Part shown: positions 1 to 64,000 of the stretch, piece by piece
Layout: the number at the start of each line of letters is the position of its first letter
How positions within the stretch are numbered: position 1 is the first letter of the stretch
Assembly (NCBI GenBank): GCA_015056815.1
Contig: SVFN01000003.1
Span: 96,021-160,020 of the forward strand
Length of the DNA stretch: 64,000 nt
Reading direction: 5' to 3'
Source of the DNA: Lachnospiraceae bacterium
GTDB lineage: Bacteria > Bacillota > Clostridia > Lachnospirales > Lachnospiraceae
Notes under the pieces: model-generated
What the model saw: the letters and a program-made list of their open reading frames with translations, nothing else
Databases searched by the model: none
What the model was told of the DNA's origin: nothing
Program-made: the position numbers and the translations under genes

Positions 1-77
1 GACGGCGGAACGAATGTGACAGAGGAGAGAATGTTCTCTGCCATACCGCACTGATTGTTTGGATACGGAACTAAAAA
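1..77. repeat. Truncated copy of intergenic repeat family C
   Basis: This stretch is closely similar to 12320-12397. Both share the near-palindromic core GAGAGAATGTTCTCTGCCAT and the end TTTGGATACGGAACT. The left part of this copy is cut off by the window start. The upstream part of the ORF-track entry that starts at 55 lies inside this repeat, which argues against that start for the SGNH gene. The full copy near 12.3 kb has inverted ends, so this is probably the right half of a structured intergenic element. Confidence 0.6.
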
Positions 78-90
78 TAGGAGAAAAAGC

Positions 91-1095
91 ATGTGGAAGG
101 ATATCCGGAGGATCATAGCGAATCTTTTATTGCTGGTAGTGCCGTTTTTTGTGGTACTCCCGCTTTATTGCGCGCATTTTCAAGAGTATTATATGGATGA
201 CGAATATGCCATGTATCACGCACAGCGGGATTATCTGTTAAACAATCACGATACCAATCGGGTTATTATTCTGGGAGACTCCAGAACCAAGGCAGGATTC
301 ATGCCGGAGTATCTTTCAAAGAGCACTTATAATCTGGCGCTTGGCGGCGCTTCTCCCATTGAGGGATATTACAGTCTGAAGGAATATCTGCAAAACCATG
401 AAGCGCCAAAGACTCTGATACTCTGTTATGCGCCCATGCATTATATGGATGTGGACACGCTTTGGACACGGACGATCTATTTTCACAATATTACGGACAA
501 AGATGCAGAAGAACTGTTTCGAACGGCAGAGGGATATGAATGCACACAGAAGATACTGATCGAGGATTACCGGCTCCAGTTTTTGGAATACCGTTTATAT
601 CTGCCGAATAAATATGCTACAGCGCTTAAGAATGCCGGCTTTGTCTTTCGCCATAGGCAGACGGTTCAGAAGTATGAGGAAATGCTTCTGAGTAAGGGGC
701 ACAGCTATTATGGGATGGCGGATTACTCAGACGGAATCGACGGGGAGGCAAAGGTCAGTGATTTTGAGGCGTCCGATATCATAACGGAATATATGCGCCG
801 GATCGTGAAGCTTTGCGCGGACAACCGGATCCGTGTGATCGTGGAGAGTGCACCTGTGAATGAAACGTCTTACGGGATCATATCAGACAGCTTTAAGGAA
901 CATTACCGGGCATACATGACACAGTTAAAACACGACTTTCATAAAGAGTATGAAAACGTGGAGGTTTATACGGACTTTTACTGCTATGCCAACGATCGGT
1001 TCGGAGATGCGGATCATTTAAATCCGAAGGGCTGTGAAGAATTTTCCAAGTTTATCCGTAAAAAATATAAAGAAGTGTTTACAAAAAAGAAGTAG
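91..1095 (+). CDS. Membrane-anchored SGNH/GDSL-type hydrolase (AlgJ/DltD-like)
   Basis: This 334-residue protein has one N-terminal membrane segment at about residues 8-28, followed by an extracellular SGNH-hydrolase-like domain. The GDS block with the nucleophilic serine is GDSRTKAG near residue 62, and the C-terminal DxxH block is DADHLN near residue 310. Proteins of this kind usually act with MBOAT O-acyltransferases in acylation of surface polysaccharides; such a partner would lie upstream of the window, which cannot be seen. The ATG at 91 is chosen because AGGAG precedes it; the longer ORF start at 55 is a TTG inside a repeat. The exact substrate is unknown. Confidence 0.7.
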   Translation: MWKDIRRIIANLLLLVVPFFVVLPLYCAHFQEYYMDDEYAMYHAQRDYLLNNHDTNRVIILGDSRTKAGFMPEYLSKSTYNLALGGASPIEGYYSLKEYLQNHEAPKTLILCYAPMHYMDVDTLWTRTIYFHNITDKDAEELFRTAEGYECTQKILIEDYRLQFLEYRLYLPNKYATALKNAGFVFRHRQTVQKYEEMLLSKGHSYYGMADYSDGIDGEAKVSDFEASDIITEYMRRIVKLCADNRIRVIVESAPVNETSYGIISDSFKEHYRAYMTQLKHDFHKEYENVEVYTDFYCYANDRFGDADHLNPKGCEEFSKFIRKKYKEVFTKKK

Positions 1096-1183
1096 TGTGC
1101 TACAATAATCACGCACACACTTTAAAGTGCTAAAGTGACAACGAAGAAGAAAACGTAAAACAGAAAAACAGGAGGGCTTAAAG

Positions 1184-2155
1184 ATGGCACAAAAAGGCGA
1201 TTTGATGACTGTCAGACACGATATCCGTGTACTTGACGCTACACTCAGAGACGGCGGACTGGTGAACAATTTTTATTTTACAGATGATTTTGTGAAAGCA
1301 TTGTACCGGACCAACGTGAAGGCAGGCGTTGATTATATGGAATTCGGGTATAAGGCTTCCAAAGAAATATTCGATGCAGACAAATACGGTAAATGGAAAT
1401 TCTGCGATGAGGACGCAGTCCGGGAGATCGTGGGAGAGAATGATACGGATTTAAAGATCGCAGTTATGGCGGATGTGGGACGCTGCGATTACAAGAATGA
1501 TATTGTAGCAAAAGCAGACAGCGCGATCGATATGGTACGTGTCGCTACCTATGTGAATACCATGCCGGCGGCAATTGACATGATCGAGGATGCGAAGAAT
1601 AAAGGATATGAAGTGACCTGTAATATCATGGCGATCTCCAATGCACAGGAGGGGGATGTCCGTACAGCACTTAAGATGCTCGGAGAGAGTCCGGTAGAGT
1701 GCATTTACATTGTGGACAGTTATGGATCCCTGTTTCCGGAGCAGATCCGCCGCATTACGGAATTATATCTGGAATTTGCATCGATTTATGATAAAAAGCT
1801 GGGGATTCATGCCCACAATAATCAGCAGCTTGCGTTTGCCAATACCATTGAGGCAGTAGCAAGTGGTGTCAGCTACCTGGATGCCACGATGAGCGGCATG
1901 GGACGCGGGGCAGGAAATTGTTCCATGGAGCTTTTATTGGGATTCCTTAAGAATCCGAAATATAAACAGATCCCGATATTAAAATTCCTGGAGGAGCATA
2001 TGCTGGGCCTGAAAAAGGAAGGCGCGGTATGGGGATATGATATCCCGTACATGCTGACCGGACAACTGGATCTCCACCCGTCATCCGCAATTGAGGCAGT
2101 GAAAGCAGGACGGACGGATTACAAAGAATTTTACATGGAGATGGTGGATCGCTGA
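1184..2155 (+). CDS. DRE-TIM (HMGL-like) aldolase/lyase family protein
   Basis: This 323-residue protein has the signature of the DRE-TIM metallolyase superfamily: LDATLRDGG near residue 18 and the metal-binding HAHNNQQLAFAN block near residue 210. Relatives include 4-hydroxy-2-oxovalerate aldolase, isopropylmalate synthase and HMG-CoA lyase. The sequence alone does not fix the substrate. Stand-alone members of this kind are often found in polysaccharide loci, which fits the SGNH hydrolase just upstream (inference). AGGAGG sits 7-8 nt before the ATG. A strong intrinsic terminator follows at 2225-2262. Confidence 0.75.
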   Translation: MAQKGDLMTVRHDIRVLDATLRDGGLVNNFYFTDDFVKALYRTNVKAGVDYMEFGYKASKEIFDADKYGKWKFCDEDAVREIVGENDTDLKIAVMADVGRCDYKNDIVAKADSAIDMVRVATYVNTMPAAIDMIEDAKNKGYEVTCNIMAISNAQEGDVRTALKMLGESPVECIYIVDSYGSLFPEQIRRITELYLEFASIYDKKLGIHAHNNQQLAFANTIEAVASGVSYLDATMSGMGRGAGNCSMELLLGFLKNPKYKQIPILKFLEEHMLGLKKEGAVWGYDIPYMLTGQLDLHPSSAIEAVKAGRTDYKEFYMEMVDR

Positions 2156-2224
2156 TCGGACCGGAAACAGCTCTGCTGCAGTTGATTTCGGACTGACGGG
2201 GAGAAACTTGTGTAATTCTACCCG

Positions 2225-2262
2225 AAAAACCACAAAAACCAAAATATTTTTGTGGTTTTTTT
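2225..2262 (+). terminator. Intrinsic terminator after the aldolase gene
   Basis: The stem AAAACCACAAAAA pairs with TTTTTGTGGTTTT, and the right arm runs into a T tract. It closes the transcription unit ending at 2155. Confidence 0.85.
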
Positions 2263-2273
2263 GGAATTGATAT

Positions 2274-2303
2274 TTGACAATAAATAGCTGATAATGATAT
2301 TGT
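2274..2303 (+). promoter_or_regulatory. Candidate sigma-A promoter for the 2505 gene
   Basis: TTGACA at 2274-2279 is followed after 18 nt by TATTGT at 2298-2303. It lies just after a terminator and about 200 nt upstream of the next gene, so a long leader would result. The rest of 2304-2490 shows no clear element. Confidence 0.45.
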
Positions 2304-2504
2304 AGTGAGAAATGATGATTGCCGGTGAGTGTTTGTTGCGATTTTGAACAGGCGATTATGTCGTGGGGATGACATGCCGGGGTTATACTCATTATATATT
2401 AGTAAGGGAAAAGTTTTGCAAAGGTCATGCTGTTAAATGACTTCGTTTTATTCCTGATTACGAAAACGTTATCGTATTTCGGAATATGCAAAGGGGAATG
2501 TAAT

Positions 2505-2843
2505 ATGCGTATAGATAATGTATTAGTCGAAAAGCAGTTTAATAATCTGAACGGGCACAGTTATCCGGGAGTCAGGGTAAAGCATGTTCAGGCAGAGTAT
2601 ACAGCAGATGCGGCAAAGACAGATGGTTTTTACGGGAACCACATCGATCGTTTGGGTGTAGAGATGAGCATTTCGGAGGATGGCAGGAATCTGTTAAACG
2701 GCGCACGTAAGATTAAGCAAAACGCGGATGGTGTTGTACATGCACAGATTGCCGGTACCGGTATGTTTGCACAGATCAGTGGTGGAAACGGTACTTTGCT
2801 TCATGAGAATCTGGTGGGCAGCAATCGTTTTGAAGCTGTTTAA
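2505..2843 (+). CDS. Small hypothetical protein, 112 aa
   Basis: No family is recognised with certainty. The start is set at the ATG at 2505 because AAGGGG lies about 9 nt upstream; the track ORF begins further upstream without a ribosome site. The protein is soluble in appearance, with no signal peptide or membrane segment. It has the block VEMSISEDGRNLL near the middle and a Gly/Gln-rich end. Similar SISE-type blocks occur in small uncharacterised Lachnospiraceae proteins (recollection, not searched). It is monocistronic between a terminator and a repeat-rich spacer. Confidence 0.6.
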   Translation: MRIDNVLVEKQFNNLNGHSYPGVRVKHVQAEYTADAAKTDGFYGNHIDRLGVEMSISEDGRNLLNGARKIKQNADGVVHAQIAGTGMFAQISGGNGTLLHENLVGSNRFEAV

Positions 2844-2896
2844 ATTCGCATATTTCTATTCTTTAAGGGTTTGTTTTTTTCATATAAAATTCCATG

Positions 2897-3212
2897 AGAG
2901 GTCATAGGTTGTCTGGGGATTTAACCTATGGCTTTTCCCTTTTTTACATCTCGGTAATAATTTCAAGAAAATGGTTTCCACAAGATACAACATAATAGTG
3001 TATTCACAGGATAAAAAAACGCAGCCGATGGCAACCGCACCTGATGCGGGAAATCCGTGAGCGGAATTCCTGTTACTCTTATTCACAGTCGTTTTGTCTG
3101 TGAAAGTAACGGATCTTGCCATTTATAATCGCTTCGCGATGGGCAAAAACCTATAAAAGCGATAGTTTATCAAGCCGTAAATGCGCATTTTGGCTGTGAA
3201 TAGTAACAAATT
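2897..3212. repeat. Spacer with repeat family B elements
   Basis: The 540-nt gap between 2843 and 3385 has no credible gene. A hairpin (CATAGGTT/AACCTATG, about 2903-2931) may end the upstream transcript. At 3072-3110 GTTACT...ATTCACAG and CTGTGAAAGTAAC form an inverted pair. A third arm, CTGTGAATAGTAAC, is at about 3194-3207. The same arms recur as a compact element at 8190-8225 and in a variant form around 59680-59850. This is a dispersed structured repeat of unknown function. Confidence 0.6.
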
Positions 3213-3236
3213 CTTTCCTGTGTGATCAAAAAGAGG

Positions 3237-3293
3237 TTGACACATAACTGAAATGGTGTTATGGTTAATTACACAAGTAATTAACCGCATAAC
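3237..3293 (+). promoter_or_regulatory. Promoter with overlapping palindromic operator of the GntR-ABC operon
   Basis: TTGACA at 3237-3242, a 17-nt spacer and TATGGT at 3260-3265 make a good sigma-A promoter. A long inverted repeat covers the -10 region: GGTTAATTAC, ACAA, GTAATTAACC, extended by GTTAT/ATAAC arms to span about 3258-3293. YtrA-type GntR regulators bind palindromes in their own promoters, so this is very probably the autoregulatory operator (inference). Confidence 0.75.
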
Positions 3294-3384
3294 CAAAGAA
3301 CGACAGATAAAAAAGATTTACTATTCAGTGACAGAAAGAATGGGAAGCAAATAGCGTAAAAAAGACAGGAAGGAGGCGCTTGAA

Positions 3385-3753
3385 ATGAATGAAATACTGA
3401 CACAGGAGAAGTCAATCTATCTTCAGATCAGTGAGATGATAGAGAATGACATCCTGCGGGATATTCTTTTGGAGGAGGAACGAGTCCCCAGCACCAATGA
3501 ACTGGCAAAACTATATGCCATCAATCCGGCGACAGCCGCCAAAGGGATCAATCTGTTGGTGGATCAGAATATTTTGTACAAAAAAAGGGGAATCGGCATG
3601 TTTGTCACGGCAGGAGCAAAGGAGAGAATCCGTATGAAACGAAAAGAGGAATTTTATGATAATTATATCAGGACACTCATAGAGGAGGCCAGGAGTCTGG
3701 GGATCAGCAAAGAAGATCTGGTGAAGATGATAAATGATTATGAAGAAAAATGA
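3385..3753 (+). CDS. GntR family transcriptional regulator, YtrA-like
   Basis: This 122-residue regulator has an N-terminal winged helix (about residues 10-75) with the GntR pattern VPSTNELAKLYAINPATAAKGINLL. Its C-terminal tail is only about 45 residues, which is typical of the YtrA subfamily that lacks a large effector domain. Such regulators repress a linked ABC transporter and respond to cell-envelope stress in known cases. It is the first gene of a run with an ATPase and two membrane proteins. AAGGAGG precedes the ATG. A palindromic operator overlaps its promoter. Confidence 0.88.
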   Translation: MNEILTQEKSIYLQISEMIENDILRDILLEEERVPSTNELAKLYAINPATAAKGINLLVDQNILYKKRGIGMFVTAGAKERIRMKRKEEFYDNYIRTLIEEARSLGISKEDLVKMINDYEEK

Positions 3754-3990
3754 ATGTGCGACAGGATATGGAACATTTTGTGACAGACAAAAGAATGGGA
3801 TGCAAAGGACGTGATCATCCGGATGAACGGGATGCAGCTGTTTCAGACGGGTAAGAAAGCGCGAGTCTGAGGATGAGACAGCATATGCCGCGCGAGAAGA
3901 GAAACAGGCTGGAAAACGTAATGCTCTTTAGCAACATGGAGAGGTGAGTAAACTCATGAATCGGGTAATGCAGGATAGGAGGAAAGACAA

Positions 3991-4866
3991 ATGGCAGAAT
4001 TGATTTGCAGAAATATAAAGAAAAGATATAAAGATAAGGAAGTGCTTCATGGAATCGACCTGACTTTGGAAGAGGGAAAGATCTATGGCCTGATCGGACG
4101 TAACGGAGTAGGAAAGACGACATTGCTTTCCATTCTGGCAGCACATAATCCGGCAACAGAAGGAGAGATTACCTTAAACGGAGAGCAGGTTTGGGAAAAC
4201 CAGAATGCATTGGATCATATCTGTTTTTCCAGGGAATTGAATCCGCTTAGCAACAACGGAATGTCGGGCACAGTCAAAGAGTATCTGATGGCGGCATCTG
4301 TTTATTTCCCGCATTGGGATAAAGACTATGCCGACAGGCTTGTAAAGGAGTTTGATCTGGATATCAAGAAGAAACTGATCAAGGTATCCAAGGGAATGCT
4401 TTCCATGGTAACGATCATCATCGCACTTGCCAGCAAGGCAAAATTCACCATGATGGATGAGCCGGTGGCAGGGCTGGATGTCTTTATGAGAGAAAAATTC
4501 TATCAGCTTCTTTTGGAGGAATACACTCAGACCGGCAGGACGTTTGTAGTCTCCACGCATATCATTGATGAGGCGAGCAGTGTACTGGAGGAAGTTATCG
4601 TGATGAAGGAAGGCAATATCATCTTAAAAGAAAACACAGAGGAGCTTCTTGGAAGATGCGTACATGTCAGTGGCAAGATCGAAGATGTAGACCGTGCGAC
4701 AGAAGGACTTACGGCCAGACATACAGAAATCGTCGGAAGAAGCAAGGGAGTTACGGTCTTTTTAAAAGAAGGAGAACAGGTTAATACATCTTATGATGTC
4801 AGCGTTCAGCCGGTTACGTTGCAGAAGGTGTTCGTAGCATTGTGCGGGGAAGAAAATGACGGATAG
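3991..4866 (+). CDS. ABC transporter ATP-binding protein (YtrB/BcrA-like)
   Basis: This 291-residue ATPase has a Walker A motif GRNGVGKTT near residue 36 and a Walker B/D-loop segment MMDEPVAGLD near residue 152. The H-loop is in VVSTHIIDE. The signature loop reads VSKGMLSM rather than LSGGQ, as seen in YtrB-like ATPases. The last 80 residues form a regulatory tail. It lies after the YtrA-like regulator and before two multi-spanning proteins, so it should power a small exporter or resistance transporter. The substrate is unknown. Confidence 0.88.
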   Translation: MAELICRNIKKRYKDKEVLHGIDLTLEEGKIYGLIGRNGVGKTTLLSILAAHNPATEGEITLNGEQVWENQNALDHICFSRELNPLSNNGMSGTVKEYLMAASVYFPHWDKDYADRLVKEFDLDIKKKLIKVSKGMLSMVTIIIALASKAKFTMMDEPVAGLDVFMREKFYQLLLEEYTQTGRTFVVSTHIIDEASSVLEEVIVMKEGNIILKENTEELLGRCVHVSGKIEDVDRATEGLTARHTEIVGRSKGVTVFLKEGEQVNTSYDVSVQPVTLQKVFVALCGEENDG

Positions 4867-5085
4867 AACAATCCACAGCATTTGTTCGGATCCAAAGCGT
4901 TATACAGGTGTAAATATGTCACATTTTGTGAACGGCTGAACGTACCGTGAATGCGGCAATATCGGAAACGGAACGGATGCGTCTCCGGAAGAAAAGGACA
5001 GACACAAATGTATGTCTGAAAAAGAAAACAGAAAGAAACGGTGTAGATATCAAAGGGAAAATGGAGATTGACAGGAGGTAGAAGG

Positions 5086-5730
5086 ATGAGCGGATTACAA
5101 AGAAATATAAAATATCTTAGTCTGCTGCAGTTTCGATATATGGTAAGGGGTGTTTTGTTCGGGACAGCGTATGGTTTGTTTTTCGGGTTTATGACAGCGG
5201 ATGATAAGGTACTGGTTATGCGCCGGATTTTCCAGTATGACAAGATCATTCTGTATATGTTGATGATGACACTACAGCTGCGGTATGTAAGCAGGGTTTC
5301 TGGATTTGTCTGTTCCATGGGGTGTACACGAAAGAATCTGGTGAGAGGACAGCATATTATGAATCTGGAAGTGCTTGCAGAGATTTTACCGGTATTATTT
5401 GCTGCGAAGCTGATCATGGGATTGGGAAGGCAGGATGTGAGGGAAGTGCTTTTGGAGATGGCATCGATCATACTGTTTATGGCGATCGGGATGTTTTTCG
5501 GACTGTTAAAAGAAAACGGCGGGAAATGGATCATTTTTGTGATCGCCATGGTAATTGGTGTTTCCTGTGCCGGCTATTTTGTCGGAAGTATGAATGCGAA
5601 AGATGCGGATATGACAAATATGTTTACGATTCCAAATGCGTTTGGCTTTTTGGCAGCAACAGTTTTGCTTTATGCCATCCTGAGCTGTTTTGTGGCGAAG
5701 AAGTACAAAAAACTGGAGGTAATTGTGTAG
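5086..5730 (+). CDS. Multi-spanning membrane protein, probable ABC permease
   Basis: This 214-residue protein has about five or six hydrophobic segments and no recognised catalytic motif. AGGAGG lies 7 nt before the ATG at 5086; the ORF-track start at 5068 is an upstream TTG and is not supported. Position after the ATPase in a GntR-regulated run implies it is a membrane subunit of that ABC transporter. The short SGLQRNIKYLSLLQF start and the CSMGCTRKNL cytoplasmic loop are features of small ABC-2-like permeases (inference). Confidence 0.7.
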   Translation: MSGLQRNIKYLSLLQFRYMVRGVLFGTAYGLFFGFMTADDKVLVMRRIFQYDKIILYMLMMTLQLRYVSRVSGFVCSMGCTRKNLVRGQHIMNLEVLAEILPVLFAAKLIMGLGRQDVREVLLEMASIILFMAIGMFFGLLKENGGKWIIFVIAMVIGVSCAGYFVGSMNAKDADMTNMFTIPNAFGFLAATVLLYAILSCFVAKKYKKLEVIV

Positions 5731-5872
5731 GACATCCTATAATAACGGGAACGGAATTATAACAACACCCGGGCCGTTATGCGAGCATATCGCAGCACAT
5801 TTTCAAAATATATGCGCTGTTCTGAATCGTGACAGAAAATGAATAACAATGGAGATAAATAAGGAGGAAACT

Positions 5873-6607
5873 ATGAATAGGATATGTAATCTGTATGATC
5901 TGAAAAAAGATATTCTTACCGCTTTATTATGGATGTGTGTGGCGTTTGCAGGAGGAATGGGACTATGCCTTCTGATCGTAAAGCTGTTGCAGGCAGATGA
6001 CCCGGAGATTACAACAATCCCTCTCGGAGGACTGATGGCAATGATCGCAGGCGGTGCATTTCTTTTTCTCTATGCATGCGTCGGATTAAAGGGGAGATTT
6101 GCAAAGGCAATCTGTATGAGTTGTACGAGAAGAAGATTTTTATTGCAGGAGACGATCGAAAGTATTATAGAGACTCTGGTTGTGGCAGCGGCAGGGTATA
6201 TGTTTGGTATCGTGGATATGGCTGTGCAGAAAAACTGTATGGGCGGCGTCCCGATCGAGTTTGATATCCTGGATATCTATAAGCTGCTGTTTACAAATCC
6301 CTTAAACATGGTTATGATAATATGTGTTGGGATCAGCGGTCGGTTTCTGATTGGAGAGCTTTTGATCCGGTTTGGAACGAAGGCGTTCTGGGTCCTCTGG
6401 GCAGTCTGGATGCTTTGCAGCCTGGTGCCGACAAAGATCGCGCATACACTCGAAGCTGAAAAGCTGGAGGGATTCGTGGAGATCCTGAAGCAGCTGACGA
6501 CCCGGTGGAATGGTTGTTTTCTGCCGGCTATAGCAATTTTTTTATCAGCGGTATTCTATGTAATGGCGATCATCATGCTAAGAAAACAGGAAGCGGTAGG
6601 ATATTAA
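5873..6607 (+). CDS. Multi-spanning membrane protein, second probable ABC permease
   Basis: This 244-residue protein has about six hydrophobic segments, starting at residues 15-40. The cytoplasmic loop AICMSCTRRRFLLQETI resembles the CSMGCTRKNL loop of the preceding protein, so the two are probably paralogous permease halves. The ATG at 5873 has AAGGAGG at the right distance; the track start at 5849 does not. It is the last gene of the GntR-regulated run and is followed by a hairpin terminator at 6650-6683. Confidence 0.7.
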   Translation: MNRICNLYDLKKDILTALLWMCVAFAGGMGLCLLIVKLLQADDPEITTIPLGGLMAMIAGGAFLFLYACVGLKGRFAKAICMSCTRRRFLLQETIESIIETLVVAAAGYMFGIVDMAVQKNCMGGVPIEFDILDIYKLLFTNPLNMVMIICVGISGRFLIGELLIRFGTKAFWVLWAVWMLCSLVPTKIAHTLEAEKLEGFVEILKQLTTRWNGCFLPAIAIFLSAVFYVMAIIMLRKQEAVGY

Positions 6608-6649
6608 ATCCTTTTTGCGCGCGCAGCTGTGGAAGATAGAGGGACAGAG

Positions 6650-6683
6650 ACATAAAACCAGAGGGACGGTCTTTTATGTTTTT
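6650..6683 (+). terminator. Intrinsic terminator after the ABC operon
   Basis: ACATAAAA pairs with TTTTATGT around a small internal loop and a T tract follows. It separates the ABC operon from hflX. Confidence 0.6.
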
Positions 6684-6839
6684 GGCGGAAAAACAGTGAA
6701 AAATGCGAAGCTTATAGCCGGACAGCGGGGAAAAAGGGTGAGACAGAGGTCATCCGGCTAAAAACCAGCGTAAAACGTGAAAATGATAGCCGGAAGGCAG
6801 AGAAATGATGGAAATAGAGTTATATATGGAGAGAAACGT

Positions 6840-8126
6840 ATGGAACGGGCAATTTTAGTTGGGATCGATTTGGAGGATGGTACGGATTTTGACCGCTCCA
6901 TGAAAGAATTAAAGGCTTTGGCAGAAGCCTGCGATATGGAAGTCTGCGGCATGGTGACACAGAAACTTCCTTACATCAATAAGGCATATTATATCGGAAC
7001 CGGTAAAGTAAATGAGGTCAAGGAATATGCATCCGCGCTGGAAGCGTCGGTAGTGGTATTCGACAATCCTCTTTCTCCGGCGCAGCTTGGTAATTTAAAA
7101 GAAGCTACAGGAAAGGCGGTTTTAGACAGGACGAATCTGATCCTGCAGATCTTTTCCACCCGCGCGCGGACAAGAGAAGCAAAATTACAGGTGGAATCTG
7201 CGAATCTCCAGTATCTTTTGCCGCGTCTGGTGGGCGCACATGATGCCTTAAGCAGACAGGGCGGTGCCAGCGGTGCGATGAGTAACAAGGGTGCCGGTGA
7301 GAAAAAATTAGAGTTGGACCGCAGGCATATTGAAAAGAGACTGGCGCAGCTAAGACGGGAGTTAAAGGAAGTGGAAGCGGAGCGGGAGACTCAGCGCAAG
7401 AGCCGCAGGAGATCCAATCTGTCGGTGGTGGCACTTGTGGGGTATACCAACGCAGGCAAGTCATCCCTGATGAACGGAATGCTAAACTTTGCCGATGAAA
7501 CGGAGAAAAAGCAGGTTTTTGAAAAGGATATGCTCTTTGCTACACTGGATACGACGGTGCGGAAGATTGAAGTGCCGAAGCGAAAAAGTTTTTTGCTGAC
7601 GGATACGGTCGGCTTTATCGATAAGCTTCCTCATCAGCTTGTCAAAGCTTTCTATTCTACATTAGAGGAAGTCAGGAATGCGGATCTGCTAATTCATGTG
7701 GTGGATCTTTCAGATCCGGATTACAGGGAGCATATGCGCGTGACGATCGAGACTTTGCATGATCTGGAGGCAGACGGCATCCCACGTATCACAGTTTTCA
7801 ACAAGACGGATCTTGCGGGACGGGCGAGTAATATACAGGAGATGCTCACAAAGCCTGTGTCAACGAATGAGGAGCGTAAGGTACGGCTCAGTGCCAAGAA
7901 TCCGGCGGACATTGAAGCGCTGGTTTCCTACATCAGCCGATGTGCCTATCGGGAAGAAAAGGAAGCAGGTCTGCTCCTTCCTTATGAGAAAGGAAGCATT
8001 TATTCTTATCTGAAGGGAAACGCTACCATATTGTCCGAGGAATACCGGGCAGACGGCATTTTTGTAAAAGCCATTTTATCCGAGCAGGATGCAGGAAAGT
8101 ATAGGGAGTTTATAGAGGAAAAATAG
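6840..8126 (+). CDS. hflX: GTPase HflX
   Basis: This 428-residue protein is HflX, a ribosome-associated GTPase that splits stalled or hibernating 70S ribosomes. The N-terminal glycine-rich HflX domain contains ASGAMSNKGAGEKKLE, followed by a coiled-coil linker rich in Arg and Glu. The G domain has G1 GYTNAGKSS, G3 DTVGFI and G4 NKTD. The ATG at 6840 starts the conserved sequence MERAILVGIDLED; the track start 21 codons upstream has no support. The weak GGAGAG site is the only ribosome-binding candidate. It appears to be a single-gene unit. Confidence 0.95.
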   Translation: MERAILVGIDLEDGTDFDRSMKELKALAEACDMEVCGMVTQKLPYINKAYYIGTGKVNEVKEYASALEASVVVFDNPLSPAQLGNLKEATGKAVLDRTNLILQIFSTRARTREAKLQVESANLQYLLPRLVGAHDALSRQGGASGAMSNKGAGEKKLELDRRHIEKRLAQLRRELKEVEAERETQRKSRRRSNLSVVALVGYTNAGKSSLMNGMLNFADETEKKQVFEKDMLFATLDTTVRKIEVPKRKSFLLTDTVGFIDKLPHQLVKAFYSTLEEVRNADLLIHVVDLSDPDYREHMRVTIETLHDLEADGIPRITVFNKTDLAGRASNIQEMLTKPVSTNEERKVRLSAKNPADIEALVSYISRCAYREEKEAGLLLPYEKGSIYSYLKGNATILSEEYRADGIFVKAILSEQDAGKYREFIEEK

Positions 8127-8189
8127 AAAAATGATAGAACAGAAAGCATGACAGAGTCGATAGGGCTGGTGTCAGTAAGAAAAAGAAAG

Positions 8190-8225
8190 GTTACTTTCAC
8201 AGGCAAAACGGCTGTGAATAGTAAC
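8190..8225. repeat. Compact repeat family B element
   Basis: GTTACTTTCACAG and CTGTGAATAGTAAC face each other across 9 nt and form a hairpin. The same two arms are found at 3072-3110 and 3194-3207. It lies between hflX and the DegV gene. Confidence 0.65.
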
Positions 8226-8337
8226 AAAGAAAGAGCATTTCAGAGCCTTCAACATTGACAGAGCAGAGAAACACTTGTATGATAGATACGTTACAAAATC
8301 TGAGTGGGTGGACTATACCACAAAAGGAGGTTTTTCT

Positions 8338-9201
8338 ATGTCTTTTGCAGTATTTGCGGATGGAACTGCCAATCTGCCGAAGAATTTGCTGGGGGATATC
8401 AGGCTGCTGCCCTGTGAGTATCTTGCTGACGGACAGCCGCAGGTGTATCACGGGGACGTGGATTCTTTTGACGGACATGCTTTTTATGAGTCACTTAAGG
8501 CCGGGAGTGTCATTCAGACCTCTCTTTTGAATACGGATCTGTTTCTGACTCATTTTGAACCGGTGTTAAAAGAAGGAAGAGATATCATTTACATTTCCAT
8601 GAGCTCCGGCATCAGCGGGACCTTTAATGCGGCACGCATCGCGGCGGAGGAGCTGATGGAAAAATATAGCGAGCGGTTTATTCATATTGTGGATTCTTTA
8701 GGCTGTGGATTTGGAAACGGGATTCTGGCACTTAGGGCCGAGGAGCTTGGCAGGCAGGGCAGGACGGCAAGAGAAGCAGCAGCAGTTTTGGATGATGAAG
8801 TGCCGCATGTCTGTCAGTATTTTACAGTAGATGATCTGAATTTTTTAAAACGGACCGGGCGTGTCAGTGGAATTACCGCGAGCATCGGCACCGTTTTAAA
8901 TATCAAGCCGATCCTGTTTGGCGATGCAACGGGACATATCATTTCCTGTGCGAAAGTGCGGGGACGCAGAAAATCCATTGAGGCACTTGCACAGAAATAT
9001 GAAGAAAAAAGGAAGCGTGACAAAGATCAAAGAGTCTTTATCTCACATGGTGACTGCTCTCAGGATGCACAGACGCTAGCCGGGCTGATCCGGGAGATCA
9101 CGCCGGATGCTTCGATCACAGTCTGCCAGCATGAGCCTTTTTCGGGAGCGCATGTCGGTCCTGGGATGTTGGGACTGTTTTTCTATGGAGTGGAACGATG
9201 A
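8338..9201 (+). CDS. DegV family protein (fatty-acid binding, FakB-like)
   Basis: This 287-residue protein has the DegV/EDD fold pattern: N-terminal FAVFADGTANLP, the YISMSSGISGTFNAAR block with the conserved serine near residue 90, and the C-terminal HVGPGMLGLFFYG. DegV proteins bind fatty acids; FakB members present them to the FakA kinase for phosphorylation. No fakA lies nearby, so the partner must be elsewhere. AAAGGAGG precedes the ATG at 8338; the track ORF start at 8275 is not supported. Confidence 0.9.
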   Translation: MSFAVFADGTANLPKNLLGDIRLLPCEYLADGQPQVYHGDVDSFDGHAFYESLKAGSVIQTSLLNTDLFLTHFEPVLKEGRDIIYISMSSGISGTFNAARIAAEELMEKYSERFIHIVDSLGCGFGNGILALRAEELGRQGRTAREAAAVLDDEVPHVCQYFTVDDLNFLKRTGRVSGITASIGTVLNIKPILFGDATGHIISCAKVRGRRKSIEALAQKYEEKRKRDKDQRVFISHGDCSQDAQTLAGLIREITPDASITVCQHEPFSGAHVGPGMLGLFFYGVER

Positions 9202-9395
9202 ATCTTAATTTCCTGAGGCTTTATCCATAAAGTACAAGAGTGCCCGGTTTTGGGGAAAATCAGCATATCTGCCGGGAAACATATTTGAGGTTGATGCAAA
9301 AAGAAATCCGGGACCGCAGTCAGGAGACTGGAAAAGAGACCTCAGGAACGTTTTACGTAAAAGACAGAGGAAAAGAGATAAAGGGAGGAAAAGTC

Positions 9396-9863
9396 ATGGG
9401 GTATGTAGAATGGAGCTGTCCGAAATGCGGAAAGAATAACAGGGAAAACTGTAACGCATGGGTATATGGCAGCCCTATCAGAAACTGTAAGAGCTGTAAT
9501 TCGGAATATTTTGATAACAGATGGCGGGAAATTGCTGCGGAAGGTGTGGAACCGGCAACAAAGAATCCGAAGATGTATCTTATTGCGTCAATAGGTTTTT
9601 TGATATTTACCATTCTTTGCGCTATGTGGCTTGTGACAGATATAAAGATGGAAGGAAGCTATCCTGTAAAATTATTGGGCTGTGTTTTTGTCGGAGCCAT
9701 TGGAACTGTTGGATGTCTGGTTATATTCCTGAGAATTGTGTCAGGATATGAAGATAAACAGAATCAGAAGTATTATGAAGAATCACTTCGGCGTCTGAAT
9801 GATAAAGCGTATGTGCAAAAGCTGATATCCTATGGATACCATGTTCCGGAAAGATTTCGATAA
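9396..9863 (+). CDS. Zinc-ribbon membrane protein of unknown function
   Basis: This 155-residue protein starts with a zinc ribbon of two CxxC knuckles: CPKCGKNN near residue 7 and CKSCNSEYF near residue 30. Two membrane segments follow at about residues 65-85 and 93-115, and then a charged C-terminal tail. The ATG at 9396 has AGGGAGG upstream, while the longer track ORF has none. It lies 13 nt upstream of another membrane protein gene and the two are probably cotranscribed. No family is recognised. Confidence 0.7.
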   Translation: MGYVEWSCPKCGKNNRENCNAWVYGSPIRNCKSCNSEYFDNRWREIAAEGVEPATKNPKMYLIASIGFLIFTILCAMWLVTDIKMEGSYPVKLLGCVFVGAIGTVGCLVIFLRIVSGYEDKQNQKYYEESLRRLNDKAYVQKLISYGYHVPERFR

Positions 9864-9876
9864 CAGATGTTAAAGT

Positions 9877-10827
9877 ATGGAAGAAAAAAGAGAATTTATG
9901 CAGGGCAATCGTAAGCAATACCCGTCACCCATGACACCAAAAACACTGTTCATATATATCCTAACCGTAATACTGTTTGGACTGTTTGCCTTTTTTATAA
10001 GAGGCGATATGGCAGGCAAAATGGCAGCAGTCGTCGTATGTCCAATGCTTATCGGATATCTGATCTACGCTTATTTTAAGGAACACAAAGCAGACAAGCA
10101 TGCGGGAGAAAAGAAAGAGCGGATGACAGATGGGAGCTACTTTGAAAGTCCAAAGTGGCGTGAGAATTATATAAAGTATATCAATGACCACCCTTTCGAG
10201 AAACCGGAGCTTGCGGATATGAAAAAGGATTTACTTAAGAGATTCCGCAGGCGGGAGTATCTGACAGGGATGTTTTTCCTGCTCTTTCTTATTTTTTGCA
10301 ACGGCTGTGTTTTTATAGGACAAAACTCTGCAGGACGATATATACTTGCATTTATTGGCATTGTTTTTTTTGGCTTATTCTTTTACCAGGAGTTTGCATT
10401 GTATATAGGAATGCCGGTCCGCAGGTGGCTGAAGGGAGATATTGATTATAATGTTCTTGAAGCATCCTATATTCGAAGCCGGATGCTTACTTATAAAAAG
10501 AATGGTCTGGCTTTTGGAACAACGCATATTCATGCCTTTACCGAAAAGAAAATATATGCGATAGATTACAGGCTTGCAGAAGGAATATCCAGAAAAATAG
10601 TCCGGTTAAAAACATATGAGGATGGTATTTACGCAAAAGACGAATATCAGCATTTTGCAGTGATCCATGTAAGACTTCCGCAAAGTGGTAATATCCACGA
10701 TGTGGAAATAGAACTGAATGAATATCAGGTTCAGATGGCGATTGATCAAATAGCAGTCTGTAAGCCGGGCAAGGAACTGAGTGAAAGACTTTCCTTCGAA
10801 GAAAAGAAAGAGGATGAAACGGTCTGA
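9877..10827 (+). CDS. Hypothetical membrane protein, 316 aa
   Basis: Four hydrophobic segments are visible: about residues 25-45 and 50-68 as one hairpin, then about 125-145 and 150-172 as another. A soluble C-terminal half of about 145 residues follows. The start could be 9877 or the in-frame ATG at 9898; neither has a strong ribosome site. It follows the zinc-ribbon membrane protein by 13 nt, so the two may form a unit. No catalytic motif or known family is recognised. Confidence 0.6.
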   Translation: MEEKREFMQGNRKQYPSPMTPKTLFIYILTVILFGLFAFFIRGDMAGKMAAVVVCPMLIGYLIYAYFKEHKADKHAGEKKERMTDGSYFESPKWRENYIKYINDHPFEKPELADMKKDLLKRFRRREYLTGMFFLLFLIFCNGCVFIGQNSAGRYILAFIGIVFFGLFFYQEFALYIGMPVRRWLKGDIDYNVLEASYIRSRMLTYKKNGLAFGTTHIHAFTEKKIYAIDYRLAEGISRKIVRLKTYEDGIYAKDEYQHFAVIHVRLPQSGNIHDVEIELNEYQVQMAIDQIAVCKPGKELSERLSFEEKKEDETV

Positions 10828-10981
10828 GACAGGACCGGACTCTTATAAAGATGCATGACGGATAGAAATGGCGGCAGCCAATACAGAATATACAAACAGC
10901 AGAGGCGTTTGGGATAATCCTGAATGCCTTTTTGAGTCTTCGCATTTTTTATAAAAATTTTCGATTTCCTTCTGAAAAATG

Positions 10982-10990
10982 TGCTATAAT
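10982..10990 (+). promoter_or_regulatory. Extended -10 promoter of the COG0523 GTPase gene
   Basis: TGCTATAAT is a full extended -10 element, located 46 nt before the ATG at 11037. The -35 region (TTCGAT) is poor. No perfect Zur-type palindrome was seen nearby. Confidence 0.6.
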
Positions 10991-11036
10991 CGTAAAGATG
11001 GATACAAATTTGGTAATATAAGGAAGGTGGAGTATT

Positions 11037-12251
11037 ATGACAAAAATTGATATTGTTTCAGGATTTTTAGGAGCAGGAAAGACTACTTTAATAAAGAAGC
11101 TGTTGAAGGAAGCACTGGGAGGCGAGCAGGTCGTACTGATCGAGAATGAATTCGGCGAGATTGGGATTGACGGGGGCTTTTTAAAAGAGGCAGGGATTGA
11201 GATCACAGAAATGAATTCCGGCTGTATCTGCTGTTCTTTGGTCGGAGATTTCGGGAAAGCATTAAAAGAAGTATTAAACCAGTATCATCCGGACAGAATT
11301 ATCATAGAGCCTTCGGGCGTCGGAAAGCTTTCTGATGTCATGAAAGCGGTTGAAGGAGCGACTGCTTCGGAGGGAGTACATTTAAACAGTGCGGTTGCGG
11401 TCGTGGATGCAAAGAAATGTAAGACATATCTGAAGAATTTCGGTGAATTTTTTGCTAATCAGATCGAGCATGCCGGTACGATCATTTTAAGCCGTACCGA
11501 TGAAATGAGTGAGGAGAAATTAAATACCTGTATCGGACTGATCCGTCAGCACAATGACAAGGCGGCGATCATCACGACACCCTGGTCGCAGTTGGAGGGA
11601 ATCAAGATTTTAGAGGCCATCGAGGATGCAAAGAATCTCGAAGCCGAGCTGTTAAAAGAAGTGATGGCAATGCAGGAGCACGAACATCATCACCACCACG
11701 ATCATGATGAGCATGACCACCATCACGATCATGATGAGCATGACCACCACCACGATCATGATGAGCATGACCACCACCACGATCATGATGAGCATGATCA
11801 CCATCACGATCATGATGAGCATGACCACCATCACGATCATGATGAGCATGATCACCACCACGATCATGATGAGCATGACCACCACCACGATCATGATGAG
11901 CATGATCATCATCACGATGGAGCCTGCAGCTGTGGTTGTGGAGGAGAGCATGACCACCATCACCACCATGCAGATGAAGTGTTCGAAAGCTGGGGAATGG
12001 AAACACCGACCAAATATACCAAGGCAGAGATCGAATCGATCCTGAACGAACTGGAGGATAAAGACAGATTCGGCTTTGTCCTTCGTGCGAAAGGGATGCT
12101 GCCTTCCAAAGAGTCTGAGAAGTTTATTCATTTTGATTATGTACCGGGTGAAAGCGAAGTTCGTGACGGCGCAGCAGAGTACACCGGAAAGATCTGTGTG
12201 ATCGGCTCTGATCTGAAGAAAGAAAACATTATAACATTGTTCAAAGCCTGA
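11037..12251 (+). CDS. COG0523 (CobW/YjiA) GTPase metallochaperone with histidine-rich repeat
   Basis: This 404-residue protein has a P-loop GFLGAGKTT near residue 8 and the family's metal-binding CxCC motif GCICCSL near residue 62. A very long His/Asp-rich insert spans about residues 215-315, with eight perfect copies of DHDEHDHHH, followed by a CSCGCGG cysteine cluster and another DHHHHH tract. The CobW C-terminal domain completes it, ending at IITLFKA. COG0523 proteins deliver Zn, Co or other metals to enzymes with GTP hydrolysis. The insert should store or sense many metal ions. A second COG0523-like gene follows downstream. Confidence 0.92.
   Translation: MTKIDIVSGFLGAGKTTLIKKLLKEALGGEQVVLIENEFGEIGIDGGFLKEAGIEITEMNSGCICCSLVGDFGKALKEVLNQYHPDRIIIEPSGVGKLSDVMKAVEGATASEGVHLNSAVAVVDAKKCKTYLKNFGEFFANQIEHAGTIILSRTDEMSEEKLNTCIGLIRQHNDKAAIITTPWSQLEGIKILEAIEDAKNLEAELLKEVMAMQEHEHHHHHDHDEHDHHHDHDEHDHHHDHDEHDHHHDHDEHDHHHDHDEHDHHHDHDEHDHHHDHDEHDHHHDHDEHDHHHDGACSCGCGGEHDHHHHHADEVFESWGMETPTKYTKAEIESILNELEDKDRFGFVLRAKGMLPSKESEKFIHFDYVPGESEVRDGAAEYTGKICVIGSDLKKENIITLFKA
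11700..11915 (+). repeat. 27-bp in-frame tandem repeat, eight copies
   Basis: Eight contiguous 27-bp units each encode DHDEHDHHH. Variation between units is confined to synonymous GAC/GAT and CAC/CAT changes. The repeat keeps other frames open, which explains the shadow ORFs in the track on both strands. A unit length divisible by three means copy-number change keeps the frame. Confidence 0.95.
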
Positions 12252-12269
12252 ATAAATCCGGGCGGGGCA

Positions 12270-12397
12270 GATACGAAACTTAAACAGTATCCAAAAAATG
12301 GTGCCAGAGGACAATGAACGACGCAGATGCGAATGCATCGAAGGAGAGAATGTTCTCTGCCATAACGCACCATTTGTTTGGATACGGAACTTAATAT
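12270..12397. repeat. Full copy of repeat family C
   Basis: GTATCCAAAAAATGGTGC at 12287-12304 is inverted at 12367-12385 (GCACCATTTGTTTGGATAC). The centre contains the palindrome AGAGAATGTTCTCT. A direct repeat GATACRAACTTAA borders it (12270 and 12381). The right half matches 1-77 of the window. It fills the 166-nt gap between the two GTPase genes, so it may sit in the transcript. Confidence 0.7.
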
Positions 12398-12417
12398 AGA
12401 GAGGTTATGGTAGGATA

Positions 12418-13350
12418 ATGATACCGGTATATATAATTAATGGATTTTTGGACAGTGGCAAGACGGAGTTTATCAATTATACGATCTCCCAGCCTTATTT
12501 TCAGATGCGTGGCAAGACACTTTTGATCATGTGCGAAGAAGGAGAGAACGAATATGATCCGGGGCTTCTGACACAGACCAACACGGTTCTGGAGTCAATC
12601 GACGATAAAGAGGCCTTCCGGTCTGCCAATCTGATCGAACTGGAAAAAAAGCATAAACCGAAACGCATCATCATTGAATGGAATGGCATGTGGAATGCCA
12701 AAGAGATAAAACTGCCATGGCACTGGAAACTGGAACAGCAGATTACCATTATTGACGGCAGCACGTTTTCCACCTATTTTACCAACATGCGCTCTTTGCT
12801 CGCCGAGATGCTGAGAAAATCCGAGATGATCATCATGAACCGCTGTGATGGTATTCAGGATAAGATTCCTAGCTATAAGCGTAATATCAAAGCAATCAAC
12901 CAGCAGGCAGAGATCATCTTTGAGGGCAAAAACGGAGAGATCAATGCAACTCTGGAGGAGGATCTGCCCTATGATGTCAATCAGGATATCATAGAACTGG
13001 ATGATATGGGCTATGGGATCTGGTATCTGGATGTTTTGGATAACATCGGCAGATACGTTGGGAAAAAGATCACTTTTGTCGGTATGGTGCTAAAACCGGA
13101 TGGCTTCCCGGACGGATATTTTGTGCCGGGGCGTATGGCAATGACCTGTTGTGCGGATGATATGGCATTTTTGGGTTATGCCTGTAAATATGACAAGGCA
13201 GAGGAGCTTGAGCAGAAGCAATGGGTAAAAGTGACCGCAGAAGTCTGCTTTGAATATTTTTCGGATTATAAGCAGGAAGGCCCTGTTTTGCACGCGATCG
13301 CGGTGGAGAAAACCTCGAAGCCGAAGGAAGAAGTGATCAGCTTTATGTAG
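12418..13350 (+). CDS. COG0523-like P-loop protein fused to a YcgQ/DUF1980-like C-terminal domain
   Basis: The N-terminal two thirds of this 310-residue protein resemble the CobW GTPase domain, with P-loop GFLDSGKTEF near residue 8 and MNRCD as a G4-like NKxD variant. The CxCC metal motif is missing; LLIMCEEGENEYDP stands in its place. The last 100 residues match the C-terminal domain of YcgQ/TIGR03943 (DUF1980) proteins: GRYVGKKITFVGMV, then GRMAMTCCADDMAFLG and WVKVTAEV. YcgQ works with the YcgR permease in metal-linked loci. I infer that this fusion couples a GTPase to a metal-related step together with the His-rich GTPase upstream. Confidence 0.8.
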   Translation: MIPVYIINGFLDSGKTEFINYTISQPYFQMRGKTLLIMCEEGENEYDPGLLTQTNTVLESIDDKEAFRSANLIELEKKHKPKRIIIEWNGMWNAKEIKLPWHWKLEQQITIIDGSTFSTYFTNMRSLLAEMLRKSEMIIMNRCDGIQDKIPSYKRNIKAINQQAEIIFEGKNGEINATLEEDLPYDVNQDIIELDDMGYGIWYLDVLDNIGRYVGKKITFVGMVLKPDGFPDGYFVPGRMAMTCCADDMAFLGYACKYDKAEELEQKQWVKVTAEVCFEYFSDYKQEGPVLHAIAVEKTSKPKEEVISFM

Positions 13351-13555
13351 CGGCCCGGTTTGGAAACCGGGGAGTTTGCGATCGGAATGATCGGTGGGAT
13401 ATAGGAGTAACCATATGGAGGATATTGAAAATCTGAAATGTTTTTGCATCCGGTCATGAAAATCTGAATGTGAATGGCGGACGAGAAAGCACTTGGAAGG
13501 AAATATGGGAATAGTAGAGACGAGAGGGTTGTAATACGTAACAGTTGGAGATGAT

Positions 13556-14962
13556 ATGGGCGAAGTTGATTTTAAAAATTTATTGAATATGTGTGATGAT
13601 ATCTGTGATCTGATGACGAATGCCAATGTCTGGGATGCGGGGTTTAGACCACACAGTCTAAAACCGGCTATGCACTATGATATGCTCAAATTCTGCGTGT
13701 ATCTGGCCTCCGCAGACGGTTTTATCAATGAGCGCGAGGTGGCAAAAATACAAAAAGAACTGGGGATACGGACCGTGCAGCCCAATCTGGTTCTTCTGAA
13801 AAAGAGTGAACGTATACCCGAGGCATTTATGAATGAGATCCCGCTGGTGTTGCAGTTTGCGGTGCTGGCGGACAAGGAGCACCGGATCCGTCCGGATCTT
13901 TACAAAGACCAAAAGGCACAGATCCTTTTCGATACCTACAGAGCTTTGGGGTGCTCTCTTTTAACGGTTACCAGCGGGGCACCGACGGAGCCGATGGCGA
14001 TCGCATATACAGAGTATATCGCCTATCTTAGAAACTATCTGAAGGAAAATGAAGTTTTTTATAAAGGTGATGAACGGCTGGTCAAGGTGAATTTTGATAC
14101 GGAAGATGGCAAAAAAGAGCGAGCCGAGGGCGAGACGACACTGGAAGAAAAGCTGGAAGACTTCAACAACATGGTCGGTCTTTATGCAGTAAAGAAAGAA
14201 GTAAACAGTCTGGTCAATCTTTTGCGCATTCAGAAGCTGCGCGAAAAAAACGGCATGCGCAATACGATCGTCTCCAAGCATATGGTATTTACAGGAAATC
14301 CCGGTACCGGCAAGACGACAGTTGCCAGGATCCTTGCAGGCATCTACAAAGATCTTGGTGTACTCTCCAAAGGACATCTGGTGGAAGTGGATCGTTCCGG
14401 CCTCGTGAGAGGATATCTTGGACAGACTGCGACCAGAGTGCAGGAAGTGGTCGAAGAAGCGATGGGAGGTATCCTTTTTATCGACGAGGCCTATACGCTG
14501 ACGGTGAATAAAGGTGAGGGCGATTATGGGCAGGAGGCTGTGGATACGCTTTTAAAAGCAATGGAAGATCACAGAGATGAACTGATCGTGATCGTGGCAG
14601 GCTATCCGGATCTGATGAAGGAATTTCTGGGATCGAATCCGGGCCTACAGTCCCGCTTTAACAAGTTTATTTATTTTGAGGATTATTCCGTACAGGAACA
14701 GATGCAGATCATGCTGCGGATGTGTCAGGAGCAGGATTACAGAATCTCTGCCGCTGCAGGGAATTTCCTGATGGCTTCTTTATTCCGCAGGATGGAAAAG
14801 AAACCGGCGAATTTTGCGAATGCCAGGGATATCCGCAACCTGTTGGAGACTATGATCTCTTATCAGGCAACGCGGCTGATCGAGTTGACTTCTCCAACCA
14901 AAGAGCAGCTTCAGATGATCGAGGAAGAAGATGCCAGACGGGCAGTTTTGGAAATGGCGTAG
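13556..14962 (+). CDS. AAA family ATPase, CbxX/SpoVK-like, with TerB-like N-terminus
   Basis: This 468-residue protein has an N-terminal helical region whose YLASADGFINEREVAKIQKELG stretch resembles TerB-type acidic domains. The AAA module starts near residue 195, with Walker A GNPGTGKTT, Walker B GGILFIDEAYTL and a sensor/arginine-finger stretch NPGLQSRFNKFIYFEDY. CbxX/CfxQ-type ATPases remodel proteins; SpoVK is the sporulation-linked member. The AAA assignment is firm, the role is not. GGAG precedes the ATG by about 7 nt. It lies between the GTPase pair and a K+ channel. Confidence 0.88.
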   Translation: MGEVDFKNLLNMCDDICDLMTNANVWDAGFRPHSLKPAMHYDMLKFCVYLASADGFINEREVAKIQKELGIRTVQPNLVLLKKSERIPEAFMNEIPLVLQFAVLADKEHRIRPDLYKDQKAQILFDTYRALGCSLLTVTSGAPTEPMAIAYTEYIAYLRNYLKENEVFYKGDERLVKVNFDTEDGKKERAEGETTLEEKLEDFNNMVGLYAVKKEVNSLVNLLRIQKLREKNGMRNTIVSKHMVFTGNPGTGKTTVARILAGIYKDLGVLSKGHLVEVDRSGLVRGYLGQTATRVQEVVEEAMGGILFIDEAYTLTVNKGEGDYGQEAVDTLLKAMEDHRDELIVIVAGYPDLMKEFLGSNPGLQSRFNKFIYFEDYSVQEQMQIMLRMCQEQDYRISAAAGNFLMASLFRRMEKKPANFANARDIRNLLETMISYQATRLIELTSPTKEQLQMIEEEDARRAVLEMA

Positions 14963-15001
14963 ATAAAACAATTTGCAAAAAAAGGCATCGGATAACGCAG
15001 G

Positions 15002-16204
15002 ATGAAATGTTTACGGGATTGGGACAGGAAGTTGACGGGTAGTATGAAAAAGAATGTATCGATAAAAAAGAGGATTTTTCAGATCATACAGATCGGACAG
15101 AAATCCGATTTTGCCAGTTGTGCATTTGATCTGTTTATTGTGAGCGTGATCGTGACGAACCTTTTCATCACGTTTTTTCAGACATTTGATCAGTCCGCAA
15201 AATATAAAGATATTTTATATCCGGTAGAGTTTGCAACGATACTGATCTTTTTGGGAGAGTATATCCTGCGCATCTGGACGGCAGAGTATCTGTATCCGAA
15301 GGAAACTGCCGTAAAGGCAAAGCTGCAGTTTATGCTTTCTTTCTATGGGATTGTGGATCTGCTTACGATCCTTCCGTTTTTCCTGCCTTTTTTGTTTCCG
15401 AGCGGAGCTGTGGCATTTCGGATGTTTAGAGTCGTCCGGATTTTTCACTTGTTCAGGCTCAATTCCGGCTATGATGCTTTTAACGTGATCACAGATGTTT
15501 TAAAGGAAAAGAGGCAGCAGCTGGTATCCTCGGTATTCCTGATCGGTGTTTTGATGATGGCTTCCTCCATGTGCATGTACAGCATTGAGCATGAGGCACA
15601 GCCGGAGAACTTTCCGAATGCCTTTTCGGGGATCTGGTGGTCTGTTTCCACGCTTTTGACGGTAGGATACGGAGATATTTATCCGGTGACGGTGTTCGGG
15701 AAAATGATGGCGATCGTGATCGCATTTCTGGGTGTGGGGATGGTGGCGATCCCTACCGGTATTATTTCGGCAGGTTTCATGGATTATTATTCCAAAGCCA
15801 AGGAAGGAAAGATGTCGGTCCGCGAGGAGGATATCGTGACGCTTGCGATCACCGGGAAACATGCGTTTATCGGGAAAAGAATGGAAGAGCTGCGGATCCC
15901 GGAAGGTTTGTATGTGGCAGCGCTTATGAGGGGGAATAAGATCTATCCGCCGCAGGATGCATTTGTCGTACGAAAGGATGACTGTCTGGTTTTGGGAGCC
16001 ACACAGGGACGAAAGATACCATTTCAACTGCAGGAGCTTTTGGTTACAACGGAGCATCCCTGGGTGGGGGGGGTGCTGGGGGAACTGAGCGAATTCAGGC
16101 AGGGACATATCGTTATGGTCAAGCGTGACGGCAGGAATGTTCAGCCCAAAGAGTCAATGCGCGTAAAAGCGGGAGATATCATGGTTTTATTGGAATACAA
16201 ATAA
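15002..16204 (+). CDS. Voltage-gated-like potassium channel with RCK C-terminal (TrkA_C) domain
   Basis: This roughly 400-residue protein has six hydrophobic segments. The S4-like FRMFRVVRIFHLFRL lies near residue 140. The pore helix and selectivity filter read STLLTVGYGDIYPVT near residue 220, the K+ signature. A TrkA_C/RCK_C-like domain fills the last 130 residues (LRIPEGLYVAALMRGNKIYPPQDAFVV), with a second partial one after it. Neither ATG at 15002 nor ATG at 15044 has a good ribosome site, so the start is uncertain. An 8-G run lies in the 3' part at 16066-16073. Confidence 0.88.
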   Translation: MKCLRDWDRKLTGSMKKNVSIKKRIFQIIQIGQKSDFASCAFDLFIVSVIVTNLFITFFQTFDQSAKYKDILYPVEFATILIFLGEYILRIWTAEYLYPKETAVKAKLQFMLSFYGIVDLLTILPFFLPFLFPSGAVAFRMFRVVRIFHLFRLNSGYDAFNVITDVLKEKRQQLVSSVFLIGVLMMASSMCMYSIEHEAQPENFPNAFSGIWWSVSTLLTVGYGDIYPVTVFGKMMAIVIAFLGVGMVAIPTGIISAGFMDYYSKAKEGKMSVREEDIVTLAITGKHAFIGKRMEELRIPEGLYVAALMRGNKIYPPQDAFVVRKDDCLVLGATQGRKIPFQLQELLVTTEHPWVGGVLGELSEFRQGHIVMVKRDGRNVQPKESMRVKAGDIMVLLEYK

Positions 16205-16207
16205 AAA

Positions 16208-16241
16208 CGATCCGGATATCGGATTTTGACCTCGACATCAT
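16208..16241. repeat. Partial copy (right end) of repeat family A
   Basis: CGATCCGGATATCGGATTTT followed by GACCTCGACATCAT matches the right end of the elements at 18459-18644, 18648-18833 and 24923-25052. Only the right end is present here. Confidence 0.65.
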
Positions 16242-16244
16242 AAA

Positions 16245-16281
16245 ATGGAGAGAGAGCATTAAGCCCTCTCTCCATATTTTT
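16245..16281. terminator. Bidirectional terminator between the K+ channel and pyrI
   Basis: ATGGAGAGAG pairs with CTCTCTCCAT. A T run follows on both strands, so it can end both convergent transcripts. It overlaps the last codons of pyrI. Confidence 0.8.
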
Positions 16282-16690
16282 CTTCACAATATTTACAGCG
16301 GTACACTTCGCGCTCAGGGTCTGCCAGAAAAAAGACATGCGGCAGTTCCTGCTCGATGGAAGTGATACAACGGGGATTTTTACACTTGATCACATTTTTG
16401 ATCTCCTTTGGAAGTGCCAGATCCAGTTTCTCTGTGATGACACCGTTCTCTATAACATTTACGGTGATCGTGTGATCGATAAAACCAAGTACATCCAGAT
16501 TAAGCATATCCACAGGACACTCTACTTTGATGATATCCTTGCGGCCTTTCTTTTCGCTGCGGGCATTCTTGATGATCGCAACAGTACAGTCTAAAGTGTC
16601 CAATTGAAGCAGATGATACAGCTCCATACTTTTGCCGGCTTCAATATGGTCGAGAACGAAGCCTTCTTCGATTTTTCCTACATTTAACAT
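16259..16690 (-). CDS. pyrI: Aspartate carbamoyltransferase regulatory subunit
   Basis: This 143-residue protein is PyrI, the nucleotide-binding regulatory chain of class B aspartate transcarbamoylase. The N-terminal allosteric domain starts MLNVGKIEEGFVLDHIEAGK. The C-terminal zinc domain has the four cysteines in CKNPRC and CKYC. It binds CTP/ATP and holds catalytic trimers together. It follows pyrB by 48 nt on the minus strand. Its stop lies inside the bidirectional terminator. Confidence 0.95.
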   Translation of the reverse strand: MLNVGKIEEGFVLDHIEAGKSMELYHLLQLDTLDCTVAIIKNARSEKKGRKDIIKVECPVDMLNLDVLGFIDHTITVNVIENGVITEKLDLALPKEIKNVIKCKNPRCITSIEQELPHVFFLADPEREVYRCKYCEEKYGERA

Positions 16691-16738
16691 TGTAATCTCC
16701 TTATCATTAAATTCAGACCGGTAAAACGATAATAGGTG

Positions 16739-17650
16739 TCATACCAGTTCCAGCAGTGTCAGGATCAGTGCCATACGCACATAGACACCGTATTGAACCT
16801 GTTTGAAATACGCTGCCCTGGGGTCTTCATCGACTTCCACAGATATTTCATTGACGCGTGGGAGCGGGTGCAGTACCAGCATATCCTCTTTGGCAAGCTT
16901 CATCTTTTTCTTATCCAGCACATAATAATCCTTCAGACGTACATAGTCTTCTTCGTTGAAGAAACGTTCCTTCTGGACGCGGGTCATATACAAAAGATCC
17001 AATTCGGGGATCGCTTCTTCCAGTCTGGTGCATTCTTTAAACGAAATCCCCTTTTCGTTCAGCATTTCGATGATATAATCGGGAACTCTCAGTTCATCCG
17101 GAGAGATCAGGACGAATTCCACACTTTCATAACGCGCGAGTGCATTGATGAGAGAATGGACGGTGCGCCCGAATTTCAGATCACCGCAAAGACCGATCTT
17201 AAAATGATCCAGTCTACCTTTTAGAGAGCGGATCGTCAGAAGATCCGTAAGAGTCTGGGTGGGATGATGGTGTCCGCCGTCTCCGGCATTGATGACCGGA
17301 ATCTTCGATCTGGAAGCTGCTACCATGGGAGCGCCTTCTTTGGGGTGGCGCATGGCACAGATGTCGGCAAAACAGGATACGACGCGGATCGTATCGGAAA
17401 CACTCTCGCCCTTGGCTGCGGAAGAAGAATTGGCGTCCGAAAAGCCTAAAACACTTCCTCCAAGATTCAGCATGGCAGATTCAAAACTGAGCCTTGTACG
17501 CGTGCTTGGCTCATAGAAGCAGGTCGCCAGTTTTTTCCCTTCACACATGTGGGCATATCTGGCAGGGTTTTTCTCAATGTCGCTTGCGAGGTCAAACAGT
17601 TTGTCCAGTTCCTCGACGCTGAAATCCAGCGGTCTCATTAAATGTCTCAT
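16739..17650 (-). CDS. pyrB: Aspartate carbamoyltransferase catalytic subunit
   Basis: This 303-residue enzyme catalyses the committed step of pyrimidine synthesis, carbamoyl phosphate plus L-aspartate to N-carbamoylaspartate. The carbamoyl-phosphate loop [16 protein letters not shown] is near residue 47, and the [10 protein letters not shown] and HPLPRVNEI blocks are present. Length is normal. It is translationally close to pyrI, so the complex is the regulated PyrB-PyrI type. A hairpin lies in the 78-nt gap to the nitroreductase gene upstream. Confidence 0.97.
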
Positions 17651-17689
17651 AGTCTCTCCTTATGATTGGTGTTTTGGTCTACATAGAAA

Positions 17690-17718
17690 ATCGAAGAGAT
17701 AATAACTATCCCTTCGAT
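17690..17718 (-). terminator. Hairpin before pyrB: terminator of the nitroreductase unit or attenuator
   Basis: On the minus strand ATCGAAGGGATA pairs with TATCTCTTCGAT with one mismatch and is followed by TTTCT. It may end the upstream transcript or attenuate pyrBI. No PyrR-type anti-antiterminator was recognised. Confidence 0.5.
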
Positions 17719-17728
17719 CTCTTGTTTT

Positions 17729-18271
17729 TTATTCTTTAAATGTCAACAGATCAGCCGAAGATTTTCTCCTGGGAGCGACCGGTTCTTCATCCGGATAACC
17801 GACAGCGATAAGAGCCATTAACTCCTGTCCTTCCGGTACTTCCAGAAGAGAGGATGCGATTGCGCCATCGAAGATTCCCATGATAACACTTCCAAGTCCT
17901 TCTTCAAAAGCAGCAAGACAAAATGCTTCGGATGCGATACCTGCATCATAGATCTGCCATCCGTCTTTACGGTCGGTGGAATAAGAACCGTCACGTTCAA
18001 AACCGCTTCTTCCGGTAACCATAGTAACTGCGATCAAAAGGGGAGCCCCTTTTATGATCTTGCCGTTATTCGGCCATGCAAGGGTGGCTTCGTCTGCGAT
18101 CTTGTCTTTCAGAGCACCTTCTACCGCAATATAGCGGGCAATCTGGGTGTTTTTCCAACTGGGGGCATAAGCAGCGGTGTCCACGATGGATGCAAGCAAT
18201 GTATGATCTACGGCATCCGGTTTGAATCTGCGCACGCTGCGTCGTCCCATAATACATTCTTTGGCTGTCAT
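17729..18271 (-). CDS. Nitroreductase family protein
   Basis: This 180-residue flavoprotein shows the nitroreductase fold: the N-terminal MGRRSVRRFKPDAVD FMN-binding stretch, then SWKNTQIARYIAVE and the C-terminal IAVGYPDEEPVAPRRK. Such enzymes reduce nitro compounds, quinones or other acceptors with NAD(P)H. AAGGAGG precedes the ATG at 18271; the 19-codon extension in the track lacks a site. A good promoter with inverted repeats lies just upstream, so it may be regulated. Confidence 0.88.
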   Translation of the reverse strand: MTAKECIMGRRSVRRFKPDAVDHTLLASIVDTAAYAPSWKNTQIARYIAVEGALKDKIADEATLAWPNNGKIIKGAPLLIAVTMVTGRSGFERDGSYSTDRKDGWQIYDAGIASEAFCLAAFEEGLGSVIMGIFDGAIASSLLEVPEGQELMALIAVGYPDEEPVAPRRKSSADLLTFKE

Positions 18272-18298
18272 AAGCGTAACCTCCTTATATTTGCTATC

Positions 18299-18359
18299 CT
18301 TACCATGACAGGTAAGTCCCACTGTCATTTATCATAACATAAGGAGATGGCGCTTTCAA
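18299..18359 (-). promoter_or_regulatory. Promoter of the nitroreductase gene with two overlapping inverted repeats
   Basis: On the minus strand TTGAAA and TATGAT are separated by 17 nt (18359-18331). Just downstream lie two inverted pairs, TGACAG/CTGTCA (18306-18327) and CTTACC/GGTAAG (18299-18316). Either could be an operator. Confidence 0.6.
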
Positions 18360-18427
18360 TCATTTTCTTCTTTGGGAGACATTCCCGGTTTTGTTACAGT
18401 TACTCTTATAATCTTTTGGGAACCTAT

Positions 18428-18455
18428 TTGAATATGAAAATAAATATGCTATAAT
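18428..18455 (+). promoter_or_regulatory. Promoter facing the tandem repeats and the PH-like gene
   Basis: TTGAAT, 16 nt, then TATAAT with an upstream TGC (extended -10). It would transcribe through both repeat copies into the gene at 18901, giving a leader of about 440 nt. Confidence 0.55.
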
Positions 18456-18458
18456 ATT

Positions 18459-18833
18459 ATGATATCAGGGTCAAAAGTCCGAATCCACTTTGAGCTTGCT
18501 CGAAAGTGGGTGAGCGACTTTATGACCCGCCCCACATGGAGCACGAAGTGGTGCGAATGCACCGCGAAAGTGCGGAATGGGGGAGGATTGTGAGAGTGCG
18601 AAGCACAGAACAATCCGGATATCGGGTTATGAGGCCAACATCATAATATGATATCAGGGTCAAAAGTCCGAATCCACTTTGAGCTTGCTCGAAAGTGGGT
18701 GAGCGACTTTATGACCCGCCCCACATGGAGCACGAAGTGGTGCGAATGCACCGCGAAAGTGCGGAATGTGGGAGGATTGTGAGAGTGCGAAGCACGGAAC
18801 AATCCGGATATCGGGTTATGACCTCAACATCAT
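18459..18833. repeat. Two tandem 186-bp copies of repeat family A
   Basis: Copy 1 is 18459-18644 and copy 2 is 18648-18833, nearly identical. Each starts ATGATATCAGGGTCAAAA and ends with an imperfect inverted version (GGTTATGACCTCAACATCAT in copy 2). An internal hairpin CCACTTTGAGC/GCTCGAAAGTGG lies near the left end. No ORF runs through. A shorter relative is at 24923-25052 and a right-end fragment at 16208-16241. It is a MITE-like structured repeat; no transposase was seen. It fills most of the 630-nt gap before 18901. Confidence 0.85.
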
Positions 18834-18900
18834 AATAATAATTTATTTTCCCATGTGAGGGCGTACACAAAACAGAAAGAAGACAGATAAGGAGAAAAAA

Positions 18901-19308
18901 ATGGCACAGACAAATGATATTGTATACGCAGAACGTAAAAGAAGCATGTTCTTGGGACTTCCCTGGACCTTTACCAAATACATCATCAAGCGGGACATGA
19001 TCAATGTAAAGAAAGGCTTCTTAAAGACGGAAGAAGATGACTGTTATATGTATAAAGTGACGGATGTAAAACTGGAGAGAAGCTTTTTGGAACGCATCCT
19101 CGGAGTCGGAACGGTACTGTGTTATACGGGAGATGTTACGGATTCCACATTGAAGTTGCAGCATATCAAGAATTCACAGGAGATCAAAGAATACATTTTA
19201 AGAGCTTCCGAGGAAGAGCGTATGAGAAGACGCACTTTGAATACACAGAATATCAGCGCGACACCGCTCGATATCGAGATCAGCCATGCAGACGGACTGG
19301 ATCTGTAA
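18901..19308 (+). CDS. Bacterial PH-domain-like protein, 135 aa
   Basis: This small protein resembles bPH2/YdbS-YdbT-type domains: WTFTKYIIKRDMINVKKGFLKTEED, then YKVTDVKLERSFLERILGVGTVLC and a final IKNSQEIKEYILRASEEER helix. No membrane segment is present, unlike many YdbT relatives. The function is unknown; such domains occur in envelope-associated proteins. AAGGAG precedes the ATG. It lies about 86 nt upstream of a MATE exporter. Confidence 0.7.
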   Translation: MAQTNDIVYAERKRSMFLGLPWTFTKYIIKRDMINVKKGFLKTEEDDCYMYKVTDVKLERSFLERILGVGTVLCYTGDVTDSTLKLQHIKNSQEIKEYILRASEEERMRRRTLNTQNISATPLDIEISHADGLDL

Positions 19309-19394
19309 CGGGTCATGGCGGGGAAAAGAGCATTTTCAAACAATATAGCATAGGATACATTTTTTGCCAGACATAAACAGAGTGGAGGATTTGT

Positions 19395-20741
19395 GTGGAA
19401 CTGGATATGACGAAGGGGAAGCCGGTTTCCCTGATCATTAAATTTATTGTACCGGTGGTTTTGGGGTGTCTGTTTCAGCAGCTGTATAATACCGTCGATA
19501 CGATCATTGTCGGCAGATTTGTGGGAGTGGAAGCTCTGGCAGCAGTCGGATCCACCGGGACGATCATGTTTTTGATCCTGGGATTTGTATCCGGACTGAC
19601 CACAGGATTTACGGTTCTGACAGCACAAAGGTTCGGTGCCGGGGATGAAAAAGGATTAAAACGTTCTGTGGGAAACGGAGCAGTGTTATCATTTCTGGTA
19701 TCGGTGATCATGACCATTTTCAGCATTGTGTTCATGAAAAAACTCCTGATACTGATGAATACGCCGGAGGACATTTTCGAACAGGCCTATACCTATATTG
19801 TGATCATCTGTGCAGGCATTATCTGCAATGTGGTTTACAATATGTCGGCGAGTGTACTGCGCGCGATCGGTAACAGTAAGATCCCATTATACTTTCTTCT
19901 GGTATCGGTTGTGATCAATTGTATATGTGATCTGGTCTTTATCATTAATTTCCATATGGGTGTGGCAGGTGCTGCCTATGCGACCATACTGGCACAGGGG
20001 ATTTCGGGAGCGCTGTGTCTTTACTACATCTGGAAGAAGATACCGATCCTGCATCCCGGGAGGGAGAATCTGAGACTGCATCCGAAGGATACTACCGTAC
20101 AGCTTGGTATCGGTATTCCTATGGCGCTGCAGTTTTCGATCACAGCGATCGGCACGATCATGGTGCAGGCGGCGCTTAACTTGCTTGGCTCTGTGGCAGT
20201 GGCAGCCTATACGGCGGCCGGTAAAGTCGAGCAGCTGATCGACCAGCCTTTCTTTGCCATGGGTACCACGATGGCGACTTATGCGGCACAGAATACGGGG
20301 ATCGGAGATCTGAAGCGAGTGCGGGAAGGATCACGGGCTGCGATGCTTTTAACAGTGGTTTACGGGATCCTGGCCGGTGTGGCAGCGATCTTTGTCATGC
20401 CGTATGCGATCCGGCTGTTTGTGTCGGGAACAGATCTGACGGGAGTGACGGAATATGCCATGATCTATGTAAAGATCGTTGCTCCGTTCTTTATACCGTT
20501 AGGCGCGATCTTTATCTACCGCAACGTCCTGCAGGGAGAAGGATATGCCCTGGCACCGACGTTTGCCGGTGTGGTAGAGTTGGTGGCAAGGACGGTAGTG
20601 GCTTTCATAGCGGCTCACTTCATGAGTTTTTCTGGAATCTGCATTGCCAACGCGGCAGCGTGGGTGGCGGCGGGTGTTTATCTGTATATCGCTTATGAGG
20701 TTCTGATGCGAAAAGCAGAGAGAAGGCAAAAAACAGGATAA
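19395..20741 (+). CDS. MATE family efflux transporter
   Basis: This 448-residue protein has about twelve hydrophobic segments and the MATE pattern, including the start MTKGKPVSLIIKFIVPVVLGCLFQQLYNTVDTIIVGRFVG. MATE proteins export drugs and organic cations using Na+ or H+ gradients. A GTG start at 19395 is chosen because GGAGGA lies 6 nt upstream; an ATG four codons later is the alternative. It is followed within 22 nt by folC, so it may be cotranscribed with the folate genes. Confidence 0.92.
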   Translation: MELDMTKGKPVSLIIKFIVPVVLGCLFQQLYNTVDTIIVGRFVGVEALAAVGSTGTIMFLILGFVSGLTTGFTVLTAQRFGAGDEKGLKRSVGNGAVLSFLVSVIMTIFSIVFMKKLLILMNTPEDIFEQAYTYIVIICAGIICNVVYNMSASVLRAIGNSKIPLYFLLVSVVINCICDLVFIINFHMGVAGAAYATILAQGISGALCLYYIWKKIPILHPGRENLRLHPKDTTVQLGIGIPMALQFSITAIGTIMVQAALNLLGSVAVAAYTAAGKVEQLIDQPFFAMGTTMATYAAQNTGIGDLKRVREGSRAAMLLTVVYGILAGVAAIFVMPYAIRLFVSGTDLTGVTEYAMIYVKIVAPFFIPLGAIFIYRNVLQGEGYALAPTFAGVVELVARTVVAFIAAHFMSFSGICIANAAAWVAAGVYLYIAYEVLMRKAERRQKTG

Positions 20742-20762
20742 TAAAATGGACTGGCATAGGAT

Positions 20763-22088
20763 ATGACGAAAAAAGAAGCAGAAGCATTTATAGAAGAGAT
20801 CAATCAATATGGGATTTCACCGGGACTTGAGAATATTCGGGAACTATGCAGAAGACTGGGAGACCCGCAGGAGCAGCTTTCGTTTGTTCATATAGCGGGT
20901 ACCAATGGAAAAGGCTCGGTGCTGAAACTGGTATCGGATGCCTGTAAGGAAAGCGGGATCCGTACCGGGTGTTACCTCTCTCCTGTCCTTTTGGAGTATC
21001 GGGAACGTTTTCAGATCAATGGGCGCATGATCCCAAGAAGAAAGCTGTATGCGTATCTGGAACACCTGCAAAGAGTCTGTACGGAAATGGTACAGGAAGG
21101 GTGGCATCATCCGACAGCATTTGAAATGGAGACAGCCCTTGCGTTTTTGTATTTTAAAGAAGAGCAGTGTGATCTTGTGGTACTGGAGACCGGAATGGGC
21201 GGGGATCTGGACGCCACGAACATTATCAGCAAGGCCAAGGTGGTTGTTTTTACTTCGATCAGCATGGATCATATGGCATTTTTGGGCAACAGCCTGGCAA
21301 AGATCGCTTCCCGCAAAGCGGGGATCCTCAAAAAAGGAGCAAAGGTGGTCTGCTATCCGTCGCCGGACGAGGTGCTTGACGTGCTGAGACAGAAGGCGGC
21401 AGAATGCGGGATTTCAAAGAAGGATATTGTAGTGACGGACAAAACCCTTTTGAAACAGGTAAAATATCGTTTGAAAGGGCAGCAGTTTTCCTATAAAGAG
21501 TTTGATAAAATGAAACTGGGGCTTGCAGGCGGGTATCAGATTATAAATGCCGCGGTAGCGCTGGATGTACTGGCGGCACTTAAGGAGCTTGGATATGACA
21601 TAAAAGAAGCTGCTGTCCGGAAAGCATTTGAACGGGCATCCTGGAGCGGCAGGATGGAAGTGATCGGTGAGAAACCTACATTTATTATGGACGGAGCTCA
21701 CAATGAAGATGCGGCCGGACAGCTTGCGCAGTCGATAGAGCTTTATCTGAAAGATAAGAGGATCATCTATATTATGGGAGTACTGCGGGACAAGGATCAC
21801 GAGAGCATGATCCAAAAGACCTGTCGGTATGCTTCCCACATTATTACGGTCAAAACACCGGATAATCCGCGCGCCATGGATGCTTATGAGCTGGCGAAGG
21901 AGATAAGCAGGTATCACGGATCGGTCACGACAGCAGACAGTCTCACGGAAGCGGTGGAAATGGCATATCTGTTGGCAGATAAAGACAGCGTGATCCTTGC
22001 ATTCGGTTCCTTATCGTATTTAGGAGCTCTGAAAGAGATTGTGCTTAAAAGAAATGAAGAGAAGAAAAAAACGATGGTAAAGATCTGA
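20763..22088 (+). CDS. folC: Folylpolyglutamate synthase / dihydrofolate synthase
   Basis: This 441-residue Mur-ligase-family enzyme adds glutamate to folates and may also make dihydrofolate from dihydropteroate. The P-loop is FVHIAGTNGKGSVLK near residue 40. Other family blocks are ETGMGGDLDATNII, SMDHMAFLGN and FIMDGAHNEDAA. Length is normal. It is the first gene of folC-folE-HD-folP-folBK. The ribosome site is weak. It starts 22 nt after the MATE gene. Confidence 0.95.
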   Translation: MTKKEAEAFIEEINQYGISPGLENIRELCRRLGDPQEQLSFVHIAGTNGKGSVLKLVSDACKESGIRTGCYLSPVLLEYRERFQINGRMIPRRKLYAYLEHLQRVCTEMVQEGWHHPTAFEMETALAFLYFKEEQCDLVVLETGMGGDLDATNIISKAKVVVFTSISMDHMAFLGNSLAKIASRKAGILKKGAKVVCYPSPDEVLDVLRQKAAECGISKKDIVVTDKTLLKQVKYRLKGQQFSYKEFDKMKLGLAGGYQIINAAVALDVLAALKELGYDIKEAAVRKAFERASWSGRMEVIGEKPTFIMDGAHNEDAAGQLAQSIELYLKDKRIIYIMGVLRDKDHESMIQKTCRYASHIITVKTPDNPRAMDAYELAKEISRYHGSVTTADSLTEAVEMAYLLADKDSVILAFGSLSYLGALKEIVLKRNEEKKKTMVKI

Positions 22089-22132
22089 TGCTTTAGACGA
22101 AATCAGGATGACAGAAATGAAGGAGAAGTCTC

Positions 22133-22690
22133 ATGGTAGATAAGGAAAAAGTAGAACGTGCGATAAAGCTTTTGCTGGAGGGGATCGGAGAAGATGTTAC
22201 GAGAGAGGGGCTGGTAGATACGCCGGCCAGGATCGCGAGGATGTATGAGGAATTATTCGCCGGAATGGATGGAGATGCCAAAGAATATCTGGGACGTACC
22301 TTTACGGTGCAGGATAATAAGATGGTATTGGAAAAAGAGATCACGTTTTACTCGATGTGCGAGCATCATCTGCTTCCTTTCTACGGTAAGGCACATGTTG
22401 CCTATATTCCAAACGGTAAGGTCGTGGGACTGAGCAAGCTTGCCCGTACGGTAGAAGTCTTTGCCAGAAGGCCTCAGCTTCAGGAGCAGCTTACGGCACA
22501 GATCGCGGATGCGCTGATGGAGGATCTGGGGGCGCAGGGAGCTATGGTCATGATCGAGGCAGAGCATATGTGCATGACCATGCGGGGTGTGAAAAAACCG
22601 GGAAGCCAGACAGTGACAGTGATCTCGCGAGGCAGATTTGAGGAGGATACCCATTTGCAGGAGATGTTTTTTAAGATGTTAGGCAGATAG
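22133..22690 (+). CDS. folE: GTP cyclohydrolase I
   Basis: This 185-residue enzyme makes 7,8-dihydroneopterin triphosphate from GTP, the first step of folate synthesis. The zinc and active-site block [18 protein letters not shown] is near residue 77, and [17 protein letters not shown] closes the site. Length is standard for type IA. It is the second gene of the folate run, with AAGGAG upstream of the ATG. Confidence 0.97.
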
Positions 22691-22753
22691 GGTATGGATT
22701 TGGGACTGCGGTTTGTCTGAAAAAAGGGCAAAGAAAAAGAAATGGGGTAAGAT

Positions 22754-23236
22754 ATGAAACGGATCGATCGGATCATGCAGAATCCGGATTATCATCGATA
22801 TTTGGAGGAGACTGCGAAGTGGGAAGAAAAGAGGATTTTCTGCCATCATGATACGGTGCATTTCCTGAATGTGGCAAGGATCGGCTGGATTTTGAATCTG
22901 GAGGAGGGCTTTGGCCTGAAGAAAGAGCTGATTTATGCTGCTGCTCTTTTGCATGATATCGGACGGTTTAAACAGTATGAGGATGGTTCTGACCATGCTG
23001 TTGTGAGTGCGGCTCTTGCGGAACCGATCCTGGCAGAATGTGGTTTTGACGAGACGGAAAGAATCATCATCACGGAGGCTGTTGCAAGCCACCGGACGAA
23101 AGAGATTGCCGATGAACGCTCTTTGAAGGGAATTCTATACCGGGCGGATAAGCTGAGCAGAGAATGTTATTTTTGCAAGGCTGAACCGGAATGTGACTGG
23201 AAGGGTGACAAAAAAAATAAGGTTTTGCGTTACTGA
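22754..23236 (+). CDS. HD-domain hydrolase inside the folate operon
   Basis: This 160-residue protein has the HD phosphohydrolase metal motif: H of HDTVHFLNVARI near residue 33, HDIGRFKQYEDGSDH near residue 74, and a later conserved Asp in LYRADKLSRECYFC. It sits between folE and folP, 63 nt after folE and 68 nt before folP, all on the same strand. HD enzymes cleave phosphate from nucleotides. The pathway needs removal of pyrophosphate from dihydroneopterin triphosphate (FolQ step), and no nudix gene is present here. I infer it could do this, but that is not shown by the sequence. Confidence 0.8.
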   Translation: MKRIDRIMQNPDYHRYLEETAKWEEKRIFCHHDTVHFLNVARIGWILNLEEGFGLKKELIYAAALLHDIGRFKQYEDGSDHAVVSAALAEPILAECGFDETERIIITEAVASHRTKEIADERSLKGILYRADKLSRECYFCKAEPECDWKGDKKNKVLRY

Positions 23237-23304
23237 TCAGACAGACAGTTAACCGGAGTATAAATAATACGGGAAAAAGAAAATGAAAATGGGGAGGAAA
23301 CAAA

Positions 23305-24117
23305 ATGAAGATTGGAAACAGGGAATTTGACACACATAATCAGACTTATATCATGGGTATCCTGAATGTGACACCGGATTCTTTTTCGGATGGCGGCTGT
23401 TTTAACAATATTGACAGTGCGCTAAAGCATGTGGAGAAGATGATGGAGGAGGGTGCTGACATCATAGATGTGGGTGGAGAATCTACCAGACCGGGCTTTG
23501 TTCAGATCAGCCCGGAGGAGGAGATCGAGAGAGTAGTGCCGGTCATCGAACGTATTCATGCAGAATTTGATGTCCCGATCTCACTGGATACCTATAAGAG
23601 CAAAGTGGCTGATGCCGGTATCAAAGCAGGGGCGGTTATGATCAACGATATCTGGGGATTAAAGTATGAGGAAGAGATGGCGAATATCATTGCCAGAAGC
23701 GGCGTTGCCTGTTCCCTGATGCATAATCGTACAAAAGCGGTATATGACTGCTTTCTGATGGATGTGATAAACGATCTGGATCAGACTTTACAGATCGCAT
23801 CAAAAGCGGGTATTCCGTATGAAAACATTATTCTGGATCCGGGAATCGGGTTTGGAAAGACCTATGAAAACAATCTGCAGATACTTCATAATCTGGAAGA
23901 ACTTCATTGCTTTGGGGCACCGCTTCTTTTGGGAGCGTCCCGTAAATCTGTGATCGGTCTTGCCCTGAAGCTTCCGGTGGAGGAGCGGGAAGAAGGAACG
24001 ATCGTGACAACTGCGCTTGCCGTGATGAAGCATTACTCCTTTGTCAGAGTGCATGATGTACAGGCTAATAAGAGAGCTGTTCAGATGGCAAAGCTAATAC
24101 GCGACGCAAAGGCATAA
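23305..24117 (+). CDS. folP: Dihydropteroate synthase
   Basis: This 270-residue TIM-barrel enzyme joins p-aminobenzoate with 6-hydroxymethyl-dihydropterin pyrophosphate and is the sulfonamide target. Both signatures are clear: MGILNVTPDSFSDGG near residue 12 and GADIIDVGGESTRPG near residue 50. The C-terminal LLLGASRKS and VRVHDVQANKRA blocks are present. GGAGG lies upstream of the ATG. It is followed by folBK after 4 nt. Confidence 0.97.
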   Translation: MKIGNREFDTHNQTYIMGILNVTPDSFSDGGCFNNIDSALKHVEKMMEEGADIIDVGGESTRPGFVQISPEEEIERVVPVIERIHAEFDVPISLDTYKSKVADAGIKAGAVMINDIWGLKYEEEMANIIARSGVACSLMHNRTKAVYDCFLMDVINDLDQTLQIASKAGIPYENIILDPGIGFGKTYENNLQILHNLEELHCFGAPLLLGASRKSVIGLALKLPVEEREEGTIVTTALAVMKHYSFVRVHDVQANKRAVQMAKLIRDAKA

Positions 24118-24121
24118 AGAG

Positions 24122-24946
24122 ATGGATCATATTTTTATCAAAAATCTGAAAATATTTGCGAACCATGGTGTTTATGAGGAAGAAACACGAAAGGGACAGG
24201 ATTTTTATGTAAATGCCCGATTGTACCTGGATCTGCGAACGGCAGGGAAGACGGACAGCCTGGAACGTTCGGTCAATTATGGAGAGGTTTGTCTGTTTTT
24301 AAAGGATTTTCTGACGAAGCACACATATCAGTTGATCGAGGCGGCAAGCTATCATTCGATGAAGGCGCTATTATTGAAATTTCCGCTGATCCGTCGGATA
24401 GAGTTCGAGTTATGTAAACCAGAGGCTCCGATCCCCATGGAGTTTGAAAATGTATCCACAGTGATGCAGATGGGGTGGCATAAGGTCTATATTGCGCTTG
24501 GCTCCAACATGGGTGACAGAAGGAGAACGATCTTAACGGCGGTCGAAGCGTTGGAGAAGGACGATGATTTTCGAAAGATCCGGACTTCATCTTTGATCGA
24601 AACGAAGCCTTATGGCGGAGTGGAACAGGATGATTTTCTAAACGGTGTACTGGAGGCACAAACGATCCTGACACCGCAGGAACTGTTGGACAGACTCCAC
24701 TTTTATGAGGCAAAAGCCGGAAGGAAAAGAGCGGTTCACTGGGGACCGCGCACTCTGGATCTGGACATTCTTTTTTATGATGATCTGATCCTTTCGGAGG
24801 AAGATCTGATCATTCCGCATCCGGATATGGGGAACAGAGAATTTGTGTTAAAACCACTCTTGGAACTGGCACCCTGTCTGAGGCATCCGGTATATCAAAA
24901 GACAACACAACAATTATATGAGATGATATCAGGGTCAAAAGTCTGA
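24122..24946 (+). CDS. folBK: Bifunctional dihydroneopterin aldolase / HPPK
   Basis: This 274-residue protein fuses two folate enzymes. Residues 1-118 are dihydroneopterin aldolase (FolB), with FANHGVYEEETRKGQDF and the conserved Glu/Tyr stretch NYGEVCLF. Residues 120-274 are 6-hydroxymethyl-dihydropterin pyrophosphokinase (FolK), with YIALGSNMGDRR and GPRTLDLDILFYDD. It completes the folate run after folP. The last seven codons and the stop lie inside a family A repeat (ATGATATCAGGGTCAAAA...), so the C-terminal residues MISGSKV are encoded by the repeat. Confidence 0.95.
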   Translation: MDHIFIKNLKIFANHGVYEEETRKGQDFYVNARLYLDLRTAGKTDSLERSVNYGEVCLFLKDFLTKHTYQLIEAASYHSMKALLLKFPLIRRIEFELCKPEAPIPMEFENVSTVMQMGWHKVYIALGSNMGDRRRTILTAVEALEKDDDFRKIRTSSLIETKPYGGVEQDDFLNGVLEAQTILTPQELLDRLHFYEAKAGRKRAVHWGPRTLDLDILFYDDLILSEEDLIIPHPDMGNREFVLKPLLELAPCLRHPVYQKTTQQLYEMISGSKV

Positions 24947-25052
24947 ATCCGCTTTGAGCTTGCTCAAAAGTGGATTCAGACTTTATGTGGGAGGATTGTG
25001 GGAGTGCGAAGCACGGAACGATCCGGATATCGGGTTTTGATCCCGACATCAT
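24923..25052. repeat. Short (130 bp) copy of repeat family A overlapping the 3' end of folBK
   Basis: It begins ATGATATCAGGGTCAAAA at 24923 and ends with GGTTTTGATCCCGACATCAT at 25052, again imperfectly inverted. It lacks the central GTGAGCGACTTT... part of the 186-bp copies. Its start is in frame with folBK and gives the stop codon. Confidence 0.85.
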
Positions 25053-25081
25053 GAGATACTCGAACAAAAATGTAAATAAAA

Positions 25082-25110
25082 AACAGGCAGCTTACAGGCT
25101 GTCTGTTTTT
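25082..25110. terminator. Bidirectional terminator between folBK and the DUF5050-like gene
   Basis: AACAGGCAGC pairs with GCTGTCTGTT across TTACA. T runs lie on both sides. It ends the convergent folate and 25119 transcripts. Confidence 0.8.
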
Positions 25111-25118
25111 GGGTGGGA

Positions 25119-26159
25119 TCATTTCTTTTTTGCGTTTGCCAATGCTGCGTTAAGAGCGGCGTCAAACTCTGTGACATTGACCGGTCCGTAAGTCGGTGTG
25201 TGATATACGGGAGTGTCACTTCCGAAGTCCTGGAAATAGACATTCTGGGAAGTGATATTGATATTGCGGTAAACTCCTTCTGCCACGATCTCCGGGTTGG
25301 TGCCGTCTGTCAGCATGCGCATAAGTGCCGGAGATGACTGGGAATTTGTCTGATAATAAATATATCCGTCACAGACATTAAAAGTGTCTACGCGTTCATC
25401 GGTCAGCACCGTTTCGGTGTCGGCAGTAAGATCATAACGGCACAGACGGTAGTCATGTTCCATATCCATATAGTAAACATAGTTGCCTGTCATATAAGGA
25501 TTCCACAGATTCTTCTCCAGGATCAGAGTGGAAGAGCCGTTTGGATTCATTGAGTAGAGATAATGATCTTTCTGTGTGCCGTTGTAGTAGATGCTGCCGT
25601 TTAAGGCGCAGGCGGGATTGACCAGATAATCCGCCAGGTCTTTTTCATCGGTCTTATCTGTTTTGATGCGGAACAAATGAAGATCTGTTTCACCCTTGAT
25701 CATCATCTGGAACAGGACATAGTCATCGACAAGATTGACTGCCTGTACGGTGTTTTTGGAAAGGCAGAGGGCTTTGTGCCCTTTTTTGTCCATACGGTAC
25801 AGGCCATTGACACGAAGAAGATGACCATAGCCCAATGAGGCGTCGGCATTGACCTGATAATAATACAGATATTTGCCGCCGGTATTCAGATACTGTACCT
25901 GCGCACTTCCGAGTTTCTTAAAATCCTGTTCGTCTTTGGTCATGCGATAAATGGAATAACCGTCATAAGCATTGGCAAAATAAACATATTCATCATCCTC
26001 GCAAAAATATCCCATATTATTTAAGTTACCTGCGGTATTCCCGACAGTGCCCGGTGCATTGGCCGGTATGCGGGACAGATATTTCGATCCGAAAGCGATT
26101 CCGATAACCGCCCCGCTGAATAGTACAATAAATAAAATGATCTTAAGCTTTTTTGACAT
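25119..26159 (-). CDS. DUF5050-like secreted or membrane-anchored beta-propeller protein
   Basis: This 346-residue protein starts with a signal-anchor MSKKLKIILFIVLFSGAVIGIAF. It is followed by repeats with the pattern Y-V-Y-F/Y-x-N-x-x-D-x-x-I-Y-R-M, for example YVYFANAYDGYSIYRMTKDEQDF and YVYYMDMEHDYRLCRYDL. These resemble DUF5050/TolB-like blades. The role is unknown; such proteins are exported. AGGAGG lies upstream of the ATG. It runs convergently to the folate genes and divergently from pheA. Confidence 0.8.
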   Translation of the reverse strand: MSKKLKIILFIVLFSGAVIGIAFGSKYLSRIPANAPGTVGNTAGNLNNMGYFCEDDEYVYFANAYDGYSIYRMTKDEQDFKKLGSAQVQYLNTGGKYLYYYQVNADASLGYGHLLRVNGLYRMDKKGHKALCLSKNTVQAVNLVDDYVLFQMMIKGETDLHLFRIKTDKTDEKDLADYLVNPACALNGSIYYNGTQKDHYLYSMNPNGSSTLILEKNLWNPYMTGNYVYYMDMEHDYRLCRYDLTADTETVLTDERVDTFNVCDGYIYYQTNSQSSPALMRMLTDGTNPEIVAEGVYRNINITSQNVYFQDFGSDTPVYHTPTYGPVNVTEFDAALNAALANAKKK

Positions 26160-26476
26160 AAGAAAACCTCCGGATCTTTAGATTGTATTTCTATTTTAAC
26201 CCTATTTGACTTGCCAGTAAAGGATTTTTGGTATAAGCTAATGATAATGCTGATAACAGATTACTGTTCAGGCCGTAGCCTCGCACTACGCTGCGAAACT
26301 GCGGAAAAACTGTATAAAACAGCCAATTATGTTTTGCACTTCGGCGTAGACGGACTGAATATGTGCGAAACATGTTACATTCAGTGACAAACTGGCCGGG
26401 AACTGAATAACGATAACAGCGCATGATGCGTATCTGTCCGGATACGGCAATTAGAACAAGACAGCGGAGGAAGAAC
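26160..26476. other. Divergent 317-nt intergenic region, no gene seen
   Basis: The region separates the DUF5050-like gene and pheA. It contains small hairpins (CGTAG/CTACG near 26277-26293 and ACTGAAT/ATTCAGT around 26356-26387) but no T-box core, riboswitch or clear promoter. A minus-strand TAAAAT near 26190 is a weak -10 candidate for the DUF5050-like gene. The minus ORF in the track here looks like a shadow. Confidence 0.5.
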
Positions 26477-27601
26477 ATGGACTTAGGAGAATTAAGAAAT
26501 CAGATCGATGAGATTGACAGCGAGATCGTCTCTTTGTATGAGAAACGCATGGATGTGTGCGGGAAGGTTGCGGAATATAAGATTGAGAACGGCAAAAAGG
26601 TTTTTGACAGGGTGCGGGAAGAGGAAAAGATCCGTGCGGTCAAAGCGATGACGCACAATGATTTTAACAGACATGGTGTTGGAGAGCTGTTTGAGCAGAT
26701 CATGTCGATGAGCCGCAAATTACAATACAGGATGCTCTCGGAGCAGGGGGCTTTGGGAAAACTGCCGTTTATCGGGATGAAGAAGTTGGATACGAAGCAG
26801 GCAAGAGTGGTTTTCCAGGGGGCGGAGGGAGCTTATTCCCAGGCGGCGATGGCGCAATACTTTGGAGATAAGATCGAGAGCTTCCATGTGGACACGTTTC
26901 GGGATGCGATGAGCGCCATTGATGAAGGAAGTGCGGATTTTGCAGTGCTTCCCATTGAGAACTCTACGGCAGGGATCGTCAGCGAGATCTATGATCTTCT
27001 GGTGGAATTCGAGAACTATATCGTAGGAGAGCAGATCATCCGGATCGAACATTGTCTGCTTGGGGTGCCGGGTGCGAAGATCGGGGATATTCAGAAGGTC
27101 TATTCCCATCCGCAGTCACTGATGCAGAGTGCAAGATTTCTGTCTGATTATTCCTGGCAGCAGATCAGCATGAAGAATAATGCATTTGCGGCTCAAAAAG
27201 TCATGGAGGATAAAGACCCGACACAGGCAGCGATCGCGAGTGAATATGCAGGACAGATCTACGGTCTGGATATCCTGAAAAAGGGCGTGAACCAATCCAG
27301 CACGAATTCCACACGTTTTATTATTGTGACCAATCAGAAGGTTTTTCTGGAAGATGCACAAAAGATCAGTATCTGTTTTGAGATACGGCATGAGAGCGGA
27401 TCTCTTTACAGGATCCTGTCTCACTTTATCTACAATGATCTGAATATGACCAAGATCGAAAGCCGTCCGATCGAAGGACGCAACTGGGAGTACAGGTTCT
27501 TTGTGGATTTTGAGGGAAATCTTGCAGACAGTGCCGTAAAGAATGCACTCAGAGGCTTGCGTGAGGAAGCAGCCAACATGAAGATACTGGGGAATTATTG
27601 A
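26477..27601 (+). CDS. pheA: Chorismate mutase / prephenate dehydratase (P-protein)
   Basis: This 374-residue enzyme makes phenylpyruvate from chorismate. Residues 1-85 are an AroQ-type chorismate mutase (LGELRNQIDEIDSEIVSLYEKRM). Residues about 108-285 are the prephenate dehydratase domain with FQGAEGAYSQAA and the TRFI motif (SSTNSTRFIIV). A C-terminal ACT domain carries the phenylalanine-binding ESRP motif in KIESRPIEGRNWEYRFFVD. GGAGGAAG precedes the ATG at 26477. A terminator follows at 27660-27702. Confidence 0.95.
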   Translation: MDLGELRNQIDEIDSEIVSLYEKRMDVCGKVAEYKIENGKKVFDRVREEEKIRAVKAMTHNDFNRHGVGELFEQIMSMSRKLQYRMLSEQGALGKLPFIGMKKLDTKQARVVFQGAEGAYSQAAMAQYFGDKIESFHVDTFRDAMSAIDEGSADFAVLPIENSTAGIVSEIYDLLVEFENYIVGEQIIRIEHCLLGVPGAKIGDIQKVYSHPQSLMQSARFLSDYSWQQISMKNNAFAAQKVMEDKDPTQAAIASEYAGQIYGLDILKKGVNQSSTNSTRFIIVTNQKVFLEDAQKISICFEIRHESGSLYRILSHFIYNDLNMTKIESRPIEGRNWEYRFFVDFEGNLADSAVKNALRGLREEAANMKILGNY

Positions 27602-27659
27602 GAAACAGATCTGCAAATCGTCTTCCGACCTGAGAAAAGAGTCTGAAACAGTTCTGAAA

Positions 27660-27702
27660 GTCAAAAGAAACTGCCGTGAAAAGCAGATTCTTTTGGCTTT
27701 TT
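27660..27702 (+). terminator. Intrinsic terminator after pheA
   Basis: GTCAAAAGAAACTGC pairs with GCAGATTCTTTTGGC (one mismatch and a G.U pair) and TTTTT follows. Confidence 0.8.
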
Positions 27703-27764
27703 CAATTTTGATGCCGGAACCGGAAACAGGTAACCTTTAGTGAGTAGCAAGATAAACGGTTCCA

Positions 27765-27773
27765 TGCTATAAT
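27765..27773 (+). promoter_or_regulatory. Extended -10 promoter of the histidine kinase operon
   Basis: TGCTATAAT lies 90 nt before the ATG at 27863. The -35 box is poor, as is common with extended -10 promoters. Confidence 0.55.
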
Positions 27774-27862
27774 GGGCGTTAGTGAGTGATGATTGTAAAA
27801 CAGAAGATCGGGTGAAGGCCGGAAATTGCGGACATTAAAGCCATACAGAGAGGAATCATTGC

Positions 27863-30229
27863 ATGAAAACGGGACTACATAAAAAAATTGTGTCTTTTTA
27901 TACAAAAGAAAAAGAACTGGATATCCTTCTGTTTAAGGTACTGGGGACAGCGGGATTTATTGTCAGCCTGATCGGAAGTATACAATCCCTGTTTACACTG
28001 CAGGACTTTACGGGATTCGGGATCAATCTTCTGGCTGCATTTGCCAGTGTGGGACTGTTATGGTTCGTACATATGACCAAGAAATATGTGATCGGCTATC
28101 TGATCACTTCGGTCAGTATTTTCATGATCCTATTTGCATGGCTGTTTATGGAGATGGGAGGCATGGAGGGATCCATGCCGTACTTCTTTATGTTTGGGAT
28201 CGTCTTTACCCTGATGATGTATAAAGGAAAGCTTTTGATCATCATGGAAACGCTCCAGAGTACCTTTTATATGCTGGTCTGTTTTTTTTCGTTCAGACAT
28301 CCGGAATATATTCAGAAGTTTGATTCGCCCGGGAACCAGTTTTCCGATCAGGTGGCGGGAATTCTGATCTCCAGCGTCGGGATCGGGAGTATTTTCATGC
28401 TCTATATCCACGAATACCGCAAAGAACAGAAAGCGGCTGAAGAGTCCAGTAAGGCAAAGAGCATTCTTCTTGCGAACATCAGTCATGAGATCCGTACACC
28501 GATCAATATGCTTTTGGGTATGAATGAGATGATCTTAAGAGAATCTGAGAATACACAGATCAATGAATATGCCCAGAATGTGGATAATGCGGGCAGACAG
28601 CTTTTGTTTATGGTCAATCAGTTTCTGGATCTTTCCAGGATCGACATGGGGAAGGAAACGTTATTTGAGGAGAACTTTAACATCAGAGAGCTGGCAGTAA
28701 GTCTTCAGGCTTTTTTTGGGAAAGAAGCCGCCAAGAAGGATATTGAACTGGTGCTGGATATGGACAAGCAGATGCCGTCCTGTTTTTATGGGGATATCCG
28801 AAAGATTTCGCAGATCCTTTCCAATCTCCTTTCGAATGCAGTCAAATATACAGAAGAAGGAGTGATCGTTTTCACACTGCAGAGCATACATGAGGAAAAC
28901 GGGATCTACACGCTGCACATGGAGGTGTCGGACACCGGAAGCGGGATCAGTGAAGAAGAACAGGAGAAGATCTTTGAAAGTTTTGAGCGGGCGGATATCA
29001 TACGTAACCGCAGTATTGAAGGTACGGGACTGGGGTTAGCCATTTCCAATAAACTGGCAGTGCTTATGGGTTCCAGACTGCAGGTGAAAAGCCGCTATGG
29101 AGCCGGCAGTGTGTTCTGGATGGATCTTAAGTTAAAGAAAGGACAGGAAAACGAAAGCTATGCCAAGGAAAGCGGTTCTTTCATCGCACCGGAGGCGAAG
29201 GTGCTGGCAGTGGATGACAATCAGATGAACCTGATGGTGGTTAAATCCCTGCTGAAAAGAACCATGGTCAAAGTGGAGTTTGCCCAGTCGGCAAAGGAGA
29301 GCTATGAGAAATACCAAAAGTCGGATTATGATCTGGTATTCATGGATTATATGATGCCTGAGATAGATGGGATCGAGGCGATGAAGGAACTGAAAAGGAT
29401 CGACAAAAACAGAAACCGACGGGTGCCGATCATCGTACTGACAGCAGATGCTTCTCCGGATAAAAGGGAATTATTTCTGGAAGAGGGATTTGACGGATAT
29501 CTGCTTAAGCCGGTAGAAAGCCATCTTCTCGAGAAAATGCTGATGGAGCATCTTCCTTCCGGACTGATCACGGCAGTGGATGAGGATGAGCAGATCATAC
29601 TTCCGGAAGAAGTGAAGGATTCGTTTGTACAGCTCTTAAAAAGGTATGATATATCTTTTGAACTTGCACTGAAGCATTTAAGCGGAGATGTTTTGCAGAT
29701 GGCAAGAGTGGCAGAGTATTTTTTGAAGGGCGCAGAGGAAAATATGCAAAGACTGCAGCTTCTGGTGAGAGAGAGGGACTATGATAATGCGGCGATCCTG
29801 ATCCATTCCATCAAAGGAAATTCCGGAAATGTGGGTGCGGAGGACCTGTATTATTCGGCAAGGAGATTGGAGAAAAGAGCCAAAAATAAAGACCGGGAAT
29901 ATGTGGATCATTTTCTTGACTTTTTCCTGATGCAGTACAAGCGGGTGCAGGCAGGTCTTACTCTGTTTTTACAGGAATTTGAAAAGATAAGAACGCAGTT
30001 TTGCGTTGTGACAGAGGATACCGTACATACCGCTGATGAATCGGATCTTTGGAAAGAATTGCTGGGAATGGTCCGGCAGGGAAATCAGTCACCGGCATTG
30101 AAATGCTTAAAAGAACTGGAAGGGATACTTGGAGAATCGGAGGAGCTGTCACAAATACAGGAACTGATCAAGAGTATCGAATTCGACAGGGCGGAAGAAC
30201 GGATTCAAAAGATTTTGAAGAAATCATAA
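27863..30229 (+). CDS. Hybrid sensor histidine kinase with receiver and Hpt domains
   Basis: This 788-residue protein has about six membrane segments in residues 25-185 and little extracytoplasmic sensor. HisKA follows with the H-box LANISHEIRTPIN near residue 208, then HATPase with LSNLLSNAVKYTEEG, DTGSGISEEEQEKIF and GTGLGLAISNKL. A receiver domain (AVDDNQMNLMVV, phospho-Asp in FMDYMMPEIDG) and a C-terminal Hpt domain (HSIKGNSGNVGAEDL) make a full internal phosphorelay. The final output is probably the LuxR-type regulator 53 nt downstream. Confidence 0.93.
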   Translation: MKTGLHKKIVSFYTKEKELDILLFKVLGTAGFIVSLIGSIQSLFTLQDFTGFGINLLAAFASVGLLWFVHMTKKYVIGYLITSVSIFMILFAWLFMEMGGMEGSMPYFFMFGIVFTLMMYKGKLLIIMETLQSTFYMLVCFFSFRHPEYIQKFDSPGNQFSDQVAGILISSVGIGSIFMLYIHEYRKEQKAAEESSKAKSILLANISHEIRTPINMLLGMNEMILRESENTQINEYAQNVDNAGRQLLFMVNQFLDLSRIDMGKETLFEENFNIRELAVSLQAFFGKEAAKKDIELVLDMDKQMPSCFYGDIRKISQILSNLLSNAVKYTEEGVIVFTLQSIHEENGIYTLHMEVSDTGSGISEEEQEKIFESFERADIIRNRSIEGTGLGLAISNKLAVLMGSRLQVKSRYGAGSVFWMDLKLKKGQENESYAKESGSFIAPEAKVLAVDDNQMNLMVVKSLLKRTMVKVEFAQSAKESYEKYQKSDYDLVFMDYMMPEIDGIEAMKELKRIDKNRNRRVPIIVLTADASPDKRELFLEEGFDGYLLKPVESHLLEKMLMEHLPSGLITAVDEDEQIILPEEVKDSFVQLLKRYDISFELALKHLSGDVLQMARVAEYFLKGAEENMQRLQLLVRERDYDNAAILIHSIKGNSGNVGAEDLYYSARRLEKRAKNKDREYVDHFLDFFLMQYKRVQAGLTLFLQEFEKIRTQFCVVTEDTVHTADESDLWKELLGMVRQGNQSPALKCLKELEGILGESEELSQIQELIKSIEFDRAEERIQKILKKS

Positions 30230-30282
30230 CAGTTGTCAGAAGCAAAAAGACGTTTTCAGTAGGAACCGGGAAAGGCGGAAAA

Positions 30283-30888
30283 ATGGAAGAGTGCAGAATC
30301 TTGTGTGTGGATGATGATATTAATATGCTGAATACAGAAGAGGATATCCTGATCAGTGCAGGATATACGGTCAGTCTGGCCAAGTCCGGCAGGCAGGCGA
30401 TCGAGCTTTTGAAAAAAGGGATCAGCTATCAGCTTGTCCTGCTTGATGTGGACATGCCGGACATGGACGGATATGAGACGTTTCAGGAGATCCGCAAATT
30501 GGATAATGCCCGTATGACGCCTATTATTTTTCTGACCGGAATGGATGGGGAAGATTTTCAGGTGAAAGGCTGGGAATATGGGGCGGCAGATTATATTACC
30601 AAGCCTTTTGTCAAAAGCATTTTTCTGGCAAGGATCAAGAACCGGCTGAATGTTTCGGTACGGACATCGGATTACGACAGCAAAGCACTGGATGTGCTGT
30701 CGGGGCAGCTCTCCGAGCTGGAGCTTACAGTGGCAAGATATGTGGCGGACGGTCTGTCAAATTCGGAGATTGCCGAGAGAACGAGTTATTCTTACGGTTA
30801 TGTCAAACGGGTTGTTTCTTCTATTCTGGAAAAAACCGGGATGAAAAAGCGTTCAGATATCCGGAAATTACTGAAAGAGGGAATGTAG
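30283..30888 (+). CDS. Response regulator with LuxR-type HTH
   Basis: This 201-residue regulator has a receiver domain (ILCVDDDINMLN; phospho-Asp in LLDVDMPDMDG; Thr/Lys in FLTGMD and ITKPF) followed by a LuxR/NarL HTH (LSELELTVARYVADGLSNSEIAERTSYSYGYVKRVVSSI). It starts 53 nt after the hybrid kinase and is the likely final phosphoacceptor. The ATG at 30283 starts the receiver fold and has AAGGCGG upstream; the track start at 30049 lies in the kinase gene. A strong terminator follows. Confidence 0.9.
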   Translation: MEECRILCVDDDINMLNTEEDILISAGYTVSLAKSGRQAIELLKKGISYQLVLLDVDMPDMDGYETFQEIRKLDNARMTPIIFLTGMDGEDFQVKGWEYGAADYITKPFVKSIFLARIKNRLNVSVRTSDYDSKALDVLSGQLSELELTVARYVADGLSNSEIAERTSYSYGYVKRVVSSILEKTGMKKRSDIRKLLKEGM

Positions 30889-30914
30889 GGAGAAAGGAAA
30901 CTTTCTCCTTTTTT
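30889..30914 (+). terminator. Intrinsic terminator after the two-component operon
   Basis: GGAGAAAG, loop GAAA, CTTTCTCC, then six T. Confidence 0.9.
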
Positions 30915-30948
30915 ACGGCACTGACCGGATAAACTGCACAAATATATC

Positions 30949-30977
30949 TTGAATCACCATAAGAGCTTTGGTAAAAT
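30949..30977 (+). promoter_or_regulatory. Promoter of the ppx-ppk1 operon
   Basis: TTGAAT, 17 nt, TAAAAT, ending 31 nt before the ATG at 31009. No PHO-box pattern was recognised. Confidence 0.7.
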
Positions 30978-31008
30978 GTATATAACTATTCAGACGAGGG
31001 GTGAGTAC

Positions 31009-32547
31009 ATGAAGGTATTTGCAGCGATAGATGTGGGCTCTTATGAGCTTGCCATGAAGATATTTACGATCAATGCAAAAAGCGGCTTAAAGGAAATTGA
31101 TTTTGTCAGACACAGGATCGAGCTGGGAACGGATACTTATCGAAACGGCAAGATCAGTTATGACCATATGAATGAGCTTTGCAGTGTACTGCGGGATTTC
31201 AAGGAGATTATGCGATCCTATAAGGTGGATGACTACCGCGCGTATGCGACAAGTGCATTCCGTGAGAGCGAAAATGCCGAGATCATACTTGATCAGATCA
31301 GAAACCGCACAGGGATCGATATTTCCATTATCAGCAATTCCGAGCAGCGTTTTATCAATTATAAGGCGATCGCTTCCCGAGGAGAAGTATTCGACGATAT
31401 TATCAAAAAGGGGACAGCCATTGTGGATATCAGCGGCGGAAGTATCCAGATCTCTTTGTTTGATAAGGCTCTTTTAGTGACGACGCAGAATCTGGAACTG
31501 GGAATTCTGAGACTGAGAGACCGTCTGGGAAGGCTTCAGCCGAGTTCCATTCACTATGAGGAGCTTCTGGAGGAGGTTATTGATGATCAGCTCATTGTTT
31601 TTAAGCAGATGTTTTTAAAGGGCAGGGATATCAAAAACATTATTGTGGTAGACGATTATGTTTCGGTCCTTCTTAAGAATCATAAGTCCTACAAAGAGAA
31701 TCCGGGATATTCCGACAGGGAGAATTACTTCTCTTTCGTAACGACGATCCTGCATAAGAGTACAGCGGATATTGCAAGAAAACTGGGGATCGCGCAAGAG
31801 AATGCATCCCTGATGTTACATAGCGCTATTCTGGTGAAACATCTGATGGAGGCGATGGATGCGGATCTGCTCTGGGCGCCCGGTGTGACGATCTGTGACG
31901 GGATCGCGTATGAATATGCCGAGAATCACAAGCTTATCACACTGGAGCATGATTTTGAAAAGGATATTCTTTCCTGTACGGATGATATCAGCAGGAGATA
32001 CCTGGGCAATAAGAAGCGGGTGGAGGCGATGGAGCGGATCGCCCTTACCATCTTTGACGGAATGAAACGGTACCATGGACTGGGGAAGAGAGAACGGCTG
32101 CTTTTGCAGATCGCCGTGAAGCTGCTTGAATGCGGAAAATATGTCAGCTTTGTGGGCGTGGGGGAATGCAGCTACCAGATCATCATGGCGACGGAGATTA
32201 TTGGACTGAGTGAGACGGAACGAGAGATCGTGGCCAATATCGTGCGTTATAACAGTGTGGAGTTTGAGTACTACAATGTTCTTGGCAGACGTACGACCTT
32301 AGACGAAAAATCGTATCTGATCATTGCCAAGCTTACGGCTATTTTGCGCGTGGCAGACGGACTGGACCGGAGCAATAAGCAGAAATTCAAAGAAGTCAAG
32401 ACAGCTGTCAGGGAAGGAAAGCTGTTCTTGTCAGTAGATACGACAGAGGATATCACACTGGAGCGCGGACTGTTCGGGGAAAAAGCGAAATTCTTCGAGG
32501 AAGTCTACAGTATTGTTCCGGTGATCCGGCAGAAAAAAAGATTTTAG
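31009..32547 (+). CDS. ppx: Ppx/GppA family exopolyphosphatase
   Basis: This 512-residue protein belongs to the ASKHA Ppx/GppA family, which hydrolyses polyphosphate or pppGpp. The phosphate-1 loop AAIDVGSYELAMKIF is at the N-terminus. The second loop is IVDISGGSIQISLF near residue 145. A C-terminal HD-like helical domain follows from about residue 320. The ATG at 31009 begins the ASKHA fold and has GAGGGG upstream. Polyphosphate kinase follows after 34 nt, so the exopolyphosphatase role is favoured over GppA. Confidence 0.9.
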   Translation: MKVFAAIDVGSYELAMKIFTINAKSGLKEIDFVRHRIELGTDTYRNGKISYDHMNELCSVLRDFKEIMRSYKVDDYRAYATSAFRESENAEIILDQIRNRTGIDISIISNSEQRFINYKAIASRGEVFDDIIKKGTAIVDISGGSIQISLFDKALLVTTQNLELGILRLRDRLGRLQPSSIHYEELLEEVIDDQLIVFKQMFLKGRDIKNIIVVDDYVSVLLKNHKSYKENPGYSDRENYFSFVTTILHKSTADIARKLGIAQENASLMLHSAILVKHLMEAMDADLLWAPGVTICDGIAYEYAENHKLITLEHDFEKDILSCTDDISRRYLGNKKRVEAMERIALTIFDGMKRYHGLGKRERLLLQIAVKLLECGKYVSFVGVGECSYQIIMATEIIGLSETEREIVANIVRYNSVEFEYYNVLGRRTTLDEKSYLIIAKLTAILRVADGLDRSNKQKFKEVKTAVREGKLFLSVDTTEDITLERGLFGEKAKFFEEVYSIVPVIRQKKRF

Positions 32548-32581
32548 GGAATCAGATAAATAAATGACAGGAGGAACGATC

Positions 32582-34723
32582 ATGTCTGCAGAGATAAATT
32601 ATAAAGACCCGTCGTTTTACATGAACCGGGAATTAAGCTGGATCCAGTTTGATAAAAGAGTATTAAGCGAGGCACGGGATAAGTCAATCCCGTTAATGGA
32701 ACGATTGAAATTTTTGAGTATTACAGCGTCCAATCTTGATGAGTTTTTTATGATACGAGTGGCGTCTCTTAAGGATATGCAGCATGCGGGATACAAGAAA
32801 AAAGACATAGCGGGATTGAATGTGAGCAGACAGCTGGAATTGCTGAATGCCGAGACGCATGAGCTGGTGTCACAACAGTACTCCACCTACAATCGTTCCC
32901 TTTTACCGCTCATGATGCAAAACGGGATCCATGTGATCGAGCATCATGAGGATCTGAATAAGGAGCAGGGAAGCTTTGTGGACCGTTATTTTGAAGATAA
33001 TGTCTATCCGGTGCTTACACCGATGGCAGTGGATTCGTCCAGACCGTTTCCGCTGATCCGCAATAAGTCCTTAAACATTGGTGCGTTGCTTAAGAAAAAG
33101 GGGAAAGACGGTGCCGAAGTGGAATTTGCCACCGTTCAGGTTCCTTCCGTTTTGCAAAGGATCGTAGAGATCCCGGCGAAGAAGAAAGAAGGAGAGCGCT
33201 TTTTCATCCTTTTGGAGGAAATCATAGAACGCAATATGGATAAGCTGTTTTTAAACTATGATATCTTGTGCGCACATCCTTTCCGGATCATGCGTAATGC
33301 CGATCTGACGATCGAAGAGGAGGAAGCGGAAGACCTGTTAAAGGAGATTGAGAAACAGATCAAAAAACGGCAGTGGGGGGAAGCGATCCGGCTGGAAGTG
33401 GAGGATGGGATCCATAAACAGTTATTGAAGATCATCAAGAAAGAACTGAAGTTATCCGATGAAGACATCTACCGCATAAACGGACCGTTGGATCTGACGG
33501 TGTTAATGAAATTTTATGGACTGGAAGGATTTGACGACCTGAAGATCAAAAAATACGAACCCCAGATCGTACCGCAGCTTCCGCCGGAGTGCGATATCTT
33601 TGAACAGATAAGAAAGGGGGATATCTTACTGCATCACCCCTATCAGAGTTTCCTGCCGGTGGTGAACTTTATCCGGCAGGCGGCGAAAGATCCTGAAGTG
33701 CTTGCCATCAAGCAGACTCTTTACAGAGTGAGCGGCAATTCGCCCATTGTCAAGGCGCTGGCACAGGCTGCTGAGAACGGAAAACAGGTAACGGTGCTTG
33801 TGGAGTTAAAGGCTCGTTTCGATGAGGAAAACAATATTATCTGGGCCAAAATGCTGGAGAAATCCGGCTGTCACGTTATCTATGGACTGGTGGGACTCAA
33901 GACTCACTGCAAGATCACCCTTGTGGTCAGACGGGAGGATGAGGGGATACGACGATATGTGCACCTTGGGACCGGTAATTATAATGACTCCACGGCAAAG
34001 CTGTATACAGACATGGGTCTTTTGACCTGTTCCGAAATGATCGGAGAGGATGCAACGGCAGTCTTTAATATGTTATCCGGTTACTCAGAGCCTTTGAGCT
34101 GGAACAAACTGGCACTGGCACCTTTGTGGCTGAAGGATAAGTTTTTAAGTCTGATCGCCAGAGAGACGGCTCATGCGCAGAAAGGGAAAAAAGCGCATAT
34201 TATCGCCAAGATGAATTCCCTGTGTGATGTGGATGTGATCGCGGCCCTGTATAAAGCCAGTGCTTTTGGAGTAAAGATCGAGCTGATCGTGCGGGGCATC
34301 TGTTGCCTGAAAGTGGGGATCGAGGGTGTGAGCGAGAATATCACAGTTCGTTCGATCGTGGGTAATTTCCTGGAGCATGGAAGGGTTTTCTACTTTGAAA
34401 ACGGAGGCAACCCGGAATATTATATGGGCAGTGCCGACTGGATGCCCCGTAATCTGGAGAGAAGGGTCGAGATCCTTTTCCCTGTGGAAGACGAAAAACT
34501 GAGGGAAGAATTATTCCATATTTTACAGACACAGCTTGCGGATACCATGAAATCCCATATGCTTAAGCCGGACGGAAGTTATGAGAAGGTAGACAAACGC
34601 GGAAAGAAGCGCTGCTGTGCGCAGGATGAATTCTGTGTGGAGGCCGTGGCGAAAGCAAATAAGTTCTTAAAGCCGGATGTTTCCAAAGAACGAGTCTTTA
34701 TACCGGAGGAACATCATGAATAA
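32582..34723 (+). CDS. ppk1: Polyphosphate kinase 1
   Basis: This 713-residue enzyme reversibly polymerises phosphate from ATP. The N-terminal FYMNRELSWIQFDKRVL and FLSITASNLDEFFMIRV blocks are typical of Ppk1. The autophosphorylated histidine is in YVHLGTGNYNDSTAK near residue 463. The second catalytic region is MGSADWMPRNLERRVEI. AGGAGG lies upstream of the ATG at 32582. It is downstream of ppx and overlaps the HAD gene by 8 nt. Confidence 0.96.
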   Translation: MSAEINYKDPSFYMNRELSWIQFDKRVLSEARDKSIPLMERLKFLSITASNLDEFFMIRVASLKDMQHAGYKKKDIAGLNVSRQLELLNAETHELVSQQYSTYNRSLLPLMMQNGIHVIEHHEDLNKEQGSFVDRYFEDNVYPVLTPMAVDSSRPFPLIRNKSLNIGALLKKKGKDGAEVEFATVQVPSVLQRIVEIPAKKKEGERFFILLEEIIERNMDKLFLNYDILCAHPFRIMRNADLTIEEEEAEDLLKEIEKQIKKRQWGEAIRLEVEDGIHKQLLKIIKKELKLSDEDIYRINGPLDLTVLMKFYGLEGFDDLKIKKYEPQIVPQLPPECDIFEQIRKGDILLHHPYQSFLPVVNFIRQAAKDPEVLAIKQTLYRVSGNSPIVKALAQAAENGKQVTVLVELKARFDEENNIIWAKMLEKSGCHVIYGLVGLKTHCKITLVVRREDEGIRRYVHLGTGNYNDSTAKLYTDMGLLTCSEMIGEDATAVFNMLSGYSEPLSWNKLALAPLWLKDKFLSLIARETAHAQKGKKAHIIAKMNSLCDVDVIAALYKASAFGVKIELIVRGICCLKVGIEGVSENITVRSIVGNFLEHGRVFYFENGGNPEYYMGSADWMPRNLERRVEILFPVEDEKLREELFHILQTQLADTMKSHMLKPDGSYEKVDKRGKKRCCAQDEFCVEAVAKANKFLKPDVSKERVFIPEEHHE

Positions 34724-35369
34724 GAAACTGGTGATTTTTGATCTGGATGGGACACTGACGGATTCCCTGGCGTCCATCTGGAAGACGACCAATACGGTTT
34801 TGGAAGCGTTTGGGCTGGAAGGCTATGATAAGGAGCCGTATCGCTATTTTGTGGGCGATGGTGCAGTGACACTTGTCGAGAGAGCATTTGCGGGACGGGG
34901 GATAACAGATCCGGAAACGCTGAAAAAGGCTCATGAGCGATACCGGGCTGAATTTCAAAAATACTGTATGTTTGAAGTTGTCCCCTATCCGGGGATCATG
35001 GATCTGATCGGATATTGTAAAAAAGCAGGAATTTTGATCAGCGTCAACTCCAACAAGCCGCATGAGCGGACGGTGGAAGTGATCGAGACGGTATTTGGAA
35101 AAGGTACATTTGACTATATTGTGGGGCAGTCATCCGGACGGGAGAAAAAACCCAGTCCGGACGGCGTGAACTATATTCTGGAAAACTCCGGTATATTAAA
35201 GGATGAGGCACTTTATATCGGCGATACTTCCACAGATATGAAGACAGGACATGCGGCCGGTGTTTTTACGGTAGGCGCACTTTGGGGATTCCGGGATGAG
35301 AAGGAGCTTCGGGAGCATCAGGCGGATGCCCTGATCGAAAAGCCGATGGAGCTGGTGAAATATTTGTAA
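34716..35369 (+). CDS. HAD-superfamily phosphatase, phosphoglycolate-phosphatase-like
   Basis: This 217-residue HAD hydrolase has motif I VIFDLDGTLTDS, motif II SVNSNKPH, motif III Lys in GREKKPSPDGV and motif IV YIGDTSTDMKTGHAAG. It fits the Gph/PpaX group with a helical cap. PpaX-type enzymes hydrolyse pyrophosphate, which would suit the polyphosphate locus, but the substrate is not decided by the sequence. It overlaps the ppk1 end by 8 nt with GGAGG inside ppk1, so it is translationally coupled to ppk1. Confidence 0.88.
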   Translation: MNKKLVIFDLDGTLTDSLASIWKTTNTVLEAFGLEGYDKEPYRYFVGDGAVTLVERAFAGRGITDPETLKKAHERYRAEFQKYCMFEVVPYPGIMDLIGYCKKAGILISVNSNKPHERTVEVIETVFGKGTFDYIVGQSSGREKKPSPDGVNYILENSGILKDEALYIGDTSTDMKTGHAAGVFTVGALWGFRDEKELREHQADALIEKPMELVKYL

Positions 35370-35381
35370 ACATGTCGCGGG

Positions 35382-35395
35382 GGTTATGGTACAAT
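35382..35395 (+). promoter_or_regulatory. Candidate extended -10 promoter for the Cof-type HAD gene
   Basis: TGGTACAAT is present 67 nt upstream of the ATG at 35463. The -35 region is not convincing. Confidence 0.4.
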
Positions 35396-35462
35396 AGTTT
35401 GAGAAAATCCGTAAGTGCATCATAAAGTTCACTTGCGGTACTATAAATATGAGGAGAATAGT

Positions 35463-36251
35463 ATGATCAGATTAATCGCGACAGATGTAGACGGAACCCT
35501 TGTAAAAGAGTCTTCGAAGGAGGTTTACCCGGAGTATATTCCTCTGATACAAAGTCTGATCGACCGGGGGATCATCTTTGTGATCTCAAGCGGCAGACAG
35601 TACAGCAGCGTATCCAAAATGTTTGCAGACGTGAACAGACCGATGTATTACATCGTGGAAAACGGTGCACATATTCTGGAGGGAGAAAGAACCATCAGTG
35701 TCACGCAGATGCGTCGGGAAGACATCGAAGGGATCATGGCAGATCTCAGGACGTTTTATCCGGATTGTCATGTGGTGGCGTCCGCTCCGGAAGGGAGTTT
35801 CTTAGAGACAAAGAACGAAACCTTTATCACCATGATCAGAGATCAGTACCGCAATCAAGTACACCTGGTGGAGGATATCTTAAAGGCGGATGTCAATTAT
35901 GTGAAACTTGCCATCTTCAAAAAGAACAGTATCAGAGAGTACGGCGAGAAGATCCTGATCCCGAAGTGGGGCGATAAGGTCAAGGCCTGCATGGCGGGTG
36001 AAGAATGGGTGGACTTCATGGATGACTCCGTAGATAAAGGAAATGCACTGCGGTTTCTGCAGAAGCGTCTCGGCATCACACCGGAAGAGACCATGGTCTT
36101 TGGAGATAATCAGAATGATACCGGAATGATGTTTGCGGCAAAGGAGAGTTATGCGGTGGAAAATGCAGTGGAGGAGGTCAGAAATGCCGCGAGGCATATT
36201 TGTCCGTCATTTGAGGACAGAGGAGTATACCAGGTGTTAAAGCAGGTGTAA
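35463..36251 (+). CDS. Cof-type HAD-IIB family hydrolase
   Basis: This 262-residue phosphatase has the HAD type IIB layout: motif I LIATDVDGTLVKES, a cap in the middle, and the C-terminal MVFGDNQNDTGMMFAAKESYAV block. Members dephosphorylate sugar phosphates, FMN or pyridoxal phosphate. AGGAG precedes the ATG at 35463. It follows the polyphosphate genes but has its own possible promoter. Confidence 0.92.
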   Translation: MIRLIATDVDGTLVKESSKEVYPEYIPLIQSLIDRGIIFVISSGRQYSSVSKMFADVNRPMYYIVENGAHILEGERTISVTQMRREDIEGIMADLRTFYPDCHVVASAPEGSFLETKNETFITMIRDQYRNQVHLVEDILKADVNYVKLAIFKKNSIREYGEKILIPKWGDKVKACMAGEEWVDFMDDSVDKGNALRFLQKRLGITPEETMVFGDNQNDTGMMFAAKESYAVENAVEEVRNAARHICPSFEDRGVYQVLKQV

Positions 36252-36293
36252 GGATCAAGATAAGAAAAGCAGACAACAATAAGGAGTAGCGAT

Positions 36294-36557
36294 ATGCAGA
36301 CATACGATGATAAGGTATTACAGTGTTTTTTGGAAAATCAGTGCAAACTGCTTCCGGAAGAAGTTGCAGCGACGCCGGAAGAGGCCGATGATTTTCTGAC
36401 AGACTGCATGGCGGTCGTGGTGGATTCGTCGAAAGAGGTTATGGATTATTTTGAGGAGGAAGGCGTTGATCTGGAAGGAATGGATAGCAGTGAAGTGCTG
36501 GAGATGGAAGAAGTCTTTGCGGTAGGTGACGGAAGATATCTGATCGTGGAGACATGA
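36294..36557 (+). CDS. Small acidic hypothetical protein, 87 aa
   Basis: The protein is strongly acidic, with many Glu and Asp residues and the stretch VMDYFEEEGVDLEGMDSSEV. No signal peptide or membrane segment is seen. AAGGAG lies 7 nt before the ATG, and codon use looks normal, so it is likely translated. It starts 42 nt after the HAD gene and may share its transcript, which ends at the terminator near 36783. No known family is recognised. Confidence 0.7.
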   Translation: MQTYDDKVLQCFLENQCKLLPEEVAATPEEADDFLTDCMAVVVDSSKEVMDYFEEEGVDLEGMDSSEVLEMEEVFAVGDGRYLIVET

Positions 36558-36782
36558 GAAGTTTTTACGGATAATATCCGACGTATCACTCGGTGATTTG
36601 TAAAAACGATAGCAGGATAATCGAAAAAATATAGGAATATAGGACAGATCGGTTGCAGCAGATATTATGTCAGACTGCGTTCTTATAAAAAGACAAACGG
36701 TGGAAAGGTTTATTCTGACTGGAGCAAAGCAAAGACTGTCAAGTTGAAATAAAGGATGGAAGGTTTACAGGGTGATTTCGGG

Positions 36783-36821
36783 GAGACAGGGGAGACAAAG
36801 AAGCGTCCCCTGTCTCTTTTT
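36783..36821 (+). terminator. Intrinsic terminator after the 36294 gene
   Basis: GAGACAGGGGA pairs perfectly with TCCCCTGTCTC and a T run follows on the plus strand. The minus strand lacks a T run at its far side, so it mainly serves plus transcripts. The 265-nt gap 36558-36822 holds nothing else but a weak GTTTTTAC/GTAAAAAC pair. Confidence 0.75.
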
Positions 36822-36822
36822 A

Positions 36823-38502
36823 TCAATTCAGAAAAAGTTCAATGACTTCTTTCATGCCGTCGTGGTTGTTGTCATGCTGCGTGATATAATTCGCATGGTA
36901 TTTCACTTCATCAGCGGCATTTTTCATGGCAACTCCGATCCCTGCTTTGCGGATCATGGAACTGTCGTTTGCAGCGTCTCCGCATGCTACGGCCTCTTCG
37001 ATCGGGATGCTAAGCTTCTCACAGAGGATTTCAACAGCCTTCCCCTTGGAGGCCTCTTTCATACAGCACTCCATATAGAAGGGACCGGAGTAGAAGGTGT
37101 GAATCTTTCCGTCTGTCAGATAATCCAGTTCGCGTGCAAAGGCATCCAGTCTGTCGTGTCCTCCCTCCATATCGATCGCAAAGAGCTTATAGGGATCTTT
37201 CGTCAGGGCGGCCGCCATATCCTCCACACAGATGTAAGGAAGATGGATGGCTCTGCGGTAAAAGTTAAGCTCATCGCCGGCTTTCTCCGTCACAATGATC
37301 TCGTCGCCGTTTTCGTCTGTATCATAAGTATGGATGTATACGCCATGTTTTTTGGCTGTGGCGATGACGGTCTTAACCAGATCTTTTGGCATCGTGATTT
37401 CATACACCGGTTTCCTTTGATCGCAGTCATAGATCAGAGCACCGTTATAGGAGATGATATAAGTGTTCTTTCTCAAAAGGTCCAGCTTCCCGGCTACTTC
37501 CAAGATACTGTCTAAGGGTCTGCCGCTGGAAAGCACCAGTTTCCCGCCTTTTTGCAGATAAGTATCTAAAGCAGCCTTAGTACCTGAGGACAATTCTTTC
37601 CGGTCATTTAACAGGGTGCCGTCCATGTCGGAAAAGAGGATGGCGCCACGGCGTTTACGAAATGCCTGAATCTCTTCTAAAATCTCATAGGGGATCTTTA
37701 GATTCCCGTAGCCGACGGCCAGATCCAGTCCCGGTTTGGTCGTGCCATGGAAATCAGAGCCGCCACTGATCAGAAGATGGTATCTGGCAGCAAGTTTTCG
37801 GATCTGCTGTTCTTCGCCGGCTGTATAAGTGGAGTAGATGGCCTCGATCGCCACAAGCCCGTCTTTTTTTAACGTCTGTACCAGTTTCTCCAGCCGCTCC
37901 TCGCTCATATGATACAGGATCGGATGCGCAAGAACCGGAACACCGCCGGAGCGCAGGATCAGATTCACGGCCTGTGACGGTGTTACTTTTTCGCGGGGCA
38001 GAAAGCAGGGGGCATGATCGCCGATGTAACGGTCAAAGGCTTCGCGCATGCTTCCGACATAGCCTTTCTGCCATAAATATTTGGCATAGTGGGCTCTGGT
38101 GAGGATCGCTTCCGGATATTCTGCCTGAAGGGCTTCGTAGGTAACAGGGACGCCGTATTCCTGTAGTCTGGCACACATCTTGTGATTACGGACATCGCGG
38201 GAATGCTGGAAGTCTGACAGATATTTCTGAAATTCCTCTCCTTCATAGTCAATATAAAGCCCGACAATATGAATATCCTTCCCCTCATACTCTGTGGAGA
38301 ACTCGATCCCGGGGATCACTTCGACGGACTGGCCTTTAGCTGCCTCTATCGCTTCGGCAATTCCTTCTGTTGTGTCATGATCCGTCAGAGCAAAAGCTCT
38401 CAGCCCTTTCTCTACGGCATAACGCACAAGCTCCGCTGGCGTGTAACTGCCATCGGAGCGGGTGGAATGCACATGTAAATCTACCATGTTCATTGTATTC
38501 AT
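36823..38502 (-). CDS. PHP-domain phosphoesterase fused to Cof-type HAD phosphatase
   Basis: This 559-residue protein has two phosphatase modules. Residues about 5-280 are a PHP domain with metal motifs DLHVHSTRSDGSYTP, ALTDHDTTEG and ISGGSDFHGTTKPG, similar to the YciV/TrpH 3',5'-nucleotide phosphatase group. Residues about 288-559 are a HAD-IIB domain with ILFSDMDGTLLND and the closing CGDAANDSSMIRKAGIGVAM. The two halves are normally separate genes. The start shares one base with the stop of the ABC-F gene upstream, so translation is likely coupled. Confidence 0.88.
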   Translation of the reverse strand: MNTMNMVDLHVHSTRSDGSYTPAELVRYAVEKGLRAFALTDHDTTEGIAEAIEAAKGQSVEVIPGIEFSTEYEGKDIHIVGLYIDYEGEEFQKYLSDFQHSRDVRNHKMCARLQEYGVPVTYEALQAEYPEAILTRAHYAKYLWQKGYVGSMREAFDRYIGDHAPCFLPREKVTPSQAVNLILRSGGVPVLAHPILYHMSEERLEKLVQTLKKDGLVAIEAIYSTYTAGEEQQIRKLAARYHLLISGGSDFHGTTKPGLDLAVGYGNLKIPYEILEEIQAFRKRRGAILFSDMDGTLLNDRKELSSGTKAALDTYLQKGGKLVLSSGRPLDSILEVAGKLDLLRKNTYIISYNGALIYDCDQRKPVYEITMPKDLVKTVIATAKKHGVYIHTYDTDENGDEIIVTEKAGDELNFYRRAIHLPYICVEDMAAALTKDPYKLFAIDMEGGHDRLDAFARELDYLTDGKIHTFYSGPFYMECCMKEASKGKAVEILCEKLSIPIEEAVACGDAANDSSMIRKAGIGVAMKNAADEVKYHANYITQHDNNHDGMKEVIELFLN

Positions 38503-40139
38503 TAATTCTCATCATCCTCTTTGTTTGCGGTGTAAACAGTTCTCTTACGTGCCATCTCATCACTGGCGAGATATTCGTCATAGGTCGTGACTTTATCGAT
38601 CATGGTGCCGTCCGGAAGGATTTCCATGATACGGTTTGCGGTTGTCTGTACCACCTGATGGTCGTGGCAGGAGAAGAGTTCCACACCGGGGAATTTTTTC
38701 ATGCCTTCGTTTAAAGCAGTGATGGATTCCATATCCAGATGGTTGGTAGGCTCATCAAAAATCAGGCAGTTCGCACCGCTGATCATCATCTTGGAAAGAA
38801 GACATCTTACCTTTTCTCCACCGGATAAGACTTTGACTTTCTTCACGCCGTCTTCACCGGCAAAGAGCATACGTCCCAAAAAACCGCGGACATACGTCAC
38901 ATCCTTGACGGGAGAATAGCCCATCAGCCAGTCCGTAATGGTGTAATCGTTGTCGAATTCCTGCGTATTATCCTTGGGGAAGTAAGCCTGTGAAGTGGTA
39001 ACTCCCCATTTGAAACTTCCCGCATCCGGCTCCATCTCGCCGGTCAGTATCTTAAACAATGTTGTCTTGGCGATCTCGTTGCTCCCGACAAATGCAATTT
39101 TGTCTTCGCGTCCGACGATAAAGGAAATGTTATCTAAGATCTTCTCACCGTTCAGGGTCTTGGAAATGCCTTCTACGGTCAGAACTTCGTTACCGATCTC
39201 ACGTTCCGGGCGGAAATCGATATAAGGATATTTACGGCTGGAGGGTTTGATCTCGTCCAGTTCGATTTTTTCCAGCGCGCGCTTTCTGGAGGTTGCCTGT
39301 TTGGATTTGGAAGCATTTGCGGAGAAACGGGAGATGAATTCCTGTAACTCTTTGATCTTTTCTTCCTTCTTTTTGTTGGCTTCCTTCATCTGACGGATCA
39401 GAAGCTGGCTGGACTCGTACCAGAAATCGTAGTTGCCGGCATAGAGCTGGATCTTACCATAGTCAATATCTGCGGTATGCGTACATACCTTATTTAAAAA
39501 GTAACGGTCGTGGGAGACCACGATGACGGTATTGTTAAAATCGATCAAAAACTCTTCGAGCCATGCAATGGCATCAAGGTCCAAGTGGTTGGTGGGCTCG
39601 TCCAGAAGCAGGATATCCGGATTGCCAAACAATGCTTTGGCAAGAAGTACCTTCACTTTTTCGTTGCCGGCCAGATCTGCCATCTGGGAGTAGTGAAGCT
39701 CGGTGCCGATACCAAGTCCGTTTAACAGGGATGCCGCATTGGATTCCGCTTCCCAGCCGTCCATCTCTGCGAATTCTGCCTCCAGTTCACTGGCGCGGAT
39801 GCCGTCCTCGTCGGAAAAATCTTCTTTGGCGTAGATCGCGTCTTTTTCTTTCATGATCTGGTAAAGACGTTCGTTACCCATAATGACGACATCGATCACG
39901 GGATATTCATCGTATTTAAAATGATCCTGCTCCAGAACGGAAAGGCGCTGGCCGGGGGTGATGGAAACATCTCCGTTGGTCGTATCAAGCTGGCCGGACA
40001 GGATCTTTAAAAATGTTGACTTGCCGGCGCCGTTGGCACCGATGAGACCGTAGCAGTTACCCTCCGTAAACTTGATGTTTACATCTTCAAATAATGCTTT
40101 TTTGCCAATTCGTAAAGTTACATTGTTTGCACTGATCAT
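38502..40139 (-). CDS. ABC-F family ATPase, YkpA/YbiT-like
   Basis: This 545-residue protein has two ABC domains and no membrane segment. The first P-loop GANGAGKST is standard and its signature is LAGNEKVK; the second P-loop reads GSNEIAKTT, which lacks the usual GK glycine, while its signature LSGGEKVR is intact. Both Walker B motifs end in LIFDEPTNHLD or LLLDEPTNHLD. A P-site linker separates the domains. ABC-F proteins act on the ribosome E site. AAGGAG is before the ATG at 40139; the 126-codon track extension is spurious. Confidence 0.9.
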   Translation of the reverse strand: MISANNVTLRIGKKALFEDVNIKFTEGNCYGLIGANGAGKSTFLKILSGQLDTTNGDVSITPGQRLSVLEQDHFKYDEYPVIDVVIMGNERLYQIMKEKDAIYAKEDFSDEDGIRASELEAEFAEMDGWEAESNAASLLNGLGIGTELHYSQMADLAGNEKVKVLLAKALFGNPDILLLDEPTNHLDLDAIAWLEEFLIDFNNTVIVVSHDRYFLNKVCTHTADIDYGKIQLYAGNYDFWYESSQLLIRQMKEANKKKEEKIKELQEFISRFSANASKSKQATSRKRALEKIELDEIKPSSRKYPYIDFRPEREIGNEVLTVEGISKTLNGEKILDNISFIVGREDKIAFVGSNEIAKTTLFKILTGEMEPDAGSFKWGVTTSQAYFPKDNTQEFDNDYTITDWLMGYSPVKDVTYVRGFLGRMLFAGEDGVKKVKVLSGGEKVRCLLSKMMISGANCLIFDEPTNHLDMESITALNEGMKKFPGVELFSCHDHQVVQTTANRIMEILPDGTMIDKVTTYDEYLASDEMARKRTVYTANKEDDEN

Positions 40140-40524
40140 ATTGACTCCTTCTAACTCATAAATCAATTCTATATAGTAACATTTTGCAGCACACAGTGCG
40201 GCGGATCGGTGTGTGGTTATGGAAGTAACCGACGATAATACTCGGAAAAGAACGCACACCAATCTATATTCTACATGATAAAGAGAAAAATGTACAGTGC
40301 TGTCGGTAAAAATAATTAAAAAACCAATGAAAACCCGACTTATTGCGCCGTTCATGCGCATTTTGACTGGGATATTAACAAAAACATTCCTGTTTGCAAA
40401 AAACGGTGTATTTGCTCCGGATAGATCGTACAGAAGAAAGAATGTGATCAAAGGACGATCGAAGCGTGAAAAAGAAGATTGAAAGAAGGGCAGGTCTGAC
40501 GAAAAAAAGAAACACACAACGCAA
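40140..40524. other. Intergenic stretch with a degenerate repeat B arm, no gene seen
   Basis: The stretch separates the ABC-F promoter region from the yjfB 3' hairpins. ATGCGCATTTTGACTGGGAT near 40352 resembles ATGCGCATTTTGGCTGTGAA near 3182 of repeat family B. The plus ORF 40297-40482 has no ribosome site and is judged a shadow. Confidence 0.4.
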
Positions 40525-40662
40525 AAATCCTCACCGGGGAGTGAGGATTTATGAAGCGTATGTCAACCGCCGGGGAGCGGTTGATGTAACTAAGTGTAAA
40601 ATAGTTACTCCATGTATTACATGGTAAAAGGGGGAAAAGGGATTTGGCGGGGAACCAAATCC
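40523..40662 (-). ncRNA. yjfB 3' UTR with three hairpins carrying the same C-rich loop
   Basis: Three hairpins with unrelated stems share the loop that reads UCCCCG (or UUCCCCG) on the minus strand: GGATTTGG/CCAAATCC (40640-40662), TCAACCGC/GCGGTTGA (40563-40584) and AAATCCTCAC/GTGAGGATTT (40525-40550). Two weaker hairpins lie between. The last one is followed by TTTTT on the minus strand and is the yjfB terminator. On the plus strand the loops read CGGGGA, but no plus promoter or terminator was found. C-rich loops of this kind can pair with Shine-Dalgarno sequences (inference). Confidence 0.55.
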
Positions 40663-40702
40663 TATATTAAACGTACCGCTTGGATACGGTTAATATCAAT
40701 TA

Positions 40703-40894
40703 TTAAATTCTCAAATCGATGGAACCACCGAGATTCGGGTGAACGGAACGCTCCATGTCAGCCGCATTGATCATCTCGACCATCTTCTCACCGCTTGCTC
40801 TGGAAACATCGAGAGATTTACTGAGCATTGCAATGCCTACGTCTGAATTTGTTTTGATAGCGGATAAATTCATTGATAAACCTGCAATATCCAT
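40703..40894 (-). CDS. yjfB: YjfB-family putative motility protein
   Basis: This 63-residue protein matches the small YjfB family: start MDIAGLSMNLSAIKTNSDVGIAMLSKSLD and end HPNLGGSIDLRI. The family is found in flagellated Firmicutes, but its role is unknown. The ATG at 40894 has AGGAGG 8 nt upstream; the track's GTG three codons earlier overlaps that site. It has a good promoter and a hairpin-rich 3' UTR. No other motility genes are in the window. Confidence 0.8.
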   Translation of the reverse strand: MDIAGLSMNLSAIKTNSDVGIAMLSKSLDVSRASGEKMVEMINAADMERSVHPNLGGSIDLRI

Positions 40895-40936
40895 ATCCGA
40901 CACCTCCTAAGCGGTACCTTTCGTGTTGTTAATGTC

Positions 40937-40965
40937 AATATATCACATCTGAAAATAAAAATCAA
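40937..40965 (-). promoter_or_regulatory. Promoter of yjfB
   Basis: On the minus strand TTGATT, 17 nt, TATATT, ending about 43 nt before the ATG. It is a sigma-A type; no sigma-D (TAAA...CCGATAT) motif was found. Confidence 0.65.
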
Positions 40966-41113
40966 GACTAAAGTACTAAAAAAGTAAAAAAATATCGAAA
41001 AAAAGAATCCGGACAAAAAGTATCTGTAAAGGAACACGTAGGGTGTCTGTTTGCGATTGGCTAAAATGGATAAAATAAAAACAAGCAGAGCCTTTGAGGG
41101 GAGGATGACGCGT

Positions 41114-41512
41114 GTGAAAAAAGAATTGTCGAAAGAACAGCGTGAGCAGATCATACGTCTGCGAAAGATCCGGGAAGAGATGCAGCTTTCGCAGGAGCAG
41201 TTTGCGGATCTTTTGGATATCAGCACTTCGGCATACAAAAAGATTGAAACATTTGAACGACAGATCTCTCTGATGGTGTTAAAGAAGATCAATCAGAAAC
41301 TTCATGCTTCTGTTGATTACATTTTATACGGGGAGAAAGAGGGACTCGATGCAACCTGGAAGGCAGTTTTAAACTGTAATGAACGTGACAAGATGATTTT
41401 ATTCCTGAGATTGTACCAGTATTTTGTCCATGTCAAGAATGAAAACTATCCTTTGCCGGAAGAAGAACAGGCTAATCTTGAAAAAATCTTCAGAATGGCG
41501 GACGATCTGTAG
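41114..41512 (+). CDS. XRE-family transcriptional regulator
   Basis: The Cro/C1-type HTH spans about residues 12-68 of this 132-residue protein (RLRKIREEMQLSQEQFADLLDISTSAYKKIETFERQIS). A C-terminal helical segment of about 60 residues follows. A GTG at 41114 is preferred since GAGGGGAGG lies 9 nt upstream; the ATG at 41105 would overlap that site, and the track start at 41051 lacks one. It is followed 19 nt later by a LytTR response regulator and could be cotranscribed with it. Confidence 0.82.
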   Translation: MKKELSKEQREQIIRLRKIREEMQLSQEQFADLLDISTSAYKKIETFERQISLMVLKKINQKLHASVDYILYGEKEGLDATWKAVLNCNERDKMILFLRLYQYFVHVKNENYPLPEEEQANLEKIFRMADDL

Positions 41513-41531
41513 GATATACCGGAGTAAGTGT

Positions 41532-42299
41532 ATGGAATATAATGTTTTGATCGTGGAAAGCAATCAGACTTATGCAAAAATGATTGCAAAAACAATACAG
41601 ACACTTCCTATGGATATAGAGTGCTATTTATCGGCGGCTCTGGCTGATGCATATCAGGCCGCTCACAGCAGGAGAATTCACTTGTTTATTCTGGATGTCA
41701 TTCTGGATACCAGGAAATCCGGGGATGTTTCCGGACTGATTTTTGCAAAAAACATCAGGGAACATCACAGATATCAGTTTACACCGATCATTTTTATCAC
41801 CACTTTGGAAGATCCCAGATTATATACATACAGTCAGCTTCATTGCTATGACTATATTGAAAAGCCCTTTGATGAAGGCAGACTGAAGCAGGCAGTGCAG
41901 GGGGCACTTCAGATGCCGTCGGTGCCTGACGATGAAAAGTGTGTTTATTTTCGAAAGGACGGGATCATCTATTCGAAACATCCCAAAGAAATCGTATGGA
42001 TAGAGATCAGCCGGAAACAGCTTCAGGTACATTGCGTGGATGAAAAACTGGAAGTAGCCTACAAACCATCGGAGGAGATCCTTCAGGAACTGGATTCGGA
42101 TTCTTTTTTCCGCTGCAGCCGGTTTGCGATCGTGAACCGGAATTTTATCAGGCAGATTGATTTTACCAATCGATATATCAGGCTTCGTCATTATGAAAAA
42201 CCGGTTGAAATAGGAAGCAGTATGAAAAAGAGGGTCAGACAGGAGCTTACAAAAGAGGACACTGTATATAGTAACAAAATGAGCAAAAAGAAATCATAG
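41532..42299 (+). CDS. LytTR-type response regulator
   Basis: This 255-residue regulator has a receiver domain (phospho-Asp in LFILDVILDTRKSGD, Lys in YDYIEKPFDE) and a C-terminal LytTR DNA-binding domain (VYFRKDGIIYSKHPKEIVWIEISRKQLQVHC, ending FIRQIDFTNRYIRLRHYEKPVEIGSSMKKRV). LytTR regulators control peptide signalling and envelope functions. No partner kinase or peptide gene is adjacent, so it is an orphan here. The ATG at 41532 begins the receiver and has GGAG upstream. Confidence 0.9.
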   Translation: MEYNVLIVESNQTYAKMIAKTIQTLPMDIECYLSAALADAYQAAHSRRIHLFILDVILDTRKSGDVSGLIFAKNIREHHRYQFTPIIFITTLEDPRLYTYSQLHCYDYIEKPFDEGRLKQAVQGALQMPSVPDDEKCVYFRKDGIIYSKHPKEIVWIEISRKQLQVHCVDEKLEVAYKPSEEILQELDSDSFFRCSRFAIVNRNFIRQIDFTNRYIRLRHYEKPVEIGSSMKKRVRQELTKEDTVYSNKMSKKKS

Positions 42300-42306
42300 A
42301 TGAAAT

Positions 42307-42395
42307 AGGGCTGTCTTAGTACGGTACAGATCAAAGCAGAGGTTTCGGGCAGGAAACGGGCAAAGAAGTATCGCAGCGAAAAGACAGCCCTTTTT
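42307..42395 (+). terminator. Terminator after the LytTR gene
   Basis: AGGGCTGTCTT pairs with AAGACAGCCCT across about 67 nt, and TTTTT follows. The long loop is unusual. Confidence 0.6.
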
Positions 42396-42791
42396 GTGGA
42401 AAAAGAAGGTGCCCTTTTGCCCGGACAGACGGCATATGCTTGCAAAAAAACGAGAAGATCTGCGAAAAGCATGATGGGAAAGCCGCACTGCACGATAGAG
42501 TATATTGCAAAAATTTGCAAAAACAGGAAAACAAACTTCAACTGTGACCGGGGACAGATAAAGCATGGAAAAGACAAAAGAAATGGAGAAAAACAGCGCT
42601 TTGATGTCAGAATTATCTGTTTTAATGCGCAAAAAATCAGCTTCCTTTTACAGCGTATATAATGCAAGGTGCAGAAAACACCGGCTTAGTCATTATTGGG
42701 ATAACCCGGAAAGAGACCGGTCCCTGTTTTTCGCATATGGCAGCCGGGACTGAATAATAACAGCCGGGATTTTAGTTAGTGGATTTTTTTC
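42396..42791. other. Gene-poor 400-nt stretch
   Basis: The plus ORF 42565-42753 (62 aa, MEKTKEMEKNSALMSEL...) has only GGGGACAG as a distant ribosome site and no recognised family. It may be noise or a small protein. Nothing else is evident. Confidence 0.3.
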
Positions 42792-42820
42792 TTGCATTTT
42801 ATTCAAAGAGTTTGTATAAT
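42792..42820 (+). promoter_or_regulatory. Strong sigma-A promoter of the intergenic RNA
   Basis: TTGCAT at 42792-42797, a 17-nt spacer and a perfect TATAAT at 42815-42820. Transcription should begin near 42827. Confidence 0.85.
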
Positions 42821-42845
42821 AAGGTTCGTATGGAAAGAGATAAGT

Positions 42846-43010
42846 ATGGATACGGGTTTCCATGCAAATATTTATGGCAGTTTTTGCTGCATTATTGATG
42901 GAGTTAGCAGCTCAAATTTTATAAGTTGGTCACTTATAACCGGTGTCATTGATACATCAACTTGTGAAACGGTCAATAAGAGTATTAAAAGTGAAATATT
43001 TGCTATATAG
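42846..43010 (+). CDS. Possible 54-aa small protein within the candidate RNA
   Basis: An ATG at 42846 with GGAAAG upstream opens a 54-codon frame (MDTGFHANIYGSFCC...). It contains three cysteines and no clear signal peptide. Because the same stretch forms extensive base-paired arms, it may be fortuitous. No family is recognised. Confidence 0.22.
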   Translation: MDTGFHANIYGSFCCIIDGVSSSNFISWSLITGVIDTSTCETVNKSIKSEIFAI

Positions 43011-43049
43011 ACTCGTGAACCTTATCTGCAGATAATTGTGCGTACAAGG

Positions 43050-43080
43050 GTAAAGATGTGTGGACATCTTTACTTTTTTT
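43050..43080 (+). terminator. Intrinsic terminator of the intergenic RNA
   Basis: GTAAAGATGT, loop GTGG, ACATCTTTAC, then seven T: a 10-bp perfect stem. It either ends a small RNA or attenuates the decarboxylase gene. Confidence 0.9.
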
Positions 43081-43234
43081 ATTTGCGCGGTAAGTCAGTC
43101 AAAAGCATGTCCTGTCTGTATGGATATGTTTTGGCAGATAACGCGTCAATCGGGCAGAGGGGTGTCTTCCCCGGACCCGGTTATGATCTGTCGAGAGTCA
43201 AAGGACATAAGTTCAGGAACTGGAGGAAGGTAGC

Positions 43235-44692
43235 ATGAATCAGGACAAAGCGCCAATCTATGAGGCATTAGAGAGCTTTCGGCGAATGAGGGTGGTTCCC
43301 TTTGATGTACCGGGCCATAAACACGGAAGAGGAAATCCGGAGCTTGTGAAGCTGTTAGGGGAAAAGTGCGTAGGGATTGATGTGAATTCCATGAAACCGC
43401 TTGATAATCTCTGCCATCCGGTTTCTGTCATAAGAGAAGCAGAAGAACTGGCAGCGGAAGCTTTTCATGCCGAGCATGCATTTTTAATGGTAGGTGGAAC
43501 GACGTCTGCGGTGCAGGCGATGGTACTGTCCTGCTGCAAAAAGAATGACAAGATCATTCTGCCGCGTAACGTGCACAGAAGTGTGATCAATGCGCTGGTT
43601 TTGTGCGGTGCTATCCCGGTTTATGTGAATCCGGATACGGATGTCAGTCTGGGAATTTCCCTGGGAATGAAGGTGTCACAGGTTGAGCAGGCGATCCGGC
43701 AGAATCCGGATGCGGTGGCTGTTCTTGTCAACAATCCCACTTATTATGGTATCTGTTCCGACCTGTGTACGATCGTAAAGCTGGCACATGAGCATGGGAT
43801 GAAGGTGCTGGCCGACGAAGCACATGGGACGCATTTCTACTTTGGAGAGAATATGCCGGTATCCGCTATGGATGCCGGAGCGGATATGGCAAGTGTCAGC
43901 ATGCACAAATCCGGTGGAAGTCTGACACAAAGTTCCTTCCTTTTGTGTGGGAAGGATATGCATGAGGGACATGTACGGCAGATCATCAATCTGACACAGA
44001 CCACCAGCGGGTCTTATCTGCTTTTGTCCAGTCTGGATATTTCCCGCCGGAATCTGGCACTCAGAGGAAAAGAGAGCTTTGCAAGAGTAGCAGAGCTTGC
44101 TGACTATGCGAGAGATGAGATCAATAAGATCGGGGGGTATTATGCATTCTCGAAAGAATTGATCAATGGAAACAGCATTTTTGATTTTGACCGGACAAAA
44201 CTTTCAGTACATACACTGGAGATCGGGCTTGCGGGGATAGAGGTGTATGATATTCTGCGCGATGAATATGATATCCAGATCGAGTTTGGGGATATCGGGA
44301 ATATCCTTGCGTACCTTTCCATCGGTGACCGTCGTCAGGAAGTGGAGCGGCTGGTAAGTGCGCTGGCGGATCTGAAAAGATGTTATCAGAAGGACAAAAC
44401 GGGCATGCTGACGCAGGAATATGTGGAGCCGCATGTGGTAACGAGCCCGCAGGAATCTTTCTATGCAGAGAAAGAGGCGGTCCCGATCAGGGAGAGCGAA
44501 GGAAGGGTCTGCAGTGAGTTTGTGATGTGCTATCCGCCCGGGATTCCGATCCTGGCGCCCGGAGAGATGATCAGCAAAGAGATTATAGAATATATTCTGT
44601 ATGCGAAGGAAAAGGGTTGCTCCATGACCGGACCGGAAGACGGCAGGATCGAGAATCTGAATGTGCTAAAGCATATCAAAACAGGACATTGA
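43235..44692 (+). CDS. Orn/Lys/Arg decarboxylase family protein (PLP-dependent)
   Basis: This 485-residue fold-type I PLP enzyme belongs to the short Orn/Lys/Arg decarboxylase group. The PLP lysine is in SVSMHKSGGSLTQSS near residue 228, and the DEAHGTHF block near residue 190 holds the cofactor Asp. The N-terminal VPFDVPGHKHGRG is typical. The C-terminal domain ends with CYPPGIPILAPGE. Such enzymes make agmatine, cadaverine or putrescine; the substrate cannot be fixed here. GGAGGAAGG precedes the ATG. Confidence 0.92.
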   Translation: MNQDKAPIYEALESFRRMRVVPFDVPGHKHGRGNPELVKLLGEKCVGIDVNSMKPLDNLCHPVSVIREAEELAAEAFHAEHAFLMVGGTTSAVQAMVLSCCKKNDKIILPRNVHRSVINALVLCGAIPVYVNPDTDVSLGISLGMKVSQVEQAIRQNPDAVAVLVNNPTYYGICSDLCTIVKLAHEHGMKVLADEAHGTHFYFGENMPVSAMDAGADMASVSMHKSGGSLTQSSFLLCGKDMHEGHVRQIINLTQTTSGSYLLLSSLDISRRNLALRGKESFARVAELADYARDEINKIGGYYAFSKELINGNSIFDFDRTKLSVHTLEIGLAGIEVYDILRDEYDIQIEFGDIGNILAYLSIGDRRQEVERLVSALADLKRCYQKDKTGMLTQEYVEPHVVTSPQESFYAEKEAVPIRESEGRVCSEFVMCYPPGIPILAPGEMISKEIIEYILYAKEKGCSMTGPEDGRIENLNVLKHIKTGH

Positions 44693-44807
44693 CGGCTGTT
44701 TTCGAGAAGCCCCTCATCAAACCGAAAAAGAAGTCAGGGTCCTATAAAAACGGAGCTTAAAACGGGGCATTTTCGGGGAAAAGCAGAGTGAATACAGGAG
44801 GCGCAAG

Positions 44808-45557
44808 ATGCTTGAATTAAAGAATATTTCCTTTCAGGTAAGTGAGGAGGGACAGGATAAAGAAATCCTGAATGACGTTTCACTTACCCTGCCGGATCAC
44901 AAACTGATCGTGATCACAGGACCAAACGGAGGCGGGAAGTCCACGCTCGCACGCGTGATCGCGGGGATAGAGAAACCTACATCCGGAAAGATTTATATGA
45001 ACGGGACAGACATTACGGATCTTTCTATAACAGAAAGAGCCAGAATGGGAATCGGATTTGCATTCCAGCAGCCGGTACGCTTTAAGGGAATTCAGGTATT
45101 TGACCTGATCCGTTTAGCGACCGGGGAGGAGATTTCCATGACAGAAGCCTGTAAGTATCTGTCAGCGGTTGGTCTATGTGCGAGAGACTATATCGACCGC
45201 GAAGTAAACAGCAGTCTGTCAGGCGGAGAGCTAAAGAGGATTGAGATCGCAACAGTGCTTGCCAAGGGCTCTGCCATTTCTGTATTTGATGAGCCGGAAG
45301 CAGGGATCGATCTGTGGAGCTTTAATAATCTGATTCAGGTTTTCGAGGATATGCGTAAAAACATTGAAAAGAGTTCGATCCTGATCATCTCGCATCAGGA
45401 GAGGATTTTGAATATTGCGGATGAGATCGTGGTTCTGCGGGATGGAAAGCTGATCAGGCAGGGGACAAGGGAAGAGGTGCTCCCGGCACTGATCGGTACG
45501 ACGGACGCGATCAAAGGTTGTGTGAAAATACAGGCGGGAGGAGAGGAAACATGTTAG
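44808..45557 (+). CDS. SufC-like Fe-S assembly ATPase
   Basis: This 249-residue ABC ATPase has Walker A GPNGGGKST near residue 37, the signature LSGGELKRIEIATVLAKG and Walker B VFDEPEAGIDLWSF, as in SufC. The downstream SufB/D-like gene overlaps it by 7 nt, so the two are coupled. No sufS, sufU or sufD follows, so this is the two-gene type described as a minimal SUF-like (SMS) system, in which SmsC and SmsB form the scaffold. GGAGG precedes the ATG. Confidence 0.88.
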   Translation: MLELKNISFQVSEEGQDKEILNDVSLTLPDHKLIVITGPNGGGKSTLARVIAGIEKPTSGKIYMNGTDITDLSITERARMGIGFAFQQPVRFKGIQVFDLIRLATGEEISMTEACKYLSAVGLCARDYIDREVNSSLSGGELKRIEIATVLAKGSAISVFDEPEAGIDLWSFNNLIQVFEDMRKNIEKSSILIISHQERILNIADEIVVLRDGKLIRQGTREEVLPALIGTTDAIKGCVKIQAGGEETC

Positions 45558-46477
45558 AGCTGGATGAGATCCAAAAAAGATTGCTGGCAGAAGTCGCTGA
45601 TCTTCATAAAGTGCCTGAGGGCGCTTATAATATCCGTTCCAATTCCAGATCGGCAGGCAGGGCTTCAACGGCGAATATCGAGATCATTTCCAAGGAGGAC
45701 GGATCGGGACTGGATATCAGGATTAAACCGGACACCAGAAATGAGAGTGTGCATATTCCGGTGGTGCTGTCCCAAAGCGGACTGACCGAGCAGGTATACA
45801 ATGATTTTTATATCGGTGATAACGCGGATGTGACCATCGTCGCAGGCTGCGGGATCGATAACTGCGGGACACAGGATTCCGAGCATGACGGGATTCACCG
45901 CTTTTATGTAGGCAAAAATGCATCCATCCGTTATGTGGAGAAGCATTATGGTTCCGGGGACGGTACAGGCAAGCGTATCCTCAATCCCGTGACGGAAGTT
46001 TATCTGGATGAGGGAAGCTATATGCAGATGGAGATGGTGCAGATCAAGGGAGTGGATGATACCGAACGGGCCACTAAGGCAGAGTTGAAAGCGGGCGCAA
46101 AGCTGATCGTGCGGGAACGTCTGATGACGCACGGCAGACAGAGAGCCCTCAGTACCTACACCGTCAGTCTGGACGGAGAGGGCGCCAGCGCGGATATCGT
46201 TTCCAGAGGCGTGGCAAGAGATGATTCCTTCCAGCGTCTGGATGCAAGGATTGTGGGAAATGCAGCCTGTTCCGGTCATACGGAATGTGATTCCATCATC
46301 ATGGACAGAGGCAGGATCCTGGCAGTTCCGGCACTGGAGGCCAATCATGTGGATGCGGCACTCGTTCATGAGGCAGCCATCGGCAAGATTGCCGGTGATC
46401 AGATCATCAAGATGATGACACTGGGACTGACTGAAGCGGAAGCCGAGGAGCAGATCATTAACGGGTTCCTGAAATAA
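45551..46477 (+). CDS. SufB/SufD-like Fe-S scaffold protein (short)
   Basis: This 308-residue protein corresponds to the SufBD beta-helix core: ADVTIVAGCGIDNCGT, then IVSRGVARDDSFQRLDARIVGNAACSGHTECDSI and a C-terminal ALVHEAAIGKIAGDQIIKMMTLGLTEAEAEEQIINGFL. It is much shorter than classical SufB (about 470 aa) and has no long N-terminal region. The ATG at 45551 has GGAGAGG upstream and overlaps the SufC-like gene. It acts with that ATPase in Fe-S cluster assembly. Confidence 0.88.
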   Translation: MLELDEIQKRLLAEVADLHKVPEGAYNIRSNSRSAGRASTANIEIISKEDGSGLDIRIKPDTRNESVHIPVVLSQSGLTEQVYNDFYIGDNADVTIVAGCGIDNCGTQDSEHDGIHRFYVGKNASIRYVEKHYGSGDGTGKRILNPVTEVYLDEGSYMQMEMVQIKGVDDTERATKAELKAGAKLIVRERLMTHGRQRALSTYTVSLDGEGASADIVSRGVARDDSFQRLDARIVGNAACSGHTECDSIIMDRGRILAVPALEANHVDAALVHEAAIGKIAGDQIIKMMTLGLTEAEAEEQIINGFLK

Positions 46478-46599
46478 TGCATAATGATTCGGCAAAGAGC
46501 GGTTTTTTTATCAAAATGATTTATAAAAATTGATTTTAATTCTTGACGTAGCGGCACATGTGTGTTAAAGTGTATATAATTTCATAAAACACATGAAAA

Positions 46600-46990
46600 T
46601 CAGTGAGCAAAAGTAGTACTATAGACGGATGCATGACAGAGAGTCATCGGTGGTGAGAGATGATATGATATGTTTATAGGAATGGATTTGTGAGATGCAG
46701 GGTGAATTCAGTAGCCTGTGCCGCTGCCTCAGCGTTAACGGAGGAGGATATCGGACGAGAGTCCTGTATCTGCAATGAGTGTATGATTGGTGGCAGACAT
46801 TTCCGATTAGGAAATGTTTTTTTTGTACGATGCGGTCGTCAATACCGGGTTTGCATGAGCACACATCTGACGGCAGCGTGATGATCGGACAGGATCCTGT
46901 GTTGTGAGTACAGATGCCCCGATGATACAAAAACAGGGTGGCACCACGTTTATACGTCCCTTACCGTTTTGGCGGTAAGGGATTTTTTAT
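46600..46990 (+). promoter_or_regulatory. Tryptophan T-box leader of the trp operon
   Basis: All T-box landmarks are present. The Stem I region has CAGAGAG...GGTGAGAGATGA. The specifier loop reads GAATGGATTTGTGAG with the codon UGG (Trp) at 46683-46685. The antiterminator T-box core is AGGGTGGCACCACG at 46935-46948, whose UGGC fits the GCCA end of tRNA-Trp. The terminator stem CCCTTACCG/CGGTAAGGG at 46958-46981 is followed by TTTTTT. Upstream, TATAAT at 46575-46580 is a -10 candidate, with no matching -35. Uncharged tRNA-Trp should turn on trpE and the rest. Confidence 0.95.
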
Positions 46991-47075
46991 TGGTAACCGG
47001 AAACAATATCCGAAAAGGAGGAAAGAGAAGCGTTTCGGATACAGGACTTAAACGGAATGAAAAAAGGAGAAACCT

Positions 47076-48485
47076 ATGAAACGAAAACTGAGAGCTTATA
47101 AGAAAACAGTGAGTCTGGTTAACGAGAAAGCGATCGCCATGTTTGAAGGGATCGCAAAAGGGCATAAAAGTTTTTTGCTGGAAAGCTATGATAAGAATAA
47201 CGGACGTTACTCCTTTTTCGGGATCGATCCCGAGGAGATGATCTCATCAAGAGGAAACAGTCTGGTGATCACATACCGGGACGGACACGAGGAGGTTTAC
47301 GAGGGAAATCCGCTGGAGAGACTGAAAGAATATTACAGCGAATTTGAAGTCACAAAAGATGACGGAGAGCTTGCAATGATCGGTGGACTGGTCGGAAGCC
47401 TCGGATATGATTTCATCCGTTACAGCGAGGTCCTTCCGGATGAAAATCCCGATGAGATCGGGATCGAGACGATCCAGCTCATGCTGACGAAGGAGTTTAT
47501 CGCCATCGATCATGTGGCGGAGACCATGAGCGCGGTGGTTCTGGACGAAGATACGCCGCAGGGGAGACAAAGCGGGGAACAAAAGGCCGCCGGACTCGTG
47601 AATCTTGTGAGAGAGAGCATGAAGGAAAGCGGGAAGCGATTTGTTCATGACGGGAAGATCCTCAACAAGACAGACAGTATAGAGGCGTACAGCGACAAGG
47701 TAGAAAAGATCAAACATTATATTAAAGAAGGTCATATTTTCCAGACGGTTTTATCTCAGAGATGGACCATCGAGACGAAGCAGGACGGCCTGGAACTGTA
47801 TAAAGAGCTTCGCGATCTGAATCCCTCTCCGTATCTTTACTATTTTAATTTCGGAGAGTTTGAGATCATCGGCTCCAGTCCGGAAATGCTGGTAAAGCAG
47901 GAGGGTGACAAGGTTTATACCTGCCCGATCGCGGGAACCAGACCGAGAGGAAAGGATGCCGAGGAGGATCAGCTTCTTAAGGATGATCTTTTACAGGATG
48001 AAAAGGAAAGGGCTGAGCATGTCATGCTGGTGGATCTGGCACGAAACGACATGGGCAGGATCGCACAGTTTGGTACCGTGAAGGTGACACAGTTTATGGA
48101 GGTGCAGAACTATTCCCACGTGATGCATATTGTATCTTTGGTGGAAGGAAGAAAACGGGGAGAATATCATCCGCTGGATCTGGTGGCCTCCTTTCTCCCG
48201 GCGGGGACATTGAGCGGGGCACCGAAGATCCGCGCAATGGAGATCATCGATGAACTCGAAACCGTAAGAAGAGGCCTCTACGGCGGAGCGACAGGATATT
48301 TACAGTTTAACGGAAATATGGACTTTTGCATCACGATCCGCACCATGATCAAAAAACAGGATAAGGTTTACTTGCAGGCAGGGGCGGGGATTGTGGCAGA
48401 CTCTGTGGGAGAAAAGGAATATGCGGAGTGCTGCAACAAAGTCATGGCCTTGGCAAAAACACTGATCGAGGAGGAAAACTTATGA
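47076..48485 (+). CDS. trpE: Anthranilate synthase component I
   Basis: This 469-residue enzyme makes anthranilate from chorismate with TrpG. The feedback-binding LLES motif is in KSFLLESYDKNNGRYSF, and the catalytic C-terminal domain has FQTVLSQRW, IAGTRPRGKDAEED and LPAGTLSGAPKIRAMEIIDELE. The LLES motif favours TrpE over PabB. It is the first gene after the Trp T-box. It overlaps trpG by 4 nt. Confidence 0.96.
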   Translation: MKRKLRAYKKTVSLVNEKAIAMFEGIAKGHKSFLLESYDKNNGRYSFFGIDPEEMISSRGNSLVITYRDGHEEVYEGNPLERLKEYYSEFEVTKDDGELAMIGGLVGSLGYDFIRYSEVLPDENPDEIGIETIQLMLTKEFIAIDHVAETMSAVVLDEDTPQGRQSGEQKAAGLVNLVRESMKESGKRFVHDGKILNKTDSIEAYSDKVEKIKHYIKEGHIFQTVLSQRWTIETKQDGLELYKELRDLNPSPYLYYFNFGEFEIIGSSPEMLVKQEGDKVYTCPIAGTRPRGKDAEEDQLLKDDLLQDEKERAEHVMLVDLARNDMGRIAQFGTVKVTQFMEVQNYSHVMHIVSLVEGRKRGEYHPLDLVASFLPAGTLSGAPKIRAMEIIDELETVRRGLYGGATGYLQFNGNMDFCITIRTMIKKQDKVYLQAGAGIVADSVGEKEYAECCNKVMALAKTLIEEENL

Positions 48486-49051
48486 TCTTACTGATTGATA
48501 ATTACGATTCGTTTACTTATAACCTGTATCAGTATTTCGGAACGTTTACGAATGATATCCGTGTGGTGCGGAACGATAAGATCACCATTGACGAAATAAA
48601 ACAGTTGAATCCGGATAAGATTGTTCTTTCGCCGGGACCGAAAAGTCCGAAAGAAGCCGGGATCTGTATGGAGGTGGTCAGATATTTTACCGGGAAAAAG
48701 CCTATCCTTGGGATCTGCCTGGGGCATCAGTGCATCGGCGAGGCTCTGGGAGGAACAGTCAGCTATGCCAAAGCCATTTTTCATGGAAAACAAAGCAGGA
48801 TCAGTCATGATGGAAGCAGTATTTTTCATGGGATCGATTCACCGATCAAGGTAGCACGCTATCATTCCCTTGCGGTGCAGGCAGAGGATCTGCCGGATTG
48901 CTTAAGGGTGCTGGCAGAGACGGAGGACGGTGAGATCATGGCGATCCGCCATAAGGAATTTCCGGTCGTCGGTCTGCAGTTTCATCCGGAATCCATTTAT
49001 ACGGAGCATGGCAAACGACTGATCGAAAACTTTGTAAATGATGTGATCTGA
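48482..49051 (+). CDS. trpG: Anthranilate synthase component II (glutamine amidotransferase)
   Basis: This 189-residue class I glutamine amidotransferase supplies ammonia to TrpE. The catalytic Cys is in GICLGHQCIGEALGG near residue 80 and the His/Glu pair is in GLQFHPESIYTEHG. It starts MILLIDNYDSFTYN at 48482, inside the trpE stop, while the track start at 48428 is in the trpE body. There is no fused TrpD domain, unlike many TrpGD proteins. It could also serve folate synthesis as PabA. Confidence 0.95.
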   Translation: MILLIDNYDSFTYNLYQYFGTFTNDIRVVRNDKITIDEIKQLNPDKIVLSPGPKSPKEAGICMEVVRYFTGKKPILGICLGHQCIGEALGGTVSYAKAIFHGKQSRISHDGSSIFHGIDSPIKVARYHSLAVQAEDLPDCLRVLAETEDGEIMAIRHKEFPVVGLQFHPESIYTEHGKRLIENFVNDVI

Positions 49052-49123
49052 TAAACGAAAAGAAAGTGTTAAAAATGATGTCGGATGACAAGAAACGAAG
49101 AAGAAAAGAGCAGGAGAATTTTT

Positions 49124-49933
49124 ATGATTTTAGATGTGATCGTAGCCGATAAGAAAAAACGGCTTATGGAACAAAAGCAAGTATGCAGTGAGGCAGAGAT
49201 GAAAAAAAGGGCAGAAGAATGCAACAGGATCAGCATTTCTTTTTATGAAGCCCTGAAAAAGCCCGGGTTATCCATTATCGGGGAATTCAAAAAAGCTTCC
49301 CCCTCTCATGGCAGGATGGATAATAAGATTGAGCTGACCGACCGGATCGATCAGTATAATGCATCGGTGGATGCCATTTCCTGCCTGACAGAGGAGGATC
49401 ATTTTCAGGGAAGTGTGGCTTATTTTGAGCAGATCCGTTCGATCACCATGCTTCCCATGATCCGTAAAGATTTTATCATCGACCCGTACCAGATCTATGA
49501 GGCGAAGGTAATCGGAGCGGACTGTGTTCTTCTGATCGCGGCAATCTTAACGGATGAGAAAATGAAACAGTTTTATGATCTGGCCTATGAGCTTGGAATG
49601 GATGTGCTTTTGGAAGTGCATGATGAAGAAGAGATGAAGCGCGCACTGACACTTAAGGCCAAGATCATAGGTGTCAATAACAGGAATCTGAAGGATTTTT
49701 CAATTGATCTGAACACATCCGAAAGGCTGTCGAAGATGTTGCCGGGGGAAACAGTTTTTGTGGCGGAGAGTGGCGTCAGCAAAGATTCCGATATTGCATT
49801 TTTAGGACAGACCAGAACCGATGCACTCTTGATCGGCACAGCATTTATGGAAGCAAAGGACCCGCAGGGACTGGCGAAGCACTGGAAAAAAGTGTTTGAA
49901 AGTGCGGCGGATTACAACGTAAAAGCCTTATAA
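49124..49933 (+). CDS. trpC: Indole-3-glycerol phosphate synthase
   Basis: This 269-residue TIM-barrel enzyme closes the indole ring of CdRP. Motifs are EFKKASPSHGRM near residue 62, MIRKDFIID, VGVNNR-type IIGVNNRNLKDF and VAESGVSKDSD. AGGAG lies 8 nt before the ATG at 49124; the track start at 49085 is unsupported. It follows trpG directly. In the usual trpEGDCFBA order trpD would lie between them, but only 72 nt are present. Confidence 0.95.
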   Translation: MILDVIVADKKKRLMEQKQVCSEAEMKKRAEECNRISISFYEALKKPGLSIIGEFKKASPSHGRMDNKIELTDRIDQYNASVDAISCLTEEDHFQGSVAYFEQIRSITMLPMIRKDFIIDPYQIYEAKVIGADCVLLIAAILTDEKMKQFYDLAYELGMDVLLEVHDEEEMKRALTLKAKIIGVNNRNLKDFSIDLNTSERLSKMLPGETVFVAESGVSKDSDIAFLGQTRTDALLIGTAFMEAKDPQGLAKHWKKVFESAADYNVKAL

Positions 49934-49997
49934 ATAAGCCTGTTTTGAAGCGTTGGCTGATGACGGGCAGGGTCAGGCATGGCAGAGAGGAGCTGGT

Positions 49998-50786
49998 ATG
50001 GCAACACCGGAAGAGAGAGAAGAGAAGAAGCTACCCGAAACAAAGGTGAAGATCTGCGGTCTTACAAACGCGGAAGAGGTCCGGTGGGTAGTAGAAGAAA
50101 AAGCGGATTATGCCGGATTTGTATTGTTCGTTCCAAAGAGCAAGCGTAATCTGAGTGTGGAACAGGCACGCCTGTTGCTGGATGAATTAAAAAGGCGAAA
50201 CGGGAGTAAAGCGGGGAGAACGAAAAGCGTTGCGGTTGTCATAAGCCCAACGAAAGAACAGATCCGCCAGATAGAGCAGCTTGGATTTGATTACATACAG
50301 ATCCATGGAAGGATTGAAAAAGAGGCAGTCAGTGTGCTTGGTATCCCGGTAATACGGGCGATTCACATACCGGAGTTTCCAATGCAGGAGGCAGGAGGCG
50401 GGAGAACGATGCCGGTATTGCGGGCACTTCATGTAACGGATGAGGAGACGACAGAAGCGGCAACCTTGCCGGAAAAGCTGATAGAACAGATAGAATGGGA
50501 ACGCAAATTCTTTGGGGGAAAGGTCGAGGCATTTTTGTTTGATGCCAAAGAACCGGGAAGCGGAAAAATGTTTGACTGGAATTTGTTAAGAGAAATAAGA
50601 GCAGGCAAAGAGCAAATGATCCTGGCAGGAGGCCTGGATCCGTCGAATGTCCGTATGGCAGTGGATACCGTCCGTCCGGATGTGGTGGATGTCAGCAGCG
50701 GAGTGGAGATCTGCAGGGAAACGATCGGGAAAAACCGTGAAAAGATCAGAGAATTTATGAGAAAGGTGAGGACAGATGAGCAGTAA
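49998..50786 (+). CDS. trpF: Phosphoribosylanthranilate isomerase
   Basis: This enzyme converts PRA to CdRP. Motifs are [15 protein letters not shown], then [17 protein letters not shown] and VDVSSGVE. It has 262 residues, longer than the usual 200-220, mainly from an N-terminal tail and a central [22 protein letters not shown] insertion. The ATG at 49998 has AGGAG upstream and is preferred over 49953. It overlaps trpB by 11 nt. Confidence 0.92.
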
Positions 50787-51960
50787 GTATTATGGAGAAT
50801 TTGGTGGACAATATGTATCGGAAACATTGATGAACACACTGGCGGAACTGGAAAACGCTTTTGAAGAAGCAATCAGGGATCCAAAGTTTATGGAGGAGTT
50901 TCATGGTTATCTGAAGGAATATGTGGGACGGGAAACCCCGCTTTATCTTGCAGAGCGACTGAGTGAGAAATACGGGACAAAGATTTATCTTAAAAGAGAA
51001 GACCTGAATCATACCGGAGCACATAAGATCAACAACGTGATCGGTCAGATCCTTCTTGCCAAAAGGATGGGAAAGACAAAGGTCATTGCAGAGACGGGAG
51101 CAGGGCAGCATGGAGTGGCGACTGCTACCGGAGCGGCACTTTTTAACATGGAGTGCAAGGTTTTTATGGGAACAGAGGATATCGAAAGGCAGCATCTGAA
51201 TGTGATGCGCATGGAGATGCTGGGAGCGAAGGTCATTCCGGTTTCTTCCGGCTCCAATACACTCAAGGATGCGACCAATGAAGCGATCCGTACCTGGGCG
51301 AAGGAAGCGGAGGATACCTTCTATATCATAGGTTCTGCAGTGGGACCGCATCCTTATCCCAAAATGGTTAAGGAATTTCAGAGCGTGATCAGCGAAGAGG
51401 CAAGAAGACAGTTTTTGGAGAAGGAAGGGAAGCTTCCGGATGTTGTTATGGCATGTGTTGGCGGCGGGTCCAATTCCATCGGTATGTTTGCACATTTCCT
51501 GGAGGATAAAGAGGTGGAGCTGATCGGCGTCGAGGCGGCAGGACTTGGGATCGAGACCGGAAAACATGCAAGTGCCATGGCACTGGGGAGACCGGGCACA
51601 CTGCATGGTATGAAATCTTACCTTTTACAGGATGAGGACGGCAATGTGCAGATCGCACATTCCATCTCGGCAGGACTGGATTATCCGGGAGTGGGACCGG
51701 AGCACGCTTATCTGAAGGACAGCGGCAGGGTACAATATGTTTCCATTACCGACAAAGAAGCCATGGACGCACTTGCAGAGCTTTGCAGAATGGAAGGCAT
51801 TATACCGGCGATCGAGAGCGCACATGCTCTTGCCTATGCGTTTAAACGTGCCAGAACCATGACAAAGGATCAGTCGATCGTGTTGTGTCTGTCAGGCCGG
51901 GGCGATAAGGATGCTCATACTATCGAGGCCTATTTTAAGGGTGAGGCATATCTGAACTGA
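50776..51960 (+). CDS. trpB: Tryptophan synthase beta subunit
   Basis: This 394-residue PLP enzyme makes L-tryptophan from indole and L-serine. The start [15 protein letters not shown] is typical. The PLP lysine is in [15 protein letters not shown] near residue 84, and [10 protein letters not shown] is the phosphate loop. Length is standard for TrpB1. It overlaps the end of trpF by 11 nt and is followed 161 nt later by trpA. Confidence 0.97.
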
Positions 51961-52121
51961 CGGATCAGAAGGCCGGACACCAAAACGGTATACACTGTAT
52001 ATGGACTTTTGCGGACTGACCGATGACCGGATACTGTTTTTCGTACGTTCATATAGTACGGTAAACACAGAACATCTCGATCGCGGGCAGGTATCAGTAA
52101 CAAGATAAGAGGAGAAAATGG

Positions 52122-52922
52122 ATGATGGAAAATAGAATCGAAAGCCGCCTTGCATCCTGCAAAGCGAACAACCAGAAAGCATTTATAACATATATGACGG
52201 CAGGTCTTCCGGATATGGAGGGATGTAAAGAACTGATCCGGGCACAGGAAGAGGCGGGTACCGACATTGTGGAACTGGGGATCCCGTTTTCCGATCCGGC
52301 AGCCGACGGACCGGTGATACAGGCAGCCTCCTACAGATCCATCTGTCAGGGGACCAATCTTCGAAAAGTATTTGATATGGTGGACTCACTTCGCAAGGAA
52401 GGAAGTGGGATTCCACTTGTATTTATGATGTATTTTAATACCATTCTTTACTATGGGATTGAAGAATTCGTGAAAAAATGCATAGAAACGGGCGTGGACG
52501 GACTGATCGTGCCGGATCTGCCCTTCGAGGAACAGCCTCAGCTTGCCGATGTCCTTGATGCATATGAAGGAGCACCGCTTCTCATACAGCTTGTGACGCC
52601 GGTTTCCGGGAAACGGATTCCCATGATCTTAGAGAATGCCAGAGGATTTGTCTACTGTGTGTCCAGTATGGGTGTAACCGGGCAGGCGGCTGATTTTCAC
52701 AAGGATGTATTACAGTATCTGACCGAAGTGAAAAATGTGAGTCGGATTCCGGTTATGATGGGCTTTGGAATCCGGGAAGCAAAAGATGTGGCACCGATGA
52801 AGTCTGTGATCGACGGCTGTATCGTGGGATCTCATTTTATCAAACTCATGGAAGAGAGCAATTATGATCGTGAGACTGCAAAAGAATATGTCAAAACCTT
52901 CAAGAAAGAATTGAATGAATAG
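52122..52922 (+). CDS. trpA: Tryptophan synthase alpha subunit
   Basis: This 266-residue TIM-barrel enzyme releases indole from indole-3-glycerol phosphate and feeds it to TrpB. Active-site Glu is in VELGIPFSDPAADGPVIQAAS near residue 48; the LIVPDLPFEE and GFGIREAKDV blocks are present. The start is 52122 or the next ATG codon. AGGAG precedes it. It is the last gene of the trp run, 161 nt after trpB. Confidence 0.96.
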   Translation: MMENRIESRLASCKANNQKAFITYMTAGLPDMEGCKELIRAQEEAGTDIVELGIPFSDPAADGPVIQAASYRSICQGTNLRKVFDMVDSLRKEGSGIPLVFMMYFNTILYYGIEEFVKKCIETGVDGLIVPDLPFEEQPQLADVLDAYEGAPLLIQLVTPVSGKRIPMILENARGFVYCVSSMGVTGQAADFHKDVLQYLTEVKNVSRIPVMMGFGIREAKDVAPMKSVIDGCIVGSHFIKLMEESNYDRETAKEYVKTFKKELNE

Positions 52923-52939
52923 GATTTTTTCGGTATAAT
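52911..52939 (+). promoter_or_regulatory. Promoter of the GGDEF-like gene
   Basis: TTGAAT, 17 nt, TATAAT. The -35 box overlaps the last codons of trpA. A GCGCC AGT GGCGC hairpin lies in the following leader. Confidence 0.75.
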
Positions 52940-53043
52940 GTCATAAAAGGATGCCGTTTGTGTGTAAAGCGCCAGTGGCGCAGAACCGGTGGAGCAATCT
53001 GTAAAGAGCACGCAAAAAATGATGGCATTATTGGAGGTAGGGT

Positions 53044-53979
53044 ATGGCATTTGGGTTAGTTCCGTTAGAGAAGAGATTGAAGGACAACATCAAGAACTAC
53101 AGTCTGGATCATCTCTATGATATTGCAGGGATTACGGAATTGTTGAAACGGTTGTATGAGGTGAGCGGAATCTGTTTCCTCCTGACAGACAGACACGGGG
53201 AGAGAAGTGTGATGTTTGGAAGCTTTACCGGGTTCGTGCCGGATGTAGTGAATGAGCCGGGGATCAAGATCCGCGTTTCGGGAAGGACGATCGCCCATCT
53301 GTATGTCAAGGAGAGTGCAGACAAAGAAATCGGTGCTGAGTTTTCGGATGCTTCCAGACGCAAGCTGGTAAACGAAGTGGCAGCGACACTGACAAGAGAA
53401 GGCAGTGCCGCATTTGCACAGATGGAGACTTCTCTTTATGCGGACGAGCTGGAGAAGATGCTGGAAAAAGAGCAGTACCAGGTAAAGCATGGCGAGAAGA
53501 CGGATGCGCTCACCGGCGTGCTGAACAGTACTTATTTTGAAAACAGACAGAAGGTTATCGACCGTTCCGAAACGGTTCCGGTGGGGATTGTCTGTGCGAA
53601 CATCAATGACTGGAAATATGTGAATGATACCTATGGAGATGAAGAAAGCGACCGTCTGATCAAAGTTGTTGCGGGAGTGATAAAAGAAGAAGCGAAGCCG
53701 GAGTACGTCATCGGAAGATGCGGCGGTGATTTTTTCTATATTCTGATCCCGTTAGCGGCAGAGGGGGAAACAGAAGACTATGTTCAAACGATCAAAGCCC
53801 GTTTTGCGGCATATGAGGATGACAAGCTGGCCCCCAGCGTTGCCTGCGGTACGGTCATCAAAACCAATGTCGAGCAGTCCATCAAGGATCTTATGTCCGA
53901 TGCGGAGTATGAGATGTTTGAGGACAAGATCCGGATGAAGAATGAACCGGGATACCGGGAACGATTGGAGAAACGTTAA
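53044..53979 (+). CDS. Protein with degenerate GGDEF domain
   Basis: Residues 1-130 of this 311-residue protein form a PocR/GAF-like sensor region (LEKRLKDNIKNYSLDHLYDIAGITELLKRLYEVSGICFLLTD). Residues about 150-300 are a GGDEF fold (TDALTGVLNSTYFENR, then GRCGGDFFYILIPL). The catalytic motif GGDEF reads GGDFF, with the acidic fourth residue replaced by Phe, so cyclic-di-GMP synthesis is doubtful; a binding or regulatory role is more likely. GGAGG precedes the ATG. It is monocistronic. Confidence 0.85.
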   Translation: MAFGLVPLEKRLKDNIKNYSLDHLYDIAGITELLKRLYEVSGICFLLTDRHGERSVMFGSFTGFVPDVVNEPGIKIRVSGRTIAHLYVKESADKEIGAEFSDASRRKLVNEVAATLTREGSAAFAQMETSLYADELEKMLEKEQYQVKHGEKTDALTGVLNSTYFENRQKVIDRSETVPVGIVCANINDWKYVNDTYGDEESDRLIKVVAGVIKEEAKPEYVIGRCGGDFFYILIPLAAEGETEDYVQTIKARFAAYEDDKLAPSVACGTVIKTNVEQSIKDLMSDAEYEMFEDKIRMKNEPGYRERLEKR

Positions 53980-53988
53980 GAAAGGAAG

Positions 53989-54010
53989 GGAGCCTTAGGG
54001 CTCCTTTTTT
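53989..54010 (+). terminator. Intrinsic terminator after the GGDEF-like gene
   Basis: GGAGCC, loop TTAG, GGCTCC, six T. Confidence 0.9.
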
Positions 54011-54059
54011 GTAAATCATCATTTTTGATGATTTACAAAAAAAGAGAGTGTGTTATAAT
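54005..54059 (+). promoter_or_regulatory. Perfect 17-bp inverted repeat next to the GH48 promoter
   Basis: TTTTTTGTAAATCATCA at 54005-54021 and its exact complement at 54026-54042 flank TTTT. The right arm contains TTTACA (-35) and TATAAT follows at 54054-54059 with an extended TG (16-nt spacer). It may be an operator, or it may be a second terminator. The GH48 leader 54060-54258 holds CCGGCTA/TAGCCGG arms but no gene. Confidence 0.6.
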
Positions 54060-54258
54060 ACCGAAGACTGATGTAAAAATCCATATATTTTTTCTGAACA
54101 AGGATCAGGCAGACCGGCTAAAAAAAGAAGAAAAGATTCAAAATTATAGCCGGAAATGGGGAAAACCGAAGAAACAGAGGAGAAACCAGCTGAAAAATAA
54201 AAAAGCTCCAGAATGATAGCAAAAGAAACAGACGAATCAAAAAGGAGGAAACATAAAA

Positions 54259-57200
54259 ATGAAACGAAACAAATGGAAAAGGTGGCTCTCGGGTGCGATG
54301 GCTTTCATACTTGCGGGCACAGGCTTTTCGGGGATGCAAGCTATGCCGGCAAAGGCGGCAGGGACGCCTGCAAGCTATGCAGAGGTCTTCACATCACTCT
54401 ATAAGGATGTTATCATAAACGGCCGGGAAAATGGTTATCTGAGTGACCAAAAAAACAGTGACTCGGCATACGGGGTACCCTATCATGCGGTGGAGACCTT
54501 CGTGGTTGACGGTGTGGATCAGGGTCATGAGACGACTTCAGAAGATGTGGCCTATCTGGTGCAGGCGGCAGCGATGAGAGATACGTTAGTCAATGCGAAA
54601 AAGATAAACGGTACGACAGGTGAGCTGGATAAGGCATGGAGTACACTGGAGTCCATGATCCCCGGCTGGTCTGAGGTGGCTGGAAATGAAGATGTCAACT
54701 TTCAGAAATTCTGGGATGTGGAAAGCTTTCAGGCGGATACGGTAGAGGAAGGTGATGAACCGACCAATTATCCGACGATGTCGCCGGATGTGAAAGCGGT
54801 CAATCCGATGTATCCGGTATTTAAACAGGCTTATTCGTCGGAGAATGGATATTATCTGATGCAGTCTTTGGCAGACGTGGATGATTGGTACGGCTTTGGA
54901 GGAAGGCAGATGGATACACAACCAAAAGGCCGGCTCACTTATATCAAAACGCACAAGAGGGGAGCGGGTGAATCATATTTTGAAACAGTGCCAAGTCCCT
55001 GCGTGGAAAGACTCCAGTATGGAGATAAAGAAAATGGCGGTATGCTGGGAATCGTTAGTAAAGCGCAATTTTGGCCCAAGCAGTATCAGTTTGAATGCGC
55101 TCCTGCTGCGGAGCAGCGTGCGATCGAAGCAGTGTATTTCGCAAATCGCAATGGGGTGGGGAAGACGGAGTCTGTTTCTAAAAAAGCGGGGGAAATGGGT
55201 GATCAGCTTCGAAATGTCATGTTTGATACCTATTATAAAGCAATTGCTAAGGAGACCACTATCCATAGCAATTCCAGCGAAGCAGCAAAGTCCTGCCACG
55301 GATTGATGGGGATCCATACAGAATGGGGAAGCGGGATAGAAGGAAGCTGGGGCTGGCAGACAAGCGGATCCCATATCCGGCTGGCTGATCAGAATCCCCT
55401 GTCAGCCTACGCCTGCGTCAAAGATCCGGACATCAGTAATGCTATGAAAGCAACGGGAGCATTGTCAGATTATCAGGAGTCATTGAAACGCCAGATGGAA
55501 TATTATCTGTGGCTGCAGTCGAAAGAGGGGCCCATTGCGGGGGGATGCACGAATAGTTTCCGGGGAAGATATGAAGTGTATCCAAGCGGATGGCCATGCT
55601 TTTATGATATGATCTATGTCGCTCATCCTGCCATGACAGATCCGGGCTGCAATGAATCCATACGATCCCAGGCGGTGACGATACAACGTCTTGCAGAGTT
55701 GTATCAGACTGTCAAACAAGAGGGAGAGATCACAGGAGTGAAGCCCGGAGAAATGACAATAGAACAGGCGGCAGATACCTTACTGACCAGATGGATCAAA
55801 TGGTTTATCGCAAATGTAAAGTTTGATGAAAAAGATAAATTCGGAAATACCTGTGCGTATCTGATCCCGGAGAAACTGGATTGGGGCGGAAGTACGAATG
55901 TGCCGGCTACATGGAACGGGTATTATGATCCGAATGGGAACAGGTATCTTAGCGCCAAGATCACAAGCTATGGACAGGCGGATGTGGAGAGTGTTTCCGC
56001 AATCTGCAATGCGCTGATCTGTTATGCCAAGGCAAAAGAAGTGGATGCGAAGTACGCAACCGAAGAAGGAACGGAAACTGCCCAAAAAGCTCTTTACTAT
56101 GCAAACAGGCTGCTTACAGCCCAGTATCGTGAAGGAAGAGATGACAAAGGAATTGCATTCACGGACAGTGATGCAGCTTTAGCAAGGGTTTTTGAGGAAG
56201 AAGTCTATATCCCGCATTATTATGATGGCAAGATGCCGGATGGATCTGTGCTTACAAACGGGGCGACCTTTAGCTCCATCCGCAGCCAGTACCGGAAGGA
56301 TCCCGCTTATAAAGAGGCGGAAGCATATTACGCAGGCGAGGACAGAAACGGTTATTCGGTTTCCGATAAAAACGGAGACGGAGTGATCGACATGAACGAT
56401 TATACTTACAAGCACCATAAATTTGCCGCACAGTGCAGCGCGATGACAGCTTATGGTACTATGGCACTTCTGTATCCAAATGTGAAATTGACAGACGGCT
56501 CTGAAAAAAAGACTTATATAGTAACATTTGATTTAAATGGAAAAGGCTCGAATCAAACGCAGACGGTAGTCGACGGGGAGAACGCGGTCGTACCGTCGGC
56601 ACCGACTGCAGAGGGCTTTACGTTCGGCGGCTGGTATACTTCAAGTAATTGCAGGGATGATGAGAAGTACGACTTTGCTGATCCGGTGACAAAAACGCTG
56701 GTTTTGTACGCAAAATGGAGCGCAGTTTCAGAGACGCCTGCGGAGGATCCCAAATCAGGTATGGGAGATAAACCCGCGACCGGGCCGGAAGAAAAGAAAA
56801 CAACAGCACCGGAACCAAAGGGAACCGTCATCGAAGATGGTAAGAGCGGGGGTGTTTATGTGGTAACATCTAACCCCGTGGGGGAACCGACGGTGGAGTA
56901 TAAAAAACAGATGTCAGCAGGTGGAAAGAGTGTTGTTATTCCGGATACCATCGTGAAAAATGCGATCACCTATCAAGTGACTTCCATCGCGGCCAACGCC
57001 TGCAAAAAGCAGAAGAAGCTGACAAAAGTCGTGATCGGAAAGAATGTAAAAAAGATCGGCAAGAATGCCTTTAACGGCTGTAAGAGCTTAAAACGCATTA
57101 CCATCAAAACGACCATGCTCCAAAAGTCCGGTGTCGGCAGGAATGCCTTTAAGGGAATCCATGCGAAAGCAACTGCGAAAGTGCCGAAGGAAAAGCTCAA

Positions 57201-57264
57201 ATCTTATACGGCTATCTTAAAAGCAAGAGGGATGAAAGGAAAACAGCAGAAGATTAAGAAATAG
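54259..57264 (+). CDS. Secreted GH48-family glycoside hydrolase with InlB_B-like and BspA-like C-terminal domains
   Basis: This 1001-residue protein has a signal peptide ending in AKA near residue 33. Residues about 38-745 match GH48: YHAVETFVVDGVDQGHETTSED, SKEGPIAGGCTNSFRG and EEEVYIPHYYDGKMPDG. In Cel48F the segment VEAPDYGHVTTSEA holds Glu44 and Glu55; here Glu55 is kept and the Glu44 position is Asp. An EF-hand-like DKNGDGVIDMNDY stretch is inserted near residue 702. Residues about 750-822 resemble an InlB_B/Flg_new repeat and 865-1001 a BspA-type LRR. No dockerin or cellulose-binding module is visible. Confidence 0.88.
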   Translation: MKRNKWKRWLSGAMAFILAGTGFSGMQAMPAKAAGTPASYAEVFTSLYKDVIINGRENGYLSDQKNSDSAYGVPYHAVETFVVDGVDQGHETTSEDVAYLVQAAAMRDTLVNAKKINGTTGELDKAWSTLESMIPGWSEVAGNEDVNFQKFWDVESFQADTVEEGDEPTNYPTMSPDVKAVNPMYPVFKQAYSSENGYYLMQSLADVDDWYGFGGRQMDTQPKGRLTYIKTHKRGAGESYFETVPSPCVERLQYGDKENGGMLGIVSKAQFWPKQYQFECAPAAEQRAIEAVYFANRNGVGKTESVSKKAGEMGDQLRNVMFDTYYKAIAKETTIHSNSSEAAKSCHGLMGIHTEWGSGIEGSWGWQTSGSHIRLADQNPLSAYACVKDPDISNAMKATGALSDYQESLKRQMEYYLWLQSKEGPIAGGCTNSFRGRYEVYPSGWPCFYDMIYVAHPAMTDPGCNESIRSQAVTIQRLAELYQTVKQEGEITGVKPGEMTIEQAADTLLTRWIKWFIANVKFDEKDKFGNTCAYLIPEKLDWGGSTNVPATWNGYYDPNGNRYLSAKITSYGQADVESVSAICNALICYAKAKEVDAKYATEEGTETAQKALYYANRLLTAQYREGRDDKGIAFTDSDAALARVFEEEVYIPHYYDGKMPDGSVLTNGATFSSIRSQYRKDPAYKEAEAYYAGEDRNGYSVSDKNGDGVIDMNDYTYKHHKFAAQCSAMTAYGTMALLYPNVKLTDGSEKKTYIVTFDLNGKGSNQTQTVVDGENAVVPSAPTAEGFTFGGWYTSSNCRDDEKYDFADPVTKTLVLYAKWSAVSETPAEDPKSGMGDKPATGPEEKKTTAPEPKGTVIEDGKSGGVYVVTSNPVGEPTVEYKKQMSAGGKSVVIPDTIVKNAITYQVTSIAANACKKQKKLTKVVIGKNVKKIGKNAFNGCKSLKRITIKTTMLQKSGVGRNAFKGIHAKATAKVPKEKLKSYTAILKARGMKGKQQKIKK

Positions 57265-57302
57265 GATTAAGAGGTAAACTTAAGAAGAAAGGTTTATGCC
57301 AA

Positions 57303-57341
57303 AGAACCGGACAGAACGAGATTTCTGGCCGGTTCTTTTTT
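57303..57341 (+). terminator. Intrinsic terminator after the GH48 gene
   Basis: AGAACCGG pairs with CCGGTTCT and T residues follow. Confidence 0.8.
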
Positions 57342-57463
57342 CAGACATTTATAAATTATTTATAAAATCGTTTATTTCTAAGAGCAATAAGAAAAAAAGA
57401 GAAAAAATATAGAAAAAGAGAGATAACAGAAGGAAAAGGATAGTATACGAGAGATTTACAAAC

Positions 57464-57530
57464 TTGCAACTATACCACAAAAAAACTAATATGTGTATTG
57501 TGATTAGCACTCAACAGGAATGAGTGCTAA
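57464..57530 (+). promoter_or_regulatory. groESL promoter with CIRCE operator
   Basis: TTGCAA, 17 nt, TAATAT (57464-57492) is the promoter. The perfect CIRCE element TTAGCACTC-N9-GAGTGCTAA is at 57504-57530. CIRCE binds the HrcA repressor, so groESL is heat-induced. Confidence 0.97.
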
Positions 57531-57623
57531 TAATATCAGAGACATAGTTTTTGCAACGGCTCATATATATAGAAAGAGCTGTTATGGCGAAAACAGAGAG
57601 CAGATAAAAAGGAGGCTTTTATC

Positions 57624-57911
57624 ATGAAGTTAGTACCACTTGGCGACAGAGTCGTATTAAAGCAGTTAGCAGCAGAGGAGACGACCAAATCCGGCATCGT
57701 TCTTCCCGGACAGAGTAAAGAGAAACCGCAACAGGCAGAAGTGATCGCAGTAGGTCCCGGCGGAATGGTTGACGGCAAAGAGATCAAAATGGAAGTCAAG
57801 GTCGGCGATCAGGTGATCTATTCCAAATATGCAGGCACAGATGTAAAACTGGATGAGGAAGAATTTATCGTAGTAAGACAGAGCGATATTCTGGCAATCG
57901 TAGAGGCGTAA
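57624..57911 (+). CDS. groES: Co-chaperonin GroES
   Basis: This 95-residue protein is the GroES heptamer lid of GroEL. It begins MKLVPLGDRVVLKQL, has the mobile loop around EETTKSGIVLPGQSKEKPQ, and ends SDILAIVEA. AAAAGGAGG precedes the ATG. It is the first gene of the CIRCE-regulated operon. Confidence 0.98.
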   Translation: MKLVPLGDRVVLKQLAAEETTKSGIVLPGQSKEKPQQAEVIAVGPGGMVDGKEIKMEVKVGDQVIYSKYAGTDVKLDEEEFIVVRQSDILAIVEA

Positions 57912-57920
57912 GCCGCATAG

Positions 57921-57993
57921 ATACGAGAGAATGCAACGAACTGTTGATTCATCATTCGGGAATGTGTGATGATAGCGTTCTTTCCTCGTGTAT
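57921..57993 (+). other. Hairpin in the groES-groEL spacer
   Basis: ATACGAG pairs with CTCGTGTAT and an inner TCATCA/TGATGA arm is enclosed. It could affect mRNA processing or relative groES/groEL levels. Confidence 0.4.
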
Positions 57994-58044
57994 ATCGATC
58001 GTCAAAAGTGTTAACCGGTATAAATAAGAATTAGGAGGTCATGA

Positions 58045-59670
<1,626 letters not shown>

Positions 59671-59679
59671 GTGACAACA

Positions 59680-59960
59680 GTCACTATTCACAGCTCATAA
59701 AAAAACAAGTCCCGACTCGTCGAGCTCGCTCGAAAGAGGCGGGACTTGTTTTTTTATGAACCCTGCGAAGCAGGGACCTCACAGATATGAGAAAAAAGAA
59801 AGCGCGAAGCGCGGTTTTTCGAATATCTGCGAGGAGCAGTGAATAGTGACGGGAGGGAGAAAAGAAACCCCGACTCGTCGAGCTCGCTCGAAAGAGGCGG
59901 GACCTGTTTTTTTATGAACCCTGCGAAGCAGGGACCTCACAGATATGAGAAAAAAGAGAG
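59680..59960. repeat. Duplicated terminator-like repeat behind groEL with family B-like ends
   Basis: GTCACTATTCAC at 59680-59691 is exactly inverted at 59839-59850. Inside and beyond, an about 89-bp unit (CCCGACTCGTCGAGCTCGCT...) occurs twice, starting at 59711 and 59869 (158-nt offset). The first copy forms a strong terminator, AAACAAGTCCCG/CGGGACTTGTTT with a T run (59703-59755). The second lacks the left arm. The ends resemble the GTTACTATTCACAG arms near 3.1 and 8.2 kb. Confidence 0.7.
59703..59755 (+). terminator. groEL terminator
   Basis: A 12-bp stem AAACAAGTCCCG/CGGGACTTGTTT with a 25-nt loop, followed by TTTTT. Confidence 0.85.
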
Positions 59961-60036
59961 CGCGAAGCAGGTACCGAGAACCCTGCGAAGGCGCCTCATC
60001 CCGACGGGTGGCTGCCTTTATTTATGCCGGTTACGA

Positions 60037-60175
60037 GCCTGACACATGGTATGTTTCGAAAACAGACCTTTGAAAAACGCCGGTACTTAGGCACCGTATT
60101 TTGGTGCCTTATGTACCGCTGCGTTTTTCACAGAGCGAGAGCGTGTCTGTCTGAGAAATATACCATGTGTCAGGC
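60037..60175. repeat. Long near-perfect hairpin, 139 nt
   Basis: GCCTGACACATGGTAT at 60037-60052 pairs with ATACCATGTGTCAGGC at 60160-60175 (16 of 16). Further in, AAAAACG...CGGTAC pairs with GTACCG...CGTTTTT, ACAGAC pairs with GTCTGT, and AGGCACC pairs with GGTGCCT at the tip. The element lies in the 740-nt groEL-relA gap, before the relA promoter. It may be a MITE-like element or a folded RNA. No second copy was seen in the window. Confidence 0.7.
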
Positions 60176-60292
60176 GACCGATAACACCATAACCCTTCCA
60201 AATATTAGCAAAATATGAACAAACCATATCCATTTTGTGAAAATTAGCGAAAGAATCTATGCTTTTTCAAAATATATCATAACAACGTTGCA

Positions 60293-60321
60293 TTGACGAA
60301 CGCCTGAAATTTTACTATAAT
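60293..60321 (+). promoter_or_regulatory. Promoter of the relA/spoT gene
   Basis: TTGACG, 17 nt, TATAAT. The -10 box ends 93 nt before the proposed ATG at 60414. Confidence 0.8.
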
Positions 60322-60413
60322 TACTTTCAAACAGCTATATTTTGGGGGATTATGGGAATAATGGTTTTGCATGGGGAGCAGGGAGATTTAATTATGAAAA
60401 AGTAGGCGATCAT

Positions 60414-62735
60414 ATGGAAGATTTTGTGGCAAGCAGTATTTCGGGCGGCGGACTGGTACTGGATGATGGTCGGATTGAAGAAACGAAGGAATTCAGAAGC
60501 CCTGAGGAGCTTTATCAGGACTTAATTACGCGCGTCAAAAAATATCATCCCAGTGGTGATATTTCTTTAATTGAAAAAGCGTATCATATTGCGGATGAAG
60601 CGCATAAGGATCAGGTCCGGAAGTCCGGAGAGCCTTATATCATTCATCCTCTTTGTGTTGCCATTATACTTGCAGAGCTCGAGATGGATAAGGAAACGAT
60701 CGCAGCCGGACTTTTGCATGATGTTGTGGAAGATACGGTCATGACGGATGATGAGATCCGGGAAGAATTCGGAGAAGACGTCGCGCTTTTGGTTGACGGT
60801 GTGACGAAGTTAAATAAATTACAATACAAAGGTGATTTTTCAGACAAACAGACAGCCAAATTTGAATTGCAGGCAGAGAATCTGCGCAAGATGTTTCTTG
60901 CCATGGCGAAGGATATCCGCGTCATCATCATTAAGCTCGCGGACAGACTTCACAATATGCGTACGCTAAAGCATATGCGCCCTGAGAAACAGCAGGAAAA
61001 GGCCCAGGAGACGATGGATATCTATGCACCGATCGCCGAAAGACTCGGTATCATGAGGGTTAAGGTGGAGCTGGATGATCTTTCTCTGAAGTATCTGCAG
61101 CCGGAAGCCTATAAGGATCTGGCACAAAAGATCGCAGCGCGGAAAAGTGAGAGAGAGGCTTATGTACAGGGCATTGTAGATGAGGTAAGAGCCCATATCG
61201 AAGAAGCCGGCATCCGGGCAAAGATCGATGGGCGTGTGAAACACTTTTTCAGTATCTATAAGAAGATGAAAAACCAGAATAAGACACTGGATCAGATTTA
61301 TGATCTGTTTGCTGTTCGTATTATCGTGGACAGTGTACTGGACTGCTATTCGGCGCTGGGTGTCATTCATTCAATTTACAAGCCGATCCCGGGGCGCTTT
61401 AAAGACTACATTGCGGCACCGAAGGCGAATATGTACCAGTCGCTTCATACGACACTGATCGGATCCCATGGGCAGCCCTTTGAGATCCAGATCCGTACCT
61501 ATGATATGCATCGGACGGCAGAGTATGGTATCGCAGCACACTGGAAATATAAAGAAGCAGCAGACGGCAAGAAAGTGGAGGCCAGCGAAGAGGCTAAGAT
61601 GGTATGGCTGCGGCAGATTCTGGAATGGCAGCAGGATACATCGGACAATCATGAATTTATGAATCTGATCAAGACAGATCTGGATCTGTTTTCGGATCAG
61701 GTTTACTGCTTTACACCTACCGGAGATGTGAAGAATCTGCCGGCGGGTTCCACTCCGATCGATTTTGCCTACAGCATTCATTCTGCGGTCGGCAATAAGC
61801 TGATCGGCGCCAGGGTCAACGGAAAACTGGTGACGATCGATTATGAGATCCAGACCGGAGACCGGGTGGAGATTCTGACCTCCCAGAATTCCAAGGGACC
61901 GAGCCGTGACTGGCTTGCAGTGGTCAAATCCTCCCAGGCACGCAATAAGATCAATCAGTGGTTCCGCAGTGAGGATAAAGACGATAATATCATAAAAGGC
62001 AAGGAGCTTTTACAGAATTATTGTAAGTCCAAGGCAATCAACCAGGTAGATGTCATGCGTCCGGAATACATGGAAGCGATCATGAAAAAATACGGTTTCC
62101 GGGATTGGGAATCAGTACTGGCAGCAATCGGACATGGAGGTTTGAAAGAAGGACAGATCATCAACCGCATGAAGGAGCTTTACGACAGGGAGCATCCGAG
62201 AATGCTTTCTGATGAGGAGATCATCAAGAGCATCGAGGAGAGCCAGTCGAAGCGTATGACTCCAAGAAGTAAGAATTCCAGCGGGATCATCGTCAGAGGT
62301 ATCGATGATGTGGCAGTCCGCTTTTCCAAATGCTGTTCTCCGGTACCGGGAGATGAGATCGTTGGTTTTGTTACCAGAGGGCGCGGCATTTCCATTCACC
62401 GGACGGACTGTATCAATGTCCTGAACCTTCCTGAACTGGAACGCAATCGGATCATTGATGCGGAATGGCAGGATGATTCTGATCATAAAGGAGAGAAATT
62501 CTTTGCGGAAATTTCCATCTATGCGAACGATAGAAGCGGTCTTTTGGTAGATGTTTCCAAAACATTGACGGAGAGCAATATTAATATCTTAAGTGTCAAT
62601 ACCCGTACCAGCAAACAGGGAGTCGCCACGATGTCGGTTTCCTTCGAGGTGGCGAGCAGGGAAGAACTGAATCATATCATAGATAAGCTGCGCAACATTC
62701 CGAGCGTTCTTGACGTAGAGCGTACGACCGGATAG
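60414..62735 (+). CDS. relA: Bifunctional (p)ppGpp synthetase/hydrolase (Rel)
   Basis: This roughly 770-residue long RSH enzyme controls the stringent response. The N-terminal HD hydrolase has LLHDVVEDT and DRLHNMRTL; the synthetase has PGRFKDYIAAPKANMYQSLHTT. A TGS domain (VYCFTPTGDVKNLPAGSTPIDFAYSIH), a Cys-rich helical region and a final ACT domain (FAEISIYANDRSGLLVDVSKTLTE) follow. The ATG at 60414 is preferred; the track start at 60342 is a TTG. It has its own promoter and MBL/hemZ genes follow downstream. Confidence 0.96.
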   Translation: MEDFVASSISGGGLVLDDGRIEETKEFRSPEELYQDLITRVKKYHPSGDISLIEKAYHIADEAHKDQVRKSGEPYIIHPLCVAIILAELEMDKETIAAGLLHDVVEDTVMTDDEIREEFGEDVALLVDGVTKLNKLQYKGDFSDKQTAKFELQAENLRKMFLAMAKDIRVIIIKLADRLHNMRTLKHMRPEKQQEKAQETMDIYAPIAERLGIMRVKVELDDLSLKYLQPEAYKDLAQKIAARKSEREAYVQGIVDEVRAHIEEAGIRAKIDGRVKHFFSIYKKMKNQNKTLDQIYDLFAVRIIVDSVLDCYSALGVIHSIYKPIPGRFKDYIAAPKANMYQSLHTTLIGSHGQPFEIQIRTYDMHRTAEYGIAAHWKYKEAADGKKVEASEEAKMVWLRQILEWQQDTSDNHEFMNLIKTDLDLFSDQVYCFTPTGDVKNLPAGSTPIDFAYSIHSAVGNKLIGARVNGKLVTIDYEIQTGDRVEILTSQNSKGPSRDWLAVVKSSQARNKINQWFRSEDKDDNIIKGKELLQNYCKSKAINQVDVMRPEYMEAIMKKYGFRDWESVLAAIGHGGLKEGQIINRMKELYDREHPRMLSDEEIIKSIEESQSKRMTPRSKNSSGIIVRGIDDVAVRFSKCCSPVPGDEIVGFVTRGRGISIHRTDCINVLNLPELERNRIIDAEWQDDSDHKGEKFFAEISIYANDRSGLLVDVSKTLTESNINILSVNTRTSKQGVATMSVSFEVASREELNHIIDKLRNIPSVLDVERTTG

Positions 62736-62817
62736 CGCTATCGGCAGACAATATAAACGGCTGCAAAAGAGGCAGACGGAAAATACCCGGCAACTGAAAA
62801 CAAAGGAGAGTTAGTGG

Positions 62818-63444
62818 ATGATAAAGATCGGACGTATTCTCATGGGCGTATGCCAGACAAATTGCTATTTCGTATATGAAGAAGGAAAAAAGGAAGTGCT
62901 TTTTATAGACCCGGCAGATCATGGTGAAGTGATCTATGAGAAACTTGAGAAAGCCGGCTTTACAGTGGCAGCGATCCTTCTGACACATGGGCATTTTGAT
63001 CACATCTGGGGCATTGCCGGACTAAAAGAAAAGACCGGCGCCAAAGTCTATGCCTTTGAGGGGGAAAAGGATGTATTGAATAGGATCGAGCTGAATCTGT
63101 CTGAGCAGTTTGGCCGGGCCTGTACCGTAGAGGCGGATGTATATCTGAAAGACGGTGAAAAGACGACGATCGCAGGGATGACATTTCAGACTATTGCCAC
63201 ACCGGGACATACACAGGGAAGCTGCTGCTTTTATTTTGAAGAAGACGGGATCTTAGTGGCGGGCGATACTTTGTTTGAGAGTTCCGTGGGGCGTACGGAT
63301 TTTCCGACCGGCTCCATGTCCACACTGGTGCGTTCTGTCGAGGAAAAACTGTTTGTGCTGCCCGATGAGGTCAAGGTATTCCCCGGACACGGCGGACAGA
63401 CTACGATCGGAGACGAGAAGAAATACAATCCTTTCTTTGGATAA
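62818..63444 (+). CDS. MBL-fold metallohydrolase (glyoxalase II-like)
   Basis: This 208-residue enzyme has the metallo-beta-lactamase motif LTHGHFDHIWG near residue 59, and further metal ligands in ATPGHTQGSCCFYF and VAGDTLF and FPGHGGQTTIG. It resembles the short YcbL/GloB-like group. The substrate is not fixed; thioester hydrolysis is typical. AGGAG precedes the ATG. It lies between relA and hemZ, an arrangement common in Clostridia (recollection). Confidence 0.9.
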   Translation: MIKIGRILMGVCQTNCYFVYEEGKKEVLFIDPADHGEVIYEKLEKAGFTVAAILLTHGHFDHIWGIAGLKEKTGAKVYAFEGEKDVLNRIELNLSEQFGRACTVEADVYLKDGEKTTIAGMTFQTIATPGHTQGSCCFYFEEDGILVAGDTLFESSVGRTDFPTGSMSTLVRSVEEKLFVLPDEVKVFPGHGGQTTIGDEKKYNPFFG

Positions 63445-63474
63445 CCCAATAGAACAGAAAAAAAGGATAATCAT

Positions 63475-64000
63475 ATGTTTTATATCAAATTGAACAGGCA
63501 GGAGTACAGTTATGATGTTCATTCTCTCGTGAAAGCATTTTTTCCGGAGGAAACGGTAAAAGTACTTCTGTATGAAACAGAACCGTCAGAGGATGAGAGT
63601 GTTGTTTCGGAGGAGGCTTTAGCGATACGGATACAGATTGACGCAAATGAAGATGCCTTCTTTACATCCTATGTGCAGATGATGGAACACGGAGCGAAAC
63701 AGATTCTGGCGAAGCCTGTTTTCGAAAGTAAATATCAAGCAATAGAGAGCGATCAAAATCCTGCTTCCACAAGGAAACAGGATTTTTCAAGGTTTTTATA
63801 CCGCTGCCTGTGCGAAGTGACGGGAAAAGAACTTCCCTGGGGCAATCTTACCGGGATACGGCCGACCAAGATCGTCATGGGGCTTTTAGAGCAGGGAAAG
63901 AGCCGGGACGAGATCTATGCGGCGATGAAAGAATCTCATATGGTAAGCGAGGAAAAGATCGCACTCAGTATCGATATTGCCGGACGGGAGAGAGAGCTGC
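63475..64000 (+). CDS. hemZ: Coproporphyrinogen III oxidase-like radical SAM protein HemZ (5' part)
   Basis: The reading frame starts at ATG 63475 with AAAAGGA upstream and runs open to the window end, so only the N-terminal about 175 residues are seen. The stretch LPWGNLTGIRPTKIVMGLLEQGKSRDEIY is characteristic of HemZ, before its radical SAM domain. HemZ-type proteins are annotated as oxygen-independent coproporphyrinogen dehydrogenases. It was not in the ORF track because it has no stop in the window. Confidence 0.85.
   Translation, partial: MFYIKLNRQEYSYDVHSLVKAFFPEETVKVLLYETEPSEDESVVSEEALAIRIQIDANEDAFFTSYVQMMEHGAKQILAKPVFESKYQAIESDQNPASTRKQDFSRFLYRCLCEVTGKELPWGNLTGIRPTKIVMGLLEQGKSRDEIYAAMKESHMVSEEKIALSIDIAGREREL

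Follow-up and report, generated by a model that had tools for sequence, protein, structure and literature searches.

The locus described here raises the question of what a GH48 protein does when it carries neither a dockerin nor a CBM and ends in modules known from bacterial surface proteins. GH48 serves as a molecular marker, given that all GH48 organisms studied so far are truly cellulolytic (PMC7565076). The protein in question, referred to as P0001, is encoded in the 64,000-nucleotide stretch of Lachnospiraceae bacterium DNA that was analysed (the window; contig SVFN01000003.1). Our best reading is that P0001 is a GH48 by fold and descent, and not by cellulase function.

Domain organization of P0001

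The ORF begins with ATG, contains no internal stops and encodes 1001 aa (Table 1). Pfam profile PF02011 (GH48) covers aa 40-695 with E=1.3e-127 and 427 bits (cut-off 25), and neither a dockerin nor a CBM was detected by Pfam even at E<=10, in agreement with the original prediction. The InlB_B-like repeat and the LRR that it had named were likewise recovered, the first as PF09479 (aa 753-819, E=2e-16, 60 bits, cut-off 27) and the second as PF13306, LRR_5 (aa 908-976, E=1.1e-8, 35 bits, cut-off 27.7). The protein had also been called secreted; a signal-peptide-like N-terminus can indeed be read, and on this basis P0001 is presumably exported. Within 397 genomes of the same family, five other GH48s score 930-1070 bits against the GH48 profile, compared to 427 in P0001, which is the sole GH48 of its genome.

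The AF2 model reaches pLDDT of at least 90 over 488 residues, nearly all of them within the GH48 domain. In a Foldseek search this model matched CelS, Cel48F and CelA with TMt of 0.90-0.92, which points to the (alpha/alpha)6 barrel.

Table 1. Features of P0001 and its upstream region, in window coordinates
Feature	Position	Strand	Basis
Sigma-70-like promoter match upstream of P0001	54032..54059	+	TTTACA-16-TATAAT, 11/12, consensus match only
Whole P0001 ORF, GH48-fold protein, 1001 aa	54259..57264	+	ORF and Pfam
Sec signal-peptide-like N-terminus, aa 1-34	54259..54360	+	KRNKWKR / hydrophobic core / AKA, sequence reading
GH48 (alpha/alpha)6-barrel domain, ~aa 40-740	54376..56478	+	PF02011, AF2 model, Foldseek CelS TMt 0.92
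Asp84 = Cel48F Glu44	54508..54510	+	Alignment
Glu95 = catalytic acid Cel48F Glu55 / CelS Glu87, kept	54541..54543	+	Alignment
Asp96 = Cel48F Ala56; Asp in 3/3 base-less members, 0/101 others	54544..54546	+	Alignment
Ala283 = catalytic base Cel48F Asp230 / CelS Asp255, lost	55105..55107	+	Alignment
Asp377 = Cel48F Tyr323 / CelS Tyr351, candidate relocated base	55387..55389	+	Alignment; PMC2953488
EF-hand-like loop DKNGDGVIDMNDY, aa 703-715	56365..56403	+	EF-hand loop pattern; upstream of KHHKFAAQC
Ala723 = tunnel Trp Cel48F W611, lost	56425..56427	+	Alignment
Listeria-Bacteroides (InlB_B-type) repeat, aa 753-819	56515..56715	+	PF09479 E=2e-16
Pro/Lys/Glu-rich linker, aa 820-890	56716..56928	+	Low confidence in AF2 model
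C-terminal LRR_5 and basic tail (NAFKGI..VPK..Y), aa 908-1001	56980..57261	+	PF13306; generic module of the genome

Loss of the catalytic base in P0001 and two relatives

Residue numbering was anchored by a solved-structure alignment of a close Cel48F homologue and by an alignment with CelS. The general acid (Cel48F E55) is present as Glu95, and the position of the general base (Cel48F D230, CelS D255) is occupied by Ala283. Assignment of the base in CelS was argued by computation (PMC2953488), and PMC4055089 reports that it was argued by experiment in Thermobifida Cel48A. The changes listed in the original prediction, Glu44 to Asp and APDYG to GVDQG (within EAPDYG to DGVDQG), are real, although the loss of the base and of most of the tunnel was missing from that list. 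KHHKFAAQC, which had been taken as a conserved region, departs from the family form H-R-F-W, and the Trp (Cel48F W611) is lost in P0001.

Relatives were searched for by scanning a two-member alignment against 85,462 species genomes, which yielded 80 loci (none were obtained with the single protein). Nearly all of them are GH48s of Ruminococcus flavefaciens type, with 43-53% identity. Two relatives share the loss of the base. The first, L133, is encoded by a 990-aa ORF of the isolate Lachnospiraceae bacterium V9D3004 and has Gly at the base position, the acid Glu and the E44D change; its C-terminus consists of the LRR tail as in P0001, and of that tail only. The second, L057/L117, comes from a sheep-rumen MAG (L057 at G841:C2:52536-54233) and has Ser at the base position, Asn in place of the acid, an in-frame loss of ~130 aa of the barrel and a dockerin-like C-terminus. 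Loss of the acid was seen in no further GH48 of this analysis. Among intact relatives, 100/100 readable sequences have Asp as the base, the acid is Glu and the Tyr323 position Tyr in 101/101, and E44 is invariant. The occurrence of three different residues (Ala, Gly and Ser) at the base position suggests that no constraint acts there after the loss. No further base-less member appeared in ~1,980 genome searches, mostly within the same class, order or family and with some genomes repeated, and no description of a base-less GH48 was found in the literature searched. At only ~52% identity between members, one expects silent sites to be saturated.

Phylogenetic position and origin

In the ML tree, P0001 and L133 form a clade (support 100/98), joined by L057 in a base-less trio (80/99), in accordance with the divergent clade that had been proposed. 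The trio is nested within Ruminococcus GH48s (95/94 for 15 rows, 100/98 for 19 rows). Vertical descent of P0001 and L133 with the sampled GH48s of Lachnospiraceae and the same order was rejected, at a cost of 370 log-likelihood units (AU p ~1e-47). Branch lengths in the trio are 0.66, 1.11 and 1.71, compared to a median of 0.23, and because of these long branches both the placement inside Ruminococcus and the monophyly of the trio carry some risk. The origin of P0001 is most simply explained by horizontal transfer and a subsequent swap of the C-terminus. GC of the gene resembles that of its neighbours. Judging by their sequences, these include trp genes, a GGDEF protein, GroES/GroEL and RelA, and no glycan locus was found among them.

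The segment DKNGDGVIDMNDY (aa 703-715) fits the EF-hand loop pattern and sits inside the barrel; it may bind calcium. Such an insert is indeed present before KHHKFAAQC, as had been noted, but is not peculiar to P0001, being found also in L133 and in ten GH48s of R. flavefaciens type whose catalytic residues are intact (L063, L064, L067, L069, L070, L074, L075, L093, L095 and L104). Within the catalytic barrel of this subset it precedes the last helix and is separate from the dockerin. Its presence in ten intact enzymes rules it out as a sign of new function and makes it a mark of descent, and its distribution agrees with the placement of P0001 and L133 among Ruminococcus GH48s. A truncated dockerin was also ruled out, given a single loop inside the barrel and a genome with neither dockerin nor cohesin.

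C-terminal tail and genomic context

A search of its own genome (G000) with P0001 as a query gave 88 match places, from which 40 ORFs of 500-3500 aa were extracted. The LRR_5 and basic tail was matched in all 40, and is thus carried by at least 40 large ORFs. Among 36 of these ORFs scanned with Pfam profiles, LRR_5 was found in every one, GH43 in seven, and GH53, GH59 and GH127 in one each. The C-terminal architecture, originally described as unusual, is so for a GH48 but ordinary in this genome, where the tail looks like a genome-wide surface module.

Proteins of G000 with the tail also include a papain-type protease and transglutaminase-like proteins. Examples outside the window are C50:63476-63925, C13:15983-16426 and C6:8996-9355, and the shared motif reads NAFKGI..VPK..Y..KKG..KIK. 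At G000:C13:15800-19500 (L156), a DUF6273 protein with an InlB-type repeat ends in the same LRR_5 tail. The tail is present in G027 as well, and in many copies in V9D3004. The host of P0001 is a gut-type bacterium.

No dockerin or cohesin (PF00404, PF00963) was found in the genome of P0001, which sets the protein apart from cellulosomal enzymes; in such a genome the tail may do what dockerins do elsewhere. One GH9, the classical partner of GH48, is encoded at G000:C28:17493-18725 (L193), in an ORF of 996 aa in which DAGD and NEVALDYNAG motifs can be read, with a TDTPGG repeat linker and no LRR tail.

Dismantling of the substrate tunnel

The GH48 tunnel has been described as nearly invariant (PMC5707792). 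We used the 36 tunnel residues of Brunecky et al. (PMC5707792 Table 2), all of which could be mapped without mismatch to the Cel48F-like row, and scored those columns that are conserved both within Ruminococcus GH48s and among the remaining GH48s. Of the 24 tunnel residues so conserved, P0001 has 6 left, compared to 130 of 146 (89%) elsewhere (Fisher p 1.8e-10). Corresponding values are 5/24 and 121/146 in L133 (p 3.6e-9), and 7/22 and 109/143 in L057 (p 7e-5); retention of the tunnel columns is 96% or more in every intact relative. A second list, based on ligand contacts (PMC4055089), agrees (p 1.6e-6 for P0001). Residues lost in P0001 include the tunnel tryptophans W154, W298, W411, W417 and W611, and Tyr403 (Cel48F numbering). 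At the level of sequence, the tunnel is dismantled and the scaffold preserved, that is, change is aimed at the tunnel.

Such a pattern fits poorly with simple decay, in which a former cellulase is losing function and has no present role. Long branches and tunnel residues that vary freely would be in line with decay, as would L057, with its base, acid and ~130 aa of barrel gone. On the other hand, neutral loss would not target the tunnel, P0001 and L133 are intact and share a refitted tail, and the open frame together with the 89% retention outside the tunnel argues against a pseudogene. We therefore consider decay improbable.

Having lost its catalytic base and the greater part of the cellulose tunnel, P0001 is very probably no cellulase. 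A working cellulase with another residue as base would account for the strong GH48 assignment, the kept acid and the presence in the genome of one GH9 with the usual motifs. It would have to operate after the loss of all six aromatic residues named above, and in Cel48F the E44Q change by itself leaves ~1% of activity (PMC4055089), which renders this explanation the least credible of those considered. Nor is P0001 an ordinary cellulase bearing a dockerin with its catalytic residues all aligned, the case that would have counted against the original prediction.

Putative function

We assign a probability of roughly 0.6 to P0001 having no catalytic activity and being a secreted GH48-fold protein associated with the cell surface, with another glycan, or else a protein, as ligand and the tail as its anchor to the cell. 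Its ancestor would have been a GH48 cellulase with a dockerin, of R. flavefaciens type, acquired by a lineage of Lachnospiraceae. In that lineage the C-terminal surface module of the host (InlB_B-type repeat and LRR_5 tail) would have taken the place of the dockerin, and the GH48 barrel would have been retained while the base and the larger part of the cellulose tunnel were lost. The tail would hold the protein at the cell, and the altered barrel would bind its ligand, a different glycan or a protein. Another glycan target, as the original prediction had it, remains a hypothesis: loss of hydrolysis is favoured, as the base and most residues that bind sugar have disappeared, and the EF-hand insert lends the glycan claim no support.

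Against a non-catalytic protein speaks the retention of Glu95 and its partner His76 in both tail-bearing members, P0001 and L133, despite the loss of three quarters of the conserved tunnel. In addition, all three base-less members share states that are rare or absent elsewhere (96D, 368T, 373I, 376A, 377D, 578S and 582I), four of the seven lying within 10 residues (permutation p 0.0005). Asp96, Thr368 and Asp377, clustered near the old active site, hint at a rebuilt site. P0001 could accordingly be an active inverting glycosidase in which Asp377, Asp96 or Asp575 replaces Asp230 and, together with Glu95, cleaves another glycan, probably a shorter or bulkier one in a widened cleft. The main argument is Asp377, which like Asp96 and Thr368 is fixed in 3/3 diverged members and occurs in 0/101 others; Asp575 is kept in 3/3. 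In CelS simulations, the hydroxyl of the equivalent Tyr351 hydrogen-bonds O3 at subsite -1, and this residue is 5.5 A from the anomeric carbon, compared to 5.3 A for the base Asp255 (PMC2953488). Asp is shorter than Tyr and so would be further from C1, and most sugar-contacting aromatics are lost and freely different among the three. Moreover, L057 has Asp377 after its acid was lost, so this Asp can persist without catalysis. On balance we regard an active glycosidase as unlikely, if clearly ahead of decay. Slightly more doubtful still is the specific proposal that the trio would constitute a distinct GH48-derived enzyme type, with the base moved from Asp230 to Asp377 (Tyr323 position), the tunnel opened and a different glycan as substrate.

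Comparison with known GH48 and surface proteins

A clade of bacterial GH48s that lack base and tunnel violates the rule on which the use of GH48 as a marker relies, and such proteins would give rise to false positives when genomes and metagenomes are surveyed for cellulose degraders. The clade is also a testable example of the conversion of a cellulase to a binding protein or new enzyme, and of the replacement of a dockerin by a host-wide surface tail.

The closest kin of P0001 are dockerin-bearing GH48s of R. flavefaciens type (e.g. L063, L067 and L070), which are 43-55% identical to it over the GH48 domain and some of which share the EF-hand insert; they differ from it in keeping E44, E55, D230, Y323 and the tunnel, and in having a dockerin-like end. 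CelS/Cel48S of Acetivibrio thermocellus and Cel48F of Ruminiclostridium cellulolyticum have the same barrel (TMt 0.92 and 0.91, respectively), and the catalytic acid with its His partner is common to them and P0001, whereas in P0001 the base is lost, 18 of 24 conserved tunnel residues are changed and there is no dockerin. The insect GH48 APAP I is likewise a non-cellulase GH48 of bacterial origin, but it is eukaryotic and reported to be active on chitin, as a chitinase (PMC3981738). BspA-type LRR_5 and InlB_B-repeat surface proteins carry the C-terminal modules found in P0001, recognized here by LRR_5 and PF09479; unlike in those proteins, the modules of P0001 are joined to a GH48 fold, a combination present in no other GH48 studied here.
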